Shown here in pieces: positions 1 to 64,000 of a stretch of 64,000 nt of DNA; the stretch's first letter is position 1; each line of letters starts with the position of its first letter. The position numbers and the translations under genes are program-made. Source of the DNA: Bacillota bacterium (GTDB lineage: Bacteria > Bacillota > Clostridia > Acetivibrionales > JAMNXU01); NCBI GenBank assembly GCA_023623175.1, contig JAMNXU010000021.1, positions 70,912-134,911 of the forward strand, read 5' to 3'. Under the pieces are notes generated by a model. That model had not been told where the DNA came from. It saw only the letters and a list, made by a program, of their open reading frames with translations, and ran no database searches.

Positions 1-65
1 TATATTATATTATAGCAAAAACAGACCGATTTACAACCATCTAAAAAAGGAATTAACAACGCGCG

Positions 66-692
66 CTAAAACATGATACCCGATATAAACCGGTTCGTAA
101 TGAAAACGAGAGCTTCCCCGAGCAGCATGTTCCAGAAGAATACCAATAAAAATACAAGGTTTTTGCTGCGCATTGTATTGAAACCGTAAACCACGTTTAT
201 TCCCCGGGTAATCACTCCGGCAAACCAGAACCTCATGATGAAATAATAATATATCGCCACAAGCATGAGTACCGCCGAGCTGCTTTGAGGATCAAGGCCG
301 CTGGCAAAATAATATATCAGTTCATTCACGGGAATCACTATTAAATGGGTTATTGCGTAAATCCCAATAAGCCTGATGAATGTTTCCGGCCTGCCTGTTA
401 TTTCGTTTTCCCTGTTAAAGTGGTTCAAAACGGCAAAAACAGGTATCGCAAAGAAAAATACATCAATAACGCCCGCAATTACTATTTGAACAATAACCGA
501 AAACAAGCCGCGCGCGTACCCTGCTTCCGCAAAATATTCGACCAGCTCAGGAATGCAATCGGTGAGCGGCGACATTATATCGACAAGGCCAACCAGCAGC
601 ACTGCCGCAGCAATGATGGCCTTCGTCGCTCCCAATCTCCTGTAAAAGCTTTTCGGCAAAAAAAATACATCGAACAAGGTAAACCGTTCCAT
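66..692 (-). CDS. YIP1-like multi-pass membrane protein
   Basis: This encodes a very hydrophobic protein of 208 residues with about five membrane segments and almost no soluble part. The layout resembles the YIP1/DUF1282 family of bacterial membrane proteins, whose function is unknown; the assignment rests on overall character only. The ATG at 692 is chosen over an upstream in-frame start at 722 because it is preceded by GGGAGAA four bases away. It is the last gene of the spoIIE-proximal group, 193 bases below the preceding gene, in a gap showing no clear terminator. In B. subtilis this position holds yabS and yabT, which this protein does not resemble. Confidence 0.6.
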   Translation of the reverse strand: MERFTLFDVFFLPKSFYRRLGATKAIIAAAVLLVGLVDIMSPLTDCIPELVEYFAEAGYARGLFSVIVQIVIAGVIDVFFFAIPVFAVLNHFNRENEITGRPETFIRLIGIYAITHLIVIPVNELIYYFASGLDPQSSSAVLMLVAIYYYFIMRFWFAGVITRGINVVYGFNTMRSKNLVFLLVFFWNMLLGEALVFITNRFISGIMF

Positions 693-885
693 TGCATTCT
701 CCCGTAACACCTGCCGCGACAAGCGGCTTGCTGAAATACAGTTATATGATATACCCAGTTTGAGAAAAAATTAATGCAAACCCCCGGGCAAGTGATTACC
801 TGTGCCAGGGAACGGTTTTTACATTTGTCTGCGCAAGGTCATACTGCGCATAACATCAAGGGTTAAGCAGCCACTCTGCCGTTTA

Positions 886-1239
886 CTATACAAACCTGCT
901 TATAACCAGTGCCAGCAGCAAAATACTTCCGCTGAGCGCCAGGTTTATTGCCAGGTTCGTTAAAAAGCGCCGGGTAACCTCGCTTTTTTTCTTTTTTCTC
1001 TCGTTAGTCCGGTTCTCCGTTTGCCGGATGCTTTCGATATAATTATCTATGATCGCCTGGGCTTCCTTCAGGATGAAGTCCCTGCCCCTTTCGGTCCTCT
1101 TTCCCTCTTCAGCCCTGTTACCCTCAGCGCTTTTGCCCGTCGCATTTTCGCATACAGGCTCGGTTCTCAATACCAGTATGGCTTCTTCTATTAAATTCGA
1201 GTGAATATCCCTAAGAACCACAATTCTCCTGAAATCCAT
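886..1239 (-). CDS. small tail-anchored hypothetical protein
   Basis: The product has 117 residues. It has a charged, Lys/Arg/Glu-rich N-terminal portion (KKKKSE near residue 85) and one C-terminal hydrophobic helix of about 20 residues, so it is predicted to be tail-anchored with its bulk in the cytoplasm. I recognise no family. It lies 74 bases below spoIIE in the same direction and is probably co-transcribed with it, which hints at a sporulation or envelope role (inference). The ATG at 1239 has GGAGG 12 bases upstream and a second GGAG only 3 bases upstream, so the start is likely but the spacing is unusual. Confidence 0.5.
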   Translation of the reverse strand: MDFRRIVVLRDIHSNLIEEAILVLRTEPVCENATGKSAEGNRAEEGKRTERGRDFILKEAQAIIDNYIESIRQTENRTNERKKKKSEVTRRFLTNLAINLALSGSILLLALVISRFV

Positions 1240-1313
1240 TCACTCCAAGTACCTCCGATGAATATGTATCATCGGTAGTTTGTACTTATTTTTTCAAAAT
1301 TATGCATCGCTTC

Positions 1314-3710
1314 TCAGTCTACTCTTTTCCAGACTTTTGCCGCAATAACAATCATATCGTCAAGGGCTTTTCCCCCGTATTTCTCGAGAGCCTTGTTGAT
1401 TATGCTGTCCGCCACTGTCTGGGGATTTATGCTGTCTATGCTCTGCAGGAATTCCCTGAGCGTTTCGCCGTCTTCAGCGTTATCAAAAGCATCCACGACG
1501 CCGTCCGTCACCATTATAACGAAATCGCCGCTGCCAAGTACCTTTCGCTCAAGTTCCGTTTCAATGCTGTTTAATATGCCTGCCGGCAGTGTGGCCATTT
1601 TTACGGTTTCCACGATATCGCCCCTCTTTATGAAGGTCGGAGCAGCTCCCACCTTTACAAATTCCGTTTCTCCGCTGTAAAGGTCCACCACCGCAAGATC
1701 AATCGTCGTGTAGGAATCATCGCTGGATTTTAAAACCAGTATCGAGTTGATCAGCTTGATCGTAGTGTCCTTGTCAAATCCCGACTCCATTAACTGTTCA
1801 ATCAGGCTGACAGTTGCCTGGCTTTGCCTCGCGGCATTGTACCCGCTTCCCATGCCGTCGCTGAGTGCAATTATGTACCTGCCGTCGCCGGTATTCATAA
1901 AGGTATAGCTGTCCCCTGAAATATTGCTGTTGTGCTTTGTCACGCGCGCAATGCCGGTCGTGACCCTGAATTCCTCCTCCTCGACGAACCTCACGGTACA
2001 CTTTCCGTTTCTCCGGCTCATTACGCAACGCGTGTCCCTCTTGGTCATCTTTTTCCCCAAAACAGACGAAAGCGTCTTTTCAATAACGCTGAGGCATTTG
2101 CGGCTTCCTCCGCATCCCCTGTGCACAACGCTCGCCTCATATTTTCCCCATTTATTCACAAACACAATAACTTCCGAAACTTTGACTCCTTCAGCCTCAA
2201 GCGCTGTTTTAACCTGGTGCTCGAGATCCGATTTAAAATCCACGTCAAAATCTATTTCACCAGCGAGGTTGCTTATAACCCTGGACAGCCCTTCCATCTG
2301 TCGCGACACAAGCTCCCTGCTCTCGGTTATCCTGCTTTTCCACACCATATCCACCTTGAGGATTTGGTACATGTTGCTGACTTCCTGGACAAAATCATAA
2401 ATTCTTTCGCACCTTTCGAGAAAATATCCGGGAATGTCCTCTTCCGAGATCCTGCCCTTGGAATCGAGTTTTTCCACAATCTTGAACACTACCTGGTACG
2501 TGTTGTAAAAATTCCTGTCCCAGCAATGAATGTTTAATGTGCAATCCTTGCACACCTTGTCCGCAACCCTGTCAAACAGGACCGAAATGTCCTGCTTGTC
2601 GGCGGTTATTGTAGTTTCGGATATTTCGCTGAAGGTCCTCGCCAGTTCCCTGAAGGCATGGGAAAACCTTTGCAGCTTGTCCACCGTCAGTTCCTTTATT
2701 CTCTGGCTGTATGCCGTTTTTTCCGGGAATATATCCGGATCCCTTCCAAAAATGTCCACGGTTTTGTCTATCAGTTTTCTCGGGGTAACTGCAAAAAGGC
2801 CAATCGCCATTACCATGTCGCGCATGTAGGGCATGATGTTGCCCGAGCTGTCCATGTACAGTGTTAAAATAATGCTTCCTATAATAAAACCCAGGGCGGT
2901 CCCTATTTTGCCGAGACTTCTGAATACTCCGGCGAGAAGCCCGCAAAGCGCATATCCCCCGATCAGCAGCGGGCTGTAGGTTCCTGTCATATTAACTATC
3001 AGACCCGAGGTTACGCCTGCCGCCGCACCCGCGCCTGCTCCGCATGCATAACCGACGGCAGAAGTAAGCAGGACAAAAGCGATGTTCCCGAGAGAAAAGG
3101 CGGCAATCTTCACTTTCCACAATCCTGTAAGCGCCACGGCAACAAGTATGGTAAGGCTGATCATTTCCTCATTGCTGATTGCGGCGTTTTTCCTGCCGCT
3201 TATGTATGTCACGGCGTTCCTGAAAATAATAACCGTTGTAAATACCACCAGCGTATTGAACAGCGCCAGTATAAGATCATAAAGCAAAAATCCCTGCAAA
3301 TGCACGAACAAAAGCTCGGGGATCAGCGCCGCGGCGGAAGCCGTCGCGGCGTATTTGATCCTGGCGTTTTTCTTTAATTTTACCAGGGGGATATTGAAAG
3401 CGTTGAACAACAGCATTGAAGCCAGTGTTTTATAAATATTCGTCCCGGCTCCCTGCGTAATCATTCCTAATATGATACACGCTCCCACTATCAGGCGGTT
3501 TGTTTCAAACCCCATTGTCGAAGCATAAAAGGCTGTGCCAAAGGGCATGAGTCCTCCGATAAGCCGTGTACGCCCAAGAAAAAAAGAAATTGCATAAATC
3601 AAAAACTGTGAGATATCGGTCAGATCCCTGAGAATCCTGTTCAAACGGATTTTCCAGTAATTTTCGGCCATGTTTCCAAGCCTGCGATACGGTATTGTAC
3701 CAGTCTTCAT
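1314..3710 (-). CDS. spoIIE: stage II sporulation protein E, forespore PP2C-type phosphatase
   Basis: SpoIIE dephosphorylates the anti-anti-sigma factor SpoIIAA in the forespore, which frees sigma-F after asymmetric septation; it also interacts with FtsZ. The 798-residue protein has the family architecture: about ten membrane helices in residues 35-320, a central regulatory region, and a C-terminal PP2C/SpoIIE phosphatase domain. Metal-binding motifs are visible as ALSDGMGSG near residue 620 and VTDGVVDA near residue 735. The ATG at 3710 follows AGGAGGTACAAAAG, a near-perfect ribosome binding site. A tRNA-Met/Glu/Val operon lies upstream; tRNA-Met and tRNA-Glu also precede spoIIE in B. subtilis. 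Length and motifs are normal. Confidence 0.97.
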   Translation of the reverse strand: MKTGTIPYRRLGNMAENYWKIRLNRILRDLTDISQFLIYAISFFLGRTRLIGGLMPFGTAFYASTMGFETNRLIVGACIILGMITQGAGTNIYKTLASMLLFNAFNIPLVKLKKNARIKYAATASAAALIPELLFVHLQGFLLYDLILALFNTLVVFTTVIIFRNAVTYISGRKNAAISNEEMISLTILVAVALTGLWKVKIAAFSLGNIAFVLLTSAVGYACGAGAGAAAGVTSGLIVNMTGTYSPLLIGGYALCGLLAGVFRSLGKIGTALGFIIGSIILTLYMDSSGNIMPYMRDMVMAIGLFAVTPRKLIDKTVDIFGRDPDIFPEKTAYSQRIKELTVDKLQRFSHAFRELARTFSEISETTITADKQDISVLFDRVADKVCKDCTLNIHCWDRNFYNTYQVVFKIVEKLDSKGRISEEDIPGYFLERCERIYDFVQEVSNMYQILKVDMVWKSRITESRELVSRQMEGLSRVISNLAGEIDFDVDFKSDLEHQVKTALEAEGVKVSEVIVFVNKWGKYEASVVHRGCGGSRKCLSVIEKTLSSVLGKKMTKRDTRCVMSRRNGKCTVRFVEEEEFRVTTGIARVTKHNSNISGDSYTFMNTGDGRYIIALSDGMGSGYNAARQSQATVSLIEQLMESGFDKDTTIKLINSILVLKSSDDSYTTIDLAVVDLYSGETEFVKVGAAPTFIKRGDIVETVKMATLPAGILNSIETELERKVLGSGDFVIMVTDGVVDAFDNAEDGETLREFLQSIDSINPQTVADSIINKALEKYGGKALDDMIVIAAKVWKRVD

Positions 3711-4113
3711 CTTTTGTACCTCCTGTTTTTGGTTTGCAGGCTTGAGTATAATCCAAGCGGCAATAATAGTATGTCAAATTAAGTTATTTCCGTGCAAAAT
3801 TTTTCGGACATTTATCATCAAAACGCTACTGATGACTACATTAAAAGCGGTTATACAGCCTTCGGTATAAGTTCGGATTAAGTTTGATTAATATCAATCA
3901 TTAACGGGTTATGTAAAATTTCGTCAACAAATTTTTAAAAACTGCATGGAAACAGCAAAGATTTTATTAGTTGAATGAATCTCCGATTACATAAGCAGAA
4001 CGATGAAATGAACTAAAATTACATTCATTCAGCAGAATGGTGAAATGGGGCTCCGAATCTCCGAATGCAAAATCAAATACAAAGAAAGAAATAAGAAAAC
4101 AAAAGAATAATAA
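3711..4113. other. non-coding gap upstream of spoIIE with a possible Spo0A box
   Basis: I see no gene in this AT-rich stretch. On the minus strand at 3920-3926 there is TGACGAA, which matches the 0A-box consensus TGNCGAA. Spo0A drives spoIIE in Bacillus, so this is a candidate activator site, but one 7-mer is weak evidence. Around 3990-4070 an imperfect direct repeat is visible: CAGAACGATGAAATG and CAGAATGGTGAAATG, each near a TCCGA-containing segment. No convincing -35/-10 pair was found. Confidence 0.3.
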
Positions 4114-4149
4114 AAATCCCCTGCTTATGATTACATAAACAAGGGATTT
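4098..4149 (-). terminator. intrinsic terminator of the tRNA-Met-Glu-Val operon
   Basis: On the minus strand a stem formed by AAATCCC/GGGATTT (4143-4149 with 4114-4120), extended by TTATG/CATAA, is followed by TTTTTATTATTCTTTTG. It lies directly after tRNA-Val and should end the tRNA transcript before spoIIE. Confidence 0.75.
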
Positions 4150-4153
4150 AACT

Positions 4154-4229
4154 TGGTGGGCGCTACAGGGCTCGAACCTATGACCCCCTGCTTGTAAGGC
4201 AGGTGCTCTCCCAGCTGAGCTAAGCGCCC
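4154..4229 (-). tRNA. tRNA-Val (anticodon TAC)
   Basis: A 76-base cloverleaf with encoded CCA. The acceptor arm GGGCGCT pairs with AGCGCCC, and the anticodon loop is CTTACAA within a CCTGC/GCAGG stem. The T arm contains GGTTCGAGCC. It is the last of three tandem tRNAs and directly abuts tRNA-Glu. Confidence 0.97.
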
Positions 4230-4304
4230 TGGTGACCCATAGGGGACTCGAACCCCTGTTACCGCCGTGAAAGGGCGGTGTCTTAACCGCTTGACCAATG
4301 GGCC
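4230..4304 (-). tRNA. tRNA-Glu (anticodon TTC)
   Basis: A 75-base cloverleaf with encoded CCA. The anticodon loop is CTTTCAC between CCGCC and GGCGG, and the T loop is GTTCGAGTC. It sits between tRNA-Met and tRNA-Val and is processed from the same transcript. Confidence 0.97.
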
Positions 4305-4307
4305 ATG

Positions 4308-4384
4308 TGGTAGCGGCGGTCGGATTTGAACCAACGACTCTGCGGGTATGAACCGCATGCTCTGGCCAACTGAGCTACGCCGCC
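4308..4384 (-). tRNA. elongator tRNA-Met (anticodon CAT)
   Basis: A cloverleaf with encoded CCA. Acceptor GGCGGCG pairs with CGCCGCT, and the anticodon loop TTCATAC lies in a TGCGG/CCGCA stem. The sequence closely follows elongator rather than initiator tRNA-Met, since the acceptor begins G-C and lacks the initiator C1 mismatch. The Met-Glu pair upstream of spoIIE matches the B. subtilis arrangement. Confidence 0.93.
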
Positions 4385-4431
4385 GTATCCGTCGCATTGA
4401 ATCTGCGTCGAACAACCCAACGCGCTTTTCT

Positions 4432-4461
4432 ATTTTAGCAGATGTAAACCAATAAAGTCAA
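4432..4461 (-). promoter_or_regulatory. sigma-A promoter of the tRNA-Met-Glu-Val operon
   Basis: On the minus strand, TTGACT (4456-4461) and TAAAAT (4432-4437) are separated by 18 bases. Each box matches the sigma-A consensus at five of six positions. The predicted start is about 40 bases before tRNA-Met. Confidence 0.65.
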
Positions 4462-4507
4462 TAGGCAATTTTTCTTTCGGCTGTACACAATAACCTGCTT
4501 TTCTCCG

Positions 4508-7500
4508 TTAACCCATCAGCACCTCAACCACATGCTGTTCTCCGTCGTCCCTAAACTCAAAGCTGTCGCCTTCAATTTCAACTCCGTCCAAAATTATCTT
4601 ATGCACGCCTTTGTTTACATGCGACGGATTCTGCACTTTAATGTGCCAGGTTGTATCGCCGTGTTTTACAACCATCGTGTAATGCGTCCAGGACGCCGGT
4701 ATGCAGGGATCGATTTTAACACGGTCCCCGAGTTTTGTAAAGCCCAGGATATTTTCTATACCTACGCGATACATCCAGCCTGCAGCGCCGGTATACCATG
4801 TCCAGCCTCCCCTTCCGGCATGGGGATGGACTGCGTAAACATCGGCCGCCATAACATAGGGCTCGACCTTGTACCTCATGTATTCAATGGGCGTTCTGGC
4901 ATGGTTGATGGGATTGATCATATGGTACAGTTCCCATGCCTTGTCGCCGTAACCCATTTTTGCAAAGGCCAGGATGACCCAAACCGCCGCATGGGTATAC
5001 TGGCCTCCGTTTTCCCTGACTCCGGGCACATAACCTTTAATGTAGCCCGGCTCAAGGTCTCCTTCGTCAAACGGAGGTGCAAGCAGTTTAATTATTCCTT
5101 CATTCCTGTCCACGAGGTATTTTTCCACGGCATTCATCGCCTCTTCGACCCTGTTTTTTCTGCCGACGCCCGAAATTGCCGACCAGGACTGGGCAAGCGA
5201 GTCTATGCGGCATTCGGTGTTTTGGGCCGATCCCAGCGGCCTTCCGTCATCAAAATAGGCTCTCCTGTACCAGCTTCCGTCCCAGGCATGGGCCTCTATC
5301 GCTTCGGCAATGGCCTTTGCGGTTTCCGCGTACCTTTCAGCCCGTTCCAAATCCCCTTTTGCCCTGCATAACGGGATGAAATCCACAAGCACTTTATAAA
5401 TAAACCATCCGAGCCAGATGCTTTCGCCCTTGCCCTTGTTACCGACGGTGTTCATGCCGTCGTTCCAGTCCCCGGACCCTATCAGCGGAATCCCGTGGGT
5501 GCCGAATTTAAGCGCCTTGTCCAGGGCCCTGACGCAGTGTTCGTACAGCGTCGACTCGTGCCCGGCTATCCGGGGCACATCATACCTTTCGTCCACTCCT
5601 TCAGGCAAAGGATCGCTTTCAAGCCACGGAGCCGTTGCGTCCAGGATAGACCGGTCCCCGGTGCAGCGGATATAATCCTCGGTTACATAAACAAGCCATA
5701 CGAGGTCATCGGAATACCTTGTCCTTATTCCCTTGTTTGCCTCGGGATGCCACCAGTGCTGCACATCCCCTTCCAGGAACTGATGGGCTGCATGAAGCAG
5801 GATCTGCCTTCTTGTATGTTCGGGCCATATATAGGTCACCGCCAGCGAATCCTGGAGCTGGTCCCTGAAACCGTAGGCTCCTCCCGACTGGTAAAATGCG
5901 GACCGCGCCCACAACCGGCATGAAATGACCTGGTACATGAGCCATCCGTTCAGCATGAAATTCATCGATTCATCGGGCGTCGATACCTGGATGGCCTGGA
6001 GCTTCTTCCTCCAGAAAATCTTTACTTTTTCCAGTTCGTTTGCCGCCGCTCTAACTTTTCTGAACATGTTCGAGAGGGAAACGGCTTCCGCGGCGTCCCT
6101 GCCCTGCCCCAGCAAAAACACCGCCTCCTTCTCCTCGGAAGGATTCAGTTCAATCACCGTCTGGATTGCTCCGCAGGGATCAAGCGCCGCGCCTGTCCTG
6201 CCTGAAAGCCCGCCTTTGCGCCTCAGTGCCGCCGGGTTTTTCAGGCTGCCGTCAAGGCCAATAAACTCAACGCGGTCCCCCGTGTATGAGCGTTCCTTTT
6301 CCGAACAGTCAATGAACATGACACGTCCGGGAAACTCGCTGTTATATACGTTTCTGAACAACAGCGCGCCGTTTTCCCGTGAAACTTCGGTAACTATAAA
6401 CGGGACATTCTCGTGTTCCAGCACTCCCATCACGGGCCGCACATACCATGTCAGCGATATTCTCCGCTTGCTTGTTCCCATGTTTTTGAGCCTGACCAGG
6501 CAAATCTTCACGGGATGCTCCAGCGCCACGAACTCCGTCAGTTTCTGGCGCAGGCCGTTGCTCGTATGCTCGAAAACCGTGTACCCGAAACCATGCCTTA
6601 CGGTGTATTTTGCCTTCTGCCTTATCGGGGCGGGAGTAATGCTCCACAGGTTGCCCCTGTCCTCATCCCTGGCATAAATCACCTCACCGGGTGGATCCAC
6701 GACGGGGTCGTTCGACCATGGAGTCAGTTTGTTTTCCCTGCTGTTTTCAGCCCACGTGTAACCCGCACCGGACTCGGAGATCAAAAAGCCGAAATTCCGG
6801 TTGGCTATTACATTGACCCATGGGGTGGGCGTAGATTGGCCGTCTGCGAGTTCAATGACATACTCTGTTCCCTTCTTGTCAAAACCGCCGATTCCGTTGA
6901 AAAATCTGAGGTCCTTTGAGACCTGGGTCTCAGGATGCCTGGTTGGGTCCATATCCTCATATTCATCACTGAACTCCGCCGGATCGAACTCTTCAGACAC
7001 CGGCAAAACCTCGCGCTCCGTTTCAAGCTGTTCTTCCGGCGGGCCCCCGTCGCCCCTCAAAACAAGTCTCGCAGCGGTATACAGCAGGGCCCTGTCTTCG
7101 TCATCCATCACGCCGGCATTCCTTATAAACACTCCCCCGGGGATGTCCATGAGTTCCCTCGCGTGGCTTGCCGAAACCAGGTCCCTGACCGCTTCCAGGA
7201 GCGGCTGCGTGTAGCCGCCTTCATCTTCGAGGAGTATGACAAGGTCAACGGGCAGGCCTTTCATTTTCCAATACTCATGGGCTTTCAACATTCTCTGCAC
7301 CAGCTGCGTTTCACTTCTTTCCCGGATTACCACAAGCAGTATCGGCAGGTCGCCGGAAATGCCATAAGCCCACAAACCCGGCTGTCCCTTCTTGTTGGCT
7401 GCAATCATGTCAGCCCATTTTTTCCTGGCAGGACTGTTAAACAACAGGTGCGGAAGTATTTTGAGGCACAGCCTTACATCATCGGCGTTAAATCCCAGGT

Positions 7501-10500
7501 ACCTTGATTCGACCTGGCTTCTTGTCCATGACAGTTCCAGCGCCCTGTCGGTGGAAGCGGGATCATGGTATTTTTCCGCAAGTTCAAGCGCAATCTTTCT
7601 GCTTTCTGCAACTCCGACGGTGAAGGATATCCTCGCTGTCTGTCCCGGCTCAAGTCTCACTATCCTGCGAAGACTCAGGACCGGATCAAGCACAGAACCA
7701 AGAGTACCGCTGAGCGGCTGGTTTACGTCCATGGCCTGCGGCTCGCCGAGGTCCCTGTTCCTTCCTACAAATCTGAAACGGTCGGTCTCGTACTGGATGT
7801 CGCCTATGACTTCCCCTTCCACGGCAACGGTATGGAAAGCGTACACAGGCACCTGTTTCGAGCTCCTTGGCCTTCTTGACGCAATAAGGCTGTCATGCTT
7901 CGCAATAAGCTCCGTTCTTATAAACAGGTTGCTGAAAGCCGGGTGTACCGCGTCTGCGTTGTGGTCAGCCAACACGACTTCCATGTAGCTCGTGATTTCC
8001 ATGACCCTTACCTTCTGGCTGCGGTTGGTAAGCGAAACCCTGCGAATTTCCACGTTATCCTCGGGCGATACCACCACCTCGGTATGGGTCTCGATATTTC
8101 CGTCCTTTCTCATGTACTCGGCCCTGTCCGGCGAAAATACCACATTGTATACCTCGGGCTCGGGTCCGCCGGGCCTGTATGTCGCGGGCCAGGACTCGTT
8201 GGAGTTCATGTTCCTGACATAGATGTAAATGCCTCCTTCAGGCTCCTTTATTCCGGGCCTCCACCGCGTCACGTCAAGGCCGTTGCAGCGGCTGTAACCG
8301 GCTCCTCCGTCAGTCAGCACAACTGTATAGCTGCCATTGGACAAAACATGCACTTCGGGCATTCTTTCCGAAGGAATGCCCAGCATTCTGACCACTTCGC
8401 CGTCATCGGGCACTTCCTGCCTGTAATAAATGTAATCGTCCCTGTGTTCCTTGGTGTAGGTGACTCTTGACGGAACCCTTTCCTGGAGCAGCAATTCCGC
8501 CGCTTTAATCAGCGGATTGCTGTGGAAACGCTTCTGCATTATGTTGTCATTGAAATAGTTGTCGAGCGCAAGCAGGCTCATGCCCTGATGGTGAGCCATG
8601 AAACTCTTGACTACCCTGTATTTCTCACCTCTTCCCAGTCGCGACGGCGTGTAGTCTATGGCTTCATAAAGGCCGTAGAGCCCCTCGAAACCTTCTTTTT
8701 TCATTCTCCGAATATTCTCAACAGCCTTTTCCGGTTCCCACGGCAGCGCAAGCAATGTTGCATAGGGAGCGACGACAATGTCGTTTCCCAGGCCCCTTTT
8801 CAAGCCCAGTTCCGGTATGCCGAAGGCCTTGTACTGGTAATTGAGGTTCAGGTCAAAGGCATTGAAACCCGATTCCGAAACGCCCCACGGGATGTTCCTT
8901 TTTTTCCCGAACTTTATCTGGTTCTTCAGGACGAACTTATAGGTTTCATCCAGCAACGTGTTTTCAAAACTGCGCATGATCAGCGTGGGCATCAAATACT
9001 CAAACATGGTGCCTGTCCACGAAACCAGGCCCTTTTGACCGTCTATCCCCACCAGGCGCCTTCCGAGACGGAACCAGTGTTTCTGGCTGATTTCGCCGCG
9101 GGCAACGGCAATATAGCTGGCCTGCCGCGCTTCGGACGCCAGCAGGTCATAAAAGGATTTGCCCTGGTGTCCTTCCTCCACGTTGTATCCAATGGCGAAC
9201 AACTGCCTCTTTTCATTATACAGCGGTCTGAATTCTATGTTTTCTATGAGAACCGAGATCCTCCGCGCCAGGCCCTCCATCAGGCGTATGAGATTCCTGC
9301 AGTTTTCATAAAGCGCCTGTGCCGTTTCCAGTAAACCGGCGTAAAAGTCTCCAGCCTCGCAGCATTCCGGCGAACCCGGTTTGTCGCTGCGGCACTCTTC
9401 AACTTTTTCCCGGGTGAAATTAATCAGCTTCTCATAGGAATTCAGCAGCGAAATCAGGGAACCCGGACCAAGGCATTCATTAATAAGCGCAGAAATGCCA
9501 GGTTCCTCCGCATTTCCCTCTTTTGAGCCTGTACCATGCCCGATGTTGATTTCCCGGTACTTCGCAGGCAGGAATAACCGATCCGCCTCGTCCAGCAGCA
9601 TGCCGATCGACTCGAGCAGCCTTTTCCCCCAAAAAGCCGACTTTATTTCACTTTGCGTAAAGCTTGAGGTAATGCTTTCCCTCAGGTTTGTTAAAACTTC
9701 TCTCCAGCGAACAGCGTTTATCTCCCCGCCGGCTGCAAGTTCCTTCAGCGGCAGGGTGTCTATCCTGCGCTCAGCGTCTCCGATCTCTTCGTTAAACAGC
9801 TCGATTGTGTCAATAAGCCCCAGGGCAAGCTCGCTGTCGAGGATCGGCTTTTTCAGATATTCCCTGAGCCCCTGTTCCAATACCATCAGGTATCCCAGGT
9901 AATTGCCGCTGTCCACCGTTGATACGTAAAGCGGTCTTAATACTCTCAGGGTTATCGTGTCATACCAGTTGTACAGGTGCCCTTTCCATTTATCAAGCTT
10001 TTCAATGGTCGTTATCGTGTTGTTCAGCTTTTCAGCCAGCGCGGAGGTGCTCAGGTATCCCAGGTCCCTCGCTGCCAGCATTGAAACCAGCAGGAAACCT
10101 ATGTTTGTCGGTGAAGTCCGGTGAGCTGCGCCTTTCAACGGGTCTTCCTGGAAATTGTCAACGGGCAGGTAATTGTCCCTGGGTCCGGCAAAATCCTCAA
10201 AATACCTCCATATTTTTCTCGCCAGCAGTCTCAGTTCGCGAACGTCCGACTCGCTTCGCACAGGCTTTTTTTCCGTCCTTTGCCTGCTTATGAACCACGC
10301 GAGGGACGGGGAGATTATCCACGAGGCGGAAAACGGCACAGATAATGCAAGCAAACCTGCATTTGTCGAACATGCGGCTGAGACTATTATCAGCAAGCCG
10401 GCGACGGGTCCGGCCCACATCCGCCTCCAGAACGCTCCGTGGGTGTTTTTCAGCTGCAGTTCCATGTCCGCTGCGGTTACCCATTCCAGCAGGTTCCGCT

Positions 10501-13294
10501 TCGTCACGCAAACTCTTGCGACAGTCCTTGCAATGGCATCAGCCATCAGCCATGCCTGGTAGGGTATGAACGCAAACTGCAGCAAGCACTGGTAAAACAG
10601 GGCTTTTGTTGTCCCTATGCCCGAGCCTCCGTTTTTTTGCCTTCCGCATGCGTAGCTTCCCGTAATAATTGAATTGACGACAAAGCTAATCAGCGGCAGA
10701 AATGCTGTCACCAGTACGAAAATTGACCATATAGCCCACCGGTCGGGCAAAAACGCTGCGCATGCCAGTACAAGCAACAGCAGTAAAGGTTGCATCAGGC
10801 TTCTTCTTAAATTATCGATGATTTTCCATTTGCTTATCGCGGATAACGGATTAGCCACCTTATGGCCGAGCCTGTTCCTGACCCTGGGCAGGAGCCACGG
10901 CAAAAGCTGCCAGTCTCCCCTTACCCAGCGGTGCAGCCGCATGGCGTATGAATTATACCTGGCAGGATAGCCGTCTATCAGTTCTATGTCCATTACAAGC
11001 CCCGCGCGGACATAGCATCCCTCAAGCAGGTCATGGCTGAGTACCGCGTTTTCGGGAACGGCGTCCTTCAGTATATCCTGGAATACGTTAAGATCGTATA
11101 TTCCCTTGCCGGTAAAAATACCTTCTCCGAACAGGTCCTGGTAGACGTCGGAAACGGCAGTGGTGTAAGGATCTATACCGCTCTGGTTGGCAAAAATCCT
11201 TGCAAAAAGCGATTTGTTTGACGCGTTTATGCTGATGCCTATTCTTGGCTGCAGTATGCCATAACCCCTCAAAACCCTGCCCGATTCCCGGTCGACAACC
11301 GCCCTGTTGAGCGGATGGGCCAGCGTTCCTATCAGCCTTTTCGCAGCGTCCATGGGAAGGTTTGTATCGGCGTCAAGGGTGATTACAAATTTTGCGCGGG
11401 CAAGCGGAGCCGGGTCGCTGCTGACTATGGAATAGCTCGTGTTCCTGCTTCCACGGATGAGGTCATTGAGCTCCAGTATCGCGCCCCTTTTCCGCTCCCA
11501 GCCCATCCAGCGGCCCTGTTTTTCATTATATTGCCTGTGCCGGTGGAAATAGTAAAACAGTTTGTTTTCGCCGGTGCTGTAGCGCCTGTTGAGTTCTTCC
11601 ACGCCGTTCAGGGCCGCCCGGACGATCTCGTCGTCATCGGGCATGTGTTGGGAATCGCTGTCCCTGAAATCGCCCACCAGCGCAAAATACAGGTTGTTTT
11701 CCCTGTTTGCGAGATAATATATCTCAAGTTGCTCCAGCAGCTCGCGGACACGTTTAGCAGACGGCAACAGGGTAGGCACAATGACAAGCGTCGTGTATTC
11801 CCCGGGTATTCGCTCTTTCAGCTCGAGCCTGGGGAAAAAACTGGGTTTGCAGATATGGCTGACTACGCTGTTGGTGATTGAAACAGCAATGTCGCTGGCG
11901 GGTATCAATGCCGCCGCAAATAAGGCTATGAGCCCAAAAACGGGCATTTGTGAAGAGGCGTTCCATATTGCGGCGCAGAACAATGCAGAAATCGCCATTG
12001 ATAAAATAACAATCGAGCCAATATAGAACAGCGACGGTTTTCTTTTCAAAATGCCTGAAAGCCCGTCTCCTTTATATTTCCCGTATCCCAGTTTTTCCTT
12101 GAGTTTCTCCGCGCCCCTGTCCACAAGGTAGTAGCCCACATGGGTTTCCGGGCAGGTTTCCCCGCACTTTTCAAAAGCCTCCCTGGCGCAGATTACCGAA
12201 ATCCTCGCAATATTCGTTTCTGAAGTCCTGAGCTTTTTGGCAAGTTTTGCAATGGTATGCCTGTAATAGTCCCTCGATTCAAAATCCATGAGTTTGTACA
12301 CGCCGGACGGGTCGGACGAAAGAATTTGCTCAACGCTGCTGAGCTCTTCAAACATTTCCGACCAGTTCATCGTGGATACAAACCGCAGCCCCATTACACA
12401 GTTGCCCATTGATACCTGCCTTGTGGCCTGGATTTGATGTTCCTGCGAAATTACGGCTTCAATATTGGAATTTTGCTCTACAAGCTTTAAGTCAATCAGT
12501 TTCACTATATCGGCAGCCCTTTTGCCTTCTTTCCTCAGGTTCTGCAGCAGATGTTCCACGAAAGAAGGCCTGTAACGGTCAACAGACATCAGCTTGTGGC
12601 TGAACCGCTCTGATGAAAGGTCTTTTGCGGCTTCCAGCAGGTCCTTCGCCACCCTGTCGGCTTCATGCCACTGCATCTGCGATTTCAAAACCTTCTCGCA
12701 CAAATGCCTGAGTTCTTCAATAAGCGCATGCCTGAGCATTATGGCAAAAGACCAGAGCTCTTCCATTGAAAGCGTAACTTCTGACTGGTAGGCTTTCAGA
12801 AAGCCAATTATTCTTTCCTCATCCAGGCGGGCATCCGTATGGGACACGAGTTCGATGGCTATGGCGTAAATTCTCGGGTATCCCTTCATTACGCCACTCC
12901 TTAACACCGGCAGCCTGGAATGGCCGCACTTGGCAAGGCAGTGCCGGATATCCTTGACCTGTTCCTCAATGATGTAATAGTTGTCAAGAAGCCATTCCGC
13001 CGCGGGCGCAATATTATACAATGTTTCCACGTCGCTGTTCAGTTTCCTGTACACATGGGTAATCACTGCAAAATTGTCATTGAGCCTCGGAAGAAGCCTG
13101 TAAACCTTCCGGGGTTTTCTATATACAGCGTGATTTCTCGCCAGTTCCGCGGCATGTTTAACCAGGTCTTCAGGGTTAAGAATGGCTGAATCAAGCTTCA
13201 GGCCCTCTTTTTTCATTGCACGTATCTGGATCAGTATCAAAAAAGCAATCAAACCGCCTAAAATCAGGTATGTAATGGCAATTACAAAATTCAT
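4508..13294 (-). CDS. giant cyclic beta-1,2-glucan synthase (GT84/GH94 type)
   Basis: This 2928-residue membrane enzyme matches the NdvB/ChvB cyclic beta-1,2-glucan synthase family, which makes cyclic beta-1,2-glucans from UDP-glucose. Visible in order: an N-terminal membrane helix (3-23); membrane helices around 425-490; a GT84 glycosyltransferase core with VITLDADTNLP, SHDLLEG and RWVRGDWQLLPW; more helices to about 1010; a glucoamylase-like domain with WGVSESGFNAFD and FMAHHQGMS; two beta-sandwich sugar-binding regions; and a C-terminal GH94 phosphorylase-like domain with GSGDWNDGMN, whose Asp is the general acid in GH94. In characterised synthases this last domain adjusts chain length. 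The ATG at 13294 follows AGGAGCA. The gene is alone, with no dedicated exporter beside it. Product identity is inferred from architecture; another linear or cyclic beta-1,2-glucan is possible. Confidence 0.9.
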   Translation of the reverse strand: MNFVIAITYLILGGLIAFLILIQIRAMKKEGLKLDSAILNPEDLVKHAAELARNHAVYRKPRKVYRLLPRLNDNFAVITHVYRKLNSDVETLYNIAPAAEWLLDNYYIIEEQVKDIRHCLAKCGHSRLPVLRSGVMKGYPRIYAIAIELVSHTDARLDEERIIGFLKAYQSEVTLSMEELWSFAIMLRHALIEELRHLCEKVLKSQMQWHEADRVAKDLLEAAKDLSSERFSHKLMSVDRYRPSFVEHLLQNLRKEGKRAADIVKLIDLKLVEQNSNIEAVISQEHQIQATRQVSMGNCVMGLRFVSTMNWSEMFEELSSVEQILSSDPSGVYKLMDFESRDYYRHTIAKLAKKLRTSETNIARISVICAREAFEKCGETCPETHVGYYLVDRGAEKLKEKLGYGKYKGDGLSGILKRKPSLFYIGSIVILSMAISALFCAAIWNASSQMPVFGLIALFAAALIPASDIAVSITNSVVSHICKPSFFPRLELKERIPGEYTTLVIVPTLLPSAKRVRELLEQLEIYYLANRENNLYFALVGDFRDSDSQHMPDDDEIVRAALNGVEELNRRYSTGENKLFYYFHRHRQYNEKQGRWMGWERKRGAILELNDLIRGSRNTSYSIVSSDPAPLARAKFVITLDADTNLPMDAAKRLIGTLAHPLNRAVVDRESGRVLRGYGILQPRIGISINASNKSLFARIFANQSGIDPYTTAVSDVYQDLFGEGIFTGKGIYDLNVFQDILKDAVPENAVLSHDLLEGCYVRAGLVMDIELIDGYPARYNSYAMRLHRWVRGDWQLLPWLLPRVRNRLGHKVANPLSAISKWKIIDNLRRSLMQPLLLLLVLACAAFLPDRWAIWSIFVLVTAFLPLISFVVNSIITGSYACGRQKNGGSGIGTTKALFYQCLLQFAFIPYQAWLMADAIARTVARVCVTKRNLLEWVTAADMELQLKNTHGAFWRRMWAGPVAGLLIIVSAACSTNAGLLALSVPFSASWIISPSLAWFISRQRTEKKPVRSESDVRELRLLARKIWRYFEDFAGPRDNYLPVDNFQEDPLKGAAHRTSPTNIGFLLVSMLAARDLGYLSTSALAEKLNNTITTIEKLDKWKGHLYNWYDTITLRVLRPLYVSTVDSGNYLGYLMVLEQGLREYLKKPILDSELALGLIDTIELFNEEIGDAERRIDTLPLKELAAGGEINAVRWREVLTNLRESITSSFTQSEIKSAFWGKRLLESIGMLLDEADRLFLPAKYREINIGHGTGSKEGNAEEPGISALINECLGPGSLISLLNSYEKLINFTREKVEECRSDKPGSPECCEAGDFYAGLLETAQALYENCRNLIRLMEGLARRISVLIENIEFRPLYNEKRQLFAIGYNVEEGHQGKSFYDLLASEARQASYIAVARGEISQKHWFRLGRRLVGIDGQKGLVSWTGTMFEYLMPTLIMRSFENTLLDETYKFVLKNQIKFGKKRNIPWGVSESGFNAFDLNLNYQYKAFGIPELGLKRGLGNDIVVAPYATLLALPWEPEKAVENIRRMKKEGFEGLYGLYEAIDYTPSRLGRGEKYRVVKSFMAHHQGMSLLALDNYFNDNIMQKRFHSNPLIKAAELLLQERVPSRVTYTKEHRDDYIYYRQEVPDDGEVVRMLGIPSERMPEVHVLSNGSYTVVLTDGGAGYSRCNGLDVTRWRPGIKEPEGGIYIYVRNMNSNESWPATYRPGGPEPEVYNVVFSPDRAEYMRKDGNIETHTEVVVSPEDNVEIRRVSLTNRSQKVRVMEITSYMEVVLADHNADAVHPAFSNLFIRTELIAKHDSLIASRRPRSSKQVPVYAFHTVAVEGEVIGDIQYETDRFRFVGRNRDLGEPQAMDVNQPLSGTLGSVLDPVLSLRRIVRLEPGQTARISFTVGVAESRKIALELAEKYHDPASTDRALELSWTRSQVESRYLGFNADDVRLCLKILPHLLFNSPARKKWADMIAANKKGQPGLWAYGISGDLPILLVVIRERSETQLVQRMLKAHEYWKMKGLPVDLVILLEDEGGYTQPLLEAVRDLVSASHARELMDIPGGVFIRNAGVMDDEDRALLYTAARLVLRGDGGPPEEQLETEREVLPVSEEFDPAEFSDEYEDMDPTRHPETQVSKDLRFFNGIGGFDKKGTEYVIELADGQSTPTPWVNVIANRNFGFLISESGAGYTWAENSRENKLTPWSNDPVVDPPGEVIYARDEDRGNLWSITPAPIRQKAKYTVRHGFGYTVFEHTSNGLRQKLTEFVALEHPVKICLVRLKNMGTSKRRISLTWYVRPVMGVLEHENVPFIVTEVSRENGALLFRNVYNSEFPGRVMFIDCSEKERSYTGDRVEFIGLDGSLKNPAALRRKGGLSGRTGAALDPCGAIQTVIELNPSEEKEAVFLLGQGRDAAEAVSLSNMFRKVRAAANELEKVKIFWRKKLQAIQVSTPDESMNFMLNGWLMYQVISCRLWARSAFYQSGGAYGFRDQLQDSLAVTYIWPEHTRRQILLHAAHQFLEGDVQHWWHPEANKGIRTRYSDDLVWLVYVTEDYIRCTGDRSILDATAPWLESDPLPEGVDERYDVPRIAGHESTLYEHCVRALDKALKFGTHGIPLIGSGDWNDGMNTVGNKGKGESIWLGWFIYKVLVDFIPLCRAKGDLERAERYAETAKAIAEAIEAHAWDGSWYRRAYFDDGRPLGSAQNTECRIDSLAQSWSAISGVGRKNRVEEAMNAVEKYLVDRNEGIIKLLAPPFDEGDLEPGYIKGYVPGVRENGGQYTHAAVWVILAFAKMGYGDKAWELYHMINPINHARTPIEYMRYKVEPYVMAADVYAVHPHAGRGGWTWYTGAAGWMYRVGIENILGFTKLGDRVKIDPCIPASWTHYTMVVKHGDTTWHIKVQNPSHVNKGVHKIILDGVEIEGDSFEFRDDGEQHVVEVLMG

Positions 13295-13493
13295 TGCTCC
13301 TAATCACCGCTCCTGTTGTCAGAAGTATTTCTCAAAGGTCTTGCATATATATGTTTCACAAGATTTTTTGCATATATTACTAATGTTTTGTTAACTGCCT
13401 TTAAACGGCCTTGCCTTTACAAAGCCTAATGTTTATATCTTTCCCGATTCTGGCGGTAAAAATAATTAGAACCACAAAATTCCTGCAATGGTA

Positions 13494-13550
13494 TGGGACA
13501 CGGGGACGGTTCTCTTGTCCTATGGGACACGGGGACGGTTCTCTTGTCCC
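13494..13550 (+). repeat. two tandem copies of a GGGACACGGGGACGG intergenic repeat
   Basis: Two direct copies of a 28-base unit (13494-13521 and 13523-13550) begin ATGGGACACGGGGACGG and end TTCTCTTGTCC. The ends GGGACA and TGTCCC are complementary, so each copy is a small palindrome. Sequences of this type are, from memory, scattered between genes in many Clostridia and resemble REP-like elements. Together with the inverted copy at 13828 they bracket the terminator of the upstream operon. Confidence 0.75.
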
Positions 13551-13574
13551 ATCCAAAAACATTCCATCATTGAG

Positions 13575-13616
13575 GCAAAAAATAAAAGCCGTTAAGCAAA
13601 TTCATGCTCAACGGCT
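13575..13616 (-). terminator. intrinsic terminator of the DUF4091 cassette
   Basis: On the minus strand AGCCGTTGAGCA (13605-13616) pairs with TGCTTAACGGCT (13587-13598) around a short loop, followed by TTTATTTTTTGCC. It lies about 280 bases below the last gene of the cassette and upstream of the glucan synthase. Confidence 0.8.
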
Positions 13617-13827
13617 GATTAACGTACGCTGAATCTCTTATTATAAATTTATTAAACAAAATTAATTTAATCTTAAATTTAATCTTACGTCTAATATAAT
13701 TTTCGTCCGCTTGTGCAAAGCCATACCAAAATGCGACTAAAAACTGTCTAATTGAACCAGGGTATCATTCTCCAAACGGACAAATGAACCGTTGCCGTGT
13801 ACCTTTTTAGGGGAAATCATTCCCGAT
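13617..13827. other. AT-rich gap with no visible gene
   Basis: This is the part of the 603-base gap between the glucan synthase and the small gene at 13898 not covered by the terminator and repeats. It is AT-rich with repeated TTTAATCTTA motifs and fragments that look like decayed copies of the neighbouring repeat. No reading frame, RNA gene or convincing promoter was seen. On the other side of the repeats, 13295-13493 contains two TTGCATATAT direct repeats (near 13341 and 13369) upstream of the glucan synthase. Confidence 0.4.
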
Positions 13828-13856
13828 TGGGACAAGAGAACCGTCCCCCTGTCCCA
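13828..13856 (-). repeat. inverted copy of the GGGACACGGGGACGG repeat
   Basis: TGGGACAAGAGAACCGTCCC followed by CCTGTCCCA is the reverse complement of the units at 13494-13550, with one or two changes. A more decayed copy follows at about 13860-13900 (GAACCGCCTTCC, CCTCCCCGTGTACC). The pair of oppositely oriented copies flanks about 280 bases. Confidence 0.7.
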
Positions 13857-13897
13857 AAAGAACCGCCTTCCTTATCCCAGGGAACCTCCCCGTGTAC

Positions 13898-14329
13898 CTA
13901 CACGTTCTCCCTGATTTCAAGCACGCCCACGATCCTGTTTTCACTGTCCCTCAGCGCATAGTAATGGGATATAAAACCTTCATCGGTCACTCTTTTGGCG
14001 CTTTCGCCGGTAGTGAACACGTGCTTCATCTCGGGATTGACGGGCGTTATCAGGTGCGCCGGGCGCCTGCCCTGTCCTCCGGCAATCACGGGAACCGCGA
14101 GGTTGCTGTTATCGGGCCTGAGCTGCCACAGGACCGTGGAAATATCAAGATCGGGGTTAATTCTCTCGAGTTTGAGCAGCGCGATTTTCAATTCATTGAA
14201 ATCGTCATGTATATAATTAACATCGTCATAGTCGAGGCTGAACTTATCGGTCATGACATTTTCAAACTTGTCCCCGTCGATGTACATAAGCCCGATACGC
14301 GCCACATTGTCGATATCCAGAACTCTCAT
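13898..14329 (-). CDS. small conserved partner of DUF4091 protein, copy A
   Basis: This encodes 143 residues of unknown function. Its ATG overlaps the TGA of the upstream DUF4091 gene as ATGA, so the two are translationally coupled. It is clearly homologous over its whole length to the protein at 18559-19020. Shared blocks include RVLDIDN, ARIGLMY, SLDYDDV, ERINPDLDI, VLWQLRPDN, LVNPEM and SHYYA, and both end in a hydrophobic strand (IVGVLEI). There is no signal peptide or membrane helix. The C-terminal half, with a 'TGES...SHYYA.R...IV.VLE' pattern, recalls a single PAS-like sensor fold, but this is a guess. Its coupling to a glycosidase-like gene suggests a subunit or sugar-sensing partner. 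Confidence 0.75.
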   Translation of the reverse strand: MRVLDIDNVARIGLMYIDGDKFENVMTDKFSLDYDDVNYIHDDFNELKIALLKLERINPDLDISTVLWQLRPDNSNLAVPVIAGGQGRRPAHLITPVNPEMKHVFTTGESAKRVTDEGFISHYYALRDSENRIVGVLEIRENV

Positions 14330-16095
14330 TTCCCTTCTCCTCCATCCATTATTTTAAGGGTTTCAATCTTTATTTTCTCCGTTTTGGCCGGGGATTCCAC
14401 CGGTTCCCTGTAACCCGCCGCTGCATCGGAAAGTCCGGCGTTGGTCCATGTATGGGGCGGGTCGTTGATGAATGCAGGTTTCTCCCTCCACCAGAAGTTT
14501 TCGTCAGCATGGAAGTGTTCGTTAATAACATCTATTATTTTATCGAGCTTGCCCGTGCCCTCGGCCATTTTCATCAAATCGCCCGTCTGCATGAAATTGC
14601 GCAGCGCTTTGAGCCTTATGGACGGAATGGGCCCGTTCAGGCCAAACCTGACGCCGGGGTACCAGTAAATTTCACTTCCCAGCGCGAAGGGTGTTTCAAG
14701 GTAGTCAGCCTTTCCAAAGCCCGTGGAGTTCCAGAGCGTGAATCCGTCTATGCCGTAGACTACGGCCTTCATGGGCCAGACAAACAGCTCAAGCAGGCTT
14801 GCCGGCAGTCCACCGCTTCCCCCGTATATAAACACGATATTCCCTTTTTCCTTCATCGGTCTGACGCTTTCCGGGAACCACGAGAAGATCAGGCTGTTTA
14901 CAACCCAGAGCCTGCAGATGTCCGCGTATTTCTGCCGGTAGTGCAGCCCGTAGGACCAGCTTGAGTCGGTTCTCATGATGAACTTTGCATCGGTCTCGTC
15001 AAAAATGTCCTTTACATAATCATGGAATATTTCAAATATGACCCCGTCTTCCTGGAACCTCGTCTCGTCTCCGTCAAAGGGGAAAAACCTGTACCGTTTC
15101 TTGTGGTTGAAGAAAAGCTCCATGTAGGTTTCGGTCCAGCCCTTTTCCTCAAAATGCCGCGTAAACTCTTTCATTATCCTGCGGAACTCCGTCCTGTATC
15201 CCTTTTTGCCCCATTTTGTAAAATCCGCAGGCCAGCAGAAATTAAAGGGAAGGTAGAGAAACTTTATGGGCGCCGGCCCGCGCCTGGTGCCTTCAAAGGC
15301 AGTGCCGTCAAGGAGCGGCCCGAAATGCCTGTCAAACCTTTCCCAGGACCTGACGCGGATATCCAGTCCTTCGCCTTCAATTTCGGGCGCGTAGGAATCG
15401 ACCACGATCCCGGAATGCCTGTAAGGCAGGTAATGGAATATGCAGCGATGCTCATAGGCCATGCGGTGGAATTGTCTTTCCAGTTCAAAATAGGATCCGT
15501 CATTGTACCTGTCGGGGTTTTCAGCCACCCTGGGAAATACCGCGGATATCGAATCGGCATAGGCATTGAGATCCGCGTAAATCCTGCTTTCATTACACAA
15601 AGCCACGTCATGGACCTTGACCGTTATTTCAAATTCATGGGTTGTTCCGTCTACATCAACCTTAATTTTACCGCCATAATATCCCGGCTGCGTTTCTTCG
15701 GGAATGAACAGATCCACCCACAGCGCGCCGACCCTTTGGTTCCTGAGATATTCCTCGTCCAGGGGAACTTTAAATTCCAGGTTTGTTTTCCCATACGGGA
15801 TCAGCGCGTCGGGTATGTATTTCCCGTTCACCTTGTGGAACCATTCTATATAGGTTTCATACTCGTTCCTGGAGATGGTTCCTACTCCCCTGAGATCTGA
15901 ATAATCTATATTGACTTTGCTGATTTTCTGCCCCTTGGTATCAAAAACTACCTGGAATGAAACATATTCGTTTCTTGCACTTTCAAGCACAATGGATTTT
16001 CCGTGTTTTACGCAATCACCGGAGAATTCTTTTTCAATCACTTCTCCCGTAAGACCGTCTATTCGGAAGTGATCCTTTATCAAGTAAACTTCCAT
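14326..16095 (-). CDS. DUF4091 (GH123-like) glycoside hydrolase, copy A
   Basis: The 589-residue protein has an N-terminal beta-sandwich region (to about 170) and a TIM-barrel-like region of the DUF4091 family. DUF4091 is related to GH123 beta-N-acetylgalactosaminidases, which use an Asp-Glu pair and substrate assistance. A GDET motif at residues 342-345 is a plausible equivalent of that Asp-Glu pair. It is rich in aromatic residues (FFNHKKRYRFFPF, WSYGLHY), typical of sugar clefts. No signal peptide is present, so it should act in the cytoplasm. It is a close paralogue of the protein at 19073-20839. The ATG follows GAGGAGCGGTTGC, 13 bases after the oxidoreductase stop. The substrate is unknown. 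Confidence 0.8.
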   Translation of the reverse strand: MEVYLIKDHFRIDGLTGEVIEKEFSGDCVKHGKSIVLESARNEYVSFQVVFDTKGQKISKVNIDYSDLRGVGTISRNEYETYIEWFHKVNGKYIPDALIPYGKTNLEFKVPLDEEYLRNQRVGALWVDLFIPEETQPGYYGGKIKVDVDGTTHEFEITVKVHDVALCNESRIYADLNAYADSISAVFPRVAENPDRYNDGSYFELERQFHRMAYEHRCIFHYLPYRHSGIVVDSYAPEIEGEGLDIRVRSWERFDRHFGPLLDGTAFEGTRRGPAPIKFLYLPFNFCWPADFTKWGKKGYRTEFRRIMKEFTRHFEEKGWTETYMELFFNHKKRYRFFPFDGDETRFQEDGVIFEIFHDYVKDIFDETDAKFIMRTDSSWSYGLHYRQKYADICRLWVVNSLIFSWFPESVRPMKEKGNIVFIYGGSGGLPASLLELFVWPMKAVVYGIDGFTLWNSTGFGKADYLETPFALGSEIYWYPGVRFGLNGPIPSIRLKALRNFMQTGDLMKMAEGTGKLDKIIDVINEHFHADENFWWREKPAFINDPPHTWTNAGLSDAAAGYREPVESPAKTEKIKIETLKIMDGGEGK

Positions 16096-16108
16096 GCAAC
16101 CGCTCCTC

Positions 16109-17110
16109 TCACTTTTTTATATAAACCGGAACTTTTTTAATCATGCATTCTTCAATTTCCACGGTCTGAAGCGTCGTCTCCAGGTTCACTTCAGGCATTC
16201 GGCCCGCCCTGATGTCTTCGAAAAAGGACACGTTCTCCTGGTAAAAACCGCATGTTTCAAAAATCTCCGTGCCGGAAACAAGATCGGATCCCTTAATATT
16301 AAGCACCTCGATATTGTTCTGAAGGTGTACCAGGCTTCCGGGAACGTCATATTCAAACCACATCGGCGTATTGCAGAACAACGTGTTGTCGTAAAGGTTC
16401 ACCGTGATCCTCTCGATTCTCACGCCGGCTACGGGACAGATATTGAAATGGGCATAGGCGCCCGATTCAAATTCGCAGTCCAGGAAGTAATTCATCACGC
16501 CGGGTCTGCCTATGTCCGGCAGTTCCTGGTAATGAAAATTTATTCGCGAAAAGTCCGAACCCGCAAGGAACCTCACGGCGTCAATTCCATGGACCGCCGT
16601 GGTGGCAAACTCAGGGTCGAACCTTTTCACCCTGTACATGTCGCACCGGATATCATGGATGTCGCCGGGTTTGAAGTTTTTGTCAAGTATTTTCTTAAGT
16701 TCGCTGATCAGCGGATCAAATCGCCTGTTGTAGGCGACCTGGTTGGGCACTTTCTTTTCCCTGGCAATTTCCATCAGCCTGTAGGCTTCTTCGTATGTTT
16801 TTGCCTGGGGTTTTTCCATCATGAGCGGAAAGCCTTTTTCCAGTATGAGCGAAGCAAGTTCAAAAGTCAGATCCACAGGAGCCACGAGGCAGACCGCATC
16901 GGGCTTCTCTACTTCGAGCATCCTGTCAAGATCGGTATAATACTTTTCAAAACCAAAAGCATCCCTGAATGCTGCCGCCTTTTCCTCGTCAAGGTCACAA
17001 CAGGCCACGAGCCTTGTGTCGCTGAAGTTCTCCCTGTACTTCTTGTACGATGGGCCGTGAACCTTTGTCGCATGATTCCCACAGCCGATTGTGCATATTT
17101 TGAGAGCCAT
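16109..17110 (-). CDS. Gfo/Idh/MocA-family NAD(P)-dependent sugar oxidoreductase
   Basis: This 333-residue protein has an N-terminal Rossmann fold starting IGCGNHATKVHG and the family EKPQAKT motif, whose Lys is catalytic, near residue 98. A C-terminal alpha/beta domain carries the substrate site. Such enzymes oxidise or reduce hydroxyl groups of sugars, inositols and sugar acids, often to allow unusual glycosidic bonds to be cleaved. It lies 14 bases below the beta-helix gene and 13 bases above DUF4091 copy A, clearly in one operon. The ATG follows AGGAAGTTGAGCC. The substrate cannot be read from the sequence. Confidence 0.88.
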   Translation of the reverse strand: MALKICTIGCGNHATKVHGPSYKKYRENFSDTRLVACCDLDEEKAAAFRDAFGFEKYYTDLDRMLEVEKPDAVCLVAPVDLTFELASLILEKGFPLMMEKPQAKTYEEAYRLMEIAREKKVPNQVAYNRRFDPLISELKKILDKNFKPGDIHDIRCDMYRVKRFDPEFATTAVHGIDAVRFLAGSDFSRINFHYQELPDIGRPGVMNYFLDCEFESGAYAHFNICPVAGVRIERITVNLYDNTLFCNTPMWFEYDVPGSLVHLQNNIEVLNIKGSDLVSGTEIFETCGFYQENVSFFEDIRAGRMPEVNLETTLQTVEIEECMIKKVPVYIKK

Positions 17111-17124
17111 GGCTCAACTTCCTT

Positions 17125-18333
17125 TCAGTCCTCAATTATCCACTTGTCATGAGTCTCCCTGGCGCAGCCTTTAAACTCGTTGCCTGCCATGTAAATATCA
17201 TGGACCTCTGATTCCATGACCACGCCTATGGGTTTTGCATCCTCATAAAAATTCTCATATATGATTTTATTGTTTATGAGCCTTACATTGTTGGTGCTTC
17301 CCCTCATGCGTATGCCCGCAAAACCGTAGGCCGTGCCGGGACGCCCGTTATTCTTGATAATGCAGTTTTCAACCACGTTGAAGTTGGCACCCATGGGATC
17401 GGGCTCATTCCTGAAAAACAACCCGTAGTACACGTTATTGGAAAACTCGCTGTTTCTTATGATATTATGGGTGTCCTTGTGCCCGATGGACAATCCGCTC
17501 ATATGGTTCTCCGCGGCAATGCAGTTTTCCACGATGCTGTCAGTTACCCTCCAGCAGAAGAAAAATCCGTCCTTTTTATTGCGCAATGCCTTGCATCCGC
17601 TCAGCACGGTAAACGAGGTGCCGCTTCCGGGATGGAAACCCAGTCCCTCGTTATCAGAGCATTCGCAGTTTATGACCATAATGTTGCGGCAGTTCTGGTA
17701 ACTGATGCCGTCGCCGTTATAATTGCGCACCGTGCAGTTTTCTATCGTCATGTCGCTGCAGCCGAAGAAATAAATACCTCCGTTGCGGCATCCGTCGGCA
17801 TAGCTGTTCTCTTCCTTGTTGCCGTCGATTATGATGTCCCTTATCGTAACATTCGAGCAGTCGTATGCGCTGATCACGGGAAAATTAGTAGCGGCAACGG
17901 GATTGTCCTTCAAAAGCTTCGTGTAATACATTTCCCTGTCAAGGTAAAGAATATTGCCGTCCTTTGCCGTGATCACCGCGACGGTGTCATTGAAACCGTT
18001 GGGCCGGTCAGGGAATTTTATTATAATCGTCTGCCCCGGCTCAAACAAATCGGGATCCTTTACGACTACCTTTCTTTCATGCAAATCTGCATCTGCAAGC
18101 AGGGGACTCTGTATCTCCCTGCCTTTTCTCAAAACGGTCTTCCCCGGCGTTCCCTCAAGGGTTACATTGGAACGCATATGTATGGCGCTGTCAATATTAT
18201 AAACGCCTTCATCCAGTTTTACCGTGCCGCCCCCGATGTAGGAAAGGTAATCAATGGCAGCCTGGATGACGAAATTTGTATTGCCTGTGAGGTCTCCAGA
18301 AACGGGACCGACTCTTAATGTTTTCCTGTTCAT
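17125..18333 (-). CDS. right-handed parallel beta-helix protein, pectate-lyase-like
   Basis: The 402-residue protein opens with a pattern typical of pectin-lyase-fold enzymes (GGGTVKLDEGVYNID, residues about 34-48). It continues with repeated PbH1-type coils, for example 'IENCTVRNYNGDGISY', 'VINCECSDNEGLGFH' and 'VENCIAAENHMSGLSI'. This fold is used by polysaccharide lyases, GH28-type hydrolases and sugar epimerases. No signal peptide is visible, so it is probably cytoplasmic and acts on imported oligosaccharides. The ATG follows AGGGAGGCAAA. It starts the second half of the cassette, after the inverted-repeat element. Catalytic residues were not assigned. Confidence 0.8.
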   Translation of the reverse strand: MNRKTLRVGPVSGDLTGNTNFVIQAAIDYLSYIGGGTVKLDEGVYNIDSAIHMRSNVTLEGTPGKTVLRKGREIQSPLLADADLHERKVVVKDPDLFEPGQTIIIKFPDRPNGFNDTVAVITAKDGNILYLDREMYYTKLLKDNPVAATNFPVISAYDCSNVTIRDIIIDGNKEENSYADGCRNGGIYFFGCSDMTIENCTVRNYNGDGISYQNCRNIMVINCECSDNEGLGFHPGSGTSFTVLSGCKALRNKKDGFFFCWRVTDSIVENCIAAENHMSGLSIGHKDTHNIIRNSEFSNNVYYGLFFRNEPDPMGANFNVVENCIIKNNGRPGTAYGFAGIRMRGSTNNVRLINNKIIYENFYEDAKPIGVVMESEVHDIYMAGNEFKGCARETHDKWIIED

Positions 18334-18410
18334 TTTGCCTCCCTGGGTATATAAATATAATCGTTACAATAGCTTCGCACAAAATTAGGTTTTTTAATAT
18401 ATTATTTCAA

Positions 18411-18534
18411 AGCGATTTTACTGCAAAAACGAGTTTTCTTTAAGATGAGTCGTCAAATCAGCCGTCGAGCCGCAGCGTCGAAAACTATAACTCAACGCAT
18501 CTTTGGCAAATCGAATTTTTGCAGTAAAATCGCT
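18411..18534. repeat. 124-base intergenic element with long terminal inverted repeats
   Basis: The ends AGCGATTTTACTGCAAAAA (18411-18429) and its complement (18516-18534) form a 19-base perfect inverted repeat. Internal complementarity (AGTTTTC/GAAAACT) extends the stem. Each arm is also related to a single unit at 47195-47262, so this is an inverted pair of a family repeat. It lies between two genes of the DUF4091 cassette, just downstream of the copy B small gene. It looks like a MITE or REP-type pair. No coding frame is present and no target-site duplication was identified. Confidence 0.75.
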
Positions 18535-18558
18535 AAGACTACAATGCATTCCTGTGTC

Positions 18559-19020
18559 CTAAATATCCTTCCTGTACCCCCGTCCCACGAGCAGCTCAAG
18601 CACCGCGACAATGGCATTGTCCGAGTTCCTCACCGCATAATAATGGGAACTGCATGTATCGCTTCTTTTTTTGACACAGCTTTCTCCCGTTTTAAACACG
18701 CGATCCATTTCAGGATTCACGAGCGTTATCTCCCATCCTTCCTCGGGAAAAGCGTTGCCGCAGATAATCGGCACTGCCAGCTGATCATTGTCGGGGCGCA
18801 GTTGCCACAAAACTGCGGTTATGTCCAAATCGGGGTTGATTCGTTCTGTTTTCGTAAGAGCGCTTTTCAGTTCATAAAATTGCTCGTGGTTGTATGTCAC
18901 ATCGTCGTAATCAAGGCTCAGTTTGTCCAGCATGACGTTTTCGACAAGGTCTCCGTCGAGATACATGAGCCCTATCCGAGCAATGTTGTCAATATCCAGG
19001 ACCCTGGGGGCCTTATTCAT
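18559..19020 (-). CDS. small conserved partner of DUF4091 protein, copy B
   Basis: This encodes 153 residues, a paralogue of the protein at 13898-14329 with more than half of the aligned residues identical by eye. Conserved positions include the N-terminal VLDIDN.ARIGLMY.DGD block, SLDYDDV, ERINPDLDI, VLWQLRPDN and SHYYAVR. It carries four cysteines that copy A lacks, including two in the 'ESCVKKRSDTCSS' stretch. The ATG at 19020 follows GGAGGAGAGGCATT. It starts 52 bases after the DUF4091 copy B stop, so coupling is looser than in copy A. No family or function is recognised, and a PAS-like fold is only a possibility. Confidence 0.75.
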   Translation of the reverse strand: MNKAPRVLDIDNIARIGLMYLDGDLVENVMLDKLSLDYDDVTYNHEQFYELKSALTKTERINPDLDITAVLWQLRPDNDQLAVPIICGNAFPEEGWEITLVNPEMDRVFKTGESCVKKRSDTCSSHYYAVRNSDNAIVAVLELLVGRGYRKDI

Positions 19021-19072
19021 AATGCCTCTCCTCCTTAATTCACGGCAAATTGTCTTCAGGTATGCCCTGCTG

Positions 19073-20839
19073 TTAACGGCCTGATGTTATGATTTTCAGC
19101 GTCTCCGTCTTCATCCTTTCCGCAAGCGCGGGGGATTCCTTCGGCTTGCGATATCCTGCCGTCGCGTCCGAGAGCTTCTGGTTGGTCCAGGTGTGCGGAG
19201 GCGTGTTAAGCAGCTCCGGTTTTTCCCTCCACCAGAACTTTTCATCGGCGTTATAGAATCTGTTTATCATATCCTTGATTTCGTCCAGCATCCAGGTTCC
19301 TTTCGTCATCTTCATCATGTCAGCCATCTGGACATAATTTCTCAGGGCCTTGAGCCTGATGGACGGTATAGGAAGGTTGTACCCGAAATAGCTGCCGGGA
19401 TACCAGTAAATCGTGTTACCGTTCCCATAGGGAGTCTCAAGGGGATCCTGGGTGCCAAAGCCCGTCGAATTCCAGAGTGTGAAACCGTCTATATCAAGCA
19501 TGACCGCCCTAACGGGCCAGAAGAACAGGGATTGCAGGTTCTCTGCCATGCCGCGCGGTATACCGCCGTAAATAAACACGATATTGTTGCGCTCCTGCAT
19601 CATCCTCGGCCCCTCGGGGAACCATGAGAATATCGATCCTCCCACAACCCACATGTTGCAGATATCAATGTACTTGTCATGGAGATGCAGCCCGTAGGAC
19701 CAGCTTGAATCCGTCCTGAAAATGAACTTCGCTTTCGTTTCCTCAAATATATCGCGGACATATTCGTGGAATATTTCAAAAATCACGGCGTCTTCCTGGA
19801 AACGTGTTTCATCCCCGTCAAACGGGAAATACCTGTAACGCTTCTTGTGGTTGAAGAACAGCTCCATGTAGGTGTTTGTCCATCCCTTTTCCTCGAAATG
19901 CCGCGTAAATTCCTTCATTATCCTGCGGAACTCGGTCCTGTACCCTTTCTTGCCCCATTTCACATAGTCAGCAGGCCAGCAGAAATTAAAGGGCAGGTAC
20001 ATGAACTGCACGGGAGCGCTGCCACGTTTGCAGCCCTTAAATGCCGAACCGTCAAGAAGCGGACCGAAATGCCTGTCATAGATATCCCATGACTTGACCC
20101 TTATATCCAGGCCTTCGCCTTCAAGCTCGGGAGCATAGGATTCCACCACCGCGCCCGAGTGCTTATAGGGCAAGTGATGGAATACGCAGCGGTGCTCGTA
20201 GGCCAGCCTGTAAAATTCCCTTTCCACCTCAAAATAGGATCCATCGGTGTAGCGATTGGGATTTTGGGCAAGATGCGGAAAAACGTGGGATATGCTGTCG
20301 GCATAAGCGTTAAGATCAGCAAACACCTTGCTTTCGCTGCAAAGAGCGATATCATGAACCTTGACCCTTACTTCGAACTCTTTGCTGAAATTATCGGCCG
20401 AAACGCGAAGTTTGCCGGTGTAATCCCCTGCCGGGGCATCTTCCGGGATGTAGAGATCTATCCAAAGCGCGCCGGCTTTCTGGTCTTTAAGATATTTTTC
20501 ATCAAGGGGTATCCTGAATTTAAAATCAGTTTTATCATACGGGATCAGCGCATCGGGAATGTATTTGCCGTTGATCTTGTGAAACCATTCGATATAAACC
20601 TCGTAGGCCGAATTTGAAATGCTTCCGGGGCCGGACAGATCGGACAAGTCAATTTTAAAATTGTCCACCTTTTCGCCCGCGGAATCAATAACCACCTGGA
20701 ATGAAACATATTCATTTTTCGCGCCGACCAGCCCGATAACGCTGTCATATTTTATACAGTCCTGGCTGTATTCTTCTTCCACAACGCGGCCGCAAAGCCC
20801 GTCAATCCTGAAATAGTCCTTGATAAGATAGATATCCAA
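19073..20839 (-). CDS. DUF4091 (GH123-like) glycoside hydrolase, copy B
   Basis: This 588-residue protein is a close, full-length paralogue of the 589-residue protein at 14326-16095. It keeps the same N-terminal beta-sandwich, the GDET motif near residue 343, the aromatic FFNHKKRYRYFPF stretch and the C-terminal 'HTWTN..LSDA.AGYR.P.ESPA' block. It starts at TTG (20839) after GGAGGAGTTGTT. It is the first gene of the cassette and lies behind a good sigma-A promoter about 125 bases upstream. No signal peptide is present. The two copies probably act on related but different sugar structures, or as subunits of one enzyme (inference). Confidence 0.8.
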   Translation of the reverse strand: MDIYLIKDYFRIDGLCGRVVEEEYSQDCIKYDSVIGLVGAKNEYVSFQVVIDSAGEKVDNFKIDLSDLSGPGSISNSAYEVYIEWFHKINGKYIPDALIPYDKTDFKFRIPLDEKYLKDQKAGALWIDLYIPEDAPAGDYTGKLRVSADNFSKEFEVRVKVHDIALCSESKVFADLNAYADSISHVFPHLAQNPNRYTDGSYFEVEREFYRLAYEHRCVFHHLPYKHSGAVVESYAPELEGEGLDIRVKSWDIYDRHFGPLLDGSAFKGCKRGSAPVQFMYLPFNFCWPADYVKWGKKGYRTEFRRIMKEFTRHFEEKGWTNTYMELFFNHKKRYRYFPFDGDETRFQEDAVIFEIFHEYVRDIFEETKAKFIFRTDSSWSYGLHLHDKYIDICNMWVVGGSIFSWFPEGPRMMQERNNIVFIYGGIPRGMAENLQSLFFWPVRAVMLDIDGFTLWNSTGFGTQDPLETPYGNGNTIYWYPGSYFGYNLPIPSIRLKALRNYVQMADMMKMTKGTWMLDEIKDMINRFYNADEKFWWREKPELLNTPPHTWTNQKLSDATAGYRKPKESPALAERMKTETLKIITSGR

Positions 20840-20913
20840 AACAACTCCTCCTTTACCGTTATGCAGCTTTTCACCGATCCTGCACCCATATTTTGCTCAA
20901 TCATCAGTTAATG

Positions 20914-20993
20914 TACCATGATTTTTGCAAAATTCCATACAAATTACATGGTTCGCTTATTTTAATAATACTTTCTGATAAAGTCCTTGTCAC
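20914..20993 (-). promoter_or_regulatory. sigma-A promoter and inverted repeat upstream of the DUF4091 cassette
   Basis: On the minus strand, GTGACA (20988-20993) and TATTAT (20965-20970) are separated by exactly 17 bases; each matches consensus at five of six positions. Just downstream of the expected start lie inverted arms ACCATGTAATTT-like (20941-20953) and ATCATGGT-like (20914-20924), about 17 bases apart. These could be a repressor operator or an mRNA hairpin. No regulator gene is encoded nearby. The leader to the TTG start is about 118 bases. Confidence 0.55.
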
Positions 20994-21035
20994 TGCTTAT
21001 TTTACGATGCACTTGTCGCAACATGTTTTATATAA

Positions 21036-21060
21036 ATAAAAAAGGCCTCTCAGAGGCCTT
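21036..21060 (-). terminator. terminator overlapping the stop codon of the second ABC gene
   Basis: On the minus strand the palindrome AAGGCCTCT-G-AGAGGCCTT (21042-21060) is followed by TTTTATTTATA. The stop codon of the ABC gene (21050-21052) lies inside the hairpin, so the last codons form the stem. Confidence 0.8.
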
Positions 21061-23251
21061 CTGCTTCTTTCAGTTTTGTCATCTGGCGCTGCGCCATCAC
21101 GAGCCTGTAGTATATTCCCTTTTTCCTGAGCAGTTCGTCATGGCTTCCCACTTCTGCTATTTTACCCTTCTCGATTACCACGAGCCTGTCCGCATTCTTT
21201 AGCGTGGAGAGCCTGTGGGCGATTGCAAAAGTCGTCCTGTTCTTTGTGAGCCTTCCCAACGCCTCCTGTATCTGCTGTTCCACTTCGGTGTCGAGCGAAG
21301 CGGTGGCCTCGTCGAGTATCAAAATCCGCGGGTTGTGCAGTATTGCCCGGGCAATGGCTATGCGTTGCCGTTCGCCTCCCGACAGCGTGTGCCCGTTTTC
21401 ACCCACCTTTGTATCATACCCGTCGGGGAACTTGATAATAAAATCATGGGCATTGGCGATTTTGGCGGCCACGATAACCTCCTCGAGGGTTGCGTCGGGT
21501 TTCGAATAACGAATATTTTCAAGTATGGTTCCCGAAAACAGGAAGGTTTCCTGCAACACCACGCCTATTTGCGACCTGAGGTCCTGCTGGGCAATATCCC
21601 TGATATCAATGCCGTCGATGAGTATCTGTCCTTCGTCCACATCATAAAGTCTCATTATAAGATTTATCAGCGTGGACTTGCCGGCGCCCGAATGTCCCAC
21701 AAGGCCGATCATTTCGCCGGGTTTAACGTCGAGGTTTACATCCCGGAGCACGGGCTCATGGGACTGGTATCCGAACGTGACGTTCCTGAACTCAACATGC
21801 CCCTTAATTTTGTGGCGCACCGCGTTTTTATGGTCCCTGACATCGGGTTCCTCGTCTATGATTTCGAAAATTCTTTCAGCCGATGTCATGGCTTCCGCGA
21901 ACCATCTCGGTATGAATGTGAGCAGGTTCAGCGGGCCGTAAAGCATCTGGGTGTAGGATACGAACTGCACGAGTTCGCCCAGCTGCATGTATCTTCCCAG
22001 CACGAGCCTGCTGCCGTAAAACATTACGAGGTACTGGCCTGCGCCCATGAGGAAATTAAGAGCCGGAAAAAGGGTATTCCAGGCTTTTTCATTCCTCTTG
22101 GTGATATCGGCCAGCGCCCTGCTTGCGTTTTTAAAACGGGCTATCTCCTTTTCCTCCTGCCCGAAGGATTTTACAACGCGGATCCCGCTCAGTATGTCCT
22201 GCAGCACGGAATAAGCCTTGTCCCAGGCTTTCCACTGGCCGTGGTACATCAGCCTTATTTTCTTCCATATAAGCCTGTGAAGCGTCGCCACAACGGGGAT
22301 GGGCACGAGTATCAGCAGCGCAAGGCGCCAGTTGCTCATGAACAGCAGCGTGCAGGTTCCAACAAATATAAATAGATAGTTGATCGTGGATATCATCTGG
22401 TTCTGGAAGAAATTCTTTATCCTGTCGGTATCGCCTGTCACCCTGCTCATAAGGTCGCCGGTTTTTCTCTTATTGTGGAAGTTCAGCGACAACAGCTGGA
22501 TCTTTGTATAAACCGTCGCCCTCAGGTCCATCGACAGCTTTCCGCCGAGACTTGTCATCAGCCTGCCCCTTATTATAACCAGCGCCGTTATCAGCAGTTG
22601 GCACAGCGTGATAAGCGCAATAATCAGGAGAAATCCCTTAAGGTCTTTCTTCATAGGCATCAGGTAATCGTCGATCATGATCCTGTTGAGATACGGGACG
22701 AGCATCTGCAGTCCCGTAATGAGCCAGAACATAAGGATCGCGGCAACGAAAACAAGCCGGTACGGTTTGATGAAGCTCAGCAGCTTACGGGCAACCGCAG
22801 CCTTGTTTATGCACGAGGGACAGACCCTTGTGCCCTGTGGCAGAATGCGGTTGCAGTTCGGACACACTCCTTCGTCAGAAGTACTTTTGACCGTCACGGG
22901 CAAATCCCTGGACAGGTCGGAGAGTATGCGCGCAATATATGCGTACCTCGGCACGTGCTTCATCGTATAGCGCGCAAGTATCATGAACTCCCCGTTGATT
23001 TTCGCCTCAAGGATCCCGTTTCCGACCATGCTTACGGATTTGTAATCGGTGCCTTCGCGTATGTTTATGTCATGGGTTACGCTGCCGTTCTCCATGAACA
23101 GCGCCCTTGTCGCGGTTATCGCCACCCAGCCGTCCGTCAGTTTGCCTTCGGAGTTTAAGTCAAACGGCGTGCAATATATGATGCGGTCCTGTTTAAGCCT
23201 TTCGGCCGCTATTTTACTCTCCCTTTCCGGAAGGTCGAATAATAATTTCAT
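21050..23251 (-). CDS. ABC exporter with N-terminal sensor-like domain and zinc ribbon (second of pair)
   Basis: The 733-residue protein has four parts. Residues 1-130 form a beta-rich domain containing 'DGWVAITATRALF', similar in style to bacterial PH/GRAM-like modules. Next is a CPNC...CPSC zinc ribbon (about 135-155), then six membrane helices (about 165-440), then an ABC ATPase with GHSGAGKS (about 520), LSGGERQR and ILILDEATASLD. It is a half-transporter of the exporter type and probably pairs with the protein at 23787-26084. It follows the DUF1854 gene by 11 bases, and its ATG has AAGGTGG upstream. NCBI-style names link this family to cyanophycin metabolism in other bacteria; the substrate here is unknown. 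Confidence 0.85.
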   Translation of the reverse strand: MKLLFDLPERESKIAAERLKQDRIIYCTPFDLNSEGKLTDGWVAITATRALFMENGSVTHDINIREGTDYKSVSMVGNGILEAKINGEFMILARYTMKHVPRYAYIARILSDLSRDLPVTVKSTSDEGVCPNCNRILPQGTRVCPSCINKAAVARKLLSFIKPYRLVFVAAILMFWLITGLQMLVPYLNRIMIDDYLMPMKKDLKGFLLIIALITLCQLLITALVIIRGRLMTSLGGKLSMDLRATVYTKIQLLSLNFHNKRKTGDLMSRVTGDTDRIKNFFQNQMISTINYLFIFVGTCTLLFMSNWRLALLILVPIPVVATLHRLIWKKIRLMYHGQWKAWDKAYSVLQDILSGIRVVKSFGQEEKEIARFKNASRALADITKRNEKAWNTLFPALNFLMGAGQYLVMFYGSRLVLGRYMQLGELVQFVSYTQMLYGPLNLLTFIPRWFAEAMTSAERIFEIIDEEPDVRDHKNAVRHKIKGHVEFRNVTFGYQSHEPVLRDVNLDVKPGEMIGLVGHSGAGKSTLINLIMRLYDVDEGQILIDGIDIRDIAQQDLRSQIGVVLQETFLFSGTILENIRYSKPDATLEEVIVAAKIANAHDFIIKFPDGYDTKVGENGHTLSGGERQRIAIARAILHNPRILILDEATASLDTEVEQQIQEALGRLTKNRTTFAIAHRLSTLKNADRLVVIEKGKIAEVGSHDELLRKKGIYYRLVMAQRQMTKLKEAEGL

Positions 23252-23262
23252 GTTATACCACC

Positions 23263-23787
23263 TTACAGTAGAATCTCGAGTTTTTTCCTGCTCTTCTCAT
23301 CCAGTTCCCTGAAATCCGGTATTTCAAACCTGTTGCCGTCCACGTCCACGACAAGAATCCTCACGTCGGTTATAAATATAAAGCTGCTGCTTCCGCTCCT
23401 GGCCGTAAACCTGCAGTGCCCCGCGTCGGTCTGGACATCCCAGTAGGTGTACCCGAATTCTTCCTTGAGGGAGTATATCTTTGTAATGACGGGAGCGAAA
23501 TACCTCCTGTTCATTTCCTCTTCCAAAAGCTTTATGACTTCCCTTGGGAAATCGTAGAGGGACCTGATGATCCCGATTTCATTTCCCTCGGGATCCCTAA
23601 CCGATATAAACTCATTCGTCTGGGTGAACGGAAATGCCCTGTGCAGGTTGACCCTCGGATATTCCCTGCCGTCTTCCGTCACAAGCGAAAGAAATCCTCC
23701 GGGCGTCCTTGAAAATTTTGATTTTTCCGGATCGAGATATGTAACCGTAGTAAATTCCAAAAGCTGCTTTTGACTGCTGTCGCCCAT
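23263..23787 (-). CDS. DUF1854 family protein
   Basis: This 174-residue soluble protein carries the DUF1854 signature. Features are 'NLHRAFPFTQTNEFISVRD' with a following GNEIGII, then 'NRRYFAPVITKIYSLKEEFG', a WDVQTDAG strand, and a C-terminal 'VDGNRFEIPDFRELDEKS' block. DUF1854 genes are typically found with an ABC transporter and, in many proteobacteria, with cyanophycin synthetase paralogues; no biochemical role is established. Its ATG overlaps the TAA of the upstream ABC gene (TAATG) and it ends 11 bases before the second ABC gene. All three are therefore translated as a unit, and it is probably a cytoplasmic partner of the heterodimeric transporter. Confidence 0.85.
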   Translation of the reverse strand: MGDSSQKQLLEFTTVTYLDPEKSKFSRTPGGFLSLVTEDGREYPRVNLHRAFPFTQTNEFISVRDPEGNEIGIIRSLYDFPREVIKLLEEEMNRRYFAPVITKIYSLKEEFGYTYWDVQTDAGHCRFTARSGSSSFIFITDVRILVVDVDGNRFEIPDFRELDEKSRKKLEILL

Positions 23788-26084
23788 TAATCGCCAACTC
23801 CTCTCATTTTAAGCGCTTCGCTTTGCTTTGTGTATAACTTGTAATAAACCCCTCTTGCCCTGATCAGTTCGGCGTGAGTACCCTCTTCGACTATTTTGCC
23901 GTTTTCAAGGACATAAAGCCTGTCGGCGTTTCTCAGGGTTGAAAGCCTGTGGGCAATGGATATTGTCGTCCTTCCTTTAACGAGCTTTTCGAGGGCTTCC
24001 TGTATCTGTCTTTCCGTGTCGGTATCCACGGACGCCGTAGCTTCGTCAAGGATCAGTATCTTCGGGTCATGCAGTATTGCCCTGGCAATGGAAATCCTTT
24101 GTCTTTCTCCGCCGGACAAATCCCTTCCGCCCGTGCCTATGCGGGTGTCGTATCCGTCGGGCAGTTTCATAATGAATTCGTGGGCATTGGCCGCTTTTGC
24201 GGCGCTTATTATCTCCTCCATCGTCGCGTCGGGTTTCGCATAGGATATATTTTCGGCTATCGTCCCGATGAACAGGTAGGTTTCCTGCGAAACCATGCCA
24301 ATCTGCTTCCTCAGGTCCTTTATTGCGAGATCCTTGACATTTATCCCGTCGATGCTTATACTGCCCTCCTGTACGTCATACAGCCTTGTTATCAGGTTGG
24401 CTATCGTTGACTTCCCGGCACCGGAATGTCCGACGAGGCCGATTACCTCCCCGGCTTTTATCTTTATGTTGATGTCCTGCAAAACGGGCTTGTTGGGCTC
24501 ATAGCTGAACGTAACGTTTTTAAGCTCAATTTCGCCCTTCATGTCCGGCAACCGGACGGGATCAGGCTTTTCAGTAACTTCGGGGACGGCGTCAAGCACC
24601 TCGAATATTCTCTGGGCGGAGTTCATGCAGGAATTCCACCAGTCTACAATATGGGTCATAAATTCCAGCGGTCCATAAATCATGCCTATATAGTTTGCGA
24701 AAGTCATCAGCGTACCAAAACTAAGGGATCCGCTTATAACCTGCGTTCCTCCGGCAGCCCATACGATGATGCCTCCGAGCGTCATTCCGAGGCTGACAAG
24801 CGGAAACATCGTATGAATCATGTTCCCGAGTCCAATATCGACGGAATAAACTCCTTCATTGGCGCGTCCAAATCTTTCTATCTCGCGCATCTCTTTTCCG
24901 AAGGCCTTGACCACCCTGAAGCCTTTAAATGTGTCATTGAGGAGCGAATTCATCGAGCTGGACTTGCGGTATCTTCTTCCAAACAGAGCATAGAGCTTCG
25001 GCCAGGACTTCCTCAGGAACAGGACAATGAGCGGAGCCGGAATGAGTACCATCAGCGCCAGCTTCCAGTTCATTATAACCATTACCGTGCCTATTCCGAT
25101 GATGTTTACGCAGTTTACGATAAAGTAGGGCAGCCCGTCGTGAAAAAAGTACTGCAAATGCATCGCGTCGCTGTTTACCCTCGTCATAAGGCTTCCGGTC
25201 TGCTTCCTGCTGTAGAAGCTCAGTGACAGCCGCTGCATTGCTGAAAATATCTCGGTCTTCAGATCATATATTACTTCCGCGGTCATGCCCGCGTTGATGC
25301 GCGCGTAGGTTATGCTTATCAGCAACGACAAGAGCCTTGCCAGTATTATAACGAGTATTATTTCGAATACCCGGCCGTAATACTTTCCGCCCTCCGCGAG
25401 CACCTCGTCGAACAGCACCTGCCCGCCGAGATAGGGGCTCAGCAGGTTGAGGGCCGAACTCAAAAGCATGAACAAAATAATCAGCGTTGTCTGGACCTTG
25501 TATCGCGGAACAAAGGAAAGCACCCTCAGAAAGATGGACCTTTTGTCGAGGCACCTGGGACATACGGGCCTTGCCTGGTCAGGATAAAGCATGCCGCATT
25601 TGGGGCAATAGGAAAGCGGACGGTCATCGACGAAATCCTCATCAACAAGTTCCTCGCCCTTCTTTACCTTGTCCAGCAGTTTAGCCATCAGCCGGAACTT
25701 GCGCGAGTGGCTGTTGGTAAAACAGCAAAGCGCTTTTTCCCCGTTTTTCGTTTTCAATATGAGAATACAGCTTGATGCCAGGTTCTCAACCTTAAGCCCT
25801 TCCACTTCCTCCAGCGGATAAGTCTCAAAGGCGTCGACGCGCCAGGATTTGCTTTCCCTGGCCTTCGTCCGGCTTTTTTCGCCGGTGCCCGTGAAGCTGA
25901 CGGAAGAGGTTACAGGCCCCCTGATTAACACCAGCGATTCATCGGTGATTACTATCCATGTTTCACAGAAATCGCCATCGATCGAAAGGTCTGCTCCGGC
26001 CGTAAGTTTAATCGAAGCCGGCCATACATTTCGTTCGGCAAGGGATTTTTTTACGTATTCCGGTATTGCCTCAAGTCTTACCAT
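23787..26084 (-). CDS. ABC exporter with N-terminal sensor-like domain and zinc ribbon (first of pair)
   Basis: The 765-residue protein has the same order of modules as its partner. There is a beta-rich N-terminal domain (about 1-165), a CPKC...CPRC zinc ribbon (about 185-205), six membrane helices, and an ABC ATPase with GHSGAGKS, LSGGERQR and ILILDEATASVD. The start is placed at ATG 26084 because GGAGGATTATT precedes it. The longer frame to 26162 would have to run through the terminator hairpin of the upstream gene. It overlaps the DUF1854 start by one base. The Walker and signature motifs of both half-transporters look intact, so both ATP sites may be active. The substrate is unknown. Confidence 0.85.
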   Translation of the reverse strand: MVRLEAIPEYVKKSLAERNVWPASIKLTAGADLSIDGDFCETWIVITDESLVLIRGPVTSSVSFTGTGEKSRTKARESKSWRVDAFETYPLEEVEGLKVENLASSCILILKTKNGEKALCCFTNSHSRKFRLMAKLLDKVKKGEELVDEDFVDDRPLSYCPKCGMLYPDQARPVCPRCLDKRSIFLRVLSFVPRYKVQTTLIILFMLLSSALNLLSPYLGGQVLFDEVLAEGGKYYGRVFEIILVIILARLLSLLISITYARINAGMTAEVIYDLKTEIFSAMQRLSLSFYSRKQTGSLMTRVNSDAMHLQYFFHDGLPYFIVNCVNIIGIGTVMVIMNWKLALMVLIPAPLIVLFLRKSWPKLYALFGRRYRKSSSMNSLLNDTFKGFRVVKAFGKEMREIERFGRANEGVYSVDIGLGNMIHTMFPLVSLGMTLGGIIVWAAGGTQVISGSLSFGTLMTFANYIGMIYGPLEFMTHIVDWWNSCMNSAQRIFEVLDAVPEVTEKPDPVRLPDMKGEIELKNVTFSYEPNKPVLQDINIKIKAGEVIGLVGHSGAGKSTIANLITRLYDVQEGSISIDGINVKDLAIKDLRKQIGMVSQETYLFIGTIAENISYAKPDATMEEIISAAKAANAHEFIMKLPDGYDTRIGTGGRDLSGGERQRISIARAILHDPKILILDEATASVDTDTERQIQEALEKLVKGRTTISIAHRLSTLRNADRLYVLENGKIVEEGTHAELIRARGVYYKLYTKQSEALKMRGVGD

Positions 26085-26144
26085 AATAATCCTCCGGTTT
26101 TTTGTTAACTGCCAAACGGACGTTCTATTTATATTCCACAGCCA

Positions 26145-26177
26145 AAATAAAAATCCTTCCATACCGGAAGGATTTTT
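26145..26177 (-). terminator. intrinsic terminator after the M14 peptidase gene
   Basis: AAAAATCCTTCC (26149-26160) pairs with GGAAGGATTTTT (26166-26177) around a five-base loop. It has T-rich tails on both strands, but here it serves the minus-strand M14 gene. It also argues against the longer start of the next ABC gene. Confidence 0.85.
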
Positions 26178-26241
26178 TAATTATAATTGTTTTTGCGCCC
26201 GAATACGTTGCATACCTGCCTCGAAGTGCAGTGCTGCCCTG

Positions 26242-27519
26242 CTATACCAGCGGAGCCAGGAGCATGATTTCTTCGTTATTGTTATATATTGTATTGAACT
26301 GGGATATCGGAAGCGGATTTCTTCCAATGCCCACCTCGATGGTGTATCCGGGCCTTCGGAATTCCTCCACGAACCAGTCCTTGTAACCGGCATAAGCCGC
26401 TTCAGCAGGGGTATAGGAAACTTCATAGCCGCTTGCCCTCGCAAACAGCTCGGCTATTTCAAGCGCCTGCGGAGGAACGATATTCTTGTAAAGCCAGTAT
26501 ATAACCCTGCCCTGGGAATGATATGCTATAACAAGCCGGAAATTGCGCCTTCGCGTAAAGTTGACCATGGCCTGGGTTTCCGGTTCGGACAGTGGAGACG
26601 GACCGCCATACCGCGTCGGGCCAGGGCCATCCACTCCCAGCGCGGCTTCCTGGGCCTTGGCTTCTTCCCAGCTCGCGGGATAATTGCGGTTTAAGTCAAC
26701 GCCCCTTGTATTGGCATTCCAAACTTCCGAGAAGGGCCTTCCCGTGTCGTTCCAGCGGAGCAGATCATTATAGAACGGGTTGTCAGGACTTGGCCCCCTG
26801 AGCACTATTTCAACGCCATCAGGGTTGACCATGGGAACTATATAAATGCTGCTGCGCTCCCAGATTTCCCTGGGATTGTACCCACGCAGCGTTGAGCCCG
26901 TTGAATACGCGCGCGCGAAATTTTCCGCAAATTTCATGAGAAGCGGCGTTGTTATCCATTCAAGGGCATGGTGGGCACCGTTGTAAAATACCTCGTTGGG
27001 CCCGCGCCCAAGCCTCAAATAATACAGGTTCCGACCAAGAACGCTCCTGCCGATGGTACCCACTTCAATGAAGGGATACCTCGCCTTGAGTCCCGCCACG
27101 TCCCTTTCGAGCACGTCATAGGTATAGTCTATATCGGTAAAGACCACGTCAATTCCATAAGGCACGACAATAGTGTCGCCAATCATCAGGTTCAGGGGAT
27201 TCAGCCCCGGATTGGCAGTCAGTATTGCATTCACGGTGGTGTAATACCTGCGCGCAATGTCGAATAGAGTATCACCGGGTCTGATTGTGTAATTGTCATA
27301 TCCCCGCAGAAACTTTTCAAGAATTCCCCAGGTTGCCGGTCCGACAACCCCGTCGGGAACAAGGCCATTGTCCCTTTGAAAAGCTATGACGGCCTGTCTT
27401 GTCTGCGAACCGAAAATGCCGTCCACCGGCCCCGGGTTATAGCCGATTCTTCTAAGCAGGCTTTGCAGAAGTTTTACATCGGGTCCCCTTGAGCCTAATC
27501 TCAATGTTTCCATATCCAT
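26242..27519 (-). CDS. M14 gamma-D-glutamyl-diaminopimelate-type peptidase with PG-binding and LysM domains
   Basis: The 425-residue protein has three modules. These are a peptidoglycan_binding_1 domain (about 3-65, with 'GPVDGIFGSQTRQAVIAFQ'), a LysM domain (about 76-118, with 'TIRPGDTLFDIARRYY'), and an M14 zinc carboxypeptidase domain (about 130-420). Zinc ligands are visible in HHALEW and in IAYHSQG, and the catalytic Glu in GYTIEVGIG. This layout matches gamma-D-glutamyl-(L)-meso-diaminopimelate peptidase I of Bacillus spores, which cleaves wall stem peptides. There is no signal peptide, which fits a protein working in the spore or mother cell. The start is ambiguous between GTG 27522, ATG 27519 and ATG 27513; ATG 27519 has the best spacing to GGCGG. 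Confidence 0.85.
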   Translation of the reverse strand: MDMETLRLGSRGPDVKLLQSLLRRIGYNPGPVDGIFGSQTRQAVIAFQRDNGLVPDGVVGPATWGILEKFLRGYDNYTIRPGDTLFDIARRYYTTVNAILTANPGLNPLNLMIGDTIVVPYGIDVVFTDIDYTYDVLERDVAGLKARYPFIEVGTIGRSVLGRNLYYLRLGRGPNEVFYNGAHHALEWITTPLLMKFAENFARAYSTGSTLRGYNPREIWERSSIYIVPMVNPDGVEIVLRGPSPDNPFYNDLLRWNDTGRPFSEVWNANTRGVDLNRNYPASWEEAKAQEAALGVDGPGPTRYGGPSPLSEPETQAMVNFTRRRNFRLVIAYHSQGRVIYWLYKNIVPPQALEIAELFARASGYEVSYTPAEAAYAGYKDWFVEEFRRPGYTIEVGIGRNPLPISQFNTIYNNNEEIMLLAPLV

Positions 27520-27522
27520 CAC

Positions 27523-27689
27523 ATCCGCCGGGTAGGTTTCTTATATTTATATACTACTGGGGGACCCGCCTTTTTGTTACTTGATGGGAAGTTAACAGAA
27601 TGTTAATAAAAGATTTAAATAAATTTCAAAATTATTGGGTAATATATTAAATGAAAAGGCTTCTTTTCTCACAAACACCCCCCTCAATA
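27523..27689. other. intergenic leader with a TTAACA-N3-TGTTAA palindrome
   Basis: This is part of a 376-base gap between the M14 gene and the small plus-strand gene. It contains a perfect inverted repeat TTAACA-GAA-TGTTAA (27592-27606) and a weak plus-strand promoter-like pair (TTGATG near 27579, 16 bases, TTAATA). Any plus-strand transcript from here would meet the terminator at 27690-27737. No gene is visible. Confidence 0.3.
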
Positions 27690-27740
27690 ATTTCTAAGTT
27701 TGTCCGGGCTGAGTCCCGGGCAATTAGAAATTTTTTTATA
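27690..27740 (+). terminator. strong plus-strand terminator or attenuator hairpin
   Basis: ATTTCTAA (27690-27697) pairs with TTAGAAAT (27724-27731), and TTGTCCGGG (27700-27708) pairs with CCCGGGCAA (27715-27723). This gives about 17 base pairs followed by TTTTTTTAT. No plus-strand gene lies upstream, yet the small plus-strand gene at 27899 lies downstream. The hairpin may end a short leader RNA or attenuate that gene. Confidence 0.65.
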
Positions 27741-27898
27741 TCACCTCCCGTTTTCGAATCAACCCGCAAATAAAGAAATCAAAATCCGGGTAACCTATAT
27801 CCATGCAGCGTGTGTTTTCTCTGTTCATACATCTGTATTAAAGAGCTGTATTCGGGTGAATTGTGTGAGAATATCGGAAACTGCGGGGAGGAATTGGA

Positions 27899-28084
27899 TT
27901 GGGTAAACGGGTTTTTAAAAACTGGTGGTTCTGGGGTGTTGTTTTGTTTTTACTAATCACTATTTGGGTCGCGCTGGAAGGCAGCTCTGAACTGCCGATT
28001 GTCGAAAAGGAAAGCACACAGGACCGTTCCGCAATAACTGAAAATGCCGGGAATACGATGCCTGCTTCCTCCGGGCAACATTAA
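27899..28084 (+). CDS. small membrane-anchored hypothetical protein
   Basis: This encodes 61 residues with one N-terminal membrane helix (about residues 8-28, rich in Trp and Phe: NWWFWGVVLFLL) and a polar, disordered Ser/Thr/Glu-rich tail. It begins with TTG after GGGGAGGAATTGGA, a very good ribosome binding site, which is the main reason to accept it. It is one of very few plus-strand genes in the window, lying between the convergent LTA-synthase-like gene and the divergent M14 gene. No family is recognised. Confidence 0.55.
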   Translation: MGKRVFKNWWFWGVVLFLLITIWVALEGSSELPIVEKESTQDRSAITENAGNTMPASSGQH

Positions 28085-28116
28085 TAAAACTTACACATGC
28101 CCGGAATAAGGAAGCA
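28063..28116. terminator. hairpin between convergent genes
   Basis: TGCTTCC (28063-28069) and CCGGGCA (28071-28077) pair with TGCCCGG (28098-28104) and GGAAGCA (28110-28116). The hairpin covers the end of the small plus-strand gene and lies just before the end of the LTA-synthase-like gene. No clear T-tract follows on either side, so it is a weak terminator or an mRNA end-protecting structure. Confidence 0.5.
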
Positions 28117-28128
28117 CACAACAAATCG

Positions 28129-30087
28129 TCACGGCTTTTCAAGGAAATTGTAACGTACGTATTGTTCAACGCTTCGGAAATCGTTCAGCATTTTTGCACT
28201 GTCTGCCGAAAGCTCGGTGACATATTTGCCGTTTTCCTTGTAAAATACCTTGTGGACGACGTCAAACATGCCCTTGAGCTTTATGAGAAACTGCATGTAC
28301 TGGTTTCCCTTCCAGCCGATATAGTCAAAAATCTCCGCCATGAGAAAAATCGGGCTGACATCGTTTCCCTCACCCCTGAAATCCCTTTTCAGCACTTTTC
28401 TGGCCGCTTCGTTTGCCCATACGATATAAGGAGTCGCATAGTAATTCCTGAATCCTTCCAGGGTTGAAATATCCAGGTTTATACCGAGCATTTCATAGCC
28501 GACGGCATCCTGGCCCAGCCAGGGATTGTGATCACCGAAAAAGACTACAATGGTGGGGTCTTTGTCCCTGAAATAATCGACGAGTTTTTTAATCGCCCTG
28601 TCCGTTTTGGCTATGCCTGAAAAGTAATTGTTGATAATGTTGTACGTGGCCTCGTCATAATGCTCCCTTTTCTTCAGGTAATCAACATCTGTGCGCCGGT
28701 CAGAAAAATACGGTCCGTGGTTCTGGTACGTGACGCTGAAATTGAAATAGGGCCGGTTTTTCTTCCTGCTTTTTTCATAACCCTCGATAATATAGTCAAA
28801 AAAGTCGTAATCTTCGAGATATTCTTTCTGGACATACCTGTACCGGTTATCATAGTGGTGGAACTCATTAAACCCGAGAAGTTTGTTGATACTGGCGCGG
28901 TTATAAAAATTTCCCGTTATCGGGTGCATCGCTTCGGTCCTGTATCCCTGCTGCCTGAAGTACCAGACGATGGAATTGGTTTTTATCTGGAATTCAGGAT
29001 TGTATGTAAAACCGGTCAGGAAAGATCTCTCGGTGTTGATCGTGTTCCCTGCGAAAACGTTGGATATGAGTTTCCCGCTCAGGGATTCCTCCTGGAGTTT
29101 ATGAAAATTCTCATATATATCCACATTCAGCTCAACGCCTTCAAACTGCGAAAAATCATTGTAAGCCTCAAGCATCACGATTATCATGTTGACTTTCTGG
29201 CCGCTTGGGATTGACCGGTATTCGAATTCGTTAATATATGAAATTGCCTTTTGCTCATCATAGCCTTCTACGACGGTTTCTTCCCTGACGCCCTTTATGC
29301 TGTACAAAAAGGGATAAACAAATCCTTTTGACCTGAAATGATCGGCATACTTCCATGTATTGATCAATGTCTTGTCTCCGAGGGCATTGTAAATATCGGG
29401 ATTAAAATAAAATCCGCCGAAAGTAATGAATCCGGCCATGCCCAGGGCTACAACGGAAAACAACCTGGTTTTCCGTCGAAGCCCGGTCCTGTGGTACAAT
29501 TTAAGCAGTATCGCGGTAACCGCTATGAACGCAATAAAAAGCCATGTTAAAAAATCCGGTCTGATCCTGTATTTATCCGCCATTATAAGGGACTCCTTAA
29601 AAAGCTTAAGATCCTCCGTCGTAAACGGATCGTCCCTGTACAGCAGCTTGGATTTGTTTATAAAGGAAACAAACAAAAATAAAGATCCCGTAATTGCAAA
29701 CCCGGCCCACAACCGTGCAGAAATAACATAAATAAATGCCATCAGCAGAAAAATCGGTAAAAAATTCATCAGCATGATCCCTGTGCTGGTGAAATAACTT
29801 CGAAGCATGGCGGAATTGTAGGACGAATTAGCGTATAAAAAAGTAATGCTCATTACCGCAAAACTCAGGGCGAATATAATCATAAACGTAAAAAGCCCTT
29901 TAAAAACACGTTTCCGGTCAAAACACGGTAAAAACTTATCTCTGATCCTGCCCGAAGCTGTTTTAACAGCTGAAGGGATTCCAAGCTTTTTTATACAACC
30001 TGCAATCCTGCCTGAAATGCCTTTATACGTATTATGCAGACTTTTTAACACATCCGGAAAATTTCTGCATTTGCTCAACAGGTCCAC
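28129..30087 (-). CDS. LTA synthase family phosphoglycerol transferase (alkaline phosphatase superfamily)
   Basis: The 652-residue membrane protein has about five membrane helices in residues 65-230 and an extracellular sulfatase-type domain from about 285. Visible active-site elements are VNMIIVMLEAY (metal Glu), NTINTERS (the Thr nucleophile region that carries the glycerol-phosphate intermediate in LtaS), AMHPITGNFYNR, YQNHGPY and FFGDHNPWLG. LtaS-type enzymes polymerise glycerol phosphate from phosphatidylglycerol onto lipoteichoic acid or transfer it to other glycans. With a cyclic glucan synthase in the same block, phosphoglycerol decoration of a beta-glucan is conceivable, as OpgB/MdoB does in enteric bacteria (inference). 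The start is GTG 30087, or TTG nine bases downstream. Confidence 0.85.
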   Translation of the reverse strand: MDLLSKCRNFPDVLKSLHNTYKGISGRIAGCIKKLGIPSAVKTASGRIRDKFLPCFDRKRVFKGLFTFMIIFALSFAVMSITFLYANSSYNSAMLRSYFTSTGIMLMNFLPIFLLMAFIYVISARLWAGFAITGSLFLFVSFINKSKLLYRDDPFTTEDLKLFKESLIMADKYRIRPDFLTWLFIAFIAVTAILLKLYHRTGLRRKTRLFSVVALGMAGFITFGGFYFNPDIYNALGDKTLINTWKYADHFRSKGFVYPFLYSIKGVREETVVEGYDEQKAISYINEFEYRSIPSGQKVNMIIVMLEAYNDFSQFEGVELNVDIYENFHKLQEESLSGKLISNVFAGNTINTERSFLTGFTYNPEFQIKTNSIVWYFRQQGYRTEAMHPITGNFYNRASINKLLGFNEFHHYDNRYRYVQKEYLEDYDFFDYIIEGYEKSRKKNRPYFNFSVTYQNHGPYFSDRRTDVDYLKKREHYDEATYNIINNYFSGIAKTDRAIKKLVDYFRDKDPTIVVFFGDHNPWLGQDAVGYEMLGINLDISTLEGFRNYYATPYIVWANEAARKVLKRDFRGEGNDVSPIFLMAEIFDYIGWKGNQYMQFLIKLKGMFDVVHKVFYKENGKYVTELSADSAKMLNDFRSVEQYVRYNFLEKP

Positions 30088-30150
30088 TCCCGATTTCCCC
30101 GGGATGCAGGCGGGGATGGTTTCCTTAATATTTTTTACAATTCTTTAAAT

Positions 30151-30178
30151 ATTCTATACAACTGAGCGGACATGTCAA
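30151..30178 (-). promoter_or_regulatory. sigma-A promoter of the LTA-synthase-like gene
   Basis: On the minus strand TTGACA (30173-30178), a perfect -35 box, is followed after 16 bases by TAGAAT (30151-30156), five of six matches to the -10 consensus. It lies just after the tRNA terminator and about 57 bases before the start codon. Confidence 0.7.
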
Positions 30179-30187
30179 GAAGCCAGT

Positions 30188-30226
30188 GAAAAACTAAATC
30201 CTGCAGGCATAGAGCCTGCAGGATTT
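30188..30226 (-). terminator. terminator of the tRNA-Leu/tRNA-fMet operon
   Basis: A perfect 13-base stem, AAATCCTGCAGGC with GCCTGCAGGATTT (30196-30208 and 30214-30226) around a five-base loop, is followed on the minus strand by AGTTTTTC. It ends the tRNA transcript a few bases after tRNA-fMet. Confidence 0.85.
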
Positions 30227-30230
30227 CACC

Positions 30231-30306
<76 letters not shown>

Positions 30307-30331
30307 GTATATAAAACTGTATTTTTTTGCA

Positions 30332-30420
30332 TGGTGCCTGAGACCGGAATCGAACCGGTACGGGGTATAAGCCCCGCAGGATTTTAAGTCCTGTGCGTCT
30401 GCCAGTTCCGCCACTCAGGC
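30332..30420 (-). tRNA. tRNA-Leu (anticodon TAA)
   Basis: An 89-base class II tRNA with encoded CCA, acceptor GCCTGAG/CTCAGGC, anticodon loop CTTAAAA between CAGGA and TCCTG, and a long variable arm (CGGGGCTTATACCCCG). It precedes tRNA-fMet in the same transcript. Confidence 0.97.
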
Positions 30421-30446
30421 AAATATGCATCACGGAACTTCTATTA

Positions 30447-30475
30447 ATTATAAGTAAACGCCGTGTTATTGTCAA
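30447..30475 (-). promoter_or_regulatory. consensus sigma-A promoter of the tRNA-Leu/tRNA-fMet operon
   Basis: On the minus strand TTGACA (30470-30475) and TATAAT (30447-30452) are separated by 17 bases. Both boxes are perfect consensus, as expected for a strong stable-RNA promoter. The predicted start is about 20 bases before tRNA-Leu. Confidence 0.85.
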
Positions 30476-30564
30476 CAGTAAAGTCCTGTAAACAAATCGT
30501 CTGTCGTTTCGCCCCGAAAAATATTAAGCTGACTTAACAGGTTCCATCGCATATTAAGTCGGAC

Positions 30565-30987
30565 TTAATAGGTCTGGGCTGATCTTCTGTAACTTCCTCC
30601 GCCTCTTTTGGATTCAAAGTTCTTCTTAAGGTCATGCAGCCTGTCTTCACTGTCTTTCAAAAACTTCGACAGCCTGTCTTCAAATGAAAGGTTCTCCGTA
30701 TTTCCCCTGCTCCAGTCAATTTCTTCAGGTCTCGTTGAACTTGCAGGTTTGGACTGGCGGGCTCTTTTTATCGAGAGACTGATTTTGCCGCTCGGGTCCA
30801 TGCTCAAAACCTTGACCTGGACTGTCTGGTTTTCCTTGAGGTAATCCTTGATATCCCTGACATAATGCTCCGCAATTTCTGAAATATGCACCAGGCCCGT
30901 CTTGCCGTCAGGAAGTTCAATAAAAGCACCAAAGCCGGTTATGCCGGATACTTTGCCTTCGACTATTTTGCCTACTTCAACCAGCAT
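30565..30987 (-). CDS. yabR: S1 domain RNA-binding protein (YabR family)
   Basis: The 140-residue protein begins with an S1 RNA-binding domain (residues 3-72: 'GKIVEGKVSGITGFGAFIEL', then 'GLVHISEI', 'LSIKRA'). A charged tail follows. YabR and the related general stress protein 13 bind RNA and associate with ribosomes; the exact role is unclear. It sits directly downstream of divIC, as in B. subtilis. The ATG has AAGGAGG about 12 bases upstream, a rather long spacing. A good sigma-A promoter precedes it, so it can be expressed apart from divIC. The tRNA operon follows. Confidence 0.88.
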   Translation of the reverse strand: MLVEVGKIVEGKVSGITGFGAFIELPDGKTGLVHISEIAEHYVRDIKDYLKENQTVQVKVLSMDPSGKISLSIKRARQSKPASSTRPEEIDWSRGNTENLSFEDRLSKFLKDSEDRLHDLKKNFESKRGGGSYRRSAQTY

Positions 30988-31065
30988 AAACTGAAAAATC
31001 CTCCTTAATATGCGAAAGAAACAAAGTTTAATTGTATTGATTTATATACATGAAAAAGTAATACG

Positions 31066-31094
31066 ATTATATAGCATCCCGGATAATTCGTCAA
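31066..31094 (-). promoter_or_regulatory. sigma-A promoter of yabR
   Basis: On the minus strand TTGACG (31089-31094) and a perfect TATAAT (31066-31071) are 17 bases apart, in the gap between divIC and yabR. The expected leader is about 70 bases. Confidence 0.75.
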
Positions 31095-31123
31095 GCCGTT
31101 ATTTTTAGGCATTTGAGGACTTT

Positions 31124-31402
31124 TCACTCGCCGATGTCCACAAAAACTTTTTCCCCGCTCTTTACCATGCCGAGTTTTTCGCGGGCCAGCTGTTCATAAT
31201 GTTCATCGCTTTCGATTTTTGCTTTTTCCTCTTCAAGCTGTTCCCTCAGTTCTTCCTGCTGGGCTATTTTTTCCCTGATGGTTTCAAGCTCCCTCAGTCG
31301 CGCGTCGATTTCCTTCTGCTGGTCAATTATCACATACGTGAAGTATGCCATCAGGCACATAAAAATAAGAAACCACGCTCTTGATTTTTTTCTTTTGTTC
31401 AT
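31124..31402 (-). CDS. divIC: DivIC/FtsB-type septum formation initiator
   Basis: This is a 92-residue bitopic division protein. It has a short basic cytoplasmic N-terminus (MNKRKKSRAW), one membrane helix (about 9-27), and a coiled coil rich in Glu/Lys/Leu (about 30-75), ending with the conserved 'YEQLAREKLGMVKSGEKVF' segment. DivIC joins FtsL and DivIB in the divisome. The start at ATG 31402 is preferred to the ATG at 31411 because GGAG lies nine bases before it, while the upper ATG touches the GGAG. It lies below yabQ in the conserved yabP-yabQ-divIC-yabR order. Confidence 0.93.
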   Translation of the reverse strand: MNKRKKSRAWFLIFMCLMAYFTYVIIDQQKEIDARLRELETIREKIAQQEELREQLEEEKAKIESDEHYEQLAREKLGMVKSGEKVFVDIGE

Positions 31403-31546
31403 CCCAGGCATCTCCTTTTTTCAGCGGTGCTTCAAATTGCCTCTGAGCCCCGGCTTTTTCCGGAAGATTCAGGAGTCCTACCGGATATTTTATTATATTC
31501 TATGCCAGGAGCCAAATTCCTGCTAATTTGTCCGCTGCGCGAATCA

Positions 31547-32065
31547 TTAAATTTTTCTTCTGAAATTTCTTAAAATCCTCGTCCACATTTTTATTCTTCC
31601 AATACGGTGTTTCCCGGCTTTTCCCGCCTTTCGCAGGGCTTTTCGCACCAAACGGGCGAGAAATGCAGCAGGTTTGGCGAGAATTCTGAACAGCAGCCTT
31701 ATCGGCCAGGTTACAACCATCCAGATCCTTATCAAAACTGCGCGCAGTACCCGTAAAACAAAGAGAGCCGAACCGACCACAATCCTGCTCAGAAGCAGTA
31801 TGTACAAAATTGCGCCTATCAGGATTCCAAGAACGATATATCCCCTGATTTCGCCTTCATTGCTGATATAAATGACCGCAAAAATCAAAATTGCGACAAT
31901 TATCCAGTACAGTATGTCATCAATAAACGTTACGATCCTTCCTGCCCTGAAAGCTCTGCGCTTTATGCGGAAAAGGTCGTAAACAAAGGCCATGAGCATG
32001 CCGCCTGCGACCGAGCACAAAAAAACATAAGCCTGGTTGGAGACCATTAACGGCAAGAATATCAC
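31547..32065 (-). CDS. yabQ: spore cortex biosynthesis protein YabQ
   Basis: The 172-residue membrane protein has about four hydrophobic helices (residues 10-30, 48-68, 75-95, 98-125) and a very basic C-terminal tail. In B. subtilis YabQ is a mother-cell membrane protein needed for cortex formation. The family pattern of an N-terminal 'Q...FL.S...G...AFVYDLFRIKRR' segment is present. The frame opens with GTG at 32065, six bases after the yabP stop, with AGG near the stop serving as ribosome binding site. Starts at TTG or ATT a few codons on are possible. Confidence 0.9.
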   Translation of the reverse strand: MIFLPLMVSNQAYVFLCSVAGGMLMAFVYDLFRIKRRAFRAGRIVTFIDDILYWIIVAILIFAVIYISNEGEIRGYIVLGILIGAILYILLLSRIVVGSALFVLRVLRAVLIRIWMVVTWPIRLLFRILAKPAAFLARLVRKALRKAGKAGKHRIGRIKMWTRILRNFRRKI

Positions 32066-32071
32066 TGTCCT

Positions 32072-32392
32072 TTACCTGAACATTTTCGCAAGGAATCCGC
32101 CTTTCCCCCTTGTGTCACGGTCAGTGTACTCGCAGCAGATAATGTTGCCTTCAACACTCAGTTCCGAATTGTCCAGGTTCAGTTTGCTGATGCGCAGGTC
32201 CTCGCCCGATATGATCAATACGCCCAGTTCAGTATTGACAACCACGCTTTCGTCATTAAAGCTTTCTACGTCAATTACACCCGAAATACTAAGCTTCTCA
32301 CGGTTTTCAAGTATCAGGTTCTGAGCCCTCGATCTTGTCCCCTTTTTTTCTTCCGGCATTCCAAAACCCCCCTGAAATTCAGATACTCTCAA
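32072..32392 (-). CDS. yabP: sporulation protein YabP
   Basis: YabP is a soluble mother-cell protein required for spore cortex assembly together with YabQ. The conserved core 'LSISGVIDVESFNDESVVV' and 'GVLIISGEDLRISKLNLD' aligns with the B. subtilis protein. Two starts compete. TTG at 32392 follows a perfect AAGGAGG eight bases upstream and gives 106 residues. ATG at 32359 follows GGGGGG and gives 95 residues, closer to the usual length. The first is annotated here. A sigma-E-like promoter lies upstream, after the terminator of rqcP, as expected for a mother-cell operon. Confidence 0.88.
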   Translation of the reverse strand: MRVSEFQGGFGMPEEKKGTRSRAQNLILENREKLSISGVIDVESFNDESVVVNTELGVLIISGEDLRISKLNLDNSELSVEGNIICCEYTDRDTRGKGGFLAKMFR

Positions 32393-32421
32393 GTCCGGCA
32401 CCTCCTTAAGCTAAACAGCGA

Positions 32422-32448
32422 AGGGTATGTCTCCCCTTTTCTATATCA
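32422..32448 (-). promoter_or_regulatory. candidate sigma-E promoter of yabP-yabQ
   Basis: On the minus strand TGATAT (32443-32448), 13 bases, then CATACCCT (32422-32429). The -10 matches the sigma-E consensus CATACAAT at six of eight positions. Its place between the rqcP terminator and yabP fits. Confidence 0.45.
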
Positions 32449-32467
32449 ATACATATGCATGTACAAA

Positions 32468-32497
32468 TAAAAAAAGAACTCCTTAACAGAGTTCTTT
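32468..32497 (-). terminator. terminator after rqcP
   Basis: On the minus strand AAAGAACTC/GAGTTCTTT (32473-32481 with 32489-32497) is followed by TTTTTTATTT. It separates the housekeeping hup-rqcP transcript from the sporulation genes yabP-yabQ. Confidence 0.85.
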
Positions 32498-32516
32498 AAA
32501 TTCATCACCAGTTTGC

Positions 32517-32756
32517 CTACAGTATCCGGTACATCTCGCGGGCTTCCGCCTTCGGCACATGCTCGGCCACGGAAGTCACCTCGACTTTTGTGATGCTGTT
32601 ACCGAACTGTATTTCCACTATGTCTCCCACTTTGACCTCGCTGCCCGCTTTCGCGATTTTCCCGTTGATTTTAACCCTGCCGCTGTCACAGGCTTCATTG
32701 GCCAAAGTCCGTCTTTTTATCAGTCTTGAAACTTTGAGATACTTGTCAATCCTCAC
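32517..32756 (-). CDS. rqcP: S4-domain RNA-binding protein RqcP (YabO/Hsp15 family)
   Basis: The 79-residue protein is almost entirely an S4 RNA-binding domain, starting MRIDKYLKVSRLIKRRTLAN and containing GRVKINGKIAK. In B. subtilis RqcP (YabO) binds the 50S subunit and helps RqcH elongate alanine tails on stalled nascent chains. The GTG at 32756 is chosen because GGGGGT lies six bases upstream and because it gives the family N-terminus. It lies 44 bases below hup, in the conserved mazG-yabO-yabP order. Confidence 0.92.
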   Translation of the reverse strand: MRIDKYLKVSRLIKRRTLANEACDSGRVKINGKIAKAGSEVKVGDIVEIQFGNSITKVEVTSVAEHVPKAEAREMYRIL

Positions 32757-32799
32757 AAATATACCCCCATGCAATAGTACTCGCCATATATTGATATGC

Positions 32800-33078
32800 T
32801 CACTTTCTGTTGACCGCGTCTTTCAAGGCCTTTCCTACCTTGAATACCGGGGCCCTGGAAGCGGGGATATCTATTTCTTCATTAGTCTGGGGATTTCTGC
32901 CCTTCCTTGCTGCTCTTTTTCTCACTTCAAACGTTCCAAAGCCCACGAGCTGGACTTTATCTCCCCTGGCCAGCGCTTCCTCCACGGTTTCGACAAAAGC
33001 GTTCAAAACCTTTTCAGCATCTCTTCTTGTAATATCGGCCTTTTCAGCCATGCTGGCAATAAGTTCTGCCTTATTCAT
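32800..33078 (-). CDS. hup: HU family DNA-binding protein
   Basis: This 92-residue histone-like protein starts MNKAELIASMAEKADITRRD and carries the HU signature GFGTFEVRKRAARKGRNPQT, with the flexible DNA-grasping arm around residue 60. HU bends and compacts DNA as a homodimer. The ATG at 33078 follows AAAGGAGGATGAACTG; frames extending to 33120 lack support. It lies between mazG and rqcP, an order shared by many Clostridia. Confidence 0.97.
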   Translation of the reverse strand: MNKAELIASMAEKADITRRDAEKVLNAFVETVEEALARGDKVQLVGFGTFEVRKRAARKGRNPQTNEEIDIPASRAPVFKVGKALKDAVNRK

Positions 33079-33157
33079 CAGTTCATCCTCCTTTAAAAAG
33101 CATTCAAAAAGCTTGGGCAATTAATTAAACATTTGATTAAATAAATACAGTAATGCG

Positions 33158-33955
33158 CTATTCACTTTTTGCTTCGTGCATTTTTGCTTTGTTCCACAGT
33201 TCATCCATTTCAGCAAGGGTCATTTCTTCAAGCTTCCTGCCTGCCTCCCTGCTTTCTTTTTCCATGAACTCAAACCTCGCGATAAACTTGTTCGTCGTAG
33301 CGTTCAGCGCCAGCTCGGGCTGAGTTCCCAGGAATCTCGACAGGTTAACAAGAGCAAAAAACACGTCGCCTACTTCTTCAGTTATTCTTGCCACATTTTT
33401 ACTCTTATATACATCCCTGAGTTCATTTATCTCCTCTATAACCTTTGAAAACACGTCCTCGATGTTGTCCCAGTCAAATCCTACCTGGGCGGCCTTCTGC
33501 TGGACCTTGTAACTTCTCATCAGCGCCGGAAGGTTTGCCGGCACGCTTTTAAGGACCTCGGTCTGCGACTTGGCTCCCTTTTCCTTCTTCTTGATGGCTT
33601 CCCAGTTGTTTACCACATCTTCGGCGGTTTCGGCCTTTGCATCGCCGAATACATGGGTATGCCGCAATACCATTTTTCTGCATATGCCGGTAATAACGTC
33701 GTCCATGCTGAACATCCCGGCTTCTTCCGCGATTCTCGCGTGGAACACTATCTGAAGGAGCAGATCGCCGAGTTCCTCGACAAGCTTGTCCCGGTCCTTG
33801 AGATCAATTGCCTCCAGTACCTCATAGGTTTCCTCAATCAGGTATTTCTTAAGGCTTTCATGAGTTTGTTCCCTGTCCCAGGGGCATCCTTCGCCGCTTC
33901 TTAAAATCCTCATTATCTCCAGAAGATCTTCAAAACTGTACCTGTCTTTCAGCAT
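33158..33955 (-). CDS. mazG: nucleoside triphosphate pyrophosphohydrolase MazG
   Basis: The 265-residue protein has two tandem MazG domains. The first is at about 8-120 (GCPWDREQTHESLKKYL, EETYEVLEAI, EELGDLLLQIVFH) and the second at about 140-250 (VGFDWDNIEDVFSKV, EEINELRD, EEVGDVFFALVN). The EExxE and ExxD metal motifs are intact in both. MazG hydrolyses noncanonical and canonical NTPs to NMP and pyrophosphate, cleaning the nucleotide pool. It corresponds to the C-terminal half of B. subtilis YabN, which carries an extra methylase domain missing here. The ATG follows GGGGAGATGAAAAG. Confidence 0.95.
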   Translation of the reverse strand: MLKDRYSFEDLLEIMRILRSGEGCPWDREQTHESLKKYLIEETYEVLEAIDLKDRDKLVEELGDLLLQIVFHARIAEEAGMFSMDDVITGICRKMVLRHTHVFGDAKAETAEDVVNNWEAIKKKEKGAKSQTEVLKSVPANLPALMRSYKVQQKAAQVGFDWDNIEDVFSKVIEEINELRDVYKSKNVARITEEVGDVFFALVNLSRFLGTQPELALNATTNKFIARFEFMEKESREAGRKLEEMTLAEMDELWNKAKMHEAKSE

Positions 33956-33992
33956 CTTTTCATCTCCCCGTGTGCATGAGCTTATAAAAATA

Positions 33993-34022
33993 ATTATAGT
34001 TTAAGTTCTCTGGCAAAAGCAA
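33993..34022 (-). promoter_or_regulatory. candidate sigma-A promoter of mazG
   Basis: On the minus strand TTGCTT (34017-34022), 18 bases, then a perfect TATAAT (33993-33998), 38 bases before the mazG start and after the spoVT terminator. The -35 box is weak. Confidence 0.45.
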
Positions 34023-34060
34023 CCGGCAATGCGGCGAAAGCGGGAATGGCAAACGCATAA

Positions 34061-34097
34061 ATAAAAATAACAGGCATTTTCTACCTGTTATTTTTAT
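34061..34097 (-). terminator. terminator after spoVT
   Basis: AAAAATAACAGG (34063-34074) pairs with CCTGTTATTTTT (34084-34095), with T-rich tails on both sides. It follows spoVT and precedes the mazG promoter. Confidence 0.85.
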
Positions 34098-34128
34098 CAG
34101 GACTTTTTTGCCGAGATATCTCTTCAAT

Positions 34129-34683
34129 TTACTGTTCCATCTGCTTGCCGAGGAATCCTGCGGCCGATTGAGCCAGTTTGGCTTCAACTTCGCCCATCTT
34201 CGTGTTGGGGTCAGTCGAGAGAAGTATTACCGCACCAATGGGATCTCCTTCGGAAATAATCGGAGAAACAACCTGGGAAGTGTATTTTCTTTCAGGCGAT
34301 TCATCGGCTACGATGCTTATCGGTTTCTCTTCCACCGACTTGACTATGAAAGTCGATTTCTCTTCTATTATCTTTTCCAAATCAGCGCTTAAGGGTTTTT
34401 CAAGGAACTCTTTCTTGGATGCTCCTGAAACGGCTATTATCGTATCCCTGTCTGCGATACAGGTTATATGTCCACTGGTCTTGTGAAGGGTTTCTGCATA
34501 CCGGGAGGCAAATTCACTTAATTCGCCGATAGGCGAATATTTTTTCAAAATGACTTCTCCTTCTTTATCAGTGAATATCTCCAGAGGATCCCCTTCTCTT
34601 ATCCTTAATGTCCTGCGGATTTCCTTAGGAATAACTACCCTGCCCAAGTCATCGATGCGTCTGACTATTCCGGTTGCCTTCAA
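34129..34683 (-). CDS. spoVT: stage V sporulation protein T, AbrB-like regulator
   Basis: The 184-residue transcription factor has an N-terminal AbrB-type swapped-hairpin DNA-binding domain (residues 1-52: 'MKATGIVRRIDDLGRVVIPKE', GDPLEIFTD). A GAF-like domain follows (about 60-180). SpoVT tunes sigma-G-dependent forespore genes. It starts with TTG at 34683 after GGAGGTAATAGAAG. Upstream on the minus strand GTATA, 17 bases, then CAATAATA is a loose sigma-G-like match. Order mfd-(ppiC)-spoVT-mazG is conserved. Confidence 0.96.
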   Translation of the reverse strand: MKATGIVRRIDDLGRVVIPKEIRRTLRIREGDPLEIFTDKEGEVILKKYSPIGELSEFASRYAETLHKTSGHITCIADRDTIIAVSGASKKEFLEKPLSADLEKIIEEKSTFIVKSVEEKPISIVADESPERKYTSQVVSPIISEGDPIGAVILLSTDPNTKMGEVEAKLAQSAAGFLGKQMEQ

Positions 34684-34816
34684 CTTCTATTACCTCCTTT
34701 TTGAGATTGTCTTGTTGCTACTATTATTGTTTTTTTTATGGAGTTTTATACATAATTGGGCAGGCGAAAAACTGTCGGAAAATACTATTCTATTTTCTTA
34801 TAAGTATTGAAACATC

Positions 34817-35938
34817 CTATTTTATCTTCTCATAAACGCTGTAATTTGTTCTCATTTCAAATTCCCTGTTCCAGGAATCAAGCAATGACTGGTAATAGGC
34901 TTCAGCCAGGGTTTCTTCATTCAGGCCGAACTCATGATATTCCTTCGCGGCCCTGAAACTCACGGGCTTGCCTTCAGGAATTTTTTCTTCGAGTTTAATA
35001 ATATGAAAGCCCAGATCGGTTTCGACTATACCGCTGATCTGCCCGGGCTTAAGCTTGTTGAATGCCACATCTTCAAAGGCCGAATGCATCTGGCCCTTTA
35101 CAAAGATATAGTCACCGCCTGTAACGGCTTCATCGTCGGCATACTCTTCGAGCAGCTCGTCGAAATCCTTTCCCCCCTTAACCTTGTCCAGGATCTCCCG
35201 GGCCTTTGCTTCCGCTTCCTTTATCTTATCCCCGGGCAGCTTGGTTTCAGGATCATCGCCCTCGTAGTTTTTTACGAGGATATGCCTGACCCAGACAGCT
35301 TCTTCCTGTTTCTTCCTGAATTCGGTGTCCATGAATTTATCGGGGTTATTGTCGTAATATGCCTTTAAATCCGACTCACCATAATTGAGATCCTTTATTA
35401 TGCGTTCTTTAAGTTTGTCCCTGTACCTGAACAGCTTGTATATTTCCCGCAGCTCATCGACGGTAATGCCGTAAACTTCCCTGCAGTATTCATCGGCTTC
35501 CTTCTTGTTGTCAAAATGTTTCAGAACATCCTCGTATATCAGCTGATCAACTTTTTGCAGGTCTTCATCGTCAAGCGTAATCCCCTGTTCCCTGGCCTTT
35601 ATGTATTCAACCTTGAGACTCTTGAAATTGCCCAGGGCTTCCCTTCGAACATAATCAAGTATCGTCTCGTTTCCGTACGTTCTGTTCCAAAAGCTTTCCT
35701 CGTCAACATTTCCTGAATTGATACCGTACTCCTGCATTACTATTCTTTTCGTTACATTGAGAATATACGTAAATTCTGCCCTGGTAATTTTTTCATTTCC
35801 CACCGTGGCCACATAGTTTGCAGACCTGTAGTACAGACTGATTCCGGCAGCTGTCAGCACCAAAAGGATCACAAGGCCTGCAATGCCATACCCGAAATAT
35901 TTCAGCCCCGCCTTTTTACCACCCTTAACACTTTTCAA
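34817..35938 (-). CDS. membrane-anchored PpiC/SurA-type peptidyl-prolyl isomerase (copy 1)
   Basis: The 373-residue protein has a basic start, one membrane helix (about 18-40), a SurA-like N-terminal chaperone region (about 45-200) and a parvulin PPIC domain (about 205-320: 'AVWVRHILVK', 'GGDYIFVKGQM', 'LGFHIIKLEEKIPEG'). It should act outside the membrane, helping secreted proteins fold, like PrsA, although it carries a membrane helix rather than a lipobox. It is paralogous to the next upstream gene. The TTG at 35938 is chosen because GGGAGAG lies seven bases upstream; the frame opens at 35953. Confidence 0.87.
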   Translation of the reverse strand: MKSVKGGKKAGLKYFGYGIAGLVILLVLTAAGISLYYRSANYVATVGNEKITRAEFTYILNVTKRIVMQEYGINSGNVDEESFWNRTYGNETILDYVRREALGNFKSLKVEYIKAREQGITLDDEDLQKVDQLIYEDVLKHFDNKKEADEYCREVYGITVDELREIYKLFRYRDKLKERIIKDLNYGESDLKAYYDNNPDKFMDTEFRKKQEEAVWVRHILVKNYEGDDPETKLPGDKIKEAEAKAREILDKVKGGKDFDELLEEYADDEAVTGGDYIFVKGQMHSAFEDVAFNKLKPGQISGIVETDLGFHIIKLEEKIPEGKPVSFRAAKEYHEFGLNEETLAEAYYQSLLDSWNREFEMRTNYSVYEKIK

Positions 35939-36116
35939 GCATATCTCTCCCAAAATTATTACTAGAATTATTATACTTAAACGGGTTAAGCAAATGCAAA
36001 GCTTTTGAAATACTGTAATATAATCTTAATAATGGTGTAATAATGACGGCTGAAACATTCGTTCAGCAATTAAAAAACTGTCAAAAAACCGTTAAACATC
36101 AGACTTTTCAGGCAGT

Positions 36117-36168
36117 AAACAAAGAGACCGTCCCCAAAGGCGTTCAACCTTTTCGGACAGTCCCTGCT
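36117..36168 (-). terminator. hairpin terminator between the two PpiC genes
   Basis: On the minus strand GACTGTCC...AAAGG pairs with CCTTT...GGACGGTC, followed by TCTTTGTTT. The 3' arm GGGGACGGTCTCTTTG resembles the tail of the GGGACACGGGGACGG repeat at 13494, so this terminator may derive from that family. Confidence 0.6.
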
Positions 36169-36219
36169 TATCGTTCCCGTTTATTTTACCCAATCAAGTT
36201 TTGATTTTAATTGCAAACA

Positions 36220-37317
36220 TTATTTAAAATCATTGTAAACTGCGGCGTTCTTCTTTAATACATAATCCTTTGCCCATTCGTCGACTATACTCTGATAGGT
36301 CATCTCCTCAACAAGATACTCGCGGTACTCGCTGGCGGCCCTGAAGCTTACGGGCATACCCTGCGGGATTTTTTCCTCGAGCTTTATGATGTGGTACCCA
36401 AAATCGGTCTTGACCAGGTCGCTGATTTCGCCTTCCTTGAGCGCAAAGGCGGCCGCTTCAAAAGTTTCATCCATTCCTGAGCCTTTTGAGAAGATATAGT
36501 CTCCGCCAAAGGCCGCGGATCCGAAATCCTCGGAATTCTCGGCAACAAGTTTTACAAAGTCTTCGCCTTCCCTTGCCTTTTTCAGCAATTCTTTGGCCTT
36601 TTGCTCAGCTTCCTTTACCTCTTCCTCCGAAAGCTGGTTGTTGTATTCATCAACGGTCTTAATGAGTATGTGCCTTACCCAGACGGCTTCCTCGGCATTC
36701 TTTCTCCAATTCGACGATTTAAACTCGTCGATGTTGTTCTCGTAATATTCTTTAACCTGCTTCTCCCAGGCTTCCTTTTCGCTCTTGTAATCTTCCATCA
36801 GTATATTTATCAGCGCAAGGTCCCTGTAAATGGCTTTCAGTTGCCTGAGATTCACACCCAGCGCCTGCTTGGTGTATTCTTCGATGGCGTCTTCGGGATA
36901 GCCTTCAAAATTTTCCATGTATTGCCTGTAAATATCTTCAGCCTTATCATTTATCTTTTTCTCGTCCTTTATGCCTTTTTCACGGGCCTTGATCAGCTGC
37001 ACCTCAAAATCCTTGACGTAATCCAGCGCCGTCGCCCGCGCGGTTTCGGCATATGCGGAAAAATCGATGTCATAGCCCAGGTTGTTCAGAATCTGCCCCT
37101 TAACCTGGTTGAAAAAGTATCCGAATTCCTGCCTTGTCACTTTTGCAACGGTTTTTCCCGTCTTGGCGTCATGGAGCGTGGCAACGAACCTGTTCGAGTA
37201 TACCATGTAAAAAACTGAGTACCCTATTATCCCGACAACGAGCAGGCAAAAAATAATGAAGCCGTATTTCAAGCCCTTTGCAGCCTTATCGGTTTCTTTC
37301 CTGTCCTGTTTTGCCAA
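36220..37317 (-). CDS. membrane-anchored PpiC/SurA-type peptidyl-prolyl isomerase (copy 2)
   Basis: The 365-residue paralogue of the protein at 34817-35938 has the same layout: a basic N-terminus, a membrane helix (about 17-38), a SurA-like helical region and a parvulin domain ('AVWVRHILIKT', 'GGDYIFSKGSGM', 'FGYHIIKLEEKIPQGMPVSF'). It starts with TTG at 37317 after AGGAGGGAGAG. It lies 67 bases below mfd. The two copies share the C-terminal SFRAA..Y.E block, so a tandem duplication is likely, followed by clear divergence. Together they occupy the place between mfd and spoVT. Confidence 0.87.
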   Translation of the reverse strand: MAKQDRKETDKAAKGLKYGFIIFCLLVVGIIGYSVFYMVYSNRFVATLHDAKTGKTVAKVTRQEFGYFFNQVKGQILNNLGYDIDFSAYAETARATALDYVKDFEVQLIKAREKGIKDEKKINDKAEDIYRQYMENFEGYPEDAIEEYTKQALGVNLRQLKAIYRDLALINILMEDYKSEKEAWEKQVKEYYENNIDEFKSSNWRKNAEEAVWVRHILIKTVDEYNNQLSEEEVKEAEQKAKELLKKAREGEDFVKLVAENSEDFGSAAFGGDYIFSKGSGMDETFEAAAFALKEGEISDLVKTDFGYHIIKLEEKIPQGMPVSFRAASEYREYLVEEMTYQSIVDEWAKDYVLKKNAAVYNDFK

Positions 37318-37384
37318 AACGTATCTCTCCCTCCTGTTTACTAAGAAATATTATATTCTATAACTCGTTTTTCTGTAAAGCACT

Positions 37385-40300
37385 TTAATTTTTTACCGGC
37401 TGCGGGCTTTTGGCCGATGCTTTTATTGCTTCCATGTCCTTTAAAAAGTCTATAATGCTTTTCAGTAAGTTGTCCCCGCCGGCGCCTGCCGGCTTGTACA
37501 GCAAATAGGGGCTGGATCCGGCATTGAACAGCAGCTGTCTCCTGTATTTATCGCTCAGCGCCGCGATTATGCCTATGTCGAAGCTTTTGTCGTCCCTGCA
37601 GCTGAAAACCAGCGATCCCTTCTTTTCCGACAGCGATGAAAAGCCACATTTTGCAAGCAGCGTCTTTATATAGGCAATATTTATCAGGTTGCGCACCGGC
37701 TGCGGAATGTCACCGAACCTGTCAATCAGTTCGTCCTCTATATCCATTACATCGTTTTCATCCTGTATTGCGGCTATCTTTTTGTACATTTCAATTTTTT
37801 GTTCCTCCACGCCTATATATTCATCATCTATATATGCGTTTACATTTATGTCTATGGTAATTTCCTGGTCCGTCCTTTCGGGCGTTTCTCCCTTCAGTTC
37901 CCTGACCGCCTCGTCGAGCAGCCTGCAATACATCTCGTAGCCAACGGCTTCCATGTGCCCGTGCTGTTCGGGCCCAAGCAGGTTGCCCGCGCCGCGGATT
38001 TCCAGGTCGCGCATGGCAATCTTGAAGCCCGATCCGAATTCAGTAAATTCCTTGATGGCCTGCAGCCTTTTTTCTGCCGCTTCATTCAGGACCTTGTCTT
38101 TCCTGTAGGTAATGTATGCATAGGCGAGCCGGTTGGATCTTCCGACCCTTCCCCTGAGCTGGTAAAGCTGTGCCAGGCCCATTTTGTCGGCGTCCTCGAC
38201 TATAATAGTGTTGACATTGGGCATGTCGAGGCCCGATTCAATTATGGTGGTGCACACAAGGATGTCGTATTCGCCCTTTATAAAATCATACATGATGTTT
38301 TCCAGTTCCTTTTCGTTCATCTGCCCGTGGGCGACGGCTATCCTCGCTTCGGGAACCATTTCCCTGATCTGCATCGCCTTTATATGGATTGACCTTACCC
38401 TGTTGTAAAGATAGAAAACCTGGCCCCTCCTTGACAGCTCCCTGTAAATTCCGTCGCGTATCAGGTCTGGATCATATTCCATGACATAGGTCTGAACAGG
38501 GTATCGTTCCTCGGGCGGATCCTCTATGACGCTTATGTCCCTTATTCCTGTCAGCGACATGTGCAGCGTCCTCGGGATTGGCGTCGCAGTAAGGGTAAGC
38601 ACATCCACCGTCGGCTTGAGTTTTTTCAGTTTTTCCTTGTGGGCGACACCAAACCTCTGTTCCTCGTCTACAACCAGCAGGCCCAGGTCCTTGAACTCCA
38701 CATCCTTTTGAAGGAGCCTGTGAGTGCCGATAAGCACGTCTATCAGGCCTGCCTTCAGATCCCTCAATATTTTTTTCTGCTCCGAAGGCGAACGGAACCG
38801 GCTCAGGACCTCCACCGTCACGGGAAAATCCTTCATACGTTCCCTGAAATTAAGGTAATGCTGCTGGGCAAGCACCGTGGTGGGAACCAGGAACGCCACC
38901 TGCTTTCCGTCCATTACCGCCTTGAATACGGCGCGGAGCGCGACCTCGGTCTTGCCGTAGCCCACGTCGCCGCACAGGAGCCTGTCCATCAGTTTTTCAG
39001 ATTCCATGTCCTGTTTTATTTCAGCTATGCATTTAAGCTGGTCTTCCGTTTCCTCGTAGGGGAACATGTCTTCAAACTGCTTCTGCCAGGTTGTGTCTTT
39101 TGAAAAGGCGTGGCCCTTCAGCGCCTGCCTTTGGGCATACAGCTTCACGAGTTCTTCAGCCAGTTCCCTCAGCGACTCCTTGACGCGGCTCTTTGTTTTG
39201 GCCCATTCCGAGCCGCCGAGCTTGCTGAGCCTCGGTGTTTTGCCCTCGGGCCCTATGTATTTCTGGATCATGTCGAGCTGGGTGGTTGGGATATACAGGT
39301 AATCTCCGTCGAGGTATTTTATCTTGATATAATCCCGCTTGGCATTGTCCACCACGAGCTGTTCAATGCCCACATACTGGCCTATGCCGTGGGCCTGGTG
39401 AACCACGTAATCCCCCACGTTGAGATCCGTGAAGGCTTTTATTACATCACCTTTCCTCTTGCGTATCTTTCTCGCTTTTCTTTCCTGTCCGAAAGCATCG
39501 CGGTCGCTTACAATCACAAGTTTTGCCGCCGGAAATTCAAACCCTCTTTCAAGGCTCCCCCTGGTTATGAACACCATTCCCGGCACCGGCTCAGTATCGT
39601 AATTTTCCGTGTAAACGGCTTCAATCCCGTACTCTTCCAGCGTCTCCGCGAGTCTCTCGCCGCGGCCCCGCGTGCCGGAGAGTATGACTATCCTGTATTT
39701 TCTCTCCCTCCAGAGTTTCAGGTCCTCAACAAGCAGTTCGGGCTTCCCGAGGTAGGAACCTATCTGCTTTACCGCGAGGCTGTAATTTTTCGCGGAAAGG
39801 CTCTTATCAGTCATCACGGACTGCAGGATCACTGCCTTGCGCGCTTCAAACCTTTTTTCCAGGTATTCCGCGTCAAAATACATATCGAAACTTCCGGGCA
39901 GCAGGCGACCTTTCTCAAGCAGCGATTTGCAGCTGTCTTCATGTTCCAGCAGCATATTTTCAACACGTTGCCTGAATCTTGCAGGTTCGTCAACAAAAAC
40001 GGGTATATCGCCCGCATAATGCATGATGTCCTGCGGCCGGTCAATTATATGGGGAATGTACCTGTCAAGGCCGGGAAAATAATGATCGGATTCGAATTTT
40101 CCGAGATCCTCTTCAATTTTCTGCCTTACCTGCCGGGCAAACTCGTCGTTTTGCTTTATTTTTTCCAGGTAATCGGAAAGTTCGGATAGTATCGACGCCC
40201 GTATCCTGTCCCTGTCGTCGGCTCCGTATATTATTTCCCTTGCAGGCAAAATTCGGAGACTGCCAATTGTTTCGACAGAGCGCTGGGTTACCGGGTCAAA

Positions 40301-40915
40301 GGTCCTTATGGAATCAACTTCGTCGTCGAAAAATTCAATACGGGAAGGCAGGTCCGAGCCGGGAGAGAATATATCCACTATGCCGCCGCGAATTGAAAAC
40401 TGCCCCCTGCCCTCGACGGCCGCAACCCTTTCATAGCCCATCCGGATGAGCTTCTGCAGCAGGTCGTCAAAATCAAGCCTGCTGCCCATGCTTATATCCA
40501 GGATGTTTTGCCTGAAAATCTCAACGGGTAAGAGTTTCTGCATGACTGCCTCGGCAGAGGCTACTGCAATGCCGTAATCTCCCGATACTATTTTTGCAAG
40601 GGTTTTTATCCTCTGGTGAACGGTATCATGGCTGATGGCCTCAACGTCGTGGAGCAGGATCTCCTTCGCAGGCAGCAAAACAGCCCTGTCACCAAGGAAG
40701 AAAGCCAGGTCTTCGCATACCTTCCTGGCCTGCATTTCATTATATGTAATAAACAGGCCGCGGGTCCCGAGATGCTGACATATGGCATAAGCCAGAAAAG
40801 CTTTCTGGGAATCGGAAGGCCCGTTGATGCCAATGGGCAGTTCATTGTCTCTTATATTTTTCAAAATGGAATTGTATGCTTCGAGTTCCAGCAGAGGCTG
40901 TATGAGATATTTCAA
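37385..40915 (-). CDS. mfd: transcription-repair coupling factor Mfd
   Basis: The 1176-residue protein has all Mfd modules. These are an N-terminal UvrB-homology region (to about 330), an RNA-polymerase-interacting CarD-like domain (about 490-555: 'VGDYVVHQAHGIGQYVGIE'), a superfamily 2 translocase (LLCGDVGYGKTEVALRA Walker A, VVDEEQRFGV box II, TLTATPIPRTLHM) and a C-terminal TRCF domain. Mfd displaces stalled RNA polymerase and recruits UvrA. It starts at TTG (40915), five bases after the pth stop, with GGGGGAATAAAGAG as ribosome binding site. pth-mfd order is conserved; the small gene fin of Bacillus is absent between them. Confidence 0.98.
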   Translation of the reverse strand: MKYLIQPLLELEAYNSILKNIRDNELPIGINGPSDSQKAFLAYAICQHLGTRGLFITYNEMQARKVCEDLAFFLGDRAVLLPAKEILLHDVEAISHDTVHQRIKTLAKIVSGDYGIAVASAEAVMQKLLPVEIFRQNILDISMGSRLDFDDLLQKLIRMGYERVAAVEGRGQFSIRGGIVDIFSPGSDLPSRIEFFDDEVDSIRTFDPVTQRSVETIGSLRILPAREIIYGADDRDRIRASILSELSDYLEKIKQNDEFARQVRQKIEEDLGKFESDHYFPGLDRYIPHIIDRPQDIMHYAGDIPVFVDEPARFRQRVENMLLEHEDSCKSLLEKGRLLPGSFDMYFDAEYLEKRFEARKAVILQSVMTDKSLSAKNYSLAVKQIGSYLGKPELLVEDLKLWRERKYRIVILSGTRGRGERLAETLEEYGIEAVYTENYDTEPVPGMVFITRGSLERGFEFPAAKLVIVSDRDAFGQERKARKIRKRKGDVIKAFTDLNVGDYVVHQAHGIGQYVGIEQLVVDNAKRDYIKIKYLDGDYLYIPTTQLDMIQKYIGPEGKTPRLSKLGGSEWAKTKSRVKESLRELAEELVKLYAQRQALKGHAFSKDTTWQKQFEDMFPYEETEDQLKCIAEIKQDMESEKLMDRLLCGDVGYGKTEVALRAVFKAVMDGKQVAFLVPTTVLAQQHYLNFRERMKDFPVTVEVLSRFRSPSEQKKILRDLKAGLIDVLIGTHRLLQKDVEFKDLGLLVVDEEQRFGVAHKEKLKKLKPTVDVLTLTATPIPRTLHMSLTGIRDISVIEDPPEERYPVQTYVMEYDPDLIRDGIYRELSRRGQVFYLYNRVRSIHIKAMQIREMVPEARIAVAHGQMNEKELENIMYDFIKGEYDILVCTTIIESGLDMPNVNTIIVEDADKMGLAQLYQLRGRVGRSNRLAYAYITYRKDKVLNEAAEKRLQAIKEFTEFGSGFKIAMRDLEIRGAGNLLGPEQHGHMEAVGYEMYCRLLDEAVRELKGETPERTDQEITIDINVNAYIDDEYIGVEEQKIEMYKKIAAIQDENDVMDIEDELIDRFGDIPQPVRNLINIAYIKTLLAKCGFSSLSEKKGSLVFSCRDDKSFDIGIIAALSDKYRRQLLFNAGSSPYLLYKPAGAGGDNLLKSIIDFLKDMEAIKASAKSPQPVKN

Positions 40916-40920
40916 GCTCT

Positions 40921-41550
40921 TTATTCCCCCATGCTTTCATTGTTTTCGGTCATTTTACAGCTATCCGGATTTTCTGCCAAATCCCTGTTATATATGTTCA
41001 TTGCAGCTTCCAGTCCGTTTCTCAGCATCTCTTCAATGGCGTCGGCTGCCCTGGTAATGGTCTTGTTCACGATTTCCCTTTCTTCCGGCTTAAAACGGCT
41101 CAATACGTAATCCGCAAGGTCCCATCCGTCCGGTTTTGGTCCTATGCCGATCCGGACGCGCGGAAATTCGTCTGACTGGATCTGGTATATGACTGATTTC
41201 ATCCCGTTGTGGGTTCCAGAGCTTCCTTTCGGCCTGATTCTCAGTTTGCCGGGTTTAAGGTCCACATCGTCGTATATGACAATAATATTTTTAACCGGCA
41301 CCTTGTAATATTCAATTATTTCCCTTATACTCTCACCGCTGGAGTTCATGAAGGTCTGCGGCTTGACGAGCAAAACCCTCCGGTTTTCAATTATGCCTTC
41401 CCCAACGAGAGCCTTGCATTTTAATTTCGTTATCTTTATGCCATGGCGCCACGCCAGCAAATCAACCGTGTCAAAACCCACGTTATGCCTCGTGTTTTCA
41501 AATTTGCGGCCTGGATTTCCCAGGCCGGCGATAACTATTAAGTCATCCAA
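40921..41550 (-). CDS. pth: peptidyl-tRNA hydrolase
   Basis: The 209-residue enzyme recycles peptidyl-tRNA. The signature 'VIAGLGNPGRKFENTRHNVGFDTVD' includes the catalytic His and Asn; 'KPQTFMNSSGES', 'YDDVDLKPGKLRIRPKGSSGTHNG' and 'RVRIGIGPKP' follow. The C-terminal tail past residue 190 is longer than usual and poorly conserved. The start is TTG at 41550 with GGTGGATACAG upstream; the ATG nearby is out of frame. It lies between prs and mfd as in B. subtilis. Confidence 0.97.
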   Translation of the reverse strand: MDDLIVIAGLGNPGRKFENTRHNVGFDTVDLLAWRHGIKITKLKCKALVGEGIIENRRVLLVKPQTFMNSSGESIREIIEYYKVPVKNIIVIYDDVDLKPGKLRIRPKGSSGTHNGMKSVIYQIQSDEFPRVRIGIGPKPDGWDLADYVLSRFKPEEREIVNKTITRAADAIEEMLRNGLEAAMNIYNRDLAENPDSCKMTENNESMGE

Positions 41551-41615
41551 CTGTATCCACCGCCGTATTCAGATAAGTTTGCGCGATTTGTCACCGGATT
41601 TTAAATCCGGCTGTA

Positions 41616-42578
41616 TTAATCCTGCTGTGTAAAAAGAGTACTTATCGATTCATTATTATATATTCTTTCAATTGCTTCGGCAAAAATCTTTGCCACCGAT
41701 AGCACCCTGATCTGCGGGATTCTTTTTTCCTCGGGCAGGGGTATGGTGTTCAGCATGACAAGTTCCACGATATTGGAATTCTTTATTCTTTCTATGGCCG
41801 GCCCGGACAGCACCCCATGGGTGCAGCAGGCGTAAACCTCCTTGGCTCCCATGTCTTCGAGCGCCCTCGCCGCATTGATGATTGTTCCCGCAGTGTCCAC
41901 GATGTCATCGACCAGTATGGCGCGCTTGCCATTGACATCCCCTATGATGTTCAGTATTTCGGAGACATTGGGGTTGGGTCTCCTCTTGTCAATGATCGCA
42001 ATGGGGATATTAAGCCTTTCTGCAAATTTCCTGCAGCGTCCCGTACTGCCGACATCCGGCGATACCGCCACGAAATCGTCAAGCTCGCCGAACTTCTCCT
42101 TGAAATACTGGGCAAGCAGCGGAACTCCCAGCAGGTGATCCACCGGTATATCAAAAAATCCCTGCAGCTGGGGCACATGAAAATCCATTGTCAGGATTCG
42201 GTCAGCGCCGGCTGTGGTCAGAAGGTTAGCAACGAGTTTCGCGGAAATGGGATCCCTCGCCCGAGCTTTCCTGTCCTGCCGCGCATAGCCGTAGTAGGGT
42301 ATTACTGCCGTAATGCGGCCTGCGGAAGCTCTTTTCAGCGCGTCAATCATTATCAGCAGCTCGACAAGATGGTCATTTACCGGTGTGCATGTCGACTGGA
42401 TTATAAATACATCGGATCCCCTGACCAGTTCGCCGATGTTAACCTGTGTTTCGCCGTCGCTGAAATGGTTGACTATGGCTTTCCCCAGCGGAAGTCCTAT
42501 TCTTTCCGCTATCTCCTGGGCAAGCTCCCTGTTGGAATTACCGGAAAAAATCTTGATATCCTTTCCATGTATATCCAT
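41616..42578 (-). CDS. prs: ribose-phosphate pyrophosphokinase (PRPP synthetase)
   Basis: The 320-residue enzyme makes PRPP from ribose 5-phosphate and ATP for nucleotide, His and Trp synthesis. The family motifs are present: '[12 protein letters not shown]', '[20 protein letters not shown]', the '[20 protein letters not shown]' catalytic region and the PRPP loop [12 protein letters not shown]. The segment after 'AVSPDVG' reads [12 protein letters not shown], unlike the common GGVxRAR, but this lies outside the main catalytic residues. The ATG at 42578 is preferred over 42584 because AGAGG has the right seven-base spacing. It lies 15 bases below glmU. Confidence 0.97.
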
Positions 42579-42593
42579 ATGCATACCTCTTGC

Positions 42594-43877
42594 TTATTTA
42601 TTTTCTGTTTTTTTAAGTCCTTTTTTCACTACCCAGCCGGGCTTGTTCGTCTGGCGGCTTCGGGCTATGGCCAGTGATTCCGCAGGCACTTCCTCGGTTA
42701 TCGTGGAACCTGCGGCAATGTATGCGTTCTCATGCACAGTGACCGGAGCAACAAGGTTTACGTTGCAGCCTATGAAGGCATTGTCCTTCACAACGGTCCT
42801 GTTTTTGTTCTTGCCGTCATAGTTGACGAACACCACTCCGCATCCCAGGTTGACATTTTCGCCTACGTCGGCGTCGCCCACGTAAGTCAGGTGCGAAACC
42901 TTGCTTCTTTTACCGATTACGGACTTCTTTATTTCAACGAAATCTCCTATCCTGACTTCATCGCCTATTTTGCTTTCAGGCCTTATATACGCGAAGGGAC
43001 CGACCCTGGTTCTTTTGCCGATCGTGCTGTCAATTACCACGGAATATGTAACTTCGCTTCCGTCTCCGACTATGCTTCCGATCAACCGGCTGTTCGGACC
43101 GATTGTACAATCATCGCCGATCACCGTCCCCTTTTCCAGGATAGTCCCCGGGTATATCACTGTATCCTGCCCGATTTTCACATCGGCGTCAATATAAGTC
43201 GCCGTGGTGTCTATAATAACGACTCCGGCAGCCATATGCCGGTCGAGTATTATTCGCCTCATGATATTATTTGCCTCGGCAAGCTGCGACATGTCGTCCA
43301 CACGGAATAATTCTTCCCTGTCGCAGGCATGAAAATAACCGGTCCCAAACTGTGAAAAAACGGTCTTCAAAGCCACATTTAACGAATCCCACGAATTTCC
43401 GGCGCTTTCACAGACGGCTCTGAAAGCCCTGCCGCTCAGCGCAAATGGAAATTCTGAGACGCTGTCCGAAGCCTTTTCATCTCCCGGCGGAGCGACGCAC
43501 AGGGTACAGTCGCGCCTTTCAGCCCTGTGGTTTTCTGCCAGGCCTTTTATCGTGGAACTTTTTACAAACGGCATATTAGATTTTATAAACAGAAATGTCG
43601 CATCATCTTCGACCGGGCAATGGGATATGACAGCTTCTTTCAGTACTGAACGGGAAATGTCGACCATTTTGCATCCAGCTTCATTCAAGCCGGATTTCTC
43701 CACGTCTGCTTTTTCCCCGGCCACTACGAATATATCATTAATGCCGGCGTCTCTCACGGAATCAAGAACGTGATTTATCATGGGCTTTCCCGCAATTTCC
43801 CGGAGAATCCCGGGTTTCTTGCCGTTCATGCACTTTCCTGCGCCGCAGGTTATTATAATGGCCGATACCTGGGACAT
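42594..43877 (-). CDS. glmU: GlmU with intact acetyltransferase but degenerate uridyltransferase domain
   Basis: Position between spoVG and prs and the left-handed beta-helix C-terminus identify GlmU. The acetyltransferase half (about 235-427) is canonical: IRPESKIGDEVRIGDFVEIKK, SHLTYVGDADVG with the catalytic His, NYDGKNK, NLVAPVTV, AIARSRQTNKPGW. The N-terminal half is not. The family LAAGxGTRM...PKVLH loop reads ITCGAGKCMNGKKPGIL at residues 9-25, losing the catalytic Arg and Lys. The Q...GTGHA motif is absent, GDVPL reads SNMPF (metal Asp lost), and GYGR and NTG are not recognisable. Length is 427 against about 455. It probably makes GlcNAc-1-phosphate only, so another enzyme would have to form UDP-GlcNAc. 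ATG follows GGAGGATTGAAAATA. Confidence 0.9.
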   Translation of the reverse strand: MSQVSAIIITCGAGKCMNGKKPGILREIAGKPMINHVLDSVRDAGINDIFVVAGEKADVEKSGLNEAGCKMVDISRSVLKEAVISHCPVEDDATFLFIKSNMPFVKSSTIKGLAENHRAERRDCTLCVAPPGDEKASDSVSEFPFALSGRAFRAVCESAGNSWDSLNVALKTVFSQFGTGYFHACDREELFRVDDMSQLAEANNIMRRIILDRHMAAGVVIIDTTATYIDADVKIGQDTVIYPGTILEKGTVIGDDCTIGPNSRLIGSIVGDGSEVTYSVVIDSTIGKRTRVGPFAYIRPESKIGDEVRIGDFVEIKKSVIGKRSKVSHLTYVGDADVGENVNLGCGVVFVNYDGKNKNRTVVKDNAFIGCNVNLVAPVTVHENAYIAAGSTITEEVPAESLAIARSRQTNKPGWVVKKGLKKTENK

Positions 43878-43991
43878 ATTATTTTCAATCCTCCAGTTAA
43901 TATTTTCTCACTTTTCGGTGTTCTCATCAACGCTTCCCGGTTTGCGTCACAGTGCAAGCAACTGCAATATTACAATACCATAAAATCAGCG

Positions 43992-44032
43992 TAAAAAAAC
44001 AGCCCTGTCAACTGTGATAACAATAAGGCTGC
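43992..44032 (-). terminator. terminator after spoVG
   Basis: On the minus strand GCAGCC (44027-44032) pairs with GGCTGT (44000-44005), with inner TGT/ACA pairing, followed by TTTTTTTACGC. It separates spoVG from the glmU-prs-pth-mfd group. Confidence 0.7.
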
Positions 44033-44148
44033 TTCAATATCACAAATCATTATTTGAATGTTTTCTTACTTGTACAACTTCATTTGATAAAAATTTTTTC
44101 TGTGTCCAATAAACAATCTTTGCCGGATCAACCTTGCGCATATCAACA

Positions 44149-44415
44149 TTACGCTTCAGAATTGACCGTGGATTCATACTTTTCAAGGATTATACTCTGT
44201 ATTTTCTGCCTGGCTTCGGAATTAATAGGATGGGCAATGTCCCTGAACTCGCCGTCGGGAGTCTTTCTGCTGGGCATAGCAATGAACAGACCGTTCTGGC
44301 TTTCTATAACTTTTATATCATGAACTACAAATTCATTGTCAAAGGTTATAGAAACCACTGCCTTCATCTTGCCTTCCGTATCAATCCTTCTGATGCGCAC
44401 ATCTGTGATTTCCAT
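44149..44415 (-). CDS. spoVG: septation regulator SpoVG
   Basis: The 88-residue protein matches SpoVG from the first residue: [19 protein letters not shown], then '[19 protein letters not shown]', '[23 protein letters not shown]'. SpoVG is a small nucleic-acid-binding regulator affecting septation and sporulation. The ATG follows GGAAGGTGGTTAAATA. A textbook sigma-H promoter lies just upstream. The purR-spoVG-glmU order is conserved; yabJ of Bacillus is missing between purR and spoVG. Confidence 0.98.
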
Positions 44416-44456
44416 TATTTAACCACCTTCCATAAAAAATGTGTACAATGTATTAT

Positions 44457-44485
44457 ATATTCGATAAAAAATTGCAATTTCCTTC
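44457..44485 (-). promoter_or_regulatory. sigma-H promoter of spoVG
   Basis: On the minus strand GAAGGAAAT (44477-44485), 11 bases, then ATCGAATAT (44457-44465). This fits the sigma-H consensus RNAGGAWWW-N11-12-RNNGAATWW at every defined position. spoVG is a classic sigma-H gene in B. subtilis. Confidence 0.85.
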
Positions 44486-44503
44486 TTTTGTATAAAATTA
44501 AAA

Positions 44504-45343
44504 TCAAGGTTTAATATTCCATTTCTCCATTATTTTCGGGCTCAGGCCGACATTTACCGCGTCGGCTTCCTCCTCCACGTTTTTCAGCACCAGCAGGGAA
44601 AGATAATCATCCACGAGCTTTTTTTCAGGCTTCTCGGTTTCGACAAGGATGCCTATGCCCGGCACCTCGCATTCAAACTCTTTTGCCAGGTCTATGATAC
44701 CCCTCGCGGTGCCCCCGCCTTTCATGAAATCGTCTATGAAAAGCAGCCTGGATTTGCGTTTCAGCGCCCTTATGGAAAGAACCATCGTCTGTATCCTTTT
44801 TGAAGAACCCGAGACATAGTTGATGTTTACCGACGCTCCGTCCGCGGCCTCGTTGTAATGCCGTACTATTACCAGCGGAACGTTGAGATAGCGCGCCGTC
44901 GCATAAGCCAGCGGTATTCCCTTTGTTTCTACGGTTATAACATAGTCTATGGCCAGCGGGAAAAAGTGAGATGCAAAGATCCTGCCTATCTTATCCATCT
45001 CGACGGGACTGTATATTATGTCAAGCATAAAAAGAAAACCACCGGGCAGAATCCTTTCCTTCCTTGACAGCTCCACCGACAGGTTCCTGAGGATCGATGC
45101 AGCCTGTTCATCGCTTATGGAGGGTACGTACCGGACTCCTCCGGCTGCACCCGGGATGGTTTCAATGCTTCCGAGGTCAAATTTCGCAACAATATCTTTC
45201 AATATATCTATATCTTCACTGATCGTTGACTTGGCAGAACCGAACATTTCAGTAAAAGTGCTGAAGGTGAAAACATTACCCGGCGCATCGGTGAGGATTT
45301 TGAGCAAAACCGAAATACGCTCATTTCTATGCAGTTTTTTCAT
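44504..45343 (-). CDS. purR: pur operon repressor PurR
   Basis: The 279-residue protein has an N-terminal winged helix (about 1-75) and a type I phosphoribosyltransferase domain. The PRPP-binding loop LLFIDDFMKGGGTARG lies near residue 205 and an ETKGIPLAYATARYL segment near residue 135. In Bacillus, PurR binds PurBoxes and is released by PRPP. The ATG follows CGGAGGTTAAATA. It is divergent from murC across a 354-base gap, an arrangement also seen in other Clostridia. The neighbouring prs makes its effector. Confidence 0.97.
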   Translation of the reverse strand: MKKLHRNERISVLLKILTDAPGNVFTFSTFTEMFGSAKSTISEDIDILKDIVAKFDLGSIETIPGAAGGVRYVPSISDEQAASILRNLSVELSRKERILPGGFLFMLDIIYSPVEMDKIGRIFASHFFPLAIDYVITVETKGIPLAYATARYLNVPLVIVRHYNEAADGASVNINYVSGSSKRIQTMVLSIRALKRKSRLLFIDDFMKGGGTARGIIDLAKEFECEVPGIGILVETEKPEKKLVDDYLSLLVLKNVEEEADAVNVGLSPKIMEKWNIKP

Positions 45344-45389
45344 TATTTAACCTCCGTTTTTGAGGCAGCTTCTAATTTCAGTTTAGTTT

Positions 45390-45418
45390 ATTATACAATA
45401 TTTTTTCGAATATTTTAA
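45390..45418 (-). promoter_or_regulatory. sigma-A promoter of purR
   Basis: On the minus strand TTAAAA (45413-45418), 17 bases, then a perfect TATAAT (45390-45395), with a leader of about 40 bases. No clear PurBox pair was recognised. Confidence 0.55.
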
Positions 45419-45462
45419 TATTTTCAGCCGTTATTATTCGTGATTCCTGAAAAATGCATTTG

Positions 45463-45491
45463 TTGCGGCACGGCCGATAATTATCTATAAT
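45463..45491 (+). promoter_or_regulatory. candidate sigma-A promoter of murC
   Basis: TTGCGG (45463-45468), 17 bases, then a perfect TATAAT (45486-45491) on the plus strand, giving a leader of about 200 bases to murC. A CCGGCA/TGCCGG hairpin lies within that leader around 45515-45545. The -35 box is poor, so this is tentative. Confidence 0.4.
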
Positions 45492-45697
45492 AAAGTTGTC
45501 TTTTGCGCGCAGGCAATTACCGGCACGATTTCCGTCATATGCCGGGCCGGCGTAAAATATAATAATATTTGGATGTTTTTTGAAATATACTATTTGAAAT
45601 TTTTTATACTATGCGAATGTTTTTTGGGCAACAATACCAGTGGTAATAATATTTATCCGGCAGTAATATTTTTAGCATAGTAAAGGAAGTGTTGGAA

Positions 45698-47107
45698 GTG
45701 AATTTGAACAATATTCCCGAAATGCCGGAAGTAAAAAAGGTTCATTTTATCGGCATAGGCGGCGCGAGCATGAGCGGACTTGCCGCAATTTTGCATGATC
45801 TGGGCTATATTGTGACAGGCTCTGACCAAAACTCGACGAGTGTCACCGAACGTCTCAGGAGCATGGGCATTAAGGTATATCATGGTCACAGCGAAGACCA
45901 TATAATGGATCCCGACCTCGTAGTTTATACAATAGCGGTGGCCGGTGACAATCCCGAACTTGTCAGGGCAAGAAGTCTGAATATTCCCGTCATCGATCGC
46001 GCAGAGCTGCTCGGGCAAATCATGAAAAAACATACATACAGCGTTGCTGTTTCCGGTACACACGGAAAAACTACAACAACCTCGATGATATCCGTGATTT
46101 GCCTTGAAGCAGGACTGGATCCCACCATACATATAGGCGGGGATTTGAACGCAATCGGCGGAAATACGCGATTAGGTTCCGATAAATATTTCATCACCGA
46201 AGCCTGCGAATATTGCGAAAGTTTCCTCAAGCTTCATCCCTATCTCGCCGTAATATTAAACATCGAACTTGATCATGCTGATTATTTCAGGGATATCGGG
46301 CACGTCAGGGCTGCATTCGGGAAATTTGCGTCCCTTGTTCCGCCGGAAGGGTATCTCGTGGCAAACTTCGACGATCCCTTCATCGCTTCAATGGCGGAAA
46401 CCCTGGAGTGCAATGTTGTTTCCTATGGCCTGGTTAACAAAAAAGCCGACTGGACGGCTACTGGCGTTGAATTTGACAACATGGGGCTGCCTTCGTACAA
46501 CATGGTTTATAAAGGCCAGTTAATAGGGCATGTCAGCCTCAAGGTGCCGGGGCTCCACAATGTAGGCAACTCTCTGGCCGCAGCTGCTGCATGCCACGCC
46601 CTGGGCTGCGATTTGGAATCAATTAAACGCGGTTTAAGCCTTTTCACCGGCACCAACCGGCGTTTCCAGCTGAAAGGCGTCGTCAATGGCATAAAAGTTT
46701 TTGACGACTACGCCCATCATCCCACCGAAATAAAAGCAACATTAAGAGCCGCCAGGAATGGTAATTTCAAAAAAATATGGTGCGTGTTCCAGCCCCATAC
46801 CTATACAAGGACCAGGCTTCTCCTGAACGATTTCTCCGAATCGTTCAGCGATGCTGACCACATTTTTGTAACCGATATTTACGCGGCAAGGGAAAAGGAT
46901 CTCGGGGTAATTCACTCGCGCGACCTCGTGGAAAAACTGCGTGAAAAGGGCAAAGATGCCGAGTATTTCAGTAGTTTCACCTCCGTCGCGGAAGCCCTCC
47001 GCAAAAGGGTCGAACCCGGCGACCTGGTACTGACGATGGGTGCCGGAGATGTATTCAAGGTTGGGGATTTGTTTTTGAAAAGCGGGGATAAGGTTGAGGC
47101 GGTGTAG
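45698..47107 (+). CDS. murC: UDP-N-acetylmuramate--L-alanine ligase
   Basis: The 469-residue Mur ligase adds L-Ala to UDP-MurNAc. Domains in order: an N-terminal Rossmann-like UDP-binding domain (FIGIGGASMSGLAAIL), an ATPase domain with P-loop GTHGKTTTTSM near residue 115 and NIELDHADYF, and a C-terminal domain with FDDYAHHPTEIKATL. The frame opens at GTG 45689; GTG 45698, with AAAGGA nine or ten bases upstream, is preferred, though TTG 45692 is possible. It is one of three plus-strand genes in the window and is divergent from purR. Structured repeats and a bidirectional terminator follow it. Confidence 0.97.
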   Translation: MNLNNIPEMPEVKKVHFIGIGGASMSGLAAILHDLGYIVTGSDQNSTSVTERLRSMGIKVYHGHSEDHIMDPDLVVYTIAVAGDNPELVRARSLNIPVIDRAELLGQIMKKHTYSVAVSGTHGKTTTTSMISVICLEAGLDPTIHIGGDLNAIGGNTRLGSDKYFITEACEYCESFLKLHPYLAVILNIELDHADYFRDIGHVRAAFGKFASLVPPEGYLVANFDDPFIASMAETLECNVVSYGLVNKKADWTATGVEFDNMGLPSYNMVYKGQLIGHVSLKVPGLHNVGNSLAAAAACHALGCDLESIKRGLSLFTGTNRRFQLKGVVNGIKVFDDYAHHPTEIKATLRAARNGNFKKIWCVFQPHTYTRTRLLLNDFSESFSDADHIFVTDIYAAREKDLGVIHSRDLVEKLREKGKDAEYFSSFTSVAEALRKRVEPGDLVLTMGAGDVFKVGDLFLKSGDKVEAV

Positions 47108-47127
47108 TTTTAGTTTTATAAACGATT

Positions 47128-47262
47128 CGGAGGCCGGATGCCTCCGAAAGGACCACTCCTGGCGCAGGAGGCGCGTATGTGGTCCGTTCGTTTGAGACGC
47201 GAGGCGAGACGTTGCTGATTTCAACGACATCTTTGCAAATCTCGTTTTTGCAGTAAAATCAC
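47128..47262 (+). repeat. structured intergenic segment with one unit of the 18411-type repeat
   Basis: Downstream of murC lie consecutive hairpins: CGGAGGC/GCCTCCG (47128-47146), GGACCAC/GTGGTCC with inner TCCT/AGGA (47150-47185), and CGTTG/CAACG (about 47210-47226). The last part (47195-47262) matches both arms of the inverted-repeat element at 18411-18534, sharing GCTGATTT, CATCTTTG, CAAATC and TTTTTGCAGTAAAATC. No frame of note is present. It could be a 3' UTR structure, a small RNA or a mobile repeat. Confidence 0.6.
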
Positions 47263-47275
47263 TTTTTAAAAATAT

Positions 47276-47306
47276 AAAAGAGGCAGATAATCCGCCTCTT
47301 TTTTAT
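47276..47306. terminator. bidirectional terminator between murC and fabZ
   Basis: AAAAGAGGC (47276-47284) pairs with GCCTCTTTT (47294-47302), with T-tracts on both strands. It serves the convergent murC (plus) and fabZ (minus). Confidence 0.88.
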
Positions 47307-47330
47307 TCCGCAAATTTATGTATCCTGCCG

Positions 47331-47765
47331 TCACTTCTGCACATCTACAAGCATGAATTTGATCTCGCCTTCAGCGGCCACCTGCCCGTCAACGCTGGCA
47401 CTGACCTTTGCCTTGGCAAGTCCATGACGGAAAGCTGTAATTTCCGCTTTCAAAACAAGGGTATCGCCGGGTACCACCTGTTTTTTGAATTTCATGTTTT
47501 CAATTCCTGAAAAAACACCGAGCTTGCCTTTGTTTTCCTCGTTCACCGCCACGGCAATTCCGGCTGCCTGGGCAAGGGCTTCAACTATCAGTACGCCCGG
47601 CATCAGCGGATATCCTGGGAAATGGCCCTGGAAAAACGGTTCGTTGGCCGTTACATTTTTTATCGCGGTAACGCTCTTTCCCGGATCCAGCTCAATTACC
47701 TTGTCCACGAGAAGAAAAGGATACCTGTGGGGTATTATATTCTGTATTTCTATATTCGATAGCAT
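47331..47765 (-). CDS. fabZ: 3-hydroxyacyl-[acyl-carrier-protein] dehydratase FabZ
   Basis: The 144-residue hot-dog-fold enzyme dehydrates beta-hydroxyacyl-ACP in fatty acid synthesis. The catalytic His is in [13 protein letters not shown] and the catalytic Glu in [14 protein letters not shown]. The [12 protein letters not shown] signature is intact. The ATG at 47765 follows AAAGAGGTGTGTC; the frame to 47831 has no conserved sequence. It closes the flhO-flhP-(flgJ-like)-fabZ group, matching the flhO-flhP-fabZ order of B. subtilis. Confidence 0.96.
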
Positions 47766-47894
47766 GACACACCTCTTTCCTGCTTTTATTGCCGCCCCAG
47801 GCCCGGAAATTGGTCCGGCTGTCGCATTCATCGGCCTTTTGCGGCTTTACCGACATTATAAGCCAATGCCGGTCCTGCTGCAAGGTGTTGCATA

Positions 47895-48308
47895 TTATTC
47901 CCCAACGGAGGAATTATCAATCCCATTGTCGCCGGCAGTGTCATCGCTTCGCTTGAGCCCTTTAACCAGTTGGTTGTAAAGCATGTCCGCAAGTCCCATC
48001 GAACTTCTTTCCGCGGCGTTTTCCATGAGCTTCTGATCGAGCATTTCCTCAAAAATACGCCGGGCTGCGCTTCTTGGTATGAGATCGGACTGAAGCGCGC
48101 TTTTTTTCATTTCGCTGTATAACATGCTGAGAAGTATTCCCTCAAACTGCCTGCATACCTCGCGCAGCTTTTCTTCGTCTTTTTTCTCCATGGCCTTCTC
48201 GAAGACCCTGGCAAAGCTTTCGTCGGACACTTTTTTGATATTATTTTCAACCGTTGTCAGGTTTATGTTGTTTATACCGCCTATCCCGCTTATACCGCTG
48301 TTACTCAT
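47895..48308 (-). CDS. FlgJ-N-like rod-binding protein
   Basis: The 137-residue protein contains the rod-binding (FlgJ N-terminal) domain at about 40-105: 'LREVCRQFEGILLSMLYSEM', 'IFEEMLDQKLMENAA' and 'GLADMLYNQL'. In flagella this domain caps the growing rod. There is no muramidase domain. It begins eight bases after the flhP stop (ATG 48308, AGGTG close upstream) and is clearly co-transcribed. In this context it probably helps assemble the FlhO/FlhP rod-like structure. Confidence 0.85.
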   Translation of the reverse strand: MSNSGISGIGGINNINLTTVENNIKKVSDESFARVFEKAMEKKDEEKLREVCRQFEGILLSMLYSEMKKSALQSDLIPRSAARRIFEEMLDQKLMENAAERSSMGLADMLYNQLVKGLKRSDDTAGDNGIDNSSVGE

Positions 48309-48316
48309 TTATTCAC

Positions 48317-49117
48317 CTATCTCCTCAGGTTGTTGGCCATTCCCAGCATTTCGTCCGCAGACTGGATTGCCTTGGAGTTTACTTCATAGGCTCTCTGCGC
48401 GGCGATCAACCTGACCATTTCCTCTACTACCTGGACATTGGACGATTCGAGGAACTTGTGCATCAATACGCTCCGATCCTCGAAATCATAGTCATTCATG
48501 GGCATGCCGGAAACGGCTGTAGCCATGTAAAGGTTTTCTCCCACGCTCTCAAGGCCCTGCCTGTTGGCAAACCGGACCAGGCCGATCCGGATCCCGGTGT
48601 AAACCGGTGTATTGGTTTCATCGAGATAACTGATTTCACCTTCCGGGGAAACAACCATCCGTGATATATCAAAATCAAATATGATTTCACTGTCATTTTC
48701 GTCAAGGACGGGATATCCCTCGGAAGTTACAAGCATGATGCCTTCATCGCCAACGCTTAGCTTGAAACTTCCGTCCCTGGTGTAAGCCACCTGTCCCCTT
48801 GGTCCCAAAACTTTAAAAAAGCCGGGGCCGTTTATCGCAAAATCCAGCGGATTATCAGTCCTCTCCAGCGGACCCGTGGAAAAATCCTTGACCGTGGCAA
48901 TTACACGGGTGCCATGGCCAACCTGCAGATTCACGGGATTGCCTTCTCCGTCCTGCACTGCGGCCCTGTTAAGCGTGCTGTACAGCAGGTCCTTGAATTC
49001 AGCTTTAACTTTTTTATACGAGGTCGTGTTAACATTTGCAAGATTGTTCGATATCACGTCCACATTGAACTGCTGAGCTATCATTCCGGTACTGGCCGTC
49101 CAGAGAGCTCTCATCAT
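48317..49117 (-). CDS. flhP: flagellar hook-basal body rod protein FlhP (FlgG-like)
   Basis: The 266-residue protein has the FlgG/FlgF layout: an N-terminal helix with the rod motif NNLANVNTTSYKK, a central beta domain, and a C-terminal helix 'SNVQVVEEMVRLIAAQRAYEVNSKAIQSADEM'. FlhP is a distal-rod component in B. subtilis. The ATG follows AGGGAGGCGTACAACC. It lies 48 bases below flhO. No other flagellar genes are in the window apart from flhO and the FlgJ-like gene. Confidence 0.92.
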   Translation of the reverse strand: MMRALWTASTGMIAQQFNVDVISNNLANVNTTSYKKVKAEFKDLLYSTLNRAAVQDGEGNPVNLQVGHGTRVIATVKDFSTGPLERTDNPLDFAINGPGFFKVLGPRGQVAYTRDGSFKLSVGDEGIMLVTSEGYPVLDENDSEIIFDFDISRMVVSPEGEISYLDETNTPVYTGIRIGLVRFANRQGLESVGENLYMATAVSGMPMNDYDFEDRSVLMHKFLESSNVQVVEEMVRLIAAQRAYEVNSKAIQSADEMLGMANNLRR

Positions 49118-49165
49118 GGTTGTACGCCTCCCTTGTAATCTGCGTTATCTCTCACTTGTTTTGCG

Positions 49166-49945
49166 TTATCTCACCGTGCCGATTTCGTTAACTGCACGTT
49201 CCAGCGTCGAATCCTGGTACTGCAGCACTTTCTGGTTAGCTTCGTAAGCCCTTATCACACTGATCATGTTAACCATTTCAGTTACAATATTCACATTGGA
49301 CTGTTCCAGGTATCCCTGCAGAACCGTGCCGGTAAACTCCGCTTCAACGGTGTCAGCAGTCCTCTGCAGGAGATTGGAGCCGTATTTGCGCAGCGTTTCG
49401 GTATTGTCAAACTGCCTGATTAACAGCCTGTCGACAAAAACTCCGTCAGAATATACGGATCCGTCCCTCATTATTTTTATTTCAGAACCGGTCAGAATGA
49501 TCGGACCGTTTTCCCCCATCACCACGTAGCCGTCCTTTGTGACCAGCTGCTGCTCATTGTTCAGCGTGAACGAACCGTCCCTTGTAAAATATTCAGCCCA
49601 TCCGCCCTGGCCGTCAGCCATGCCAACTGTGAAAAAAGCCGCAGCTGAACCGCCGATTGCCAGGTCCAGCGCGCCGTCGGTCTGCTGAAGCGGCCCCTGG
49701 TCAAAATAGGTATATATTTCCCCCACATCGCTGCCCAGTTCCATGTTGCCCAATATACCGCGGGGGTTAATTCCCTGGCCCGTATCATTGATTCTTCTTG
49801 TTAAGACTTCTGGAAAAGCGGCAGAAATCACCGTATCTCTCTTAAAACCGCCGGTTCCTGCGTTTGCAAGATTGTTGCTGAACACATCCATTTTTTTAAT
49901 ACCGACTCGCATGCTCCAGCCTGAAGTGTAAAGACCTCGAATCAT
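49166..49945 (-). CDS. flhO: flagellar hook-basal body rod protein FlhO (FlgG/FlgF-like)
   Basis: The 259-residue protein has the N-terminal rod motif (SNNLANAGTGGFKRD), a central beta-rich domain with FTRDGSFTLNNEQQLVTKDGY, and the C-terminal helix 'SNVNIVTEMVNMISVIRAYEANQKVLQYQDST'. It is paralogous to FlhP and is the first gene of the rod operon. The ATG follows AAAGGAGCCGGACA. A sigma-D-like promoter lies just upstream. Position after mbl matches B. subtilis. Confidence 0.92.
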   Translation of the reverse strand: MIRGLYTSGWSMRVGIKKMDVFSNNLANAGTGGFKRDTVISAAFPEVLTRRINDTGQGINPRGILGNMELGSDVGEIYTYFDQGPLQQTDGALDLAIGGSAAAFFTVGMADGQGGWAEYFTRDGSFTLNNEQQLVTKDGYVVMGENGPIILTGSEIKIMRDGSVYSDGVFVDRLLIRQFDNTETLRKYGSNLLQRTADTVEAEFTGTVLQGYLEQSNVNIVTEMVNMISVIRAYEANQKVLQYQDSTLERAVNEIGTVR

Positions 49946-49984
49946 TGTCCGGCTCCTTTTTGCTTGTTTTATCGGTCAATATTA

Positions 49985-50011
49985 ATATCGGCGGACAAGG
50001 GCCCTTGCTTA
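49985..50011 (-). promoter_or_regulatory. sigma-D (sigma-28) type promoter of flhO-flhP
   Basis: On the minus strand TAAG (50008-50011), exactly 15 bases, then GCCGATAT (49985-49992). This matches the motility promoter TAAA-N15-GCCGATAW except for one base. A perfect 12-base palindrome CAAGGGCCCTTG (49996-50007) fills most of the spacer. The leader is about 33 bases. Confidence 0.7.
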
Positions 50012-50116
50012 ACAACAAAATTGTCCCGGTTTTTAAAGCAATACCTTAAATCGGGATATTGTATCATTGTAGAACCTACTATTATGAATTAAGCAACTGT
50101 ATAGAATATTTTCCAA

Positions 50117-50147
50117 CAAAAAAACAGGCTTTTAAAACCTGTTTTTT
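50117..50147 (-). terminator. terminator after mbl
   Basis: AAAAAACAGG (50119-50128) pairs with CCTGTTTTTT (50138-50147) with T-rich tails both ways. It separates mbl from the flhO operon. Confidence 0.85.
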
Positions 50148-50226
50148 GCCGATGCAATTACGAGCCAAATAAAATAATTGCACGATGATTTGGAATTCAT
50201 ATAAAATTTAACTCCACCTTATTGAT

Positions 50227-51264
50227 TTAGTTCCACCTTCTTGACGCCCTGCTCTCGGCCACGGCTGTTTCTTCCAAAATTTCAATATTGTCAAGGGCTT
50301 TGCCTGTGCCGAGGGCTACACAGGAGATGGCATCTTCGGCTATTATAACATTTATTCCCGTCTTTTCCTGGAGCAGCTTGTCCAAACCGTAAATCAGGCT
50401 GCCGCCTCCCGTCATTACAATGCCGCGGTCGCTTATGTCGGCGGCCAGTTCCGGCGGCGTCCTTTCAAGCACATTGTGGACGGCTTCGATTATGCTTGAA
50501 ATCGGCTCTTCCAGCGCCTCCATTATTTCCGTGGACGTTATGCTGATAGTTTTCGGCAAGCCTGATATCAGGTTCCTGCCCCTTATTTCCATGCTTACTT
50601 CCTGTATCCTGGGATAAGCCGTTCCTATGTTTATTTTCAGCTCTTCAGCCGTTCTTTCTCCGATCATGATATTGTGCTTTTTGCGCATATATCTTACAAT
50701 GGCTTCATCAAACTTGTCCCCCGCCACCTTTATGGAGTTGCTGACAACGATGCCTCCAAGGGATATAACGGCTATGTCCGTGGTTCCTCCGCCCACGTCC
50801 ACAACCATGCTTCCGCAGGCTTTGGATATGTCTATTCCGGCCCCTATGGCCGCTGCAATGGGTTCTTCTATCAAGTAGGTCTTTCGGGCGCCTGCCTGCA
50901 TTGCAGCGTCAATAACCGCCTTGCGTTCAACTTCCGTAACGCCGCTGGGCACGCAGACCATTATTCTCGGTTTGAAAAGCTTCAGGAACTTATTTCCGTA
51001 TACCTTGTTCAGGAAATATTTAAGCATTCTTTCGGTAATGTCATAATCAGAAATAACGCCGTCGCGGAGGGGGCGAATGGCAACTATGTTACCCGGCGTT
51101 CTTCCCAGCATGCGCCTTGCTTCTTCTCCAACGGCCAAAAGCTTGTTTGTATCCTTGTCTATTGCTACTACGGAAGGTTCCCTGAGAACTATGCCCTTGC
51201 CCTTTATGTATACCAAAACGGATGCCGTTCCCAGATCTATGCCTATATCGAGCCCGAAACCCAA
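50227..51264 (-). CDS. mbl: rod shape-determining protein, MreB family (Mbl)
   Basis: The 345-residue bacterial actin has the nucleotide-binding motifs DIGIDLGTASVLVYIKGKGI (phosphate 1), VVDVGGGTTDIAVISLGG (phosphate 2) and IVMTGGGSLIYGLDKLL. It forms membrane-associated filaments that steer cell-wall synthesis. Position between spoIIID and flhO identifies it as the Mbl paralogue. The frame opens at GTG 51273, which touches the GGAG; TTG 51264, eight bases from AAGGAG, is the better start. The gene is followed by its own terminator. Confidence 0.95.
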   Translation of the reverse strand: MGFGLDIGIDLGTASVLVYIKGKGIVLREPSVVAIDKDTNKLLAVGEEARRMLGRTPGNIVAIRPLRDGVISDYDITERMLKYFLNKVYGNKFLKLFKPRIMVCVPSGVTEVERKAVIDAAMQAGARKTYLIEEPIAAAIGAGIDISKACGSMVVDVGGGTTDIAVISLGGIVVSNSIKVAGDKFDEAIVRYMRKKHNIMIGERTAEELKINIGTAYPRIQEVSMEIRGRNLISGLPKTISITSTEIMEALEEPISSIIEAVHNVLERTPPELAADISDRGIVMTGGGSLIYGLDKLLQEKTGINVIIAEDAISCVALGTGKALDNIEILEETAVAESRASRRWN

Positions 51265-51605
51265 ATCAAACACTCCTTCTGCATCAATTTTCCAAGTTCT
51301 GATTTCCTGGTTCCAATATTATCACAGGTTCTGATTCTAATATTATCATAATGCACATTTTATGCAATATATTTGTTCTAAACCATACAAAAAATGGAAC
51401 GGAATCCGGAAACAGTCTTGACACTCTGTGCCCGGATATGAAATCATTGGTTTAGCAAGCCGGATGATTCCGGAATGTTTCCATTTCAAATTTATTGTAC
51501 ATGAATTTCGATAATTCAGGTAGAATCTCTTTGGCATCATAAACGTATTTATCAATTTAATTTATTGAACATCAATCTGAGTAAACACCGAAAGGAGGCT
51601 TTCAC
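51265..51605. other. divergent gap between mbl and yjbQ with tandem repeats
   Basis: This is 341 bases without a gene. Near mbl lie two imperfect tandem copies of GTTCTGATT...AATATTATCAYA (about 51297-51326 and 51328-51350), which could bind a regulator. The rest is AT-rich with no convincing promoter on either strand. Confidence 0.35.
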
Positions 51606-52022
51606 TTGAAAAGCTACAGAAAAGAATTATGGTTCAACACCAAAAACAGGAGGGAATTCATAAACATAACGCCCGAATTGTCCCGGTGCGTGCAGGAAAG
51701 CGGCATTAAGGAAGGCCTGCTTCTTTGCAACGCGATGCACATAACGGCAAGCGTCTTTATTAATGACGATGAAAGCGGTCTTCACAGGGATTTCGAAGCA
51801 TGGCTCGAAAAACTTGCCCCGGAAAAGCCCTATGAACAGTACCACCACAACGGGTTTGAAGATAATGCCGACGCCCACTTAAAAAGAACGATCATGGGAC
51901 GGGAAGTCGTGGTGGCAATCACCGATGGACGGCTCGACCTCGGGCCGTGGGAACAAATTTTTTACGGCGAATTTGACGGCAAAAGACGCAAAAGGGTCCT
52001 GGTCAAAATTATTGGTGAATAA
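51606..52022 (+). CDS. yjbQ: YjbQ family secondary thiamine-phosphate synthase (UPF0047)
   Basis: The 138-residue protein has the UPF0047 fold. Conserved elements are [14 protein letters not shown] with the ligand His, the '[19 protein letters not shown]' segment and [23 protein letters not shown]. coli YjbQ has a weak thiamine-phosphate synthase activity, and the true role may differ. It starts with TTG at 51606 after AGGAGGCTTTCAC. It lies on the plus strand, convergent with spoIIID, and breaks the otherwise uniform minus-strand cluster. Confidence 0.92.
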
Positions 52023-52076
52023 CGCGCGGAATCAGCCGGATGCATCCGCCGCAATACAGAATATTCCACAATATAC

Positions 52077-52100
52077 AAAAGCCGGTTTCAGCCGGCTTTT
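52077..52100. terminator. bidirectional terminator overlapping the end of spoIIID
   Basis: AAAAGCCGG (52077-52085) pairs with CCGGCTTTT (52092-52100). The last three codons and stop of spoIIID form part of the hairpin, and yjbQ ends just before it on the other strand. Confidence 0.8.
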
Positions 52101-52351
52101 ATAGTTGATGATTCATATTTTGCCTTTGTAGCCTGACCGCCCCTTATGTGCCTCTCAGCCTTGTTTTCCTCAAGAACCTTTTTAACGTCCTCGGCAAGTA
52201 CAGGGTTTATCTTCATCAGCCTTTCAGTAACATCCTTGTGCACCGTGCTTTTGCTTATTCCGAACTGTTTGGCCGCCGCTCTTACGGTAGCTTTATTCTC
52301 AATTATGTAAGCAGCCAAACTAAGCGCTCTTTCCTCTATGTACCCTTTCAA
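52088..52351 (-). CDS. spoIIID: sporulation transcriptional regulator SpoIIID
   Basis: The 87-residue mother-cell regulator has the helix-turn-helix 'AAAKQFGISKSTVHKDVTERL' and the conserved 'RHIRGGQATKAKY' basic tail. SpoIIID tunes the sigma-E regulon and activates sigK. The TTG at 52351 is chosen because GGGGGG lies eight bases upstream and the protein then begins MKGYIEERAL, like the B. subtilis protein; the frame opens at 52384. A sigma-E-like promoter precedes it. Confidence 0.96.
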   Translation of the reverse strand: MKGYIEERALSLAAYIIENKATVRAAAKQFGISKSTVHKDVTERLMKINPVLAEDVKKVLEENKAERHIRGGQATKAKYESSTIKAG

Positions 52352-52436
52352 TAAAATATCCCCCCTTAAGGCACTTGGCAGCATGCATCAAGACAGCGCC
52401 AGCTGAAAATCTATGCCAAACAGGCTTGCTACAGTA

Positions 52437-52465
52437 TATATATGCGTGGAGGGGAGGCTATATGA
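52437..52465 (-). promoter_or_regulatory. candidate sigma-E promoter of spoIIID
   Basis: On the minus strand TCATATA (52459-52465), 14 bases, then CATATATA (52437-52444), close to sigma-E boxes (ATA-type -35, CATACAAT -10). The spacer holds CCTCCCCTCC, which is partly complementary to the GGGGGG ribosome binding site of spoIIID. Confidence 0.45.
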
Positions 52466-52499
52466 TTTTTCAGTAATAAACCATGACAAAAAAGCATGG

Positions 52500-52531
52500 T
52501 AAAAAGGAAGCAGCCGGAACGGCCGCTTCCC
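52500..52531 (-). terminator. terminator after the M23 peptidase gene
   Basis: On the minus strand GGAAGC-GGCCG pairs with CGGCT-GCTTCC (52525-52530 with 52506-52511, plus inner GCCG/CGGC), followed by TTTTTACC. Confidence 0.8.
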
Positions 52532-52558
52532 TTCCTGATAGCGCAATATTTCCGCCAG

Positions 52559-53422
52559 CTATTTCTTTAATTCAAGAATATCCATCGGATTGATGTGCTT
52601 GTTGTCCTTCAGTACCTCAAAATGCAGGTGGGTCGCCTCAGCGGCTTCAAAAGCCGCAGTATCTCCCACGGAACCTATGGGTTCGCCCTGTTTCACCCTC
52701 TGGTTTGGTACCACGGTATTGGTATCAGCAAGATTTGAATAAACCGTTTTGTAGCCATTCTGATGGTCAATCACCACGGTAATTCCAAAACCGGGATCCT
52801 TCTTTATCTCGGTTACAACGCCGTCAGCCACGGCCTTGACCACGGTGCTGATCGGCGCCGCGATGTCAATTCCACTGTGGGTTCTCCAGTCTTCGAGGGT
52901 TTTTGAATACACGAGCCTGTCCATTGCATATTCCTGTGTAACATCACCAATCACGGGCATTATAAAGTTGACGTTTTCATTTTCACCGGCTGCCGTTTTA
53001 TCATCCTTTGCCGCAACCTCGCCGGTGTTTGCAGGCTGACCTGGATCAGCTGAAGCCGAATCGCTTGATGTTGAAGCGCCAGCCACACCGGATCCGCTTT
53101 CTTTCGCCATGTCTTCTCCAGCTTCGCTTTTTTCGTCACTTTCCGTTACAGCCGCCATTGATTCTTCTTCCCCGGTGTCTTCCCAAAAGGCCGAGCTTTC
53201 GTAACCCTCGCCTTCCTGGTCGTAATCAAGTTCATTGTCAGCAATATCATAATCCGCGTCAAAATCAATCTTTGGGGATCTCAGATTGTATGTAGTGACA
53301 ACGGCCGCGGCCACGCCAACGATTGCTATGCACAGTACCAATACAACATAAAATCCCTTTCTATCGACAAACTCAGCCAAACGTTTTCCGAACGCCTTTT
53401 TTCCTGCAAACAGCTTTTTCAT
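52559..53422 (-). CDS. spoIIQ: SpoIIQ-like M23 (LytM) peptidase
   Basis: The 287-residue protein has a basic cytoplasmic start, one membrane helix (about 25-46), an acidic, Ser/Ala/Glu-rich linker (50-150) and a LytM domain (about 155-285). In Bacillus SpoIIQ is a forespore protein that binds mother-cell SpoIIIAH across the intermembrane space and supports engulfment. Unlike the B. subtilis protein, the zinc motifs are complete here: HSGIDIAAP (H-x3-D) and HLHFEV. An active endopeptidase is therefore likely, as in other Clostridia. It lies 69 bases below spoIID, with a sigma-F-like promoter and a hairpin that pairs with its ribosome binding site in between. Confidence 0.92.
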   Translation of the reverse strand: MKKLFAGKKAFGKRLAEFVDRKGFYVVLVLCIAIVGVAAAVVTTYNLRSPKIDFDADYDIADNELDYDQEGEGYESSAFWEDTGEEESMAAVTESDEKSEAGEDMAKESGSGVAGASTSSDSASADPGQPANTGEVAAKDDKTAAGENENVNFIMPVIGDVTQEYAMDRLVYSKTLEDWRTHSGIDIAAPISTVVKAVADGVVTEIKKDPGFGITVVIDHQNGYKTVYSNLADTNTVVPNQRVKQGEPIGSVGDTAAFEAAEATHLHFEVLKDNKHINPMDILELKK

Positions 53423-53433
53423 AAATAATTAAA

Positions 53434-53484
53434 CACCTCCATGCATTATTGTTGCCACTTCTGGCATTAATATACATGGAGGTG
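53434..53484 (-). promoter_or_regulatory. sigma-F-like promoter inside a ribosome-binding-site-occluding hairpin (spoIIQ)
   Basis: On the minus strand GTATA (53471-53475), 14 bases, then GGCAACAAT (53448-53456), matching sigma-F GYWTA-N15-GGNNANANT with one base less spacing. The region is enclosed by a perfect 10-base inverted repeat, CACCTCCATG (53475-53484) and CATGGAGGTG (53434-53443), with an inner TGCCA/TGGCA stem. The 3' arm is the ribosome binding site of the M23 gene. Initiation at the promoter would begin at about 53441, leaving out the 5' arm. A weak T-rich tail follows, so a terminator role for spoIID is the main alternative. Confidence 0.65.
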
Positions 53485-53491
53485 CAATAAT

Positions 53492-54493
53492 TTATTGCAG
53501 ACTATTTATATCGGTTATGTCAACACCCGTGTAATAATGTTTTAAAATCTCTTCATAGGTACTTCCGTTTTGCGCCATGAACTGCGCGCCCCTCTGGCTC
53601 ATCCCAACGCCGTGACCGTAACCCGTGGTTATTATTTCAAGCGTGTCTTCATCTTTTTCTTCAATCCTGAAATTGGCTGATTTCAGCGAAAAAATTTCCC
53701 TGAATTCGGTACCTTTCAGTACAATTCCGCAGACATCGATGTTTCTTACCCTGCCTCCCACAGTGTAATCAATGATTTTCAAGCCTTCGGGCAAGTCTTC
53801 TTCCCTTATGTTAAAAGCGCCGTATCTGCCTCTGAGGCGCTCAATGAAGGCTTTTTTGCTTATTTCCACGCGGCTGGTGTATTCCTTCCCGGTTTCGTCT
53901 CCCCTGCTTTCCACGCTGACATGGTAGGGTTGATATTCTCCGGCCCAGACTTCAGTGGCGTCTTCGGTCCTTCCTCCGCCATTTGCGTGGTACAGCGGGC
54001 ATATGGGCATTCCGTTGTACGTAAGTATCATGCCACGGGTTTCATTTACAGCGCGGATAATTTTATTCCAGTAAAAATACGCCGAAATAAGTCCCCATTT
54101 TTTATATGCCTCATCCCTGGAAATCCACGCCTGGCAGCACGTTGCCTCGGAACACAGATCCACGTCGGGATGCTCGTCCTTCTTTTCCTGGCTTGTTATT
54201 TTTGCATAGGCGTAGGAACGGGCAGCCACGGCCTGGGCCTTCAAAGCCTCCGTTTCAAACGCCGCGGGCATTTCCGCCGCGACCACGCCCCTGAGATATT
54301 CCTCCAGTTCCATTTCCTCAACCCTGTTTTCCCGTTTTACAAGGAGTTTTACGCTGACCCGGGGGCTTTCTTCCTCTTCGGTAATATCGGGTGGTTTGAC
54401 ATTATTGACCGAGCATCCCTTTACTATCAGCATGGGAAAAATGATAATCAGCACCACAAAAACAGACAAATAATAAGTTATGTATTTCATCAT
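53492..54493 (-). CDS. spoIID: stage II sporulation protein D, lytic transglycosylase
   Basis: The protein has about 333 residues with one N-terminal membrane helix or signal anchor (about 5-27) and a SpoIID domain. The catalytic Glu region reads LRGVVAAEMPAAFETEALKA, followed by AVAARSYA, then YHANGGGRTEDA and the C-terminal GYGHGVGMSQRGAQFMAQ. SpoIID cleaves peptidoglycan glycans at the septum during engulfment, working with SpoIIM and SpoIIP. The frame opens at GTG 54514; ATG 54493, preceded by AGAGGACCGG, is preferred, with a second ATG next to it. It lies between murA and the SpoIIQ-like gene, as in B. subtilis, and has a sigma-E-like promoter. Confidence 0.95.
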   Translation of the reverse strand: MMKYITYYLSVFVVLIIIFPMLIVKGCSVNNVKPPDITEEEESPRVSVKLLVKRENRVEEMELEEYLRGVVAAEMPAAFETEALKAQAVAARSYAYAKITSQEKKDEHPDVDLCSEATCCQAWISRDEAYKKWGLISAYFYWNKIIRAVNETRGMILTYNGMPICPLYHANGGGRTEDATEVWAGEYQPYHVSVESRGDETGKEYTSRVEISKKAFIERLRGRYGAFNIREEDLPEGLKIIDYTVGGRVRNIDVCGIVLKGTEFREIFSLKSANFRIEEKDEDTLEIITTGYGHGVGMSQRGAQFMAQNGSTYEEILKHYYTGVDITDINSLQ

Positions 54494-54543
54494 CCGGTCC
54501 TCTGCCAATTTCACATTTGCTTTACAAAAAAAATTCCTTATAA

Positions 54544-54573
54544 ATTATATTCGGGACCGGAAGAATAATATGA
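54544..54573 (-). promoter_or_regulatory. candidate sigma-E promoter of spoIID
   Basis: On the minus strand TCATATT (54567-54573), 15 bases, then AATATAAT (54544-54551). The -35 is a good sigma-E match and the -10 agrees with CATACAAT at six of eight positions. It lies in the short gap after murA. Confidence 0.5.
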
Positions 54574-54594
54574 TTGGCTTCGGAACCGCAGTTT

Positions 54595-55857
54595 TTAGTC
54601 CTCGACCCTGACAATGTCTGCGCCGAGTTTCCTCAGCTTTTCATCAAAATTCATATATCCGCGGTCAATATGTTCAATATCGGTTATTTCCGTAGTGCCT
54701 TCGGCTACAAGACCGGCCAAAACCAGGGCGGCTCCGGCTCTCAGGTCCGTAGCCCTGACGGTGGCGCCCATGAGTTTGTCGGTACCTTCAATAACAGCGC
54801 TCCGGCCTTCCACTTTTATTTTCGCTCCCATTCTTTTAAGCTCGCTTATATACATAAACCGGTTATCAAACACGGTTTCAATCAATATGCTGGTGCCCGA
54901 CGCAACGCTCAGAAGCGCAGCCATCTGGGATTGCATATCCGTAGGAAAGCCCGGGTACGGGTGGGTCTTGATATCCACGGCCTTCAGCGGTTTCCCCGCC
55001 CTTACGTGTATGCTTGTAAGCTCTTCGGAAATCTCCACGCCGGCTTCGCGCAGCTTGGCGCTGACCGGTTTCAAATGATCAGGCACAACGTTTTCTATTA
55101 TCACATCGCCGCCGCTGATGGCAGTGGCTACCATGAAAGTGCCCGCTTCTATCCTGTCGGGTATAACCGCATGGGTAACGCCTTTTAACTCCTTTACGCC
55201 GTTGATCCTGATAGTATCGGTGCCCGCGCCTTTAATATCCGCGCCCATGGAAGTTAGAAAAGTCGTCAAATCCACGATCTCCGGTTCAATAGCCGCATTT
55301 TCAATTATCGTCTGGCCTTCGGCAAGAACCGCGGCCATTAAAATATTCTCAGTAGCCCCCACGCTGGGAAAATCGAGGTAAATTCTGCTTCCCCTGAGCC
55401 TCCCCCTCGTTTTTGCAATAATATAACCATGGCCCTGGACAATGTCCGCTCCCATGGCCGCAAATCCTTTTAAATGGAGGTCTACGGGGCGATTGCCTAT
55501 GGCGCAGCCACCGGGAAGCGAAATTTTCGCCATTCCCTGCCTTGCCAGCAAAGGTCCCATTACAAGAAAAGAAGCCCTCATCTTGTTAACCAGTTCATAT
55601 GGAGCAACGGTGTTCGTTATATTTCCCGAATCAATTATCAGCCTGTTCTGTCCTTCCTCAAGCCTGACCCTTGCCCCGAGGCATTCGATCAGTTCGCACA
55701 TGGTTCGGACATCATTCAGGCAGGGTATTTCTTCTATTGTGCTTTTTCCGTCGGTAAGCAGCGACGCCGCAATGATGGGCAAAACCGAGTTCTTTGCGCC
55801 GCTGGCTCTTATCCGCCCCCTGAGGGGGGTTCCCTTGTTTATCAGGAATCTGGGCAC
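54595..55857 (-). CDS. murA: UDP-N-acetylglucosamine 1-carboxyvinyltransferase
   Basis: The 420-residue enzyme transfers enolpyruvate from PEP to UDP-GlcNAc, the first committed step of peptidoglycan synthesis. The fosfomycin-target Cys is in [18 protein letters not shown] near residue 117; [15 protein letters not shown] and the C-terminal [14 protein letters not shown] are intact. The GTG at 55857 is chosen because GGGAGAAAACAA precedes it and it gives the usual N-terminus; the frame opens at 55884. It needs UDP-GlcNAc, whose source is in question given the degenerate GlmU. Confidence 0.97.
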
Positions 55858-55923
55858 TTGTTTTCTCCCTTTCGTATTATTCAATCGTATTTTCCATTGC
55901 TTGGTTTATGTATCCGTCAAACC

Positions 55924-56685
55924 TCAATATTCCGTTGTAATTACCGGCGTTGCGAGCCAAATGTAGGTTTTTCCTTCATGCAGGTTGTTGCGCATTGCCA
56001 GGTTCAGGTTCATTTTCTTTCCTTCCACCTCGACATGGTTGACAAAATGAGGCGAATAGGCAGAAATACTTACCAGGTTTCCGTCCTCAATCCGGCTGAC
56101 TTCCCTGGCATTGACCATGGCAAACATTCTTTGCGCAATTTCCGCCCAGGAATCTTTTTCAATTTCCGAATCAAAACTTCCGGTAATTGAAAAATTCACA
56201 TCAGTTTTGTCCGCTAAGCCCCTGAGCGCGTTCAAAGCCTTTTCTGCCGAGGCTTTCAAAAGGCTTCGGCCATTTTGCTCCGTCAAACTTATAGTCCCGG
56301 TAAACACCGCTCCGCCGGAAGGCTTCCTGTCGGCCTGGACGCCGAGCCGGACCGACCGTCCATCTTCCAGCGCGGCGTTTATTTCAACCCTGCTTATGTT
56401 GTCATCCTCTTCGCTGGTTTTGGAAAAGCTTTCGTCCCTTAAAACTCCCAGCCTGCCGGCAATAATGTCGGCAACCTTTTCTATCCCGTAATTCATGCAA
56501 AAATTTCTGTCAAGCCTGCACCATACATAACACTCGCTGCTCACAATATTAGCTCCCGACCCGTCGAAAGCCCTGGCAAGGGCAGGAGCGTTCACCAGGT
56601 CGGAAGCATGCATATTATATAAAACAAATGTAAAAAATAAAGTCAAAGTAAATGCAATAAATACTAATAAAGCTTTCTTTTTCAT
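55924..56685 (-). CDS. ywmB: YwmB family exported protein (TATA-box-binding-like)
   Basis: The 253-residue protein has an N-terminal membrane helix or signal peptide (about 5-28) followed by an alpha/beta region matching the YwmB family by position (just upstream of murA and spoIID) and general pattern ('SECYVWCRLDRNF', 'NINFSITGSF'-like segments, 'KTYIWLATPVITTEY' at the end). Its role is unknown; the B. subtilis protein has a TBP-like fold. The ATG has GGGGG five bases upstream. That G-tract is one arm of an inverted repeat enclosing the -10 box of a sigma-F-like promoter, suggesting forespore expression. Confidence 0.8.
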   Translation of the reverse strand: MKKKALLVFIAFTLTLFFTFVLYNMHASDLVNAPALARAFDGSGANIVSSECYVWCRLDRNFCMNYGIEKVADIIAGRLGVLRDESFSKTSEEDDNISRVEINAALEDGRSVRLGVQADRKPSGGAVFTGTISLTEQNGRSLLKASAEKALNALRGLADKTDVNFSITGSFDSEIEKDSWAEIAQRMFAMVNAREVSRIEDGNLVSISAYSPHFVNHVEVEGKKMNLNLAMRNNLHEGKTYIWLATPVITTEY

Positions 56686-56690
56686 TACGT

Positions 56691-56744
56691 CCCCCGACTT
56701 AAGTGGTTTACTAAAATTATTGCCTTACACTTCGGGGGGTATAC
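56691..56744 (-). promoter_or_regulatory. sigma-F-like promoter with its -10 box inside a ribosome-binding-site-occluding hairpin (ywmB)
   Basis: On the minus strand GTATA (56740-56744), exactly 15 bases, then GGCAATAAT (56716-56724), a full match to the sigma-F consensus GYWTA-N15-GGNNANANT. In the same stretch CCCCCGA (56732-56738) pairs with TCGGGGG (56691-56697), with an inner CACT/AGTG stem. The 3' arm is the ywmB ribosome binding site. No T-tract follows, so it is not a terminator. RNA begun at this promoter (about 56709) would lack the 5' arm. Confidence 0.65.
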
Positions 56745-56984
56745 ATGCTATGTTTTTAAAACAGCGCTATTTACTGGTTCTTTGCCCGACGATGCGCGGA
56801 AATTCGTTAATTGCGCATGCCTTTGCGAAACTCCTGAAATAAATCATCATATTTACATGAATAAATTGCCTTACACAAACAGATTGCCGGCTTTTATTTA
56901 AAACCATTACGTTATCAAAAATTGAAAAAATAAAGCTCTCCCGCTGCCGGGAAAGCATTTTGCCGCAAAATGTCATTAAGTTTC
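56745..56984. other. gap upstream of ywmB without a visible gene
   Basis: This is part of a 441-base gap between the FN3/SLH gene and ywmB. It holds no credible frame; a short frame at 56767-56976 has no ribosome binding site and no family features. No terminator for the surface-protein gene was recognised here. Confidence 0.35.
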
Positions 56985-57125
56985 GACCAGTATTAATTAA
57001 ATCGAAATTTATTCTATGCTAATTCAATATAAACTTAATTTAATTAATTTTAATCGATATAAATCAATTAATTTTAATCAAATTAACTTCAATATTAAAT
57101 TAATTAATATAATCCATTTTACCAG
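56985..57125. repeat. extremely AT-rich tract with AATTAATTTTAATC repeats
   Basis: About 140 bases are almost entirely A and T, directly after the stop of the FN3/SLH gene. AATTAATTTTAATC occurs twice about 24 bases apart, with many TTAATT, ATTAAT and AAATTAA variants around it. It interrupts an otherwise GC-moderate region sharply. Confidence 0.6.
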
Positions 57126-57126
57126 T

Positions 57127-60100
57127 TTAATCAATTTCGCCGCACATTATGAGAACCTTTTCGAGCATCACCATGATTTCTCCCCTGCTGACCGGACCCC
57201 AGGGATCAATGCGCCCGTCTTCCTTCAGGTCCAGTATGCCGTTTTGCAATGCAAAACGAACTTTTACGCTCAGCGCAGGGTCAACAGAATCGAAATCCGC
57301 GTACCCGCCGGGGTTTGGATTTCCGACTGTCGCGGCCTGTGAAGTCTTGATTTCGTATACCCTGACAGCCATGGCCGCCGCTTTCTGCCTTGTGCAGTAC
57401 TGCGAAGCCGCGGAAATATCAGCGGTTGTTACCAACCCCGCCTTGGCCGCGGTGTACATGTAATCACTGCCGTAATTGTAACTCAATACATCGAGCATGA
57501 ATTTGACCGCATCGGAAGTCAGCGCGTAGGAAAAAGGCCTGAATGTCGAACCTTCCACGCTTTTCAGCCGATAAAGCTCCGTAATCTTCGTTATGGCTCT
57601 TACGACATCCGCCGGCTGGCCGGCGAGATCGGAAAACGGAGCCCTGATTTCGGAAGCTATGCCTATTTCACCGGTTTTTGCCGTTTCCACGGAAATGTAT
57701 CTTTGAATCCCGCTAGAGATCAGTTCGGTCGGACATTTCTCCCATCTCATGTCCCAGGGGCTGTACACGTATCCTGCCGTCACGCCCTTTTGATACCAGC
57801 TTCCGCTGTAAATGAAATCAATCCTGAGCGGCGCGTCCAGTTCCCTGAGCAATGTCGCGTTTTCGCCGTACCCTGCTTCTATCTCAATCCCCACCGCATT
57901 GGTGTGGAACGTAAGACCCGCAGTATTTGATGGTTTGTGAGGCAAACGGATGTAAATCCTGTAGGTAAATTCCCTGCCGGCCGGTGAAATGTCCGGCCTG
58001 TCCATCCCTAAATTCGACGGCAGAACATGGGGACGCACAACCACTTCGCAAAAGCCCGTATCGATTACCAGGTTTTCCTTGAGCCGGCCGAGCGAATCAA
58101 TCACCTTCCCGGACACCTCAAGGCATATCCTTTCGGTGTTAACAGGATAGTCGCCGGCGTACAGGCGAAAGTCAAGAACATTGTCCCCGGCAACATATTC
58201 CACGAACCTGTCGGCATTGACGCCCGTAATCCTGATATACCAGGTCCGGTTGACCGGACGCGGCTCCTTTATTATAAAGTCCCCGGTAATCACGTCTTCG
58301 GTATCCTGGTCGGAATCATATTCATCGGTGCTTTTCCGTGTCCTTACAACAACCACGGGCGAAGGAGCCGAAATAAGATCCTTTTCCTCATCGTAGGCGA
58401 ACAATACGGCATAATACCTGTAATTGGACCTGAGGCCCGTCACGGTATAGGTTGAAGTCTTCCCTGCGTCAAATTCCTTTGCGTCGGTAAAGTCCGGGTT
58501 TTCTGCTATTCTCAGTATATACCTGAGGTTTCCTTCCCGCAGCCATTCATAGGTAATGCTGTCCTTTCCCACTGCGCCTTCAACATTGGCTATGCCGAAT
58601 CCCCTGGGGGGATTGGGAGGCATGTCGGGCAGCGTCCTGAGGTAATACGAATCGCTCCAGTCGGAAAGAAGTTTCCTCCCCCTGGAATCGGTGACCTCTG
58701 CCCTTACCCAGAAGTAATATCCCGTGTTGGGTTTCAGATCGGTAACCCTGTAATACAGCGAATAATCGGCAGCCGTTACGGTCGCCTGTTTTTCCGCCCT
58801 GCTTACATCATCATATCTGGACCACGCAACATGATAGGTGTACTGCGGATTGAACTCAGACCAGCTGATATCCGCGTACCTGTCATAAGCCGTCCCGTGG
58901 GTGATGGTGGGTACAGTGGGGTATTCGGGATACTCTGGAATAATGGGCTTTGTCACGACAATTATCGGATCCGATGGTTCGCTGACGGCGCCCGTTCTTC
59001 TCCTTGCGGCCCTGACCCAGATAACGTAAGATGTATTGCTCTCAAGTCCCGAAATGGTTATATCAATATTCCTCCTCCCGCTTCCCGGTATATCCGGCAC
59101 TTCGTCGGGATCATTGGGAACGGAGGGAAAATCAATTATCTTCTCCGCGGGGATTTTCGAAAAGTCTTCATTGCCTGTAAGTTCCGACTTCTTTATGCAT
59201 CCCACGTTCAGCGTCACGCCTTCGTCATACTCGACGACCCTGTACTTTGAACGGTCCGCGGTGCCGTCGTCTATCGACCTGATCAGCGCAAGCAAGCTGT
59301 CCTTCTGCTGCTGGTCGGCATTGGGATCGGACAATATGGATGTATCGATGTAAACCCATCTGGATATGGATTCGTCAAATTTTTCATACCATCGTTTTTT
59401 CAGCTGAATAATGACTGAATTTTCCGTTATGGCTTCGCGGCCGTTGGCAAGGCGTTTTACACTCAGCGGCGGTTTCCCGGGCACCACGGGCTGTTCTATC
59501 GGGCCCAGCGGCCTTGTTATAATTACCCAGTGGGCGGCTTCGGAGGCGCGGATAATTTCACTGAGTTCGCCGTCCACAAAATCCACGAAGCGTTTCTTGG
59601 CCATTATCTTGAAATAATAGGTTTGGTTAGGTTCAAGCCCCGACAGTTTAAACCTGTAACCGACAATGTTTCCGTTTCCGTCCCTTACCAGGTTGTTTTC
59701 ATTGGAAATGCCTATTTTTAAGGAATCCGCCACCTTGTCGCCGTCAGCTGGATTGTCGAGATACCTGAAATCCCTTATGAGCCAGATGTCATATTCAACA
59801 TCAGTGTCAATGCTGCCGTCGGCCCTCATCGGCTTTTTCCAGAGGATTGTGGCCGTATCCGCACCCAGCAAATCTTCATAGCGTGCAAGCACCCGGCCGC
59901 TTTCATCGCGGAGTTCGCTGACCAGCTCCGGCATCGGCGGCGTATGCGGCACATCGGCTTCTTTTAGAATGATGATATCGGAAGCTATCCTGATCGGGAA
60001 TATTTCCTGCTGGGTTTGCTCGTCCCTAATATCCGCCACGATTCTGAAATAAGTGGTCTTGTCGTCAACTGGAACGGTGACGACGAAACTCGTATCATTA

Positions 60101-61068
60101 ACCACGGTGGCAATGTGCTCCGGCGCAGCCGAAGAACCCAGCTGGCCCCTGTATATCAGGTAAGCCTTGATCAGCCCCGTCTCCAGCCCGGTAACGACGG
60201 GCGACCAGTCAATCCTCCACACGACGCCCGAGGGGGTACTGGCGATGCGCGTCGTCTTTACAAGTATAAATGTATTTGTAAAGCGTGTTACGGTTACGGG
60301 GTTGTAGTAAATGTCGCCGTCAAGCATATCGGGAGCCAGCCTGACATAATATATCTTTCCGGGGTCCCGGACAGGATGAATATATTCAAGGCGTCCCGTC
60401 GACTGGTTGACAAACACGGGACCAGTGGAACCTATCATATCGGGTGTGATGTAAATAGGTTTTATATTGGCAAAGCCGGGATTTTCCGAGATATAGAGCC
60501 TGTAACCTATCCTGCCGCCATGGGTCCAGACGTCGTCCCATTCAATCCTGATGTGGTTGGTCCCTGCGGGGGGCCCAACGGTCAGCTTGATGTCGGTTAA
60601 TACGGTTATCACGTTGGATGCCGGGGACTCGGGGCTTGTATATACGGTGCTGCCGTCCACCACCCTGTAATAGGCCTTAACCATTACCTGGTACACGGTT
60701 CCCGGTTTGAGCCCGGAAATGCGGAACGGCTGGTTAATGATGCTGGAAGGCAGGCCCTTTTCAGTATCTCTGAGCATAAATCCCGTGTCTCCGCCGTATT
60801 TCTTTATCTCGCGGATGTAAACGTTATAATAGGTGGCCGACGGGTAGGGACTTATGCTGCTTTTGTCCCACTGAATGTCTATATAGCATTCATTTTCGCC
60901 GACAAATCCCACGGCGGGTTCTCCCGGATTCCTGGCTTCAATTCTCAAATTTTCAGGAGCAAACAGAGGCTCCAGCACGGGCGCTGCAAAAATGCCCGCG
61001 GGAAACATTTGGATAAACAGCATAAAGACTATAAAAATACACAGGATTTTAACCGGTTTTTTTATCAT
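57127..61068 (-). CDS. secreted FN3-repeat protein with C-terminal S-layer homology region
   Basis: The 1313-residue protein has a signal peptide (about 1-28, ending IFAAP), then a series of fibronectin type III modules with recurring 'SGL.PN.TYYFKI.A' and 'LKPNTGYYFWVRA' motifs (at least six, between about 35 and 890). A beta-rich region follows (about 930-1130) and then SLH-like repeats (about 1140-1313: 'FSDLAGQPADVVRAITKI', 'ALQNGILDLKEDGRIDPWGPVSRGEIMVML'). SLH domains anchor proteins to secondary wall polymers. It is probably a surface structural or adhesive protein; no catalytic domain is visible. The ATG follows AAGAGGTAATGTATT. The next gene upstream encodes a similar protein. Confidence 0.85.
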   Translation of the reverse strand: MIKKPVKILCIFIVFMLFIQMFPAGIFAAPVLEPLFAPENLRIEARNPGEPAVGFVGENECYIDIQWDKSSISPYPSATYYNVYIREIKKYGGDTGFMLRDTEKGLPSSIINQPFRISGLKPGTVYQVMVKAYYRVVDGSTVYTSPESPASNVITVLTDIKLTVGPPAGTNHIRIEWDDVWTHGGRIGYRLYISENPGFANIKPIYITPDMIGSTGPVFVNQSTGRLEYIHPVRDPGKIYYVRLAPDMLDGDIYYNPVTVTRFTNTFILVKTTRIASTPSGVVWRIDWSPVVTGLETGLIKAYLIYRGQLGSSAAPEHIATVVNDTSFVVTVPVDDKTTYFRIVADIRDEQTQQEIFPIRIASDIIILKEADVPHTPPMPELVSELRDESGRVLARYEDLLGADTATILWKKPMRADGSIDTDVEYDIWLIRDFRYLDNPADGDKVADSLKIGISNENNLVRDGNGNIVGYRFKLSGLEPNQTYYFKIMAKKRFVDFVDGELSEIIRASEAAHWVIITRPLGPIEQPVVPGKPPLSVKRLANGREAITENSVIIQLKKRWYEKFDESISRWVYIDTSILSDPNADQQQKDSLLALIRSIDDGTADRSKYRVVEYDEGVTLNVGCIKKSELTGNEDFSKIPAEKIIDFPSVPNDPDEVPDIPGSGRRNIDITISGLESNTSYVIWVRAARRRTGAVSEPSDPIIVVTKPIIPEYPEYPTVPTITHGTAYDRYADISWSEFNPQYTYHVAWSRYDDVSRAEKQATVTAADYSLYYRVTDLKPNTGYYFWVRAEVTDSRGRKLLSDWSDSYYLRTLPDMPPNPPRGFGIANVEGAVGKDSITYEWLREGNLRYILRIAENPDFTDAKEFDAGKTSTYTVTGLRSNYRYYAVLFAYDEEKDLISAPSPVVVVRTRKSTDEYDSDQDTEDVITGDFIIKEPRPVNRTWYIRITGVNADRFVEYVAGDNVLDFRLYAGDYPVNTERICLEVSGKVIDSLGRLKENLVIDTGFCEVVVRPHVLPSNLGMDRPDISPAGREFTYRIYIRLPHKPSNTAGLTFHTNAVGIEIEAGYGENATLLRELDAPLRIDFIYSGSWYQKGVTAGYVYSPWDMRWEKCPTELISSGIQRYISVETAKTGEIGIASEIRAPFSDLAGQPADVVRAITKITELYRLKSVEGSTFRPFSYALTSDAVKFMLDVLSYNYGSDYMYTAAKAGLVTTADISAASQYCTRQKAAAMAVRVYEIKTSQAATVGNPNPGGYADFDSVDPALSVKVRFALQNGILDLKEDGRIDPWGPVSRGEIMVMLEKVLIMCGEID

Positions 61069-61188
61069 AATACATTACCTCTTTATTATCCGAACATTGT
61101 GTTACCAACGCTGGGTCGGGCTTTTTATTCGGGAAGCACATATGACAATCTGCTCTTGCCTATGGCGTCACGGCTGCGGCTTCCGGTT

Positions 61189-64000
61189 TCACAATTCTCC
61201 CGCCAGTTCCAGAAGCTTTGCAAGGGATACGACCGCTTCTCCCCTTGCCACATTCCCATTCGGCCTGAAAAGTCCGTCATCGGGCTCCATCAGGCCCAAG
61301 TCAAGGCACAGGATTACGGGTTTGATTAAAGCCCTGTTTATATCATTAAGATCGTTAATATTAAACGTCTTTTTGGCCCGGTATTCATCCGGGTTTATAC
61401 CGAGTTTCGCCTCGCATGCCTTTGCAGCGAGCGCAGCAAACTGCTGCCTTGAAATCGAGTTTGAAGGGAGTGATGTTCCTATGGCCTGGGTAAGCCCGAG
61501 CCTTTCGGTTTTCTGCCTGAAGCTCTCATCCCCTGTTCCCGGCGACCTGCCTACCGTTGCCTCATAAAGCAACACCGCTTCAAGTACGCTGACCGGTTTA
61601 TACGGCTGAAAACCGCTTCCGGGGAAAACGGCCTTAAGGTCAACGATACTCATGTATTTGGCCACCAGGCCCGCGCCGGGAAAATCGGAAGGTATGTAGT
61701 TTTCGTCGATTACAGGCGCCATCAGAACGTGCCTTCCCGGTTTCTCCATTTTGAACGCGCATACTGAACCGTCGGGCACTACACCGTTCAGTGCAATCCA
61801 ACCCGAGCCATTATAATTTACATAGGGATAAACAAGCCCCGGTACCGACCTGTCCATGTAAAGAGCCGCGGTCATGGGCGCCTTCAGCCTGTTTATACTG
61901 CTTTCTGCCTTTGCCGTTGCTGCCAGCGTGTCTTCAATAAATTTCCCCAGGTTCTTTTCTATTTCGAATACGATTTCATCAAGGTAATCCTCAAGTTCCT
62001 CCATATCATCAAGCTCGTACGCCTGTATAATGCTCCGGTACTTTTTGAGCCCGGTCGCTGCAAGGCCTGTAGACTTGTTGTAGAGCCTGTCGTGTATTTT
62101 GTCTTTCAGCTCGCCATAACTCATCGAGCTGCCCCGGGCTGCTATTTTTATATCATTGAGCGTGGACACCTGGGTATGTCCTTTCGTAATGCCGCTTATA
62201 TCAAGACTATTTCTTGTTATTTCGATGCCCAGGTATAAGTACCGGACCCCAGGGTCTGCCAGCACGGTTTTTATTTCGACGGAATTGTCAATGTCGGCTA
62301 TTCCGCCGCGCAAGGTATATTCGGATCCCCTGGCCCTTATAACCAGCTCGGTATCCGTGGAAGACAGGGTTCTTGCCAGGTCCGACGGAACCAGCACAAC
62401 ATCGGCTGATCCGGCCGCTGAAGCCGAAAGGTCGATAATAAACCTCCGGTCGCCGTCATTCTCAATGAAACCCGATACTTTGTCGGGTTTAAGAAGTATG
62501 GTCCTTGCGTGCGGTCCGTAAGAAACATCCCAGTACAAACGCCGCTCAATGGCTTTTATGGCGTCCATGAAAGATTCTTCGATCCTGCGGTCCCTTTCTT
62601 CATCGTCATAATCCTTCTGGTTGAATTCCGTCCGGGTTTCCACGGGGCCTGCGTACTTGGAATATACCGTCTCTCCGCGCCAGGTTTTCACCGCGCGGAC
62701 CCTTATATAATATTTCGTATTGGATTTAAGCGGCAGGTGGCTCCTGGCTCCGCCCTGCAACACGACTTCGCGGGATTTTATGCGAGCGCTGTAGGTCAGC
62801 GATGAATCAGCCAGCGTTGAGTTGGTTTCTTCCGTATACAGTTCGAAGTCAACGGATGTCAGCACCGTGTAATCATCTTCATTTTCCGCCCTGATTGCTA
62901 TTTCGTAAGCGTAATCAGGCAATCCTTTCCACTGGACTTCAACCTGGTGCCTGTCGTCCCTCGTGGTCCTCCTGCCGTCCACGGGACTTATAAGCGGTAT
63001 TTCCAGCCCGTCCTTAAAAACCTTGACCTGGTAGGCTGAGTTGGGATTCAGGCGCAGCACCCTGCCGTAATAATAAAATCCGTCCTTTACTATCCTGTAT
63101 TCCGATTTCCCGAGCTGCCTGAAACCGGGGTCCTCCGGGCCCCTGAGCCATACCGTGAAGTCGTCGGCCCTGGTATTTATGCCGCTGTAAAACCAGGTAA
63201 AGGCTATCTGGATGTCCGTAAGGGCCGCCAGCATTTGCGGTCCGTCTATTAACAGCGTTGTGACGGGAACGGTTATCCATACGCTGGCAAGTCCCGACGG
63301 CCTGACGGCTCTCAGGCTGAAATAGTATAATTTGTTCGGGAACAGCCAGCGGTCGATTTCAAATTCGCAAATTTCATTTACCCTGTTCTTGGGGTTTATA
63401 AGCAATGTGTCACCGCCGTGATATACCCTGACGTAGTTTTGAACGAAATCAATATAGACCGGATCGTTCATAAATTCCGACTTTTCCGCTTCGGGAGATA
63501 TTTTTGTTGAAGTAACCACGAGCTCGTAGCTGACATCGCTCTCGAGCCTGGTCCAGTTGAACGCTGCCGATGAACCGGTGCGCCTTTCCACGCCCTTTTC
63601 ATCTTTCGCAATGGCAAAATCAACGGGAGCCAGCGGCCTGACCGTTGAATCGCCGGGAATTTCCACGGGTTCGCGCAGCGTTGTCACGGGGACGACGGCG
63701 GTAAACACCGATTCCACGTCCTCCCTGCCTTCAATGACAAGCCTGACCTTCAGTTTGAAATAATATGTCGTATTGGGCTTGATAAATCCGCCGAATTCCG
63801 TGTAAGCCTGGGAAGCTTCGGAAAAGGTATCTATCCGCGCCTTTATGTAATTTAACTGGATATCGTCCGCGCCCGTAAACAGCACGTCTCCGGCGGCTTC
63901 GGTGGAACCTATGAGTACAAACGGTACATCCTCGCGGTTGACCGTGTTCATGTACAAATCATAGTGAACCGCTTTCTGCGCATTTTCATCGGAAGTATAG
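61189..64000 (-). CDS. FN3-repeat surface protein with C-terminal SLH region, 5' end outside the window
   Basis: The frame is open to the window edge, so the N-terminus, including any signal peptide, is missing; at least 936 residues are encoded here. Several FN3 modules are visible ('GFIKPNTTYYFKLKVRL', 'LFPNKLYYFSLRAVRPSG', 'LPLKSNTKYYIRVRAVKTW'), then a region of unknown fold (about 480-750 of the visible part), and SLH-type repeats at the C-terminus ('NSISRQQFAALAAKA', 'GLMEPDDGLFRPNGNVARGEAVVSLAKLL'). It lies 120 bases above the other FN3/SLH gene, so the two probably form an operon and share a surface role. Confidence 0.85.
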   Translation of the reverse strand, partial: YTSDENAQKAVHYDLYMNTVNREDVPFVLIGSTEAAGDVLFTGADDIQLNYIKARIDTFSEASQAYTEFGGFIKPNTTYYFKLKVRLVIEGREDVESVFTAVVPVTTLREPVEIPGDSTVRPLAPVDFAIAKDEKGVERRTGSSAAFNWTRLESDVSYELVVTSTKISPEAEKSEFMNDPVYIDFVQNYVRVYHGGDTLLINPKNRVNEICEFEIDRWLFPNKLYYFSLRAVRPSGLASVWITVPVTTLLIDGPQMLAALTDIQIAFTWFYSGINTRADDFTVWLRGPEDPGFRQLGKSEYRIVKDGFYYYGRVLRLNPNSAYQVKVFKDGLEIPLISPVDGRRTTRDDRHQVEVQWKGLPDYAYEIAIRAENEDDYTVLTSVDFELYTEETNSTLADSSLTYSARIKSREVVLQGGARSHLPLKSNTKYYIRVRAVKTWRGETVYSKYAGPVETRTEFNQKDYDDEERDRRIEESFMDAIKAIERRLYWDVSYGPHARTILLKPDKVSGFIENDGDRRFIIDLSASAAGSADVVLVPSDLARTLSSTDTELVIRARGSEYTLRGGIADIDNSVEIKTVLADPGVRYLYLGIEITRNSLDISGITKGHTQVSTLNDIKIAARGSSMSYGELKDKIHDRLYNKSTGLAATGLKKYRSIIQAYELDDMEELEDYLDEIVFEIEKNLGKFIEDTLAATAKAESSINRLKAPMTAALYMDRSVPGLVYPYVNYNGSGWIALNGVVPDGSVCAFKMEKPGRHVLMAPVIDENYIPSDFPGAGLVAKYMSIVDLKAVFPGSGFQPYKPVSVLEAVLLYEATVGRSPGTGDESFRQKTERLGLTQAIGTSLPSNSISRQQFAALAAKACEAKLGINPDEYRAKKTFNINDLNDINRALIKPVILCLDLGLMEPDDGLFRPNGNVARGEAVVSLAKLLELAGEL

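Follow-up and report, generated by a model that had tools for sequence, protein, structure and literature searches.

How might a gene of the forespore be kept from being translated in the mother cell when it stands directly behind a gene that the mother cell transcribes? Sporulation relies on proteins whose synthesis is confined to one of the two sister compartments, yet the genes for them often follow closely on genes of the opposite compartment with no terminator between. The stretch of DNA analysed here (the window, 64,000 nucleotides of a Bacillota bacterium) contains such an arrangement on its minus strand, where spoIID ends at 53492 and the frame of a SpoIIQ-like gene starts at 53422, leaving a gap of 69 nt. 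The gene order is murA-spoIID-spoIIQ-spoIIID-mbl, and the gene names are backed by this order together with the family matches. The SpoIIQ-like protein reaches 71.5 bits against NCBIfam NF053738 (Bacillus SpoIIQ), below the curated cut-off of 250, so its label is based on synteny and the M23 domain. Judging by homology, spoIID is a mother-cell sigma-E gene. A sigma-E-like promoter, TCATATT-N15-AATATAAT with two mismatches, lies 5' of it (54485-54600, minus strand) and fits mother-cell expression. In C. difficile, spoIID is under sigma-E and spoIIQ under sigma-F control (PMC3789822).

The gap between the two genes is occupied by an inverted repeat and a promoter, which we list together with the surrounding genes:

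53492..54493, minus strand: spoIID, the upstream gene (TIGR02870, 332.8 bits, above cut-off)
53475..53484, minus strand: 5' arm of the hairpin, CACCTCCATG, complementary in sequence to the Shine-Dalgarno (SD) region
53471..53475, minus strand: -35 element GTATA of a sigma-F-type promoter, its first base common to the 5' arm; unchanged across an alignment of 47 leaders from the order
53448..53456, minus strand: -10 element GGCAACAAT, in the loop; present in 29 of 29 relatives, in one of them with a mismatch
53439..53443, minus strand: predicted start region of the forespore transcript, about 7 nt 3' of the -10 element
53434..53443, minus strand: 3' arm of the hairpin, CATGGAGGTG, holding the SD sequence GGAGGTG (from sequence and fold)
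52559..53422, minus strand: spoIIQ-like gene, an M23 peptidase with an N-terminal membrane segment (PF01551; HMM of relatives; gene order)
52088..52384, minus strand: spoIIID, the 3' neighbour that fixes the syntenic block (TIGR02844, above cut-off)

An earlier note on this DNA had described a perfect 10-base repeat with the ribosome binding site in its 3' arm, and this description is accurate: the arms CACCTCCATG and CATGGAGGTG (53475-53484 / 53434-53443, minus strand) form a perfectly complementary 10-bp inverted repeat, with the SD core GGAGG at 53440-53436 inside the 3' arm and the spoIIQ ATG at 53422-53420. The stem in fact exceeds 10 bp through the added pairing UAUAUU/AAU, an inner UGCCA-GAAG-UGGCA hairpin and an outer AAUUA/UAAUU pairing, and the fold of the leader RNA has an energy of -37.6 kcal/mol (z -6.0), which none of 200 shuffles equalled. 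Rfam returned no family above the gathering threshold, the single chance match scoring 13.1 bits against 105. The promoter, GTATA-N14-GGCAACAAT, is placed between the arms and overlaps them in part; with its 14-nt spacer it matches the sigma-F consensus (-35 GYWTA, spacer 14-16, -10 GGNRANANT), sigma-F and sigma-G being inseparable by sequence. The sigma-F-like promoter sequence noted earlier is present and is conserved in relatives, and GTATA-N14-GGNAACAAT occurs without mismatch once in the 2.85-Mb genome. Its placement between the arms needs a correction: the -10 element does lie in the loop, but the 5' arm ends with the G of the -35 GTATA. The spacer ATTGTTNCC is itself complementary to the -10 sequence GGNAACAAT (53448-53475), as it is at the homologous sites in the leaders L068, L276 and L278. 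From the position of the promoter, forespore RNA is predicted to begin at 53441 +/- 2, that is, at the SD sequence.

Would a hairpin in this position distinguish between the two kinds of transcript? As a measure we used the opening cost, defined as the free energy required to unpair the six bases of the SD sequence. It amounts to 16.6-18.5 kcal/mol in read-through RNA with 50-250 nt of upstream sequence. When the 5' end is moved along the leader, the cost drops from 17-20 to at most 3.6 kcal/mol past the 5' arm, and none of the 5' ends tested within 36 nt upstream of the SD sequence exceeds this value. RNA from the predicted start region has a cost of 0.6-3.2 kcal/mol, and RNA beginning 0-2 nt before the SD sequence one of 0.6-0.8 kcal/mol. 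Among 564 starts sampled from the window and 0.8 Mb of the same genome (about 0.86 Mb), the spoIIQ SD ranks first with 18.7 kcal/mol (median 3.1, 99th percentile 12.4), a few other top-ranked starts resembling mis-called terminators. The second-highest SD occlusion of the 564 belongs to a veg homologue (PF06257; L329, about 7393, minus strand), which has a sigma-A promoter, TTGACA-N17-TATAAT, with a spacer CACCCCATCTT complementary to the SD region AAGATGGGGTG.

We consider it probable that the element is a translational insulator embedded in a promoter, which lets RNA from its own promoter be translated and blocks read-through RNA, so that SpoIIQ is confined to the firing of its own forespore promoter. 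A transcript entering from upstream, from spoIID or another gene, would carry the 5' arm, which would fold onto the spoIIQ SD and prevent translation. Sigma-F RNA polymerase would start at the internal promoter, near 53441, and the resulting RNA, beginning at or just before the SD sequence, would lack the 5' arm and be freely translated. Production of SpoIIQ would then be tied to the place and time at which its own promoter fires, and restriction to the forespore would be the benefit under selection. The core of this mechanism, in which read-through RNA would hide the ribosome binding site and RNA from the internal promoter could not, is strongly supported by the modelled folds and by the comparisons that follow, while compartment-specific control is what we infer from it.

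Within the order, SpoIIQ is present in 60 of 60 relatives searched. All 29 loci that were read first show the same promoter with a spacer of 14, the SD sequence 7 nt past the -10 element and a long stem spanning them; the whole arrangement recurs there with identical spacings. The six positions facing the SD sequence vary, yet they pair at 4.73 of 6 on average, compared with 2.51 for neighbouring 6-mers (48 leaders). Covariation in the outer stem is uninformative within the order, shuffles equalling the observed values, because promoter and SD sequence constrain both arms; the weight of the argument therefore falls on the relocation of the arm between clades and on one clade that includes a metagenome-assembled genome deposited as Thermoclostridium. 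In three leaders with no detectable spoIID just upstream (L068, L276, L278) and in one behind a terminator (L015), the promoter persists and the opening cost is 3.6-6.5 kcal/mol. That the arm appears weaker in leaders without spoIID supports a block on read-through.

The position of the 5' arm differs between clades and is always 5' of the predicted start. In the Thermoclostridium-like clade the anti-SD lies within the -35/-10 spacer, in the order GTATA-AATCCACTTCCGTT-GGCAATAAT...GGAGGTGGA. Across its eleven sequences 94% of cells are paired, the apical pair 30-46 occurs as CG, GC, UA, AU and GU, which amounts to double compensatory changes, and the covariation score is reached by none of 500 shuffles. 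Compensatory changes, which the earlier note proposed to look for across related Clostridia, are seen in this clade, the outer stem of the order being uninformative. Geosporobacter (L082, L084) and several uncultured Clostridia (L099-L101, L105, L107) have leaders with still other arms. Some of these hairpins stand behind genes other than spoIID: an LrgB-like gene in L099 and L100 and a gene for a dockerin-type protein in L101, as named from a reading of their C-terminal sequences. The occurrence of the hairpin behind non-sporulation genes points to insulation against upstream transcription in general, and on these sequences the hairpin looks like a guard against any upstream transcript.

The comparison was widened to 165 distinct spoIIQ leaders, drawn from named genomes and from the spoIID loci of 245 genomes of the class. 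Loci that lacked good matches were excluded; for some divergent SpoIIQ proteins, start positions called automatically are unreliable. For a hairpin call we required an opening cost of 6 kcal/mol or more that was reached by no more than 3 of 60 versions with the upstream part dinucleotide-shuffled. Relatives hold either a hairpin or an ordinary terminator, hardly ever both. With spoIID upstream and no intrinsic terminator, the hairpin is present in 80 of 115 leaders (median cost 9.4 kcal/mol). None of the 27 leaders in which a terminator separates spoIID from the promoter has it (median 2.3, maximum 5.4); the count would be 1 of 28 if L184 were included, whose weak 'terminator' of 44 nt (-6.9 kcal/mol), located in coding sequence, was inspected and classed as no terminator. 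This exclusion has a Fisher p of 3e-12 over the 165 leaders; it persists among 60%-identity clusters (26.5:20.5 without a terminator against 0:18 with one, p 1e-5) and 50%-identity clusters (p 0.02). Since the thresholds were fixed after a first look at the leaders, the exact p-values call for care; a rank test free of the hairpin threshold gives 9e-11. As controls from the same loci, 1 of 65 spoIIID starts (1.5%) and 13 of 88 spoIID starts (15%, and 4% among those with a strong SD) pass the hairpin test. Neither device is found in 35 of the 115 leaders with spoIID upstream, which counts against the insulator reading. Leaders L216, L217, L220, L227, L232, L085, L090 and L094 have spoIID upstream and neither a terminator nor a significant hairpin.

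The earlier interpretation, under which RNA reading through from spoIID would fold while internally started RNA would be free, keeps its core of folding and release in the light of the 5'-end scan, the mutual exclusion with terminators, the relocation of the arm with compensatory changes and its weakening in leaders without spoIID; its compartment-specific part is less secure, the hairpin also standing behind non-sporulation genes. Could the stem nevertheless be something simpler? A plain spoIID terminator, which would stop read-through at the level of transcription and was the alternative named in the earlier note, has in its favour a strong stem followed in the window by the T-rich UUUAAUUAUUU. 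We rejected it as very unlikely: no terminator-like site was found in the window region 52400-54700, the stems of nearly all relatives are followed by GGAAAAAG or GGAAAUUG, an A-rich tail and no U-tract, and genuine terminators, where present, sit 5' of the promoter in genomes without the hairpin. Translational coupling, by which ribosomes finishing spoIID would open the stem and spoIIQ translation would depend on them, draws on the spoIID stop codon, which in the window lies only 7 nt before the 5' arm; a ribosome stopping there might unpair a small part of the stem, a point that also counts against the insulator reading. Coupling too is highly improbable, for the gaps between spoIID and spoIIQ reach 288 nt in hairpin-bearing leaders, which is too far for coupling, hairpins also stand behind unrelated genes, and a private forespore promoter would be pointless.

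The palindrome might instead act mainly as DNA, either as an extended sigma-F promoter or as the symmetric operator of a regulator, with RNA folding incidental. The spacer TTGTTGCC, complementary to the -10 element, is conserved through the order and is retained where the outer arm is lost; indeed the ATTGTTNCC/GGNAACAAT complementarity persists in L068, L276 and L278, where the outer anti-SD arm has decayed, and this survival of the inner palindrome suggests that part of the structure may serve the promoter as DNA. As an account of the whole it is unlikely, however: the variable outer arm follows complementarity to the SD and has no fixed sequence, in other clades the anti-SD has its place within the spacer and shows compensatory changes, and the hairpin is missing where a terminator is present. 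That SD-rich sequence beside a promoter paired with something by chance is scarcely credible; short GGAGG matches are common and 1.5-15% of control starts pass the same test, but the z of -6.0, first rank among 564 starts, recurrence in relatives and exclusion with terminators all speak against it. The reading of the element as a translational insulator within a promoter is the one we retain.

Is the design peculiar to spoIIQ? Of 27 sigG leaders, each from a genome of the order (L289-L315), 25 carry an ACCTCC-like anti-SD in the spacer between GTATA and GGCAATAAT, with an opening cost of 8.9-17.1 kcal/mol; for RNA shortened to the SD sequence the cost is 3.4 or less. In one leader (L292) the anti-SD ACCCTC is matched to the SD GAGGGT, and the sigG leader of the genome analysed here (L295, C13:15716-15800) has the spacer anti-SD too. 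A further gene with a related leader lies within the window:

55924-56685, leader 56686-56750, minus strand: DUF1779 (YwmB-like) gene with a sigma-F/G-like promoter, GTATA-N15-GGCAATAAT

Here the SD region, TCGGGGG, pairs with the spacer CCCCCCGA, a signal that weakens once 120 nt of RNA upstream are included. In relatives the pairing is between CATGTATATCCC and GGGGATATACATG and takes in the start codon. An anti-SD inside or just 5' of a core promoter could be a general clostridial insulation device, an alternative to terminators that makes translation conditional on a start at the gene's own promoter, used most by forespore genes (spoIIQ, sigG, the DUF1779 gene) and also by some vegetative ones (veg); we hold this generalization tentatively, at slightly less than an even chance.

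If true, the scheme amounts to a simple sequence rule whereby a promoter licenses the translation of its own transcript. It predicts across species that a spoIIQ leader will have a terminator or an anti-SD arm and not both, and it would aid genome annotation and promoter prediction and offer a compact insulator for synthetic gene circuits.

Related devices are known from several systems. In phage T4 late genes, long early read-through RNA hides the ribosome binding site in a hairpin, and short late transcripts start inside it; the likeness is the hairpin over the binding site in long RNA, while T4 differs in its phage late promoters and in a logic that is temporal and not compartmental. In the transposase genes of IS10, IS50 and IS200, external read-through RNA occludes the binding site and an internal start avoids occlusion; fold-back of external RNA is common to both, but these are mobile elements in which terminal repeats provide the arm. 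The parallel with T4 drawn in the earlier note stands as a likeness, but T4 is not the sole closest precedent, as the same proposal had been made for B. subtilis sigG. According to a passage in PMC5942855 (citing Masuda 1988 and Sun 1991), a hairpin of 20+ bp at sigG (spoIIIG) was proposed to block translation of spoIIGA-sigE read-through RNA, and it cannot form in PsigG RNA. Read-through spoIIGA-sigE-sigG RNA has been detected in B. subtilis and C. acetobutylicum (PMC3789822). On the account of the former passage, sigG is, like spoIIQ, a forespore gene behind an operon transcribed elsewhere, with a sigma-F/G promoter between the genes. The present locus shares with that type an upstream gene on the same strand, spoIID, with no terminator-like site before the promoter, and an SD, that of spoIIQ, that falls within the 3' arm (by fold; 18.7 kcal/mol). 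Its promoter consensus is present and conserved and RNA from the predicted start is computed to be open, so that the promoter's own RNA may likewise lack the 5' arm. Our literature search found no description of such a hairpin for spoIIQ, nor did we find a comparative case of this kind made for the earlier members. The spoIIQ element is thus a conserved further case of the device already proposed for sigG, differing from it in the gene pair (spoIID-spoIIQ), in a predicted start at the SD itself and in arms that flank or overlap the promoter elements. The rule of 'terminator or hairpin' and the placement of an arm inside the promoter appear to be new.
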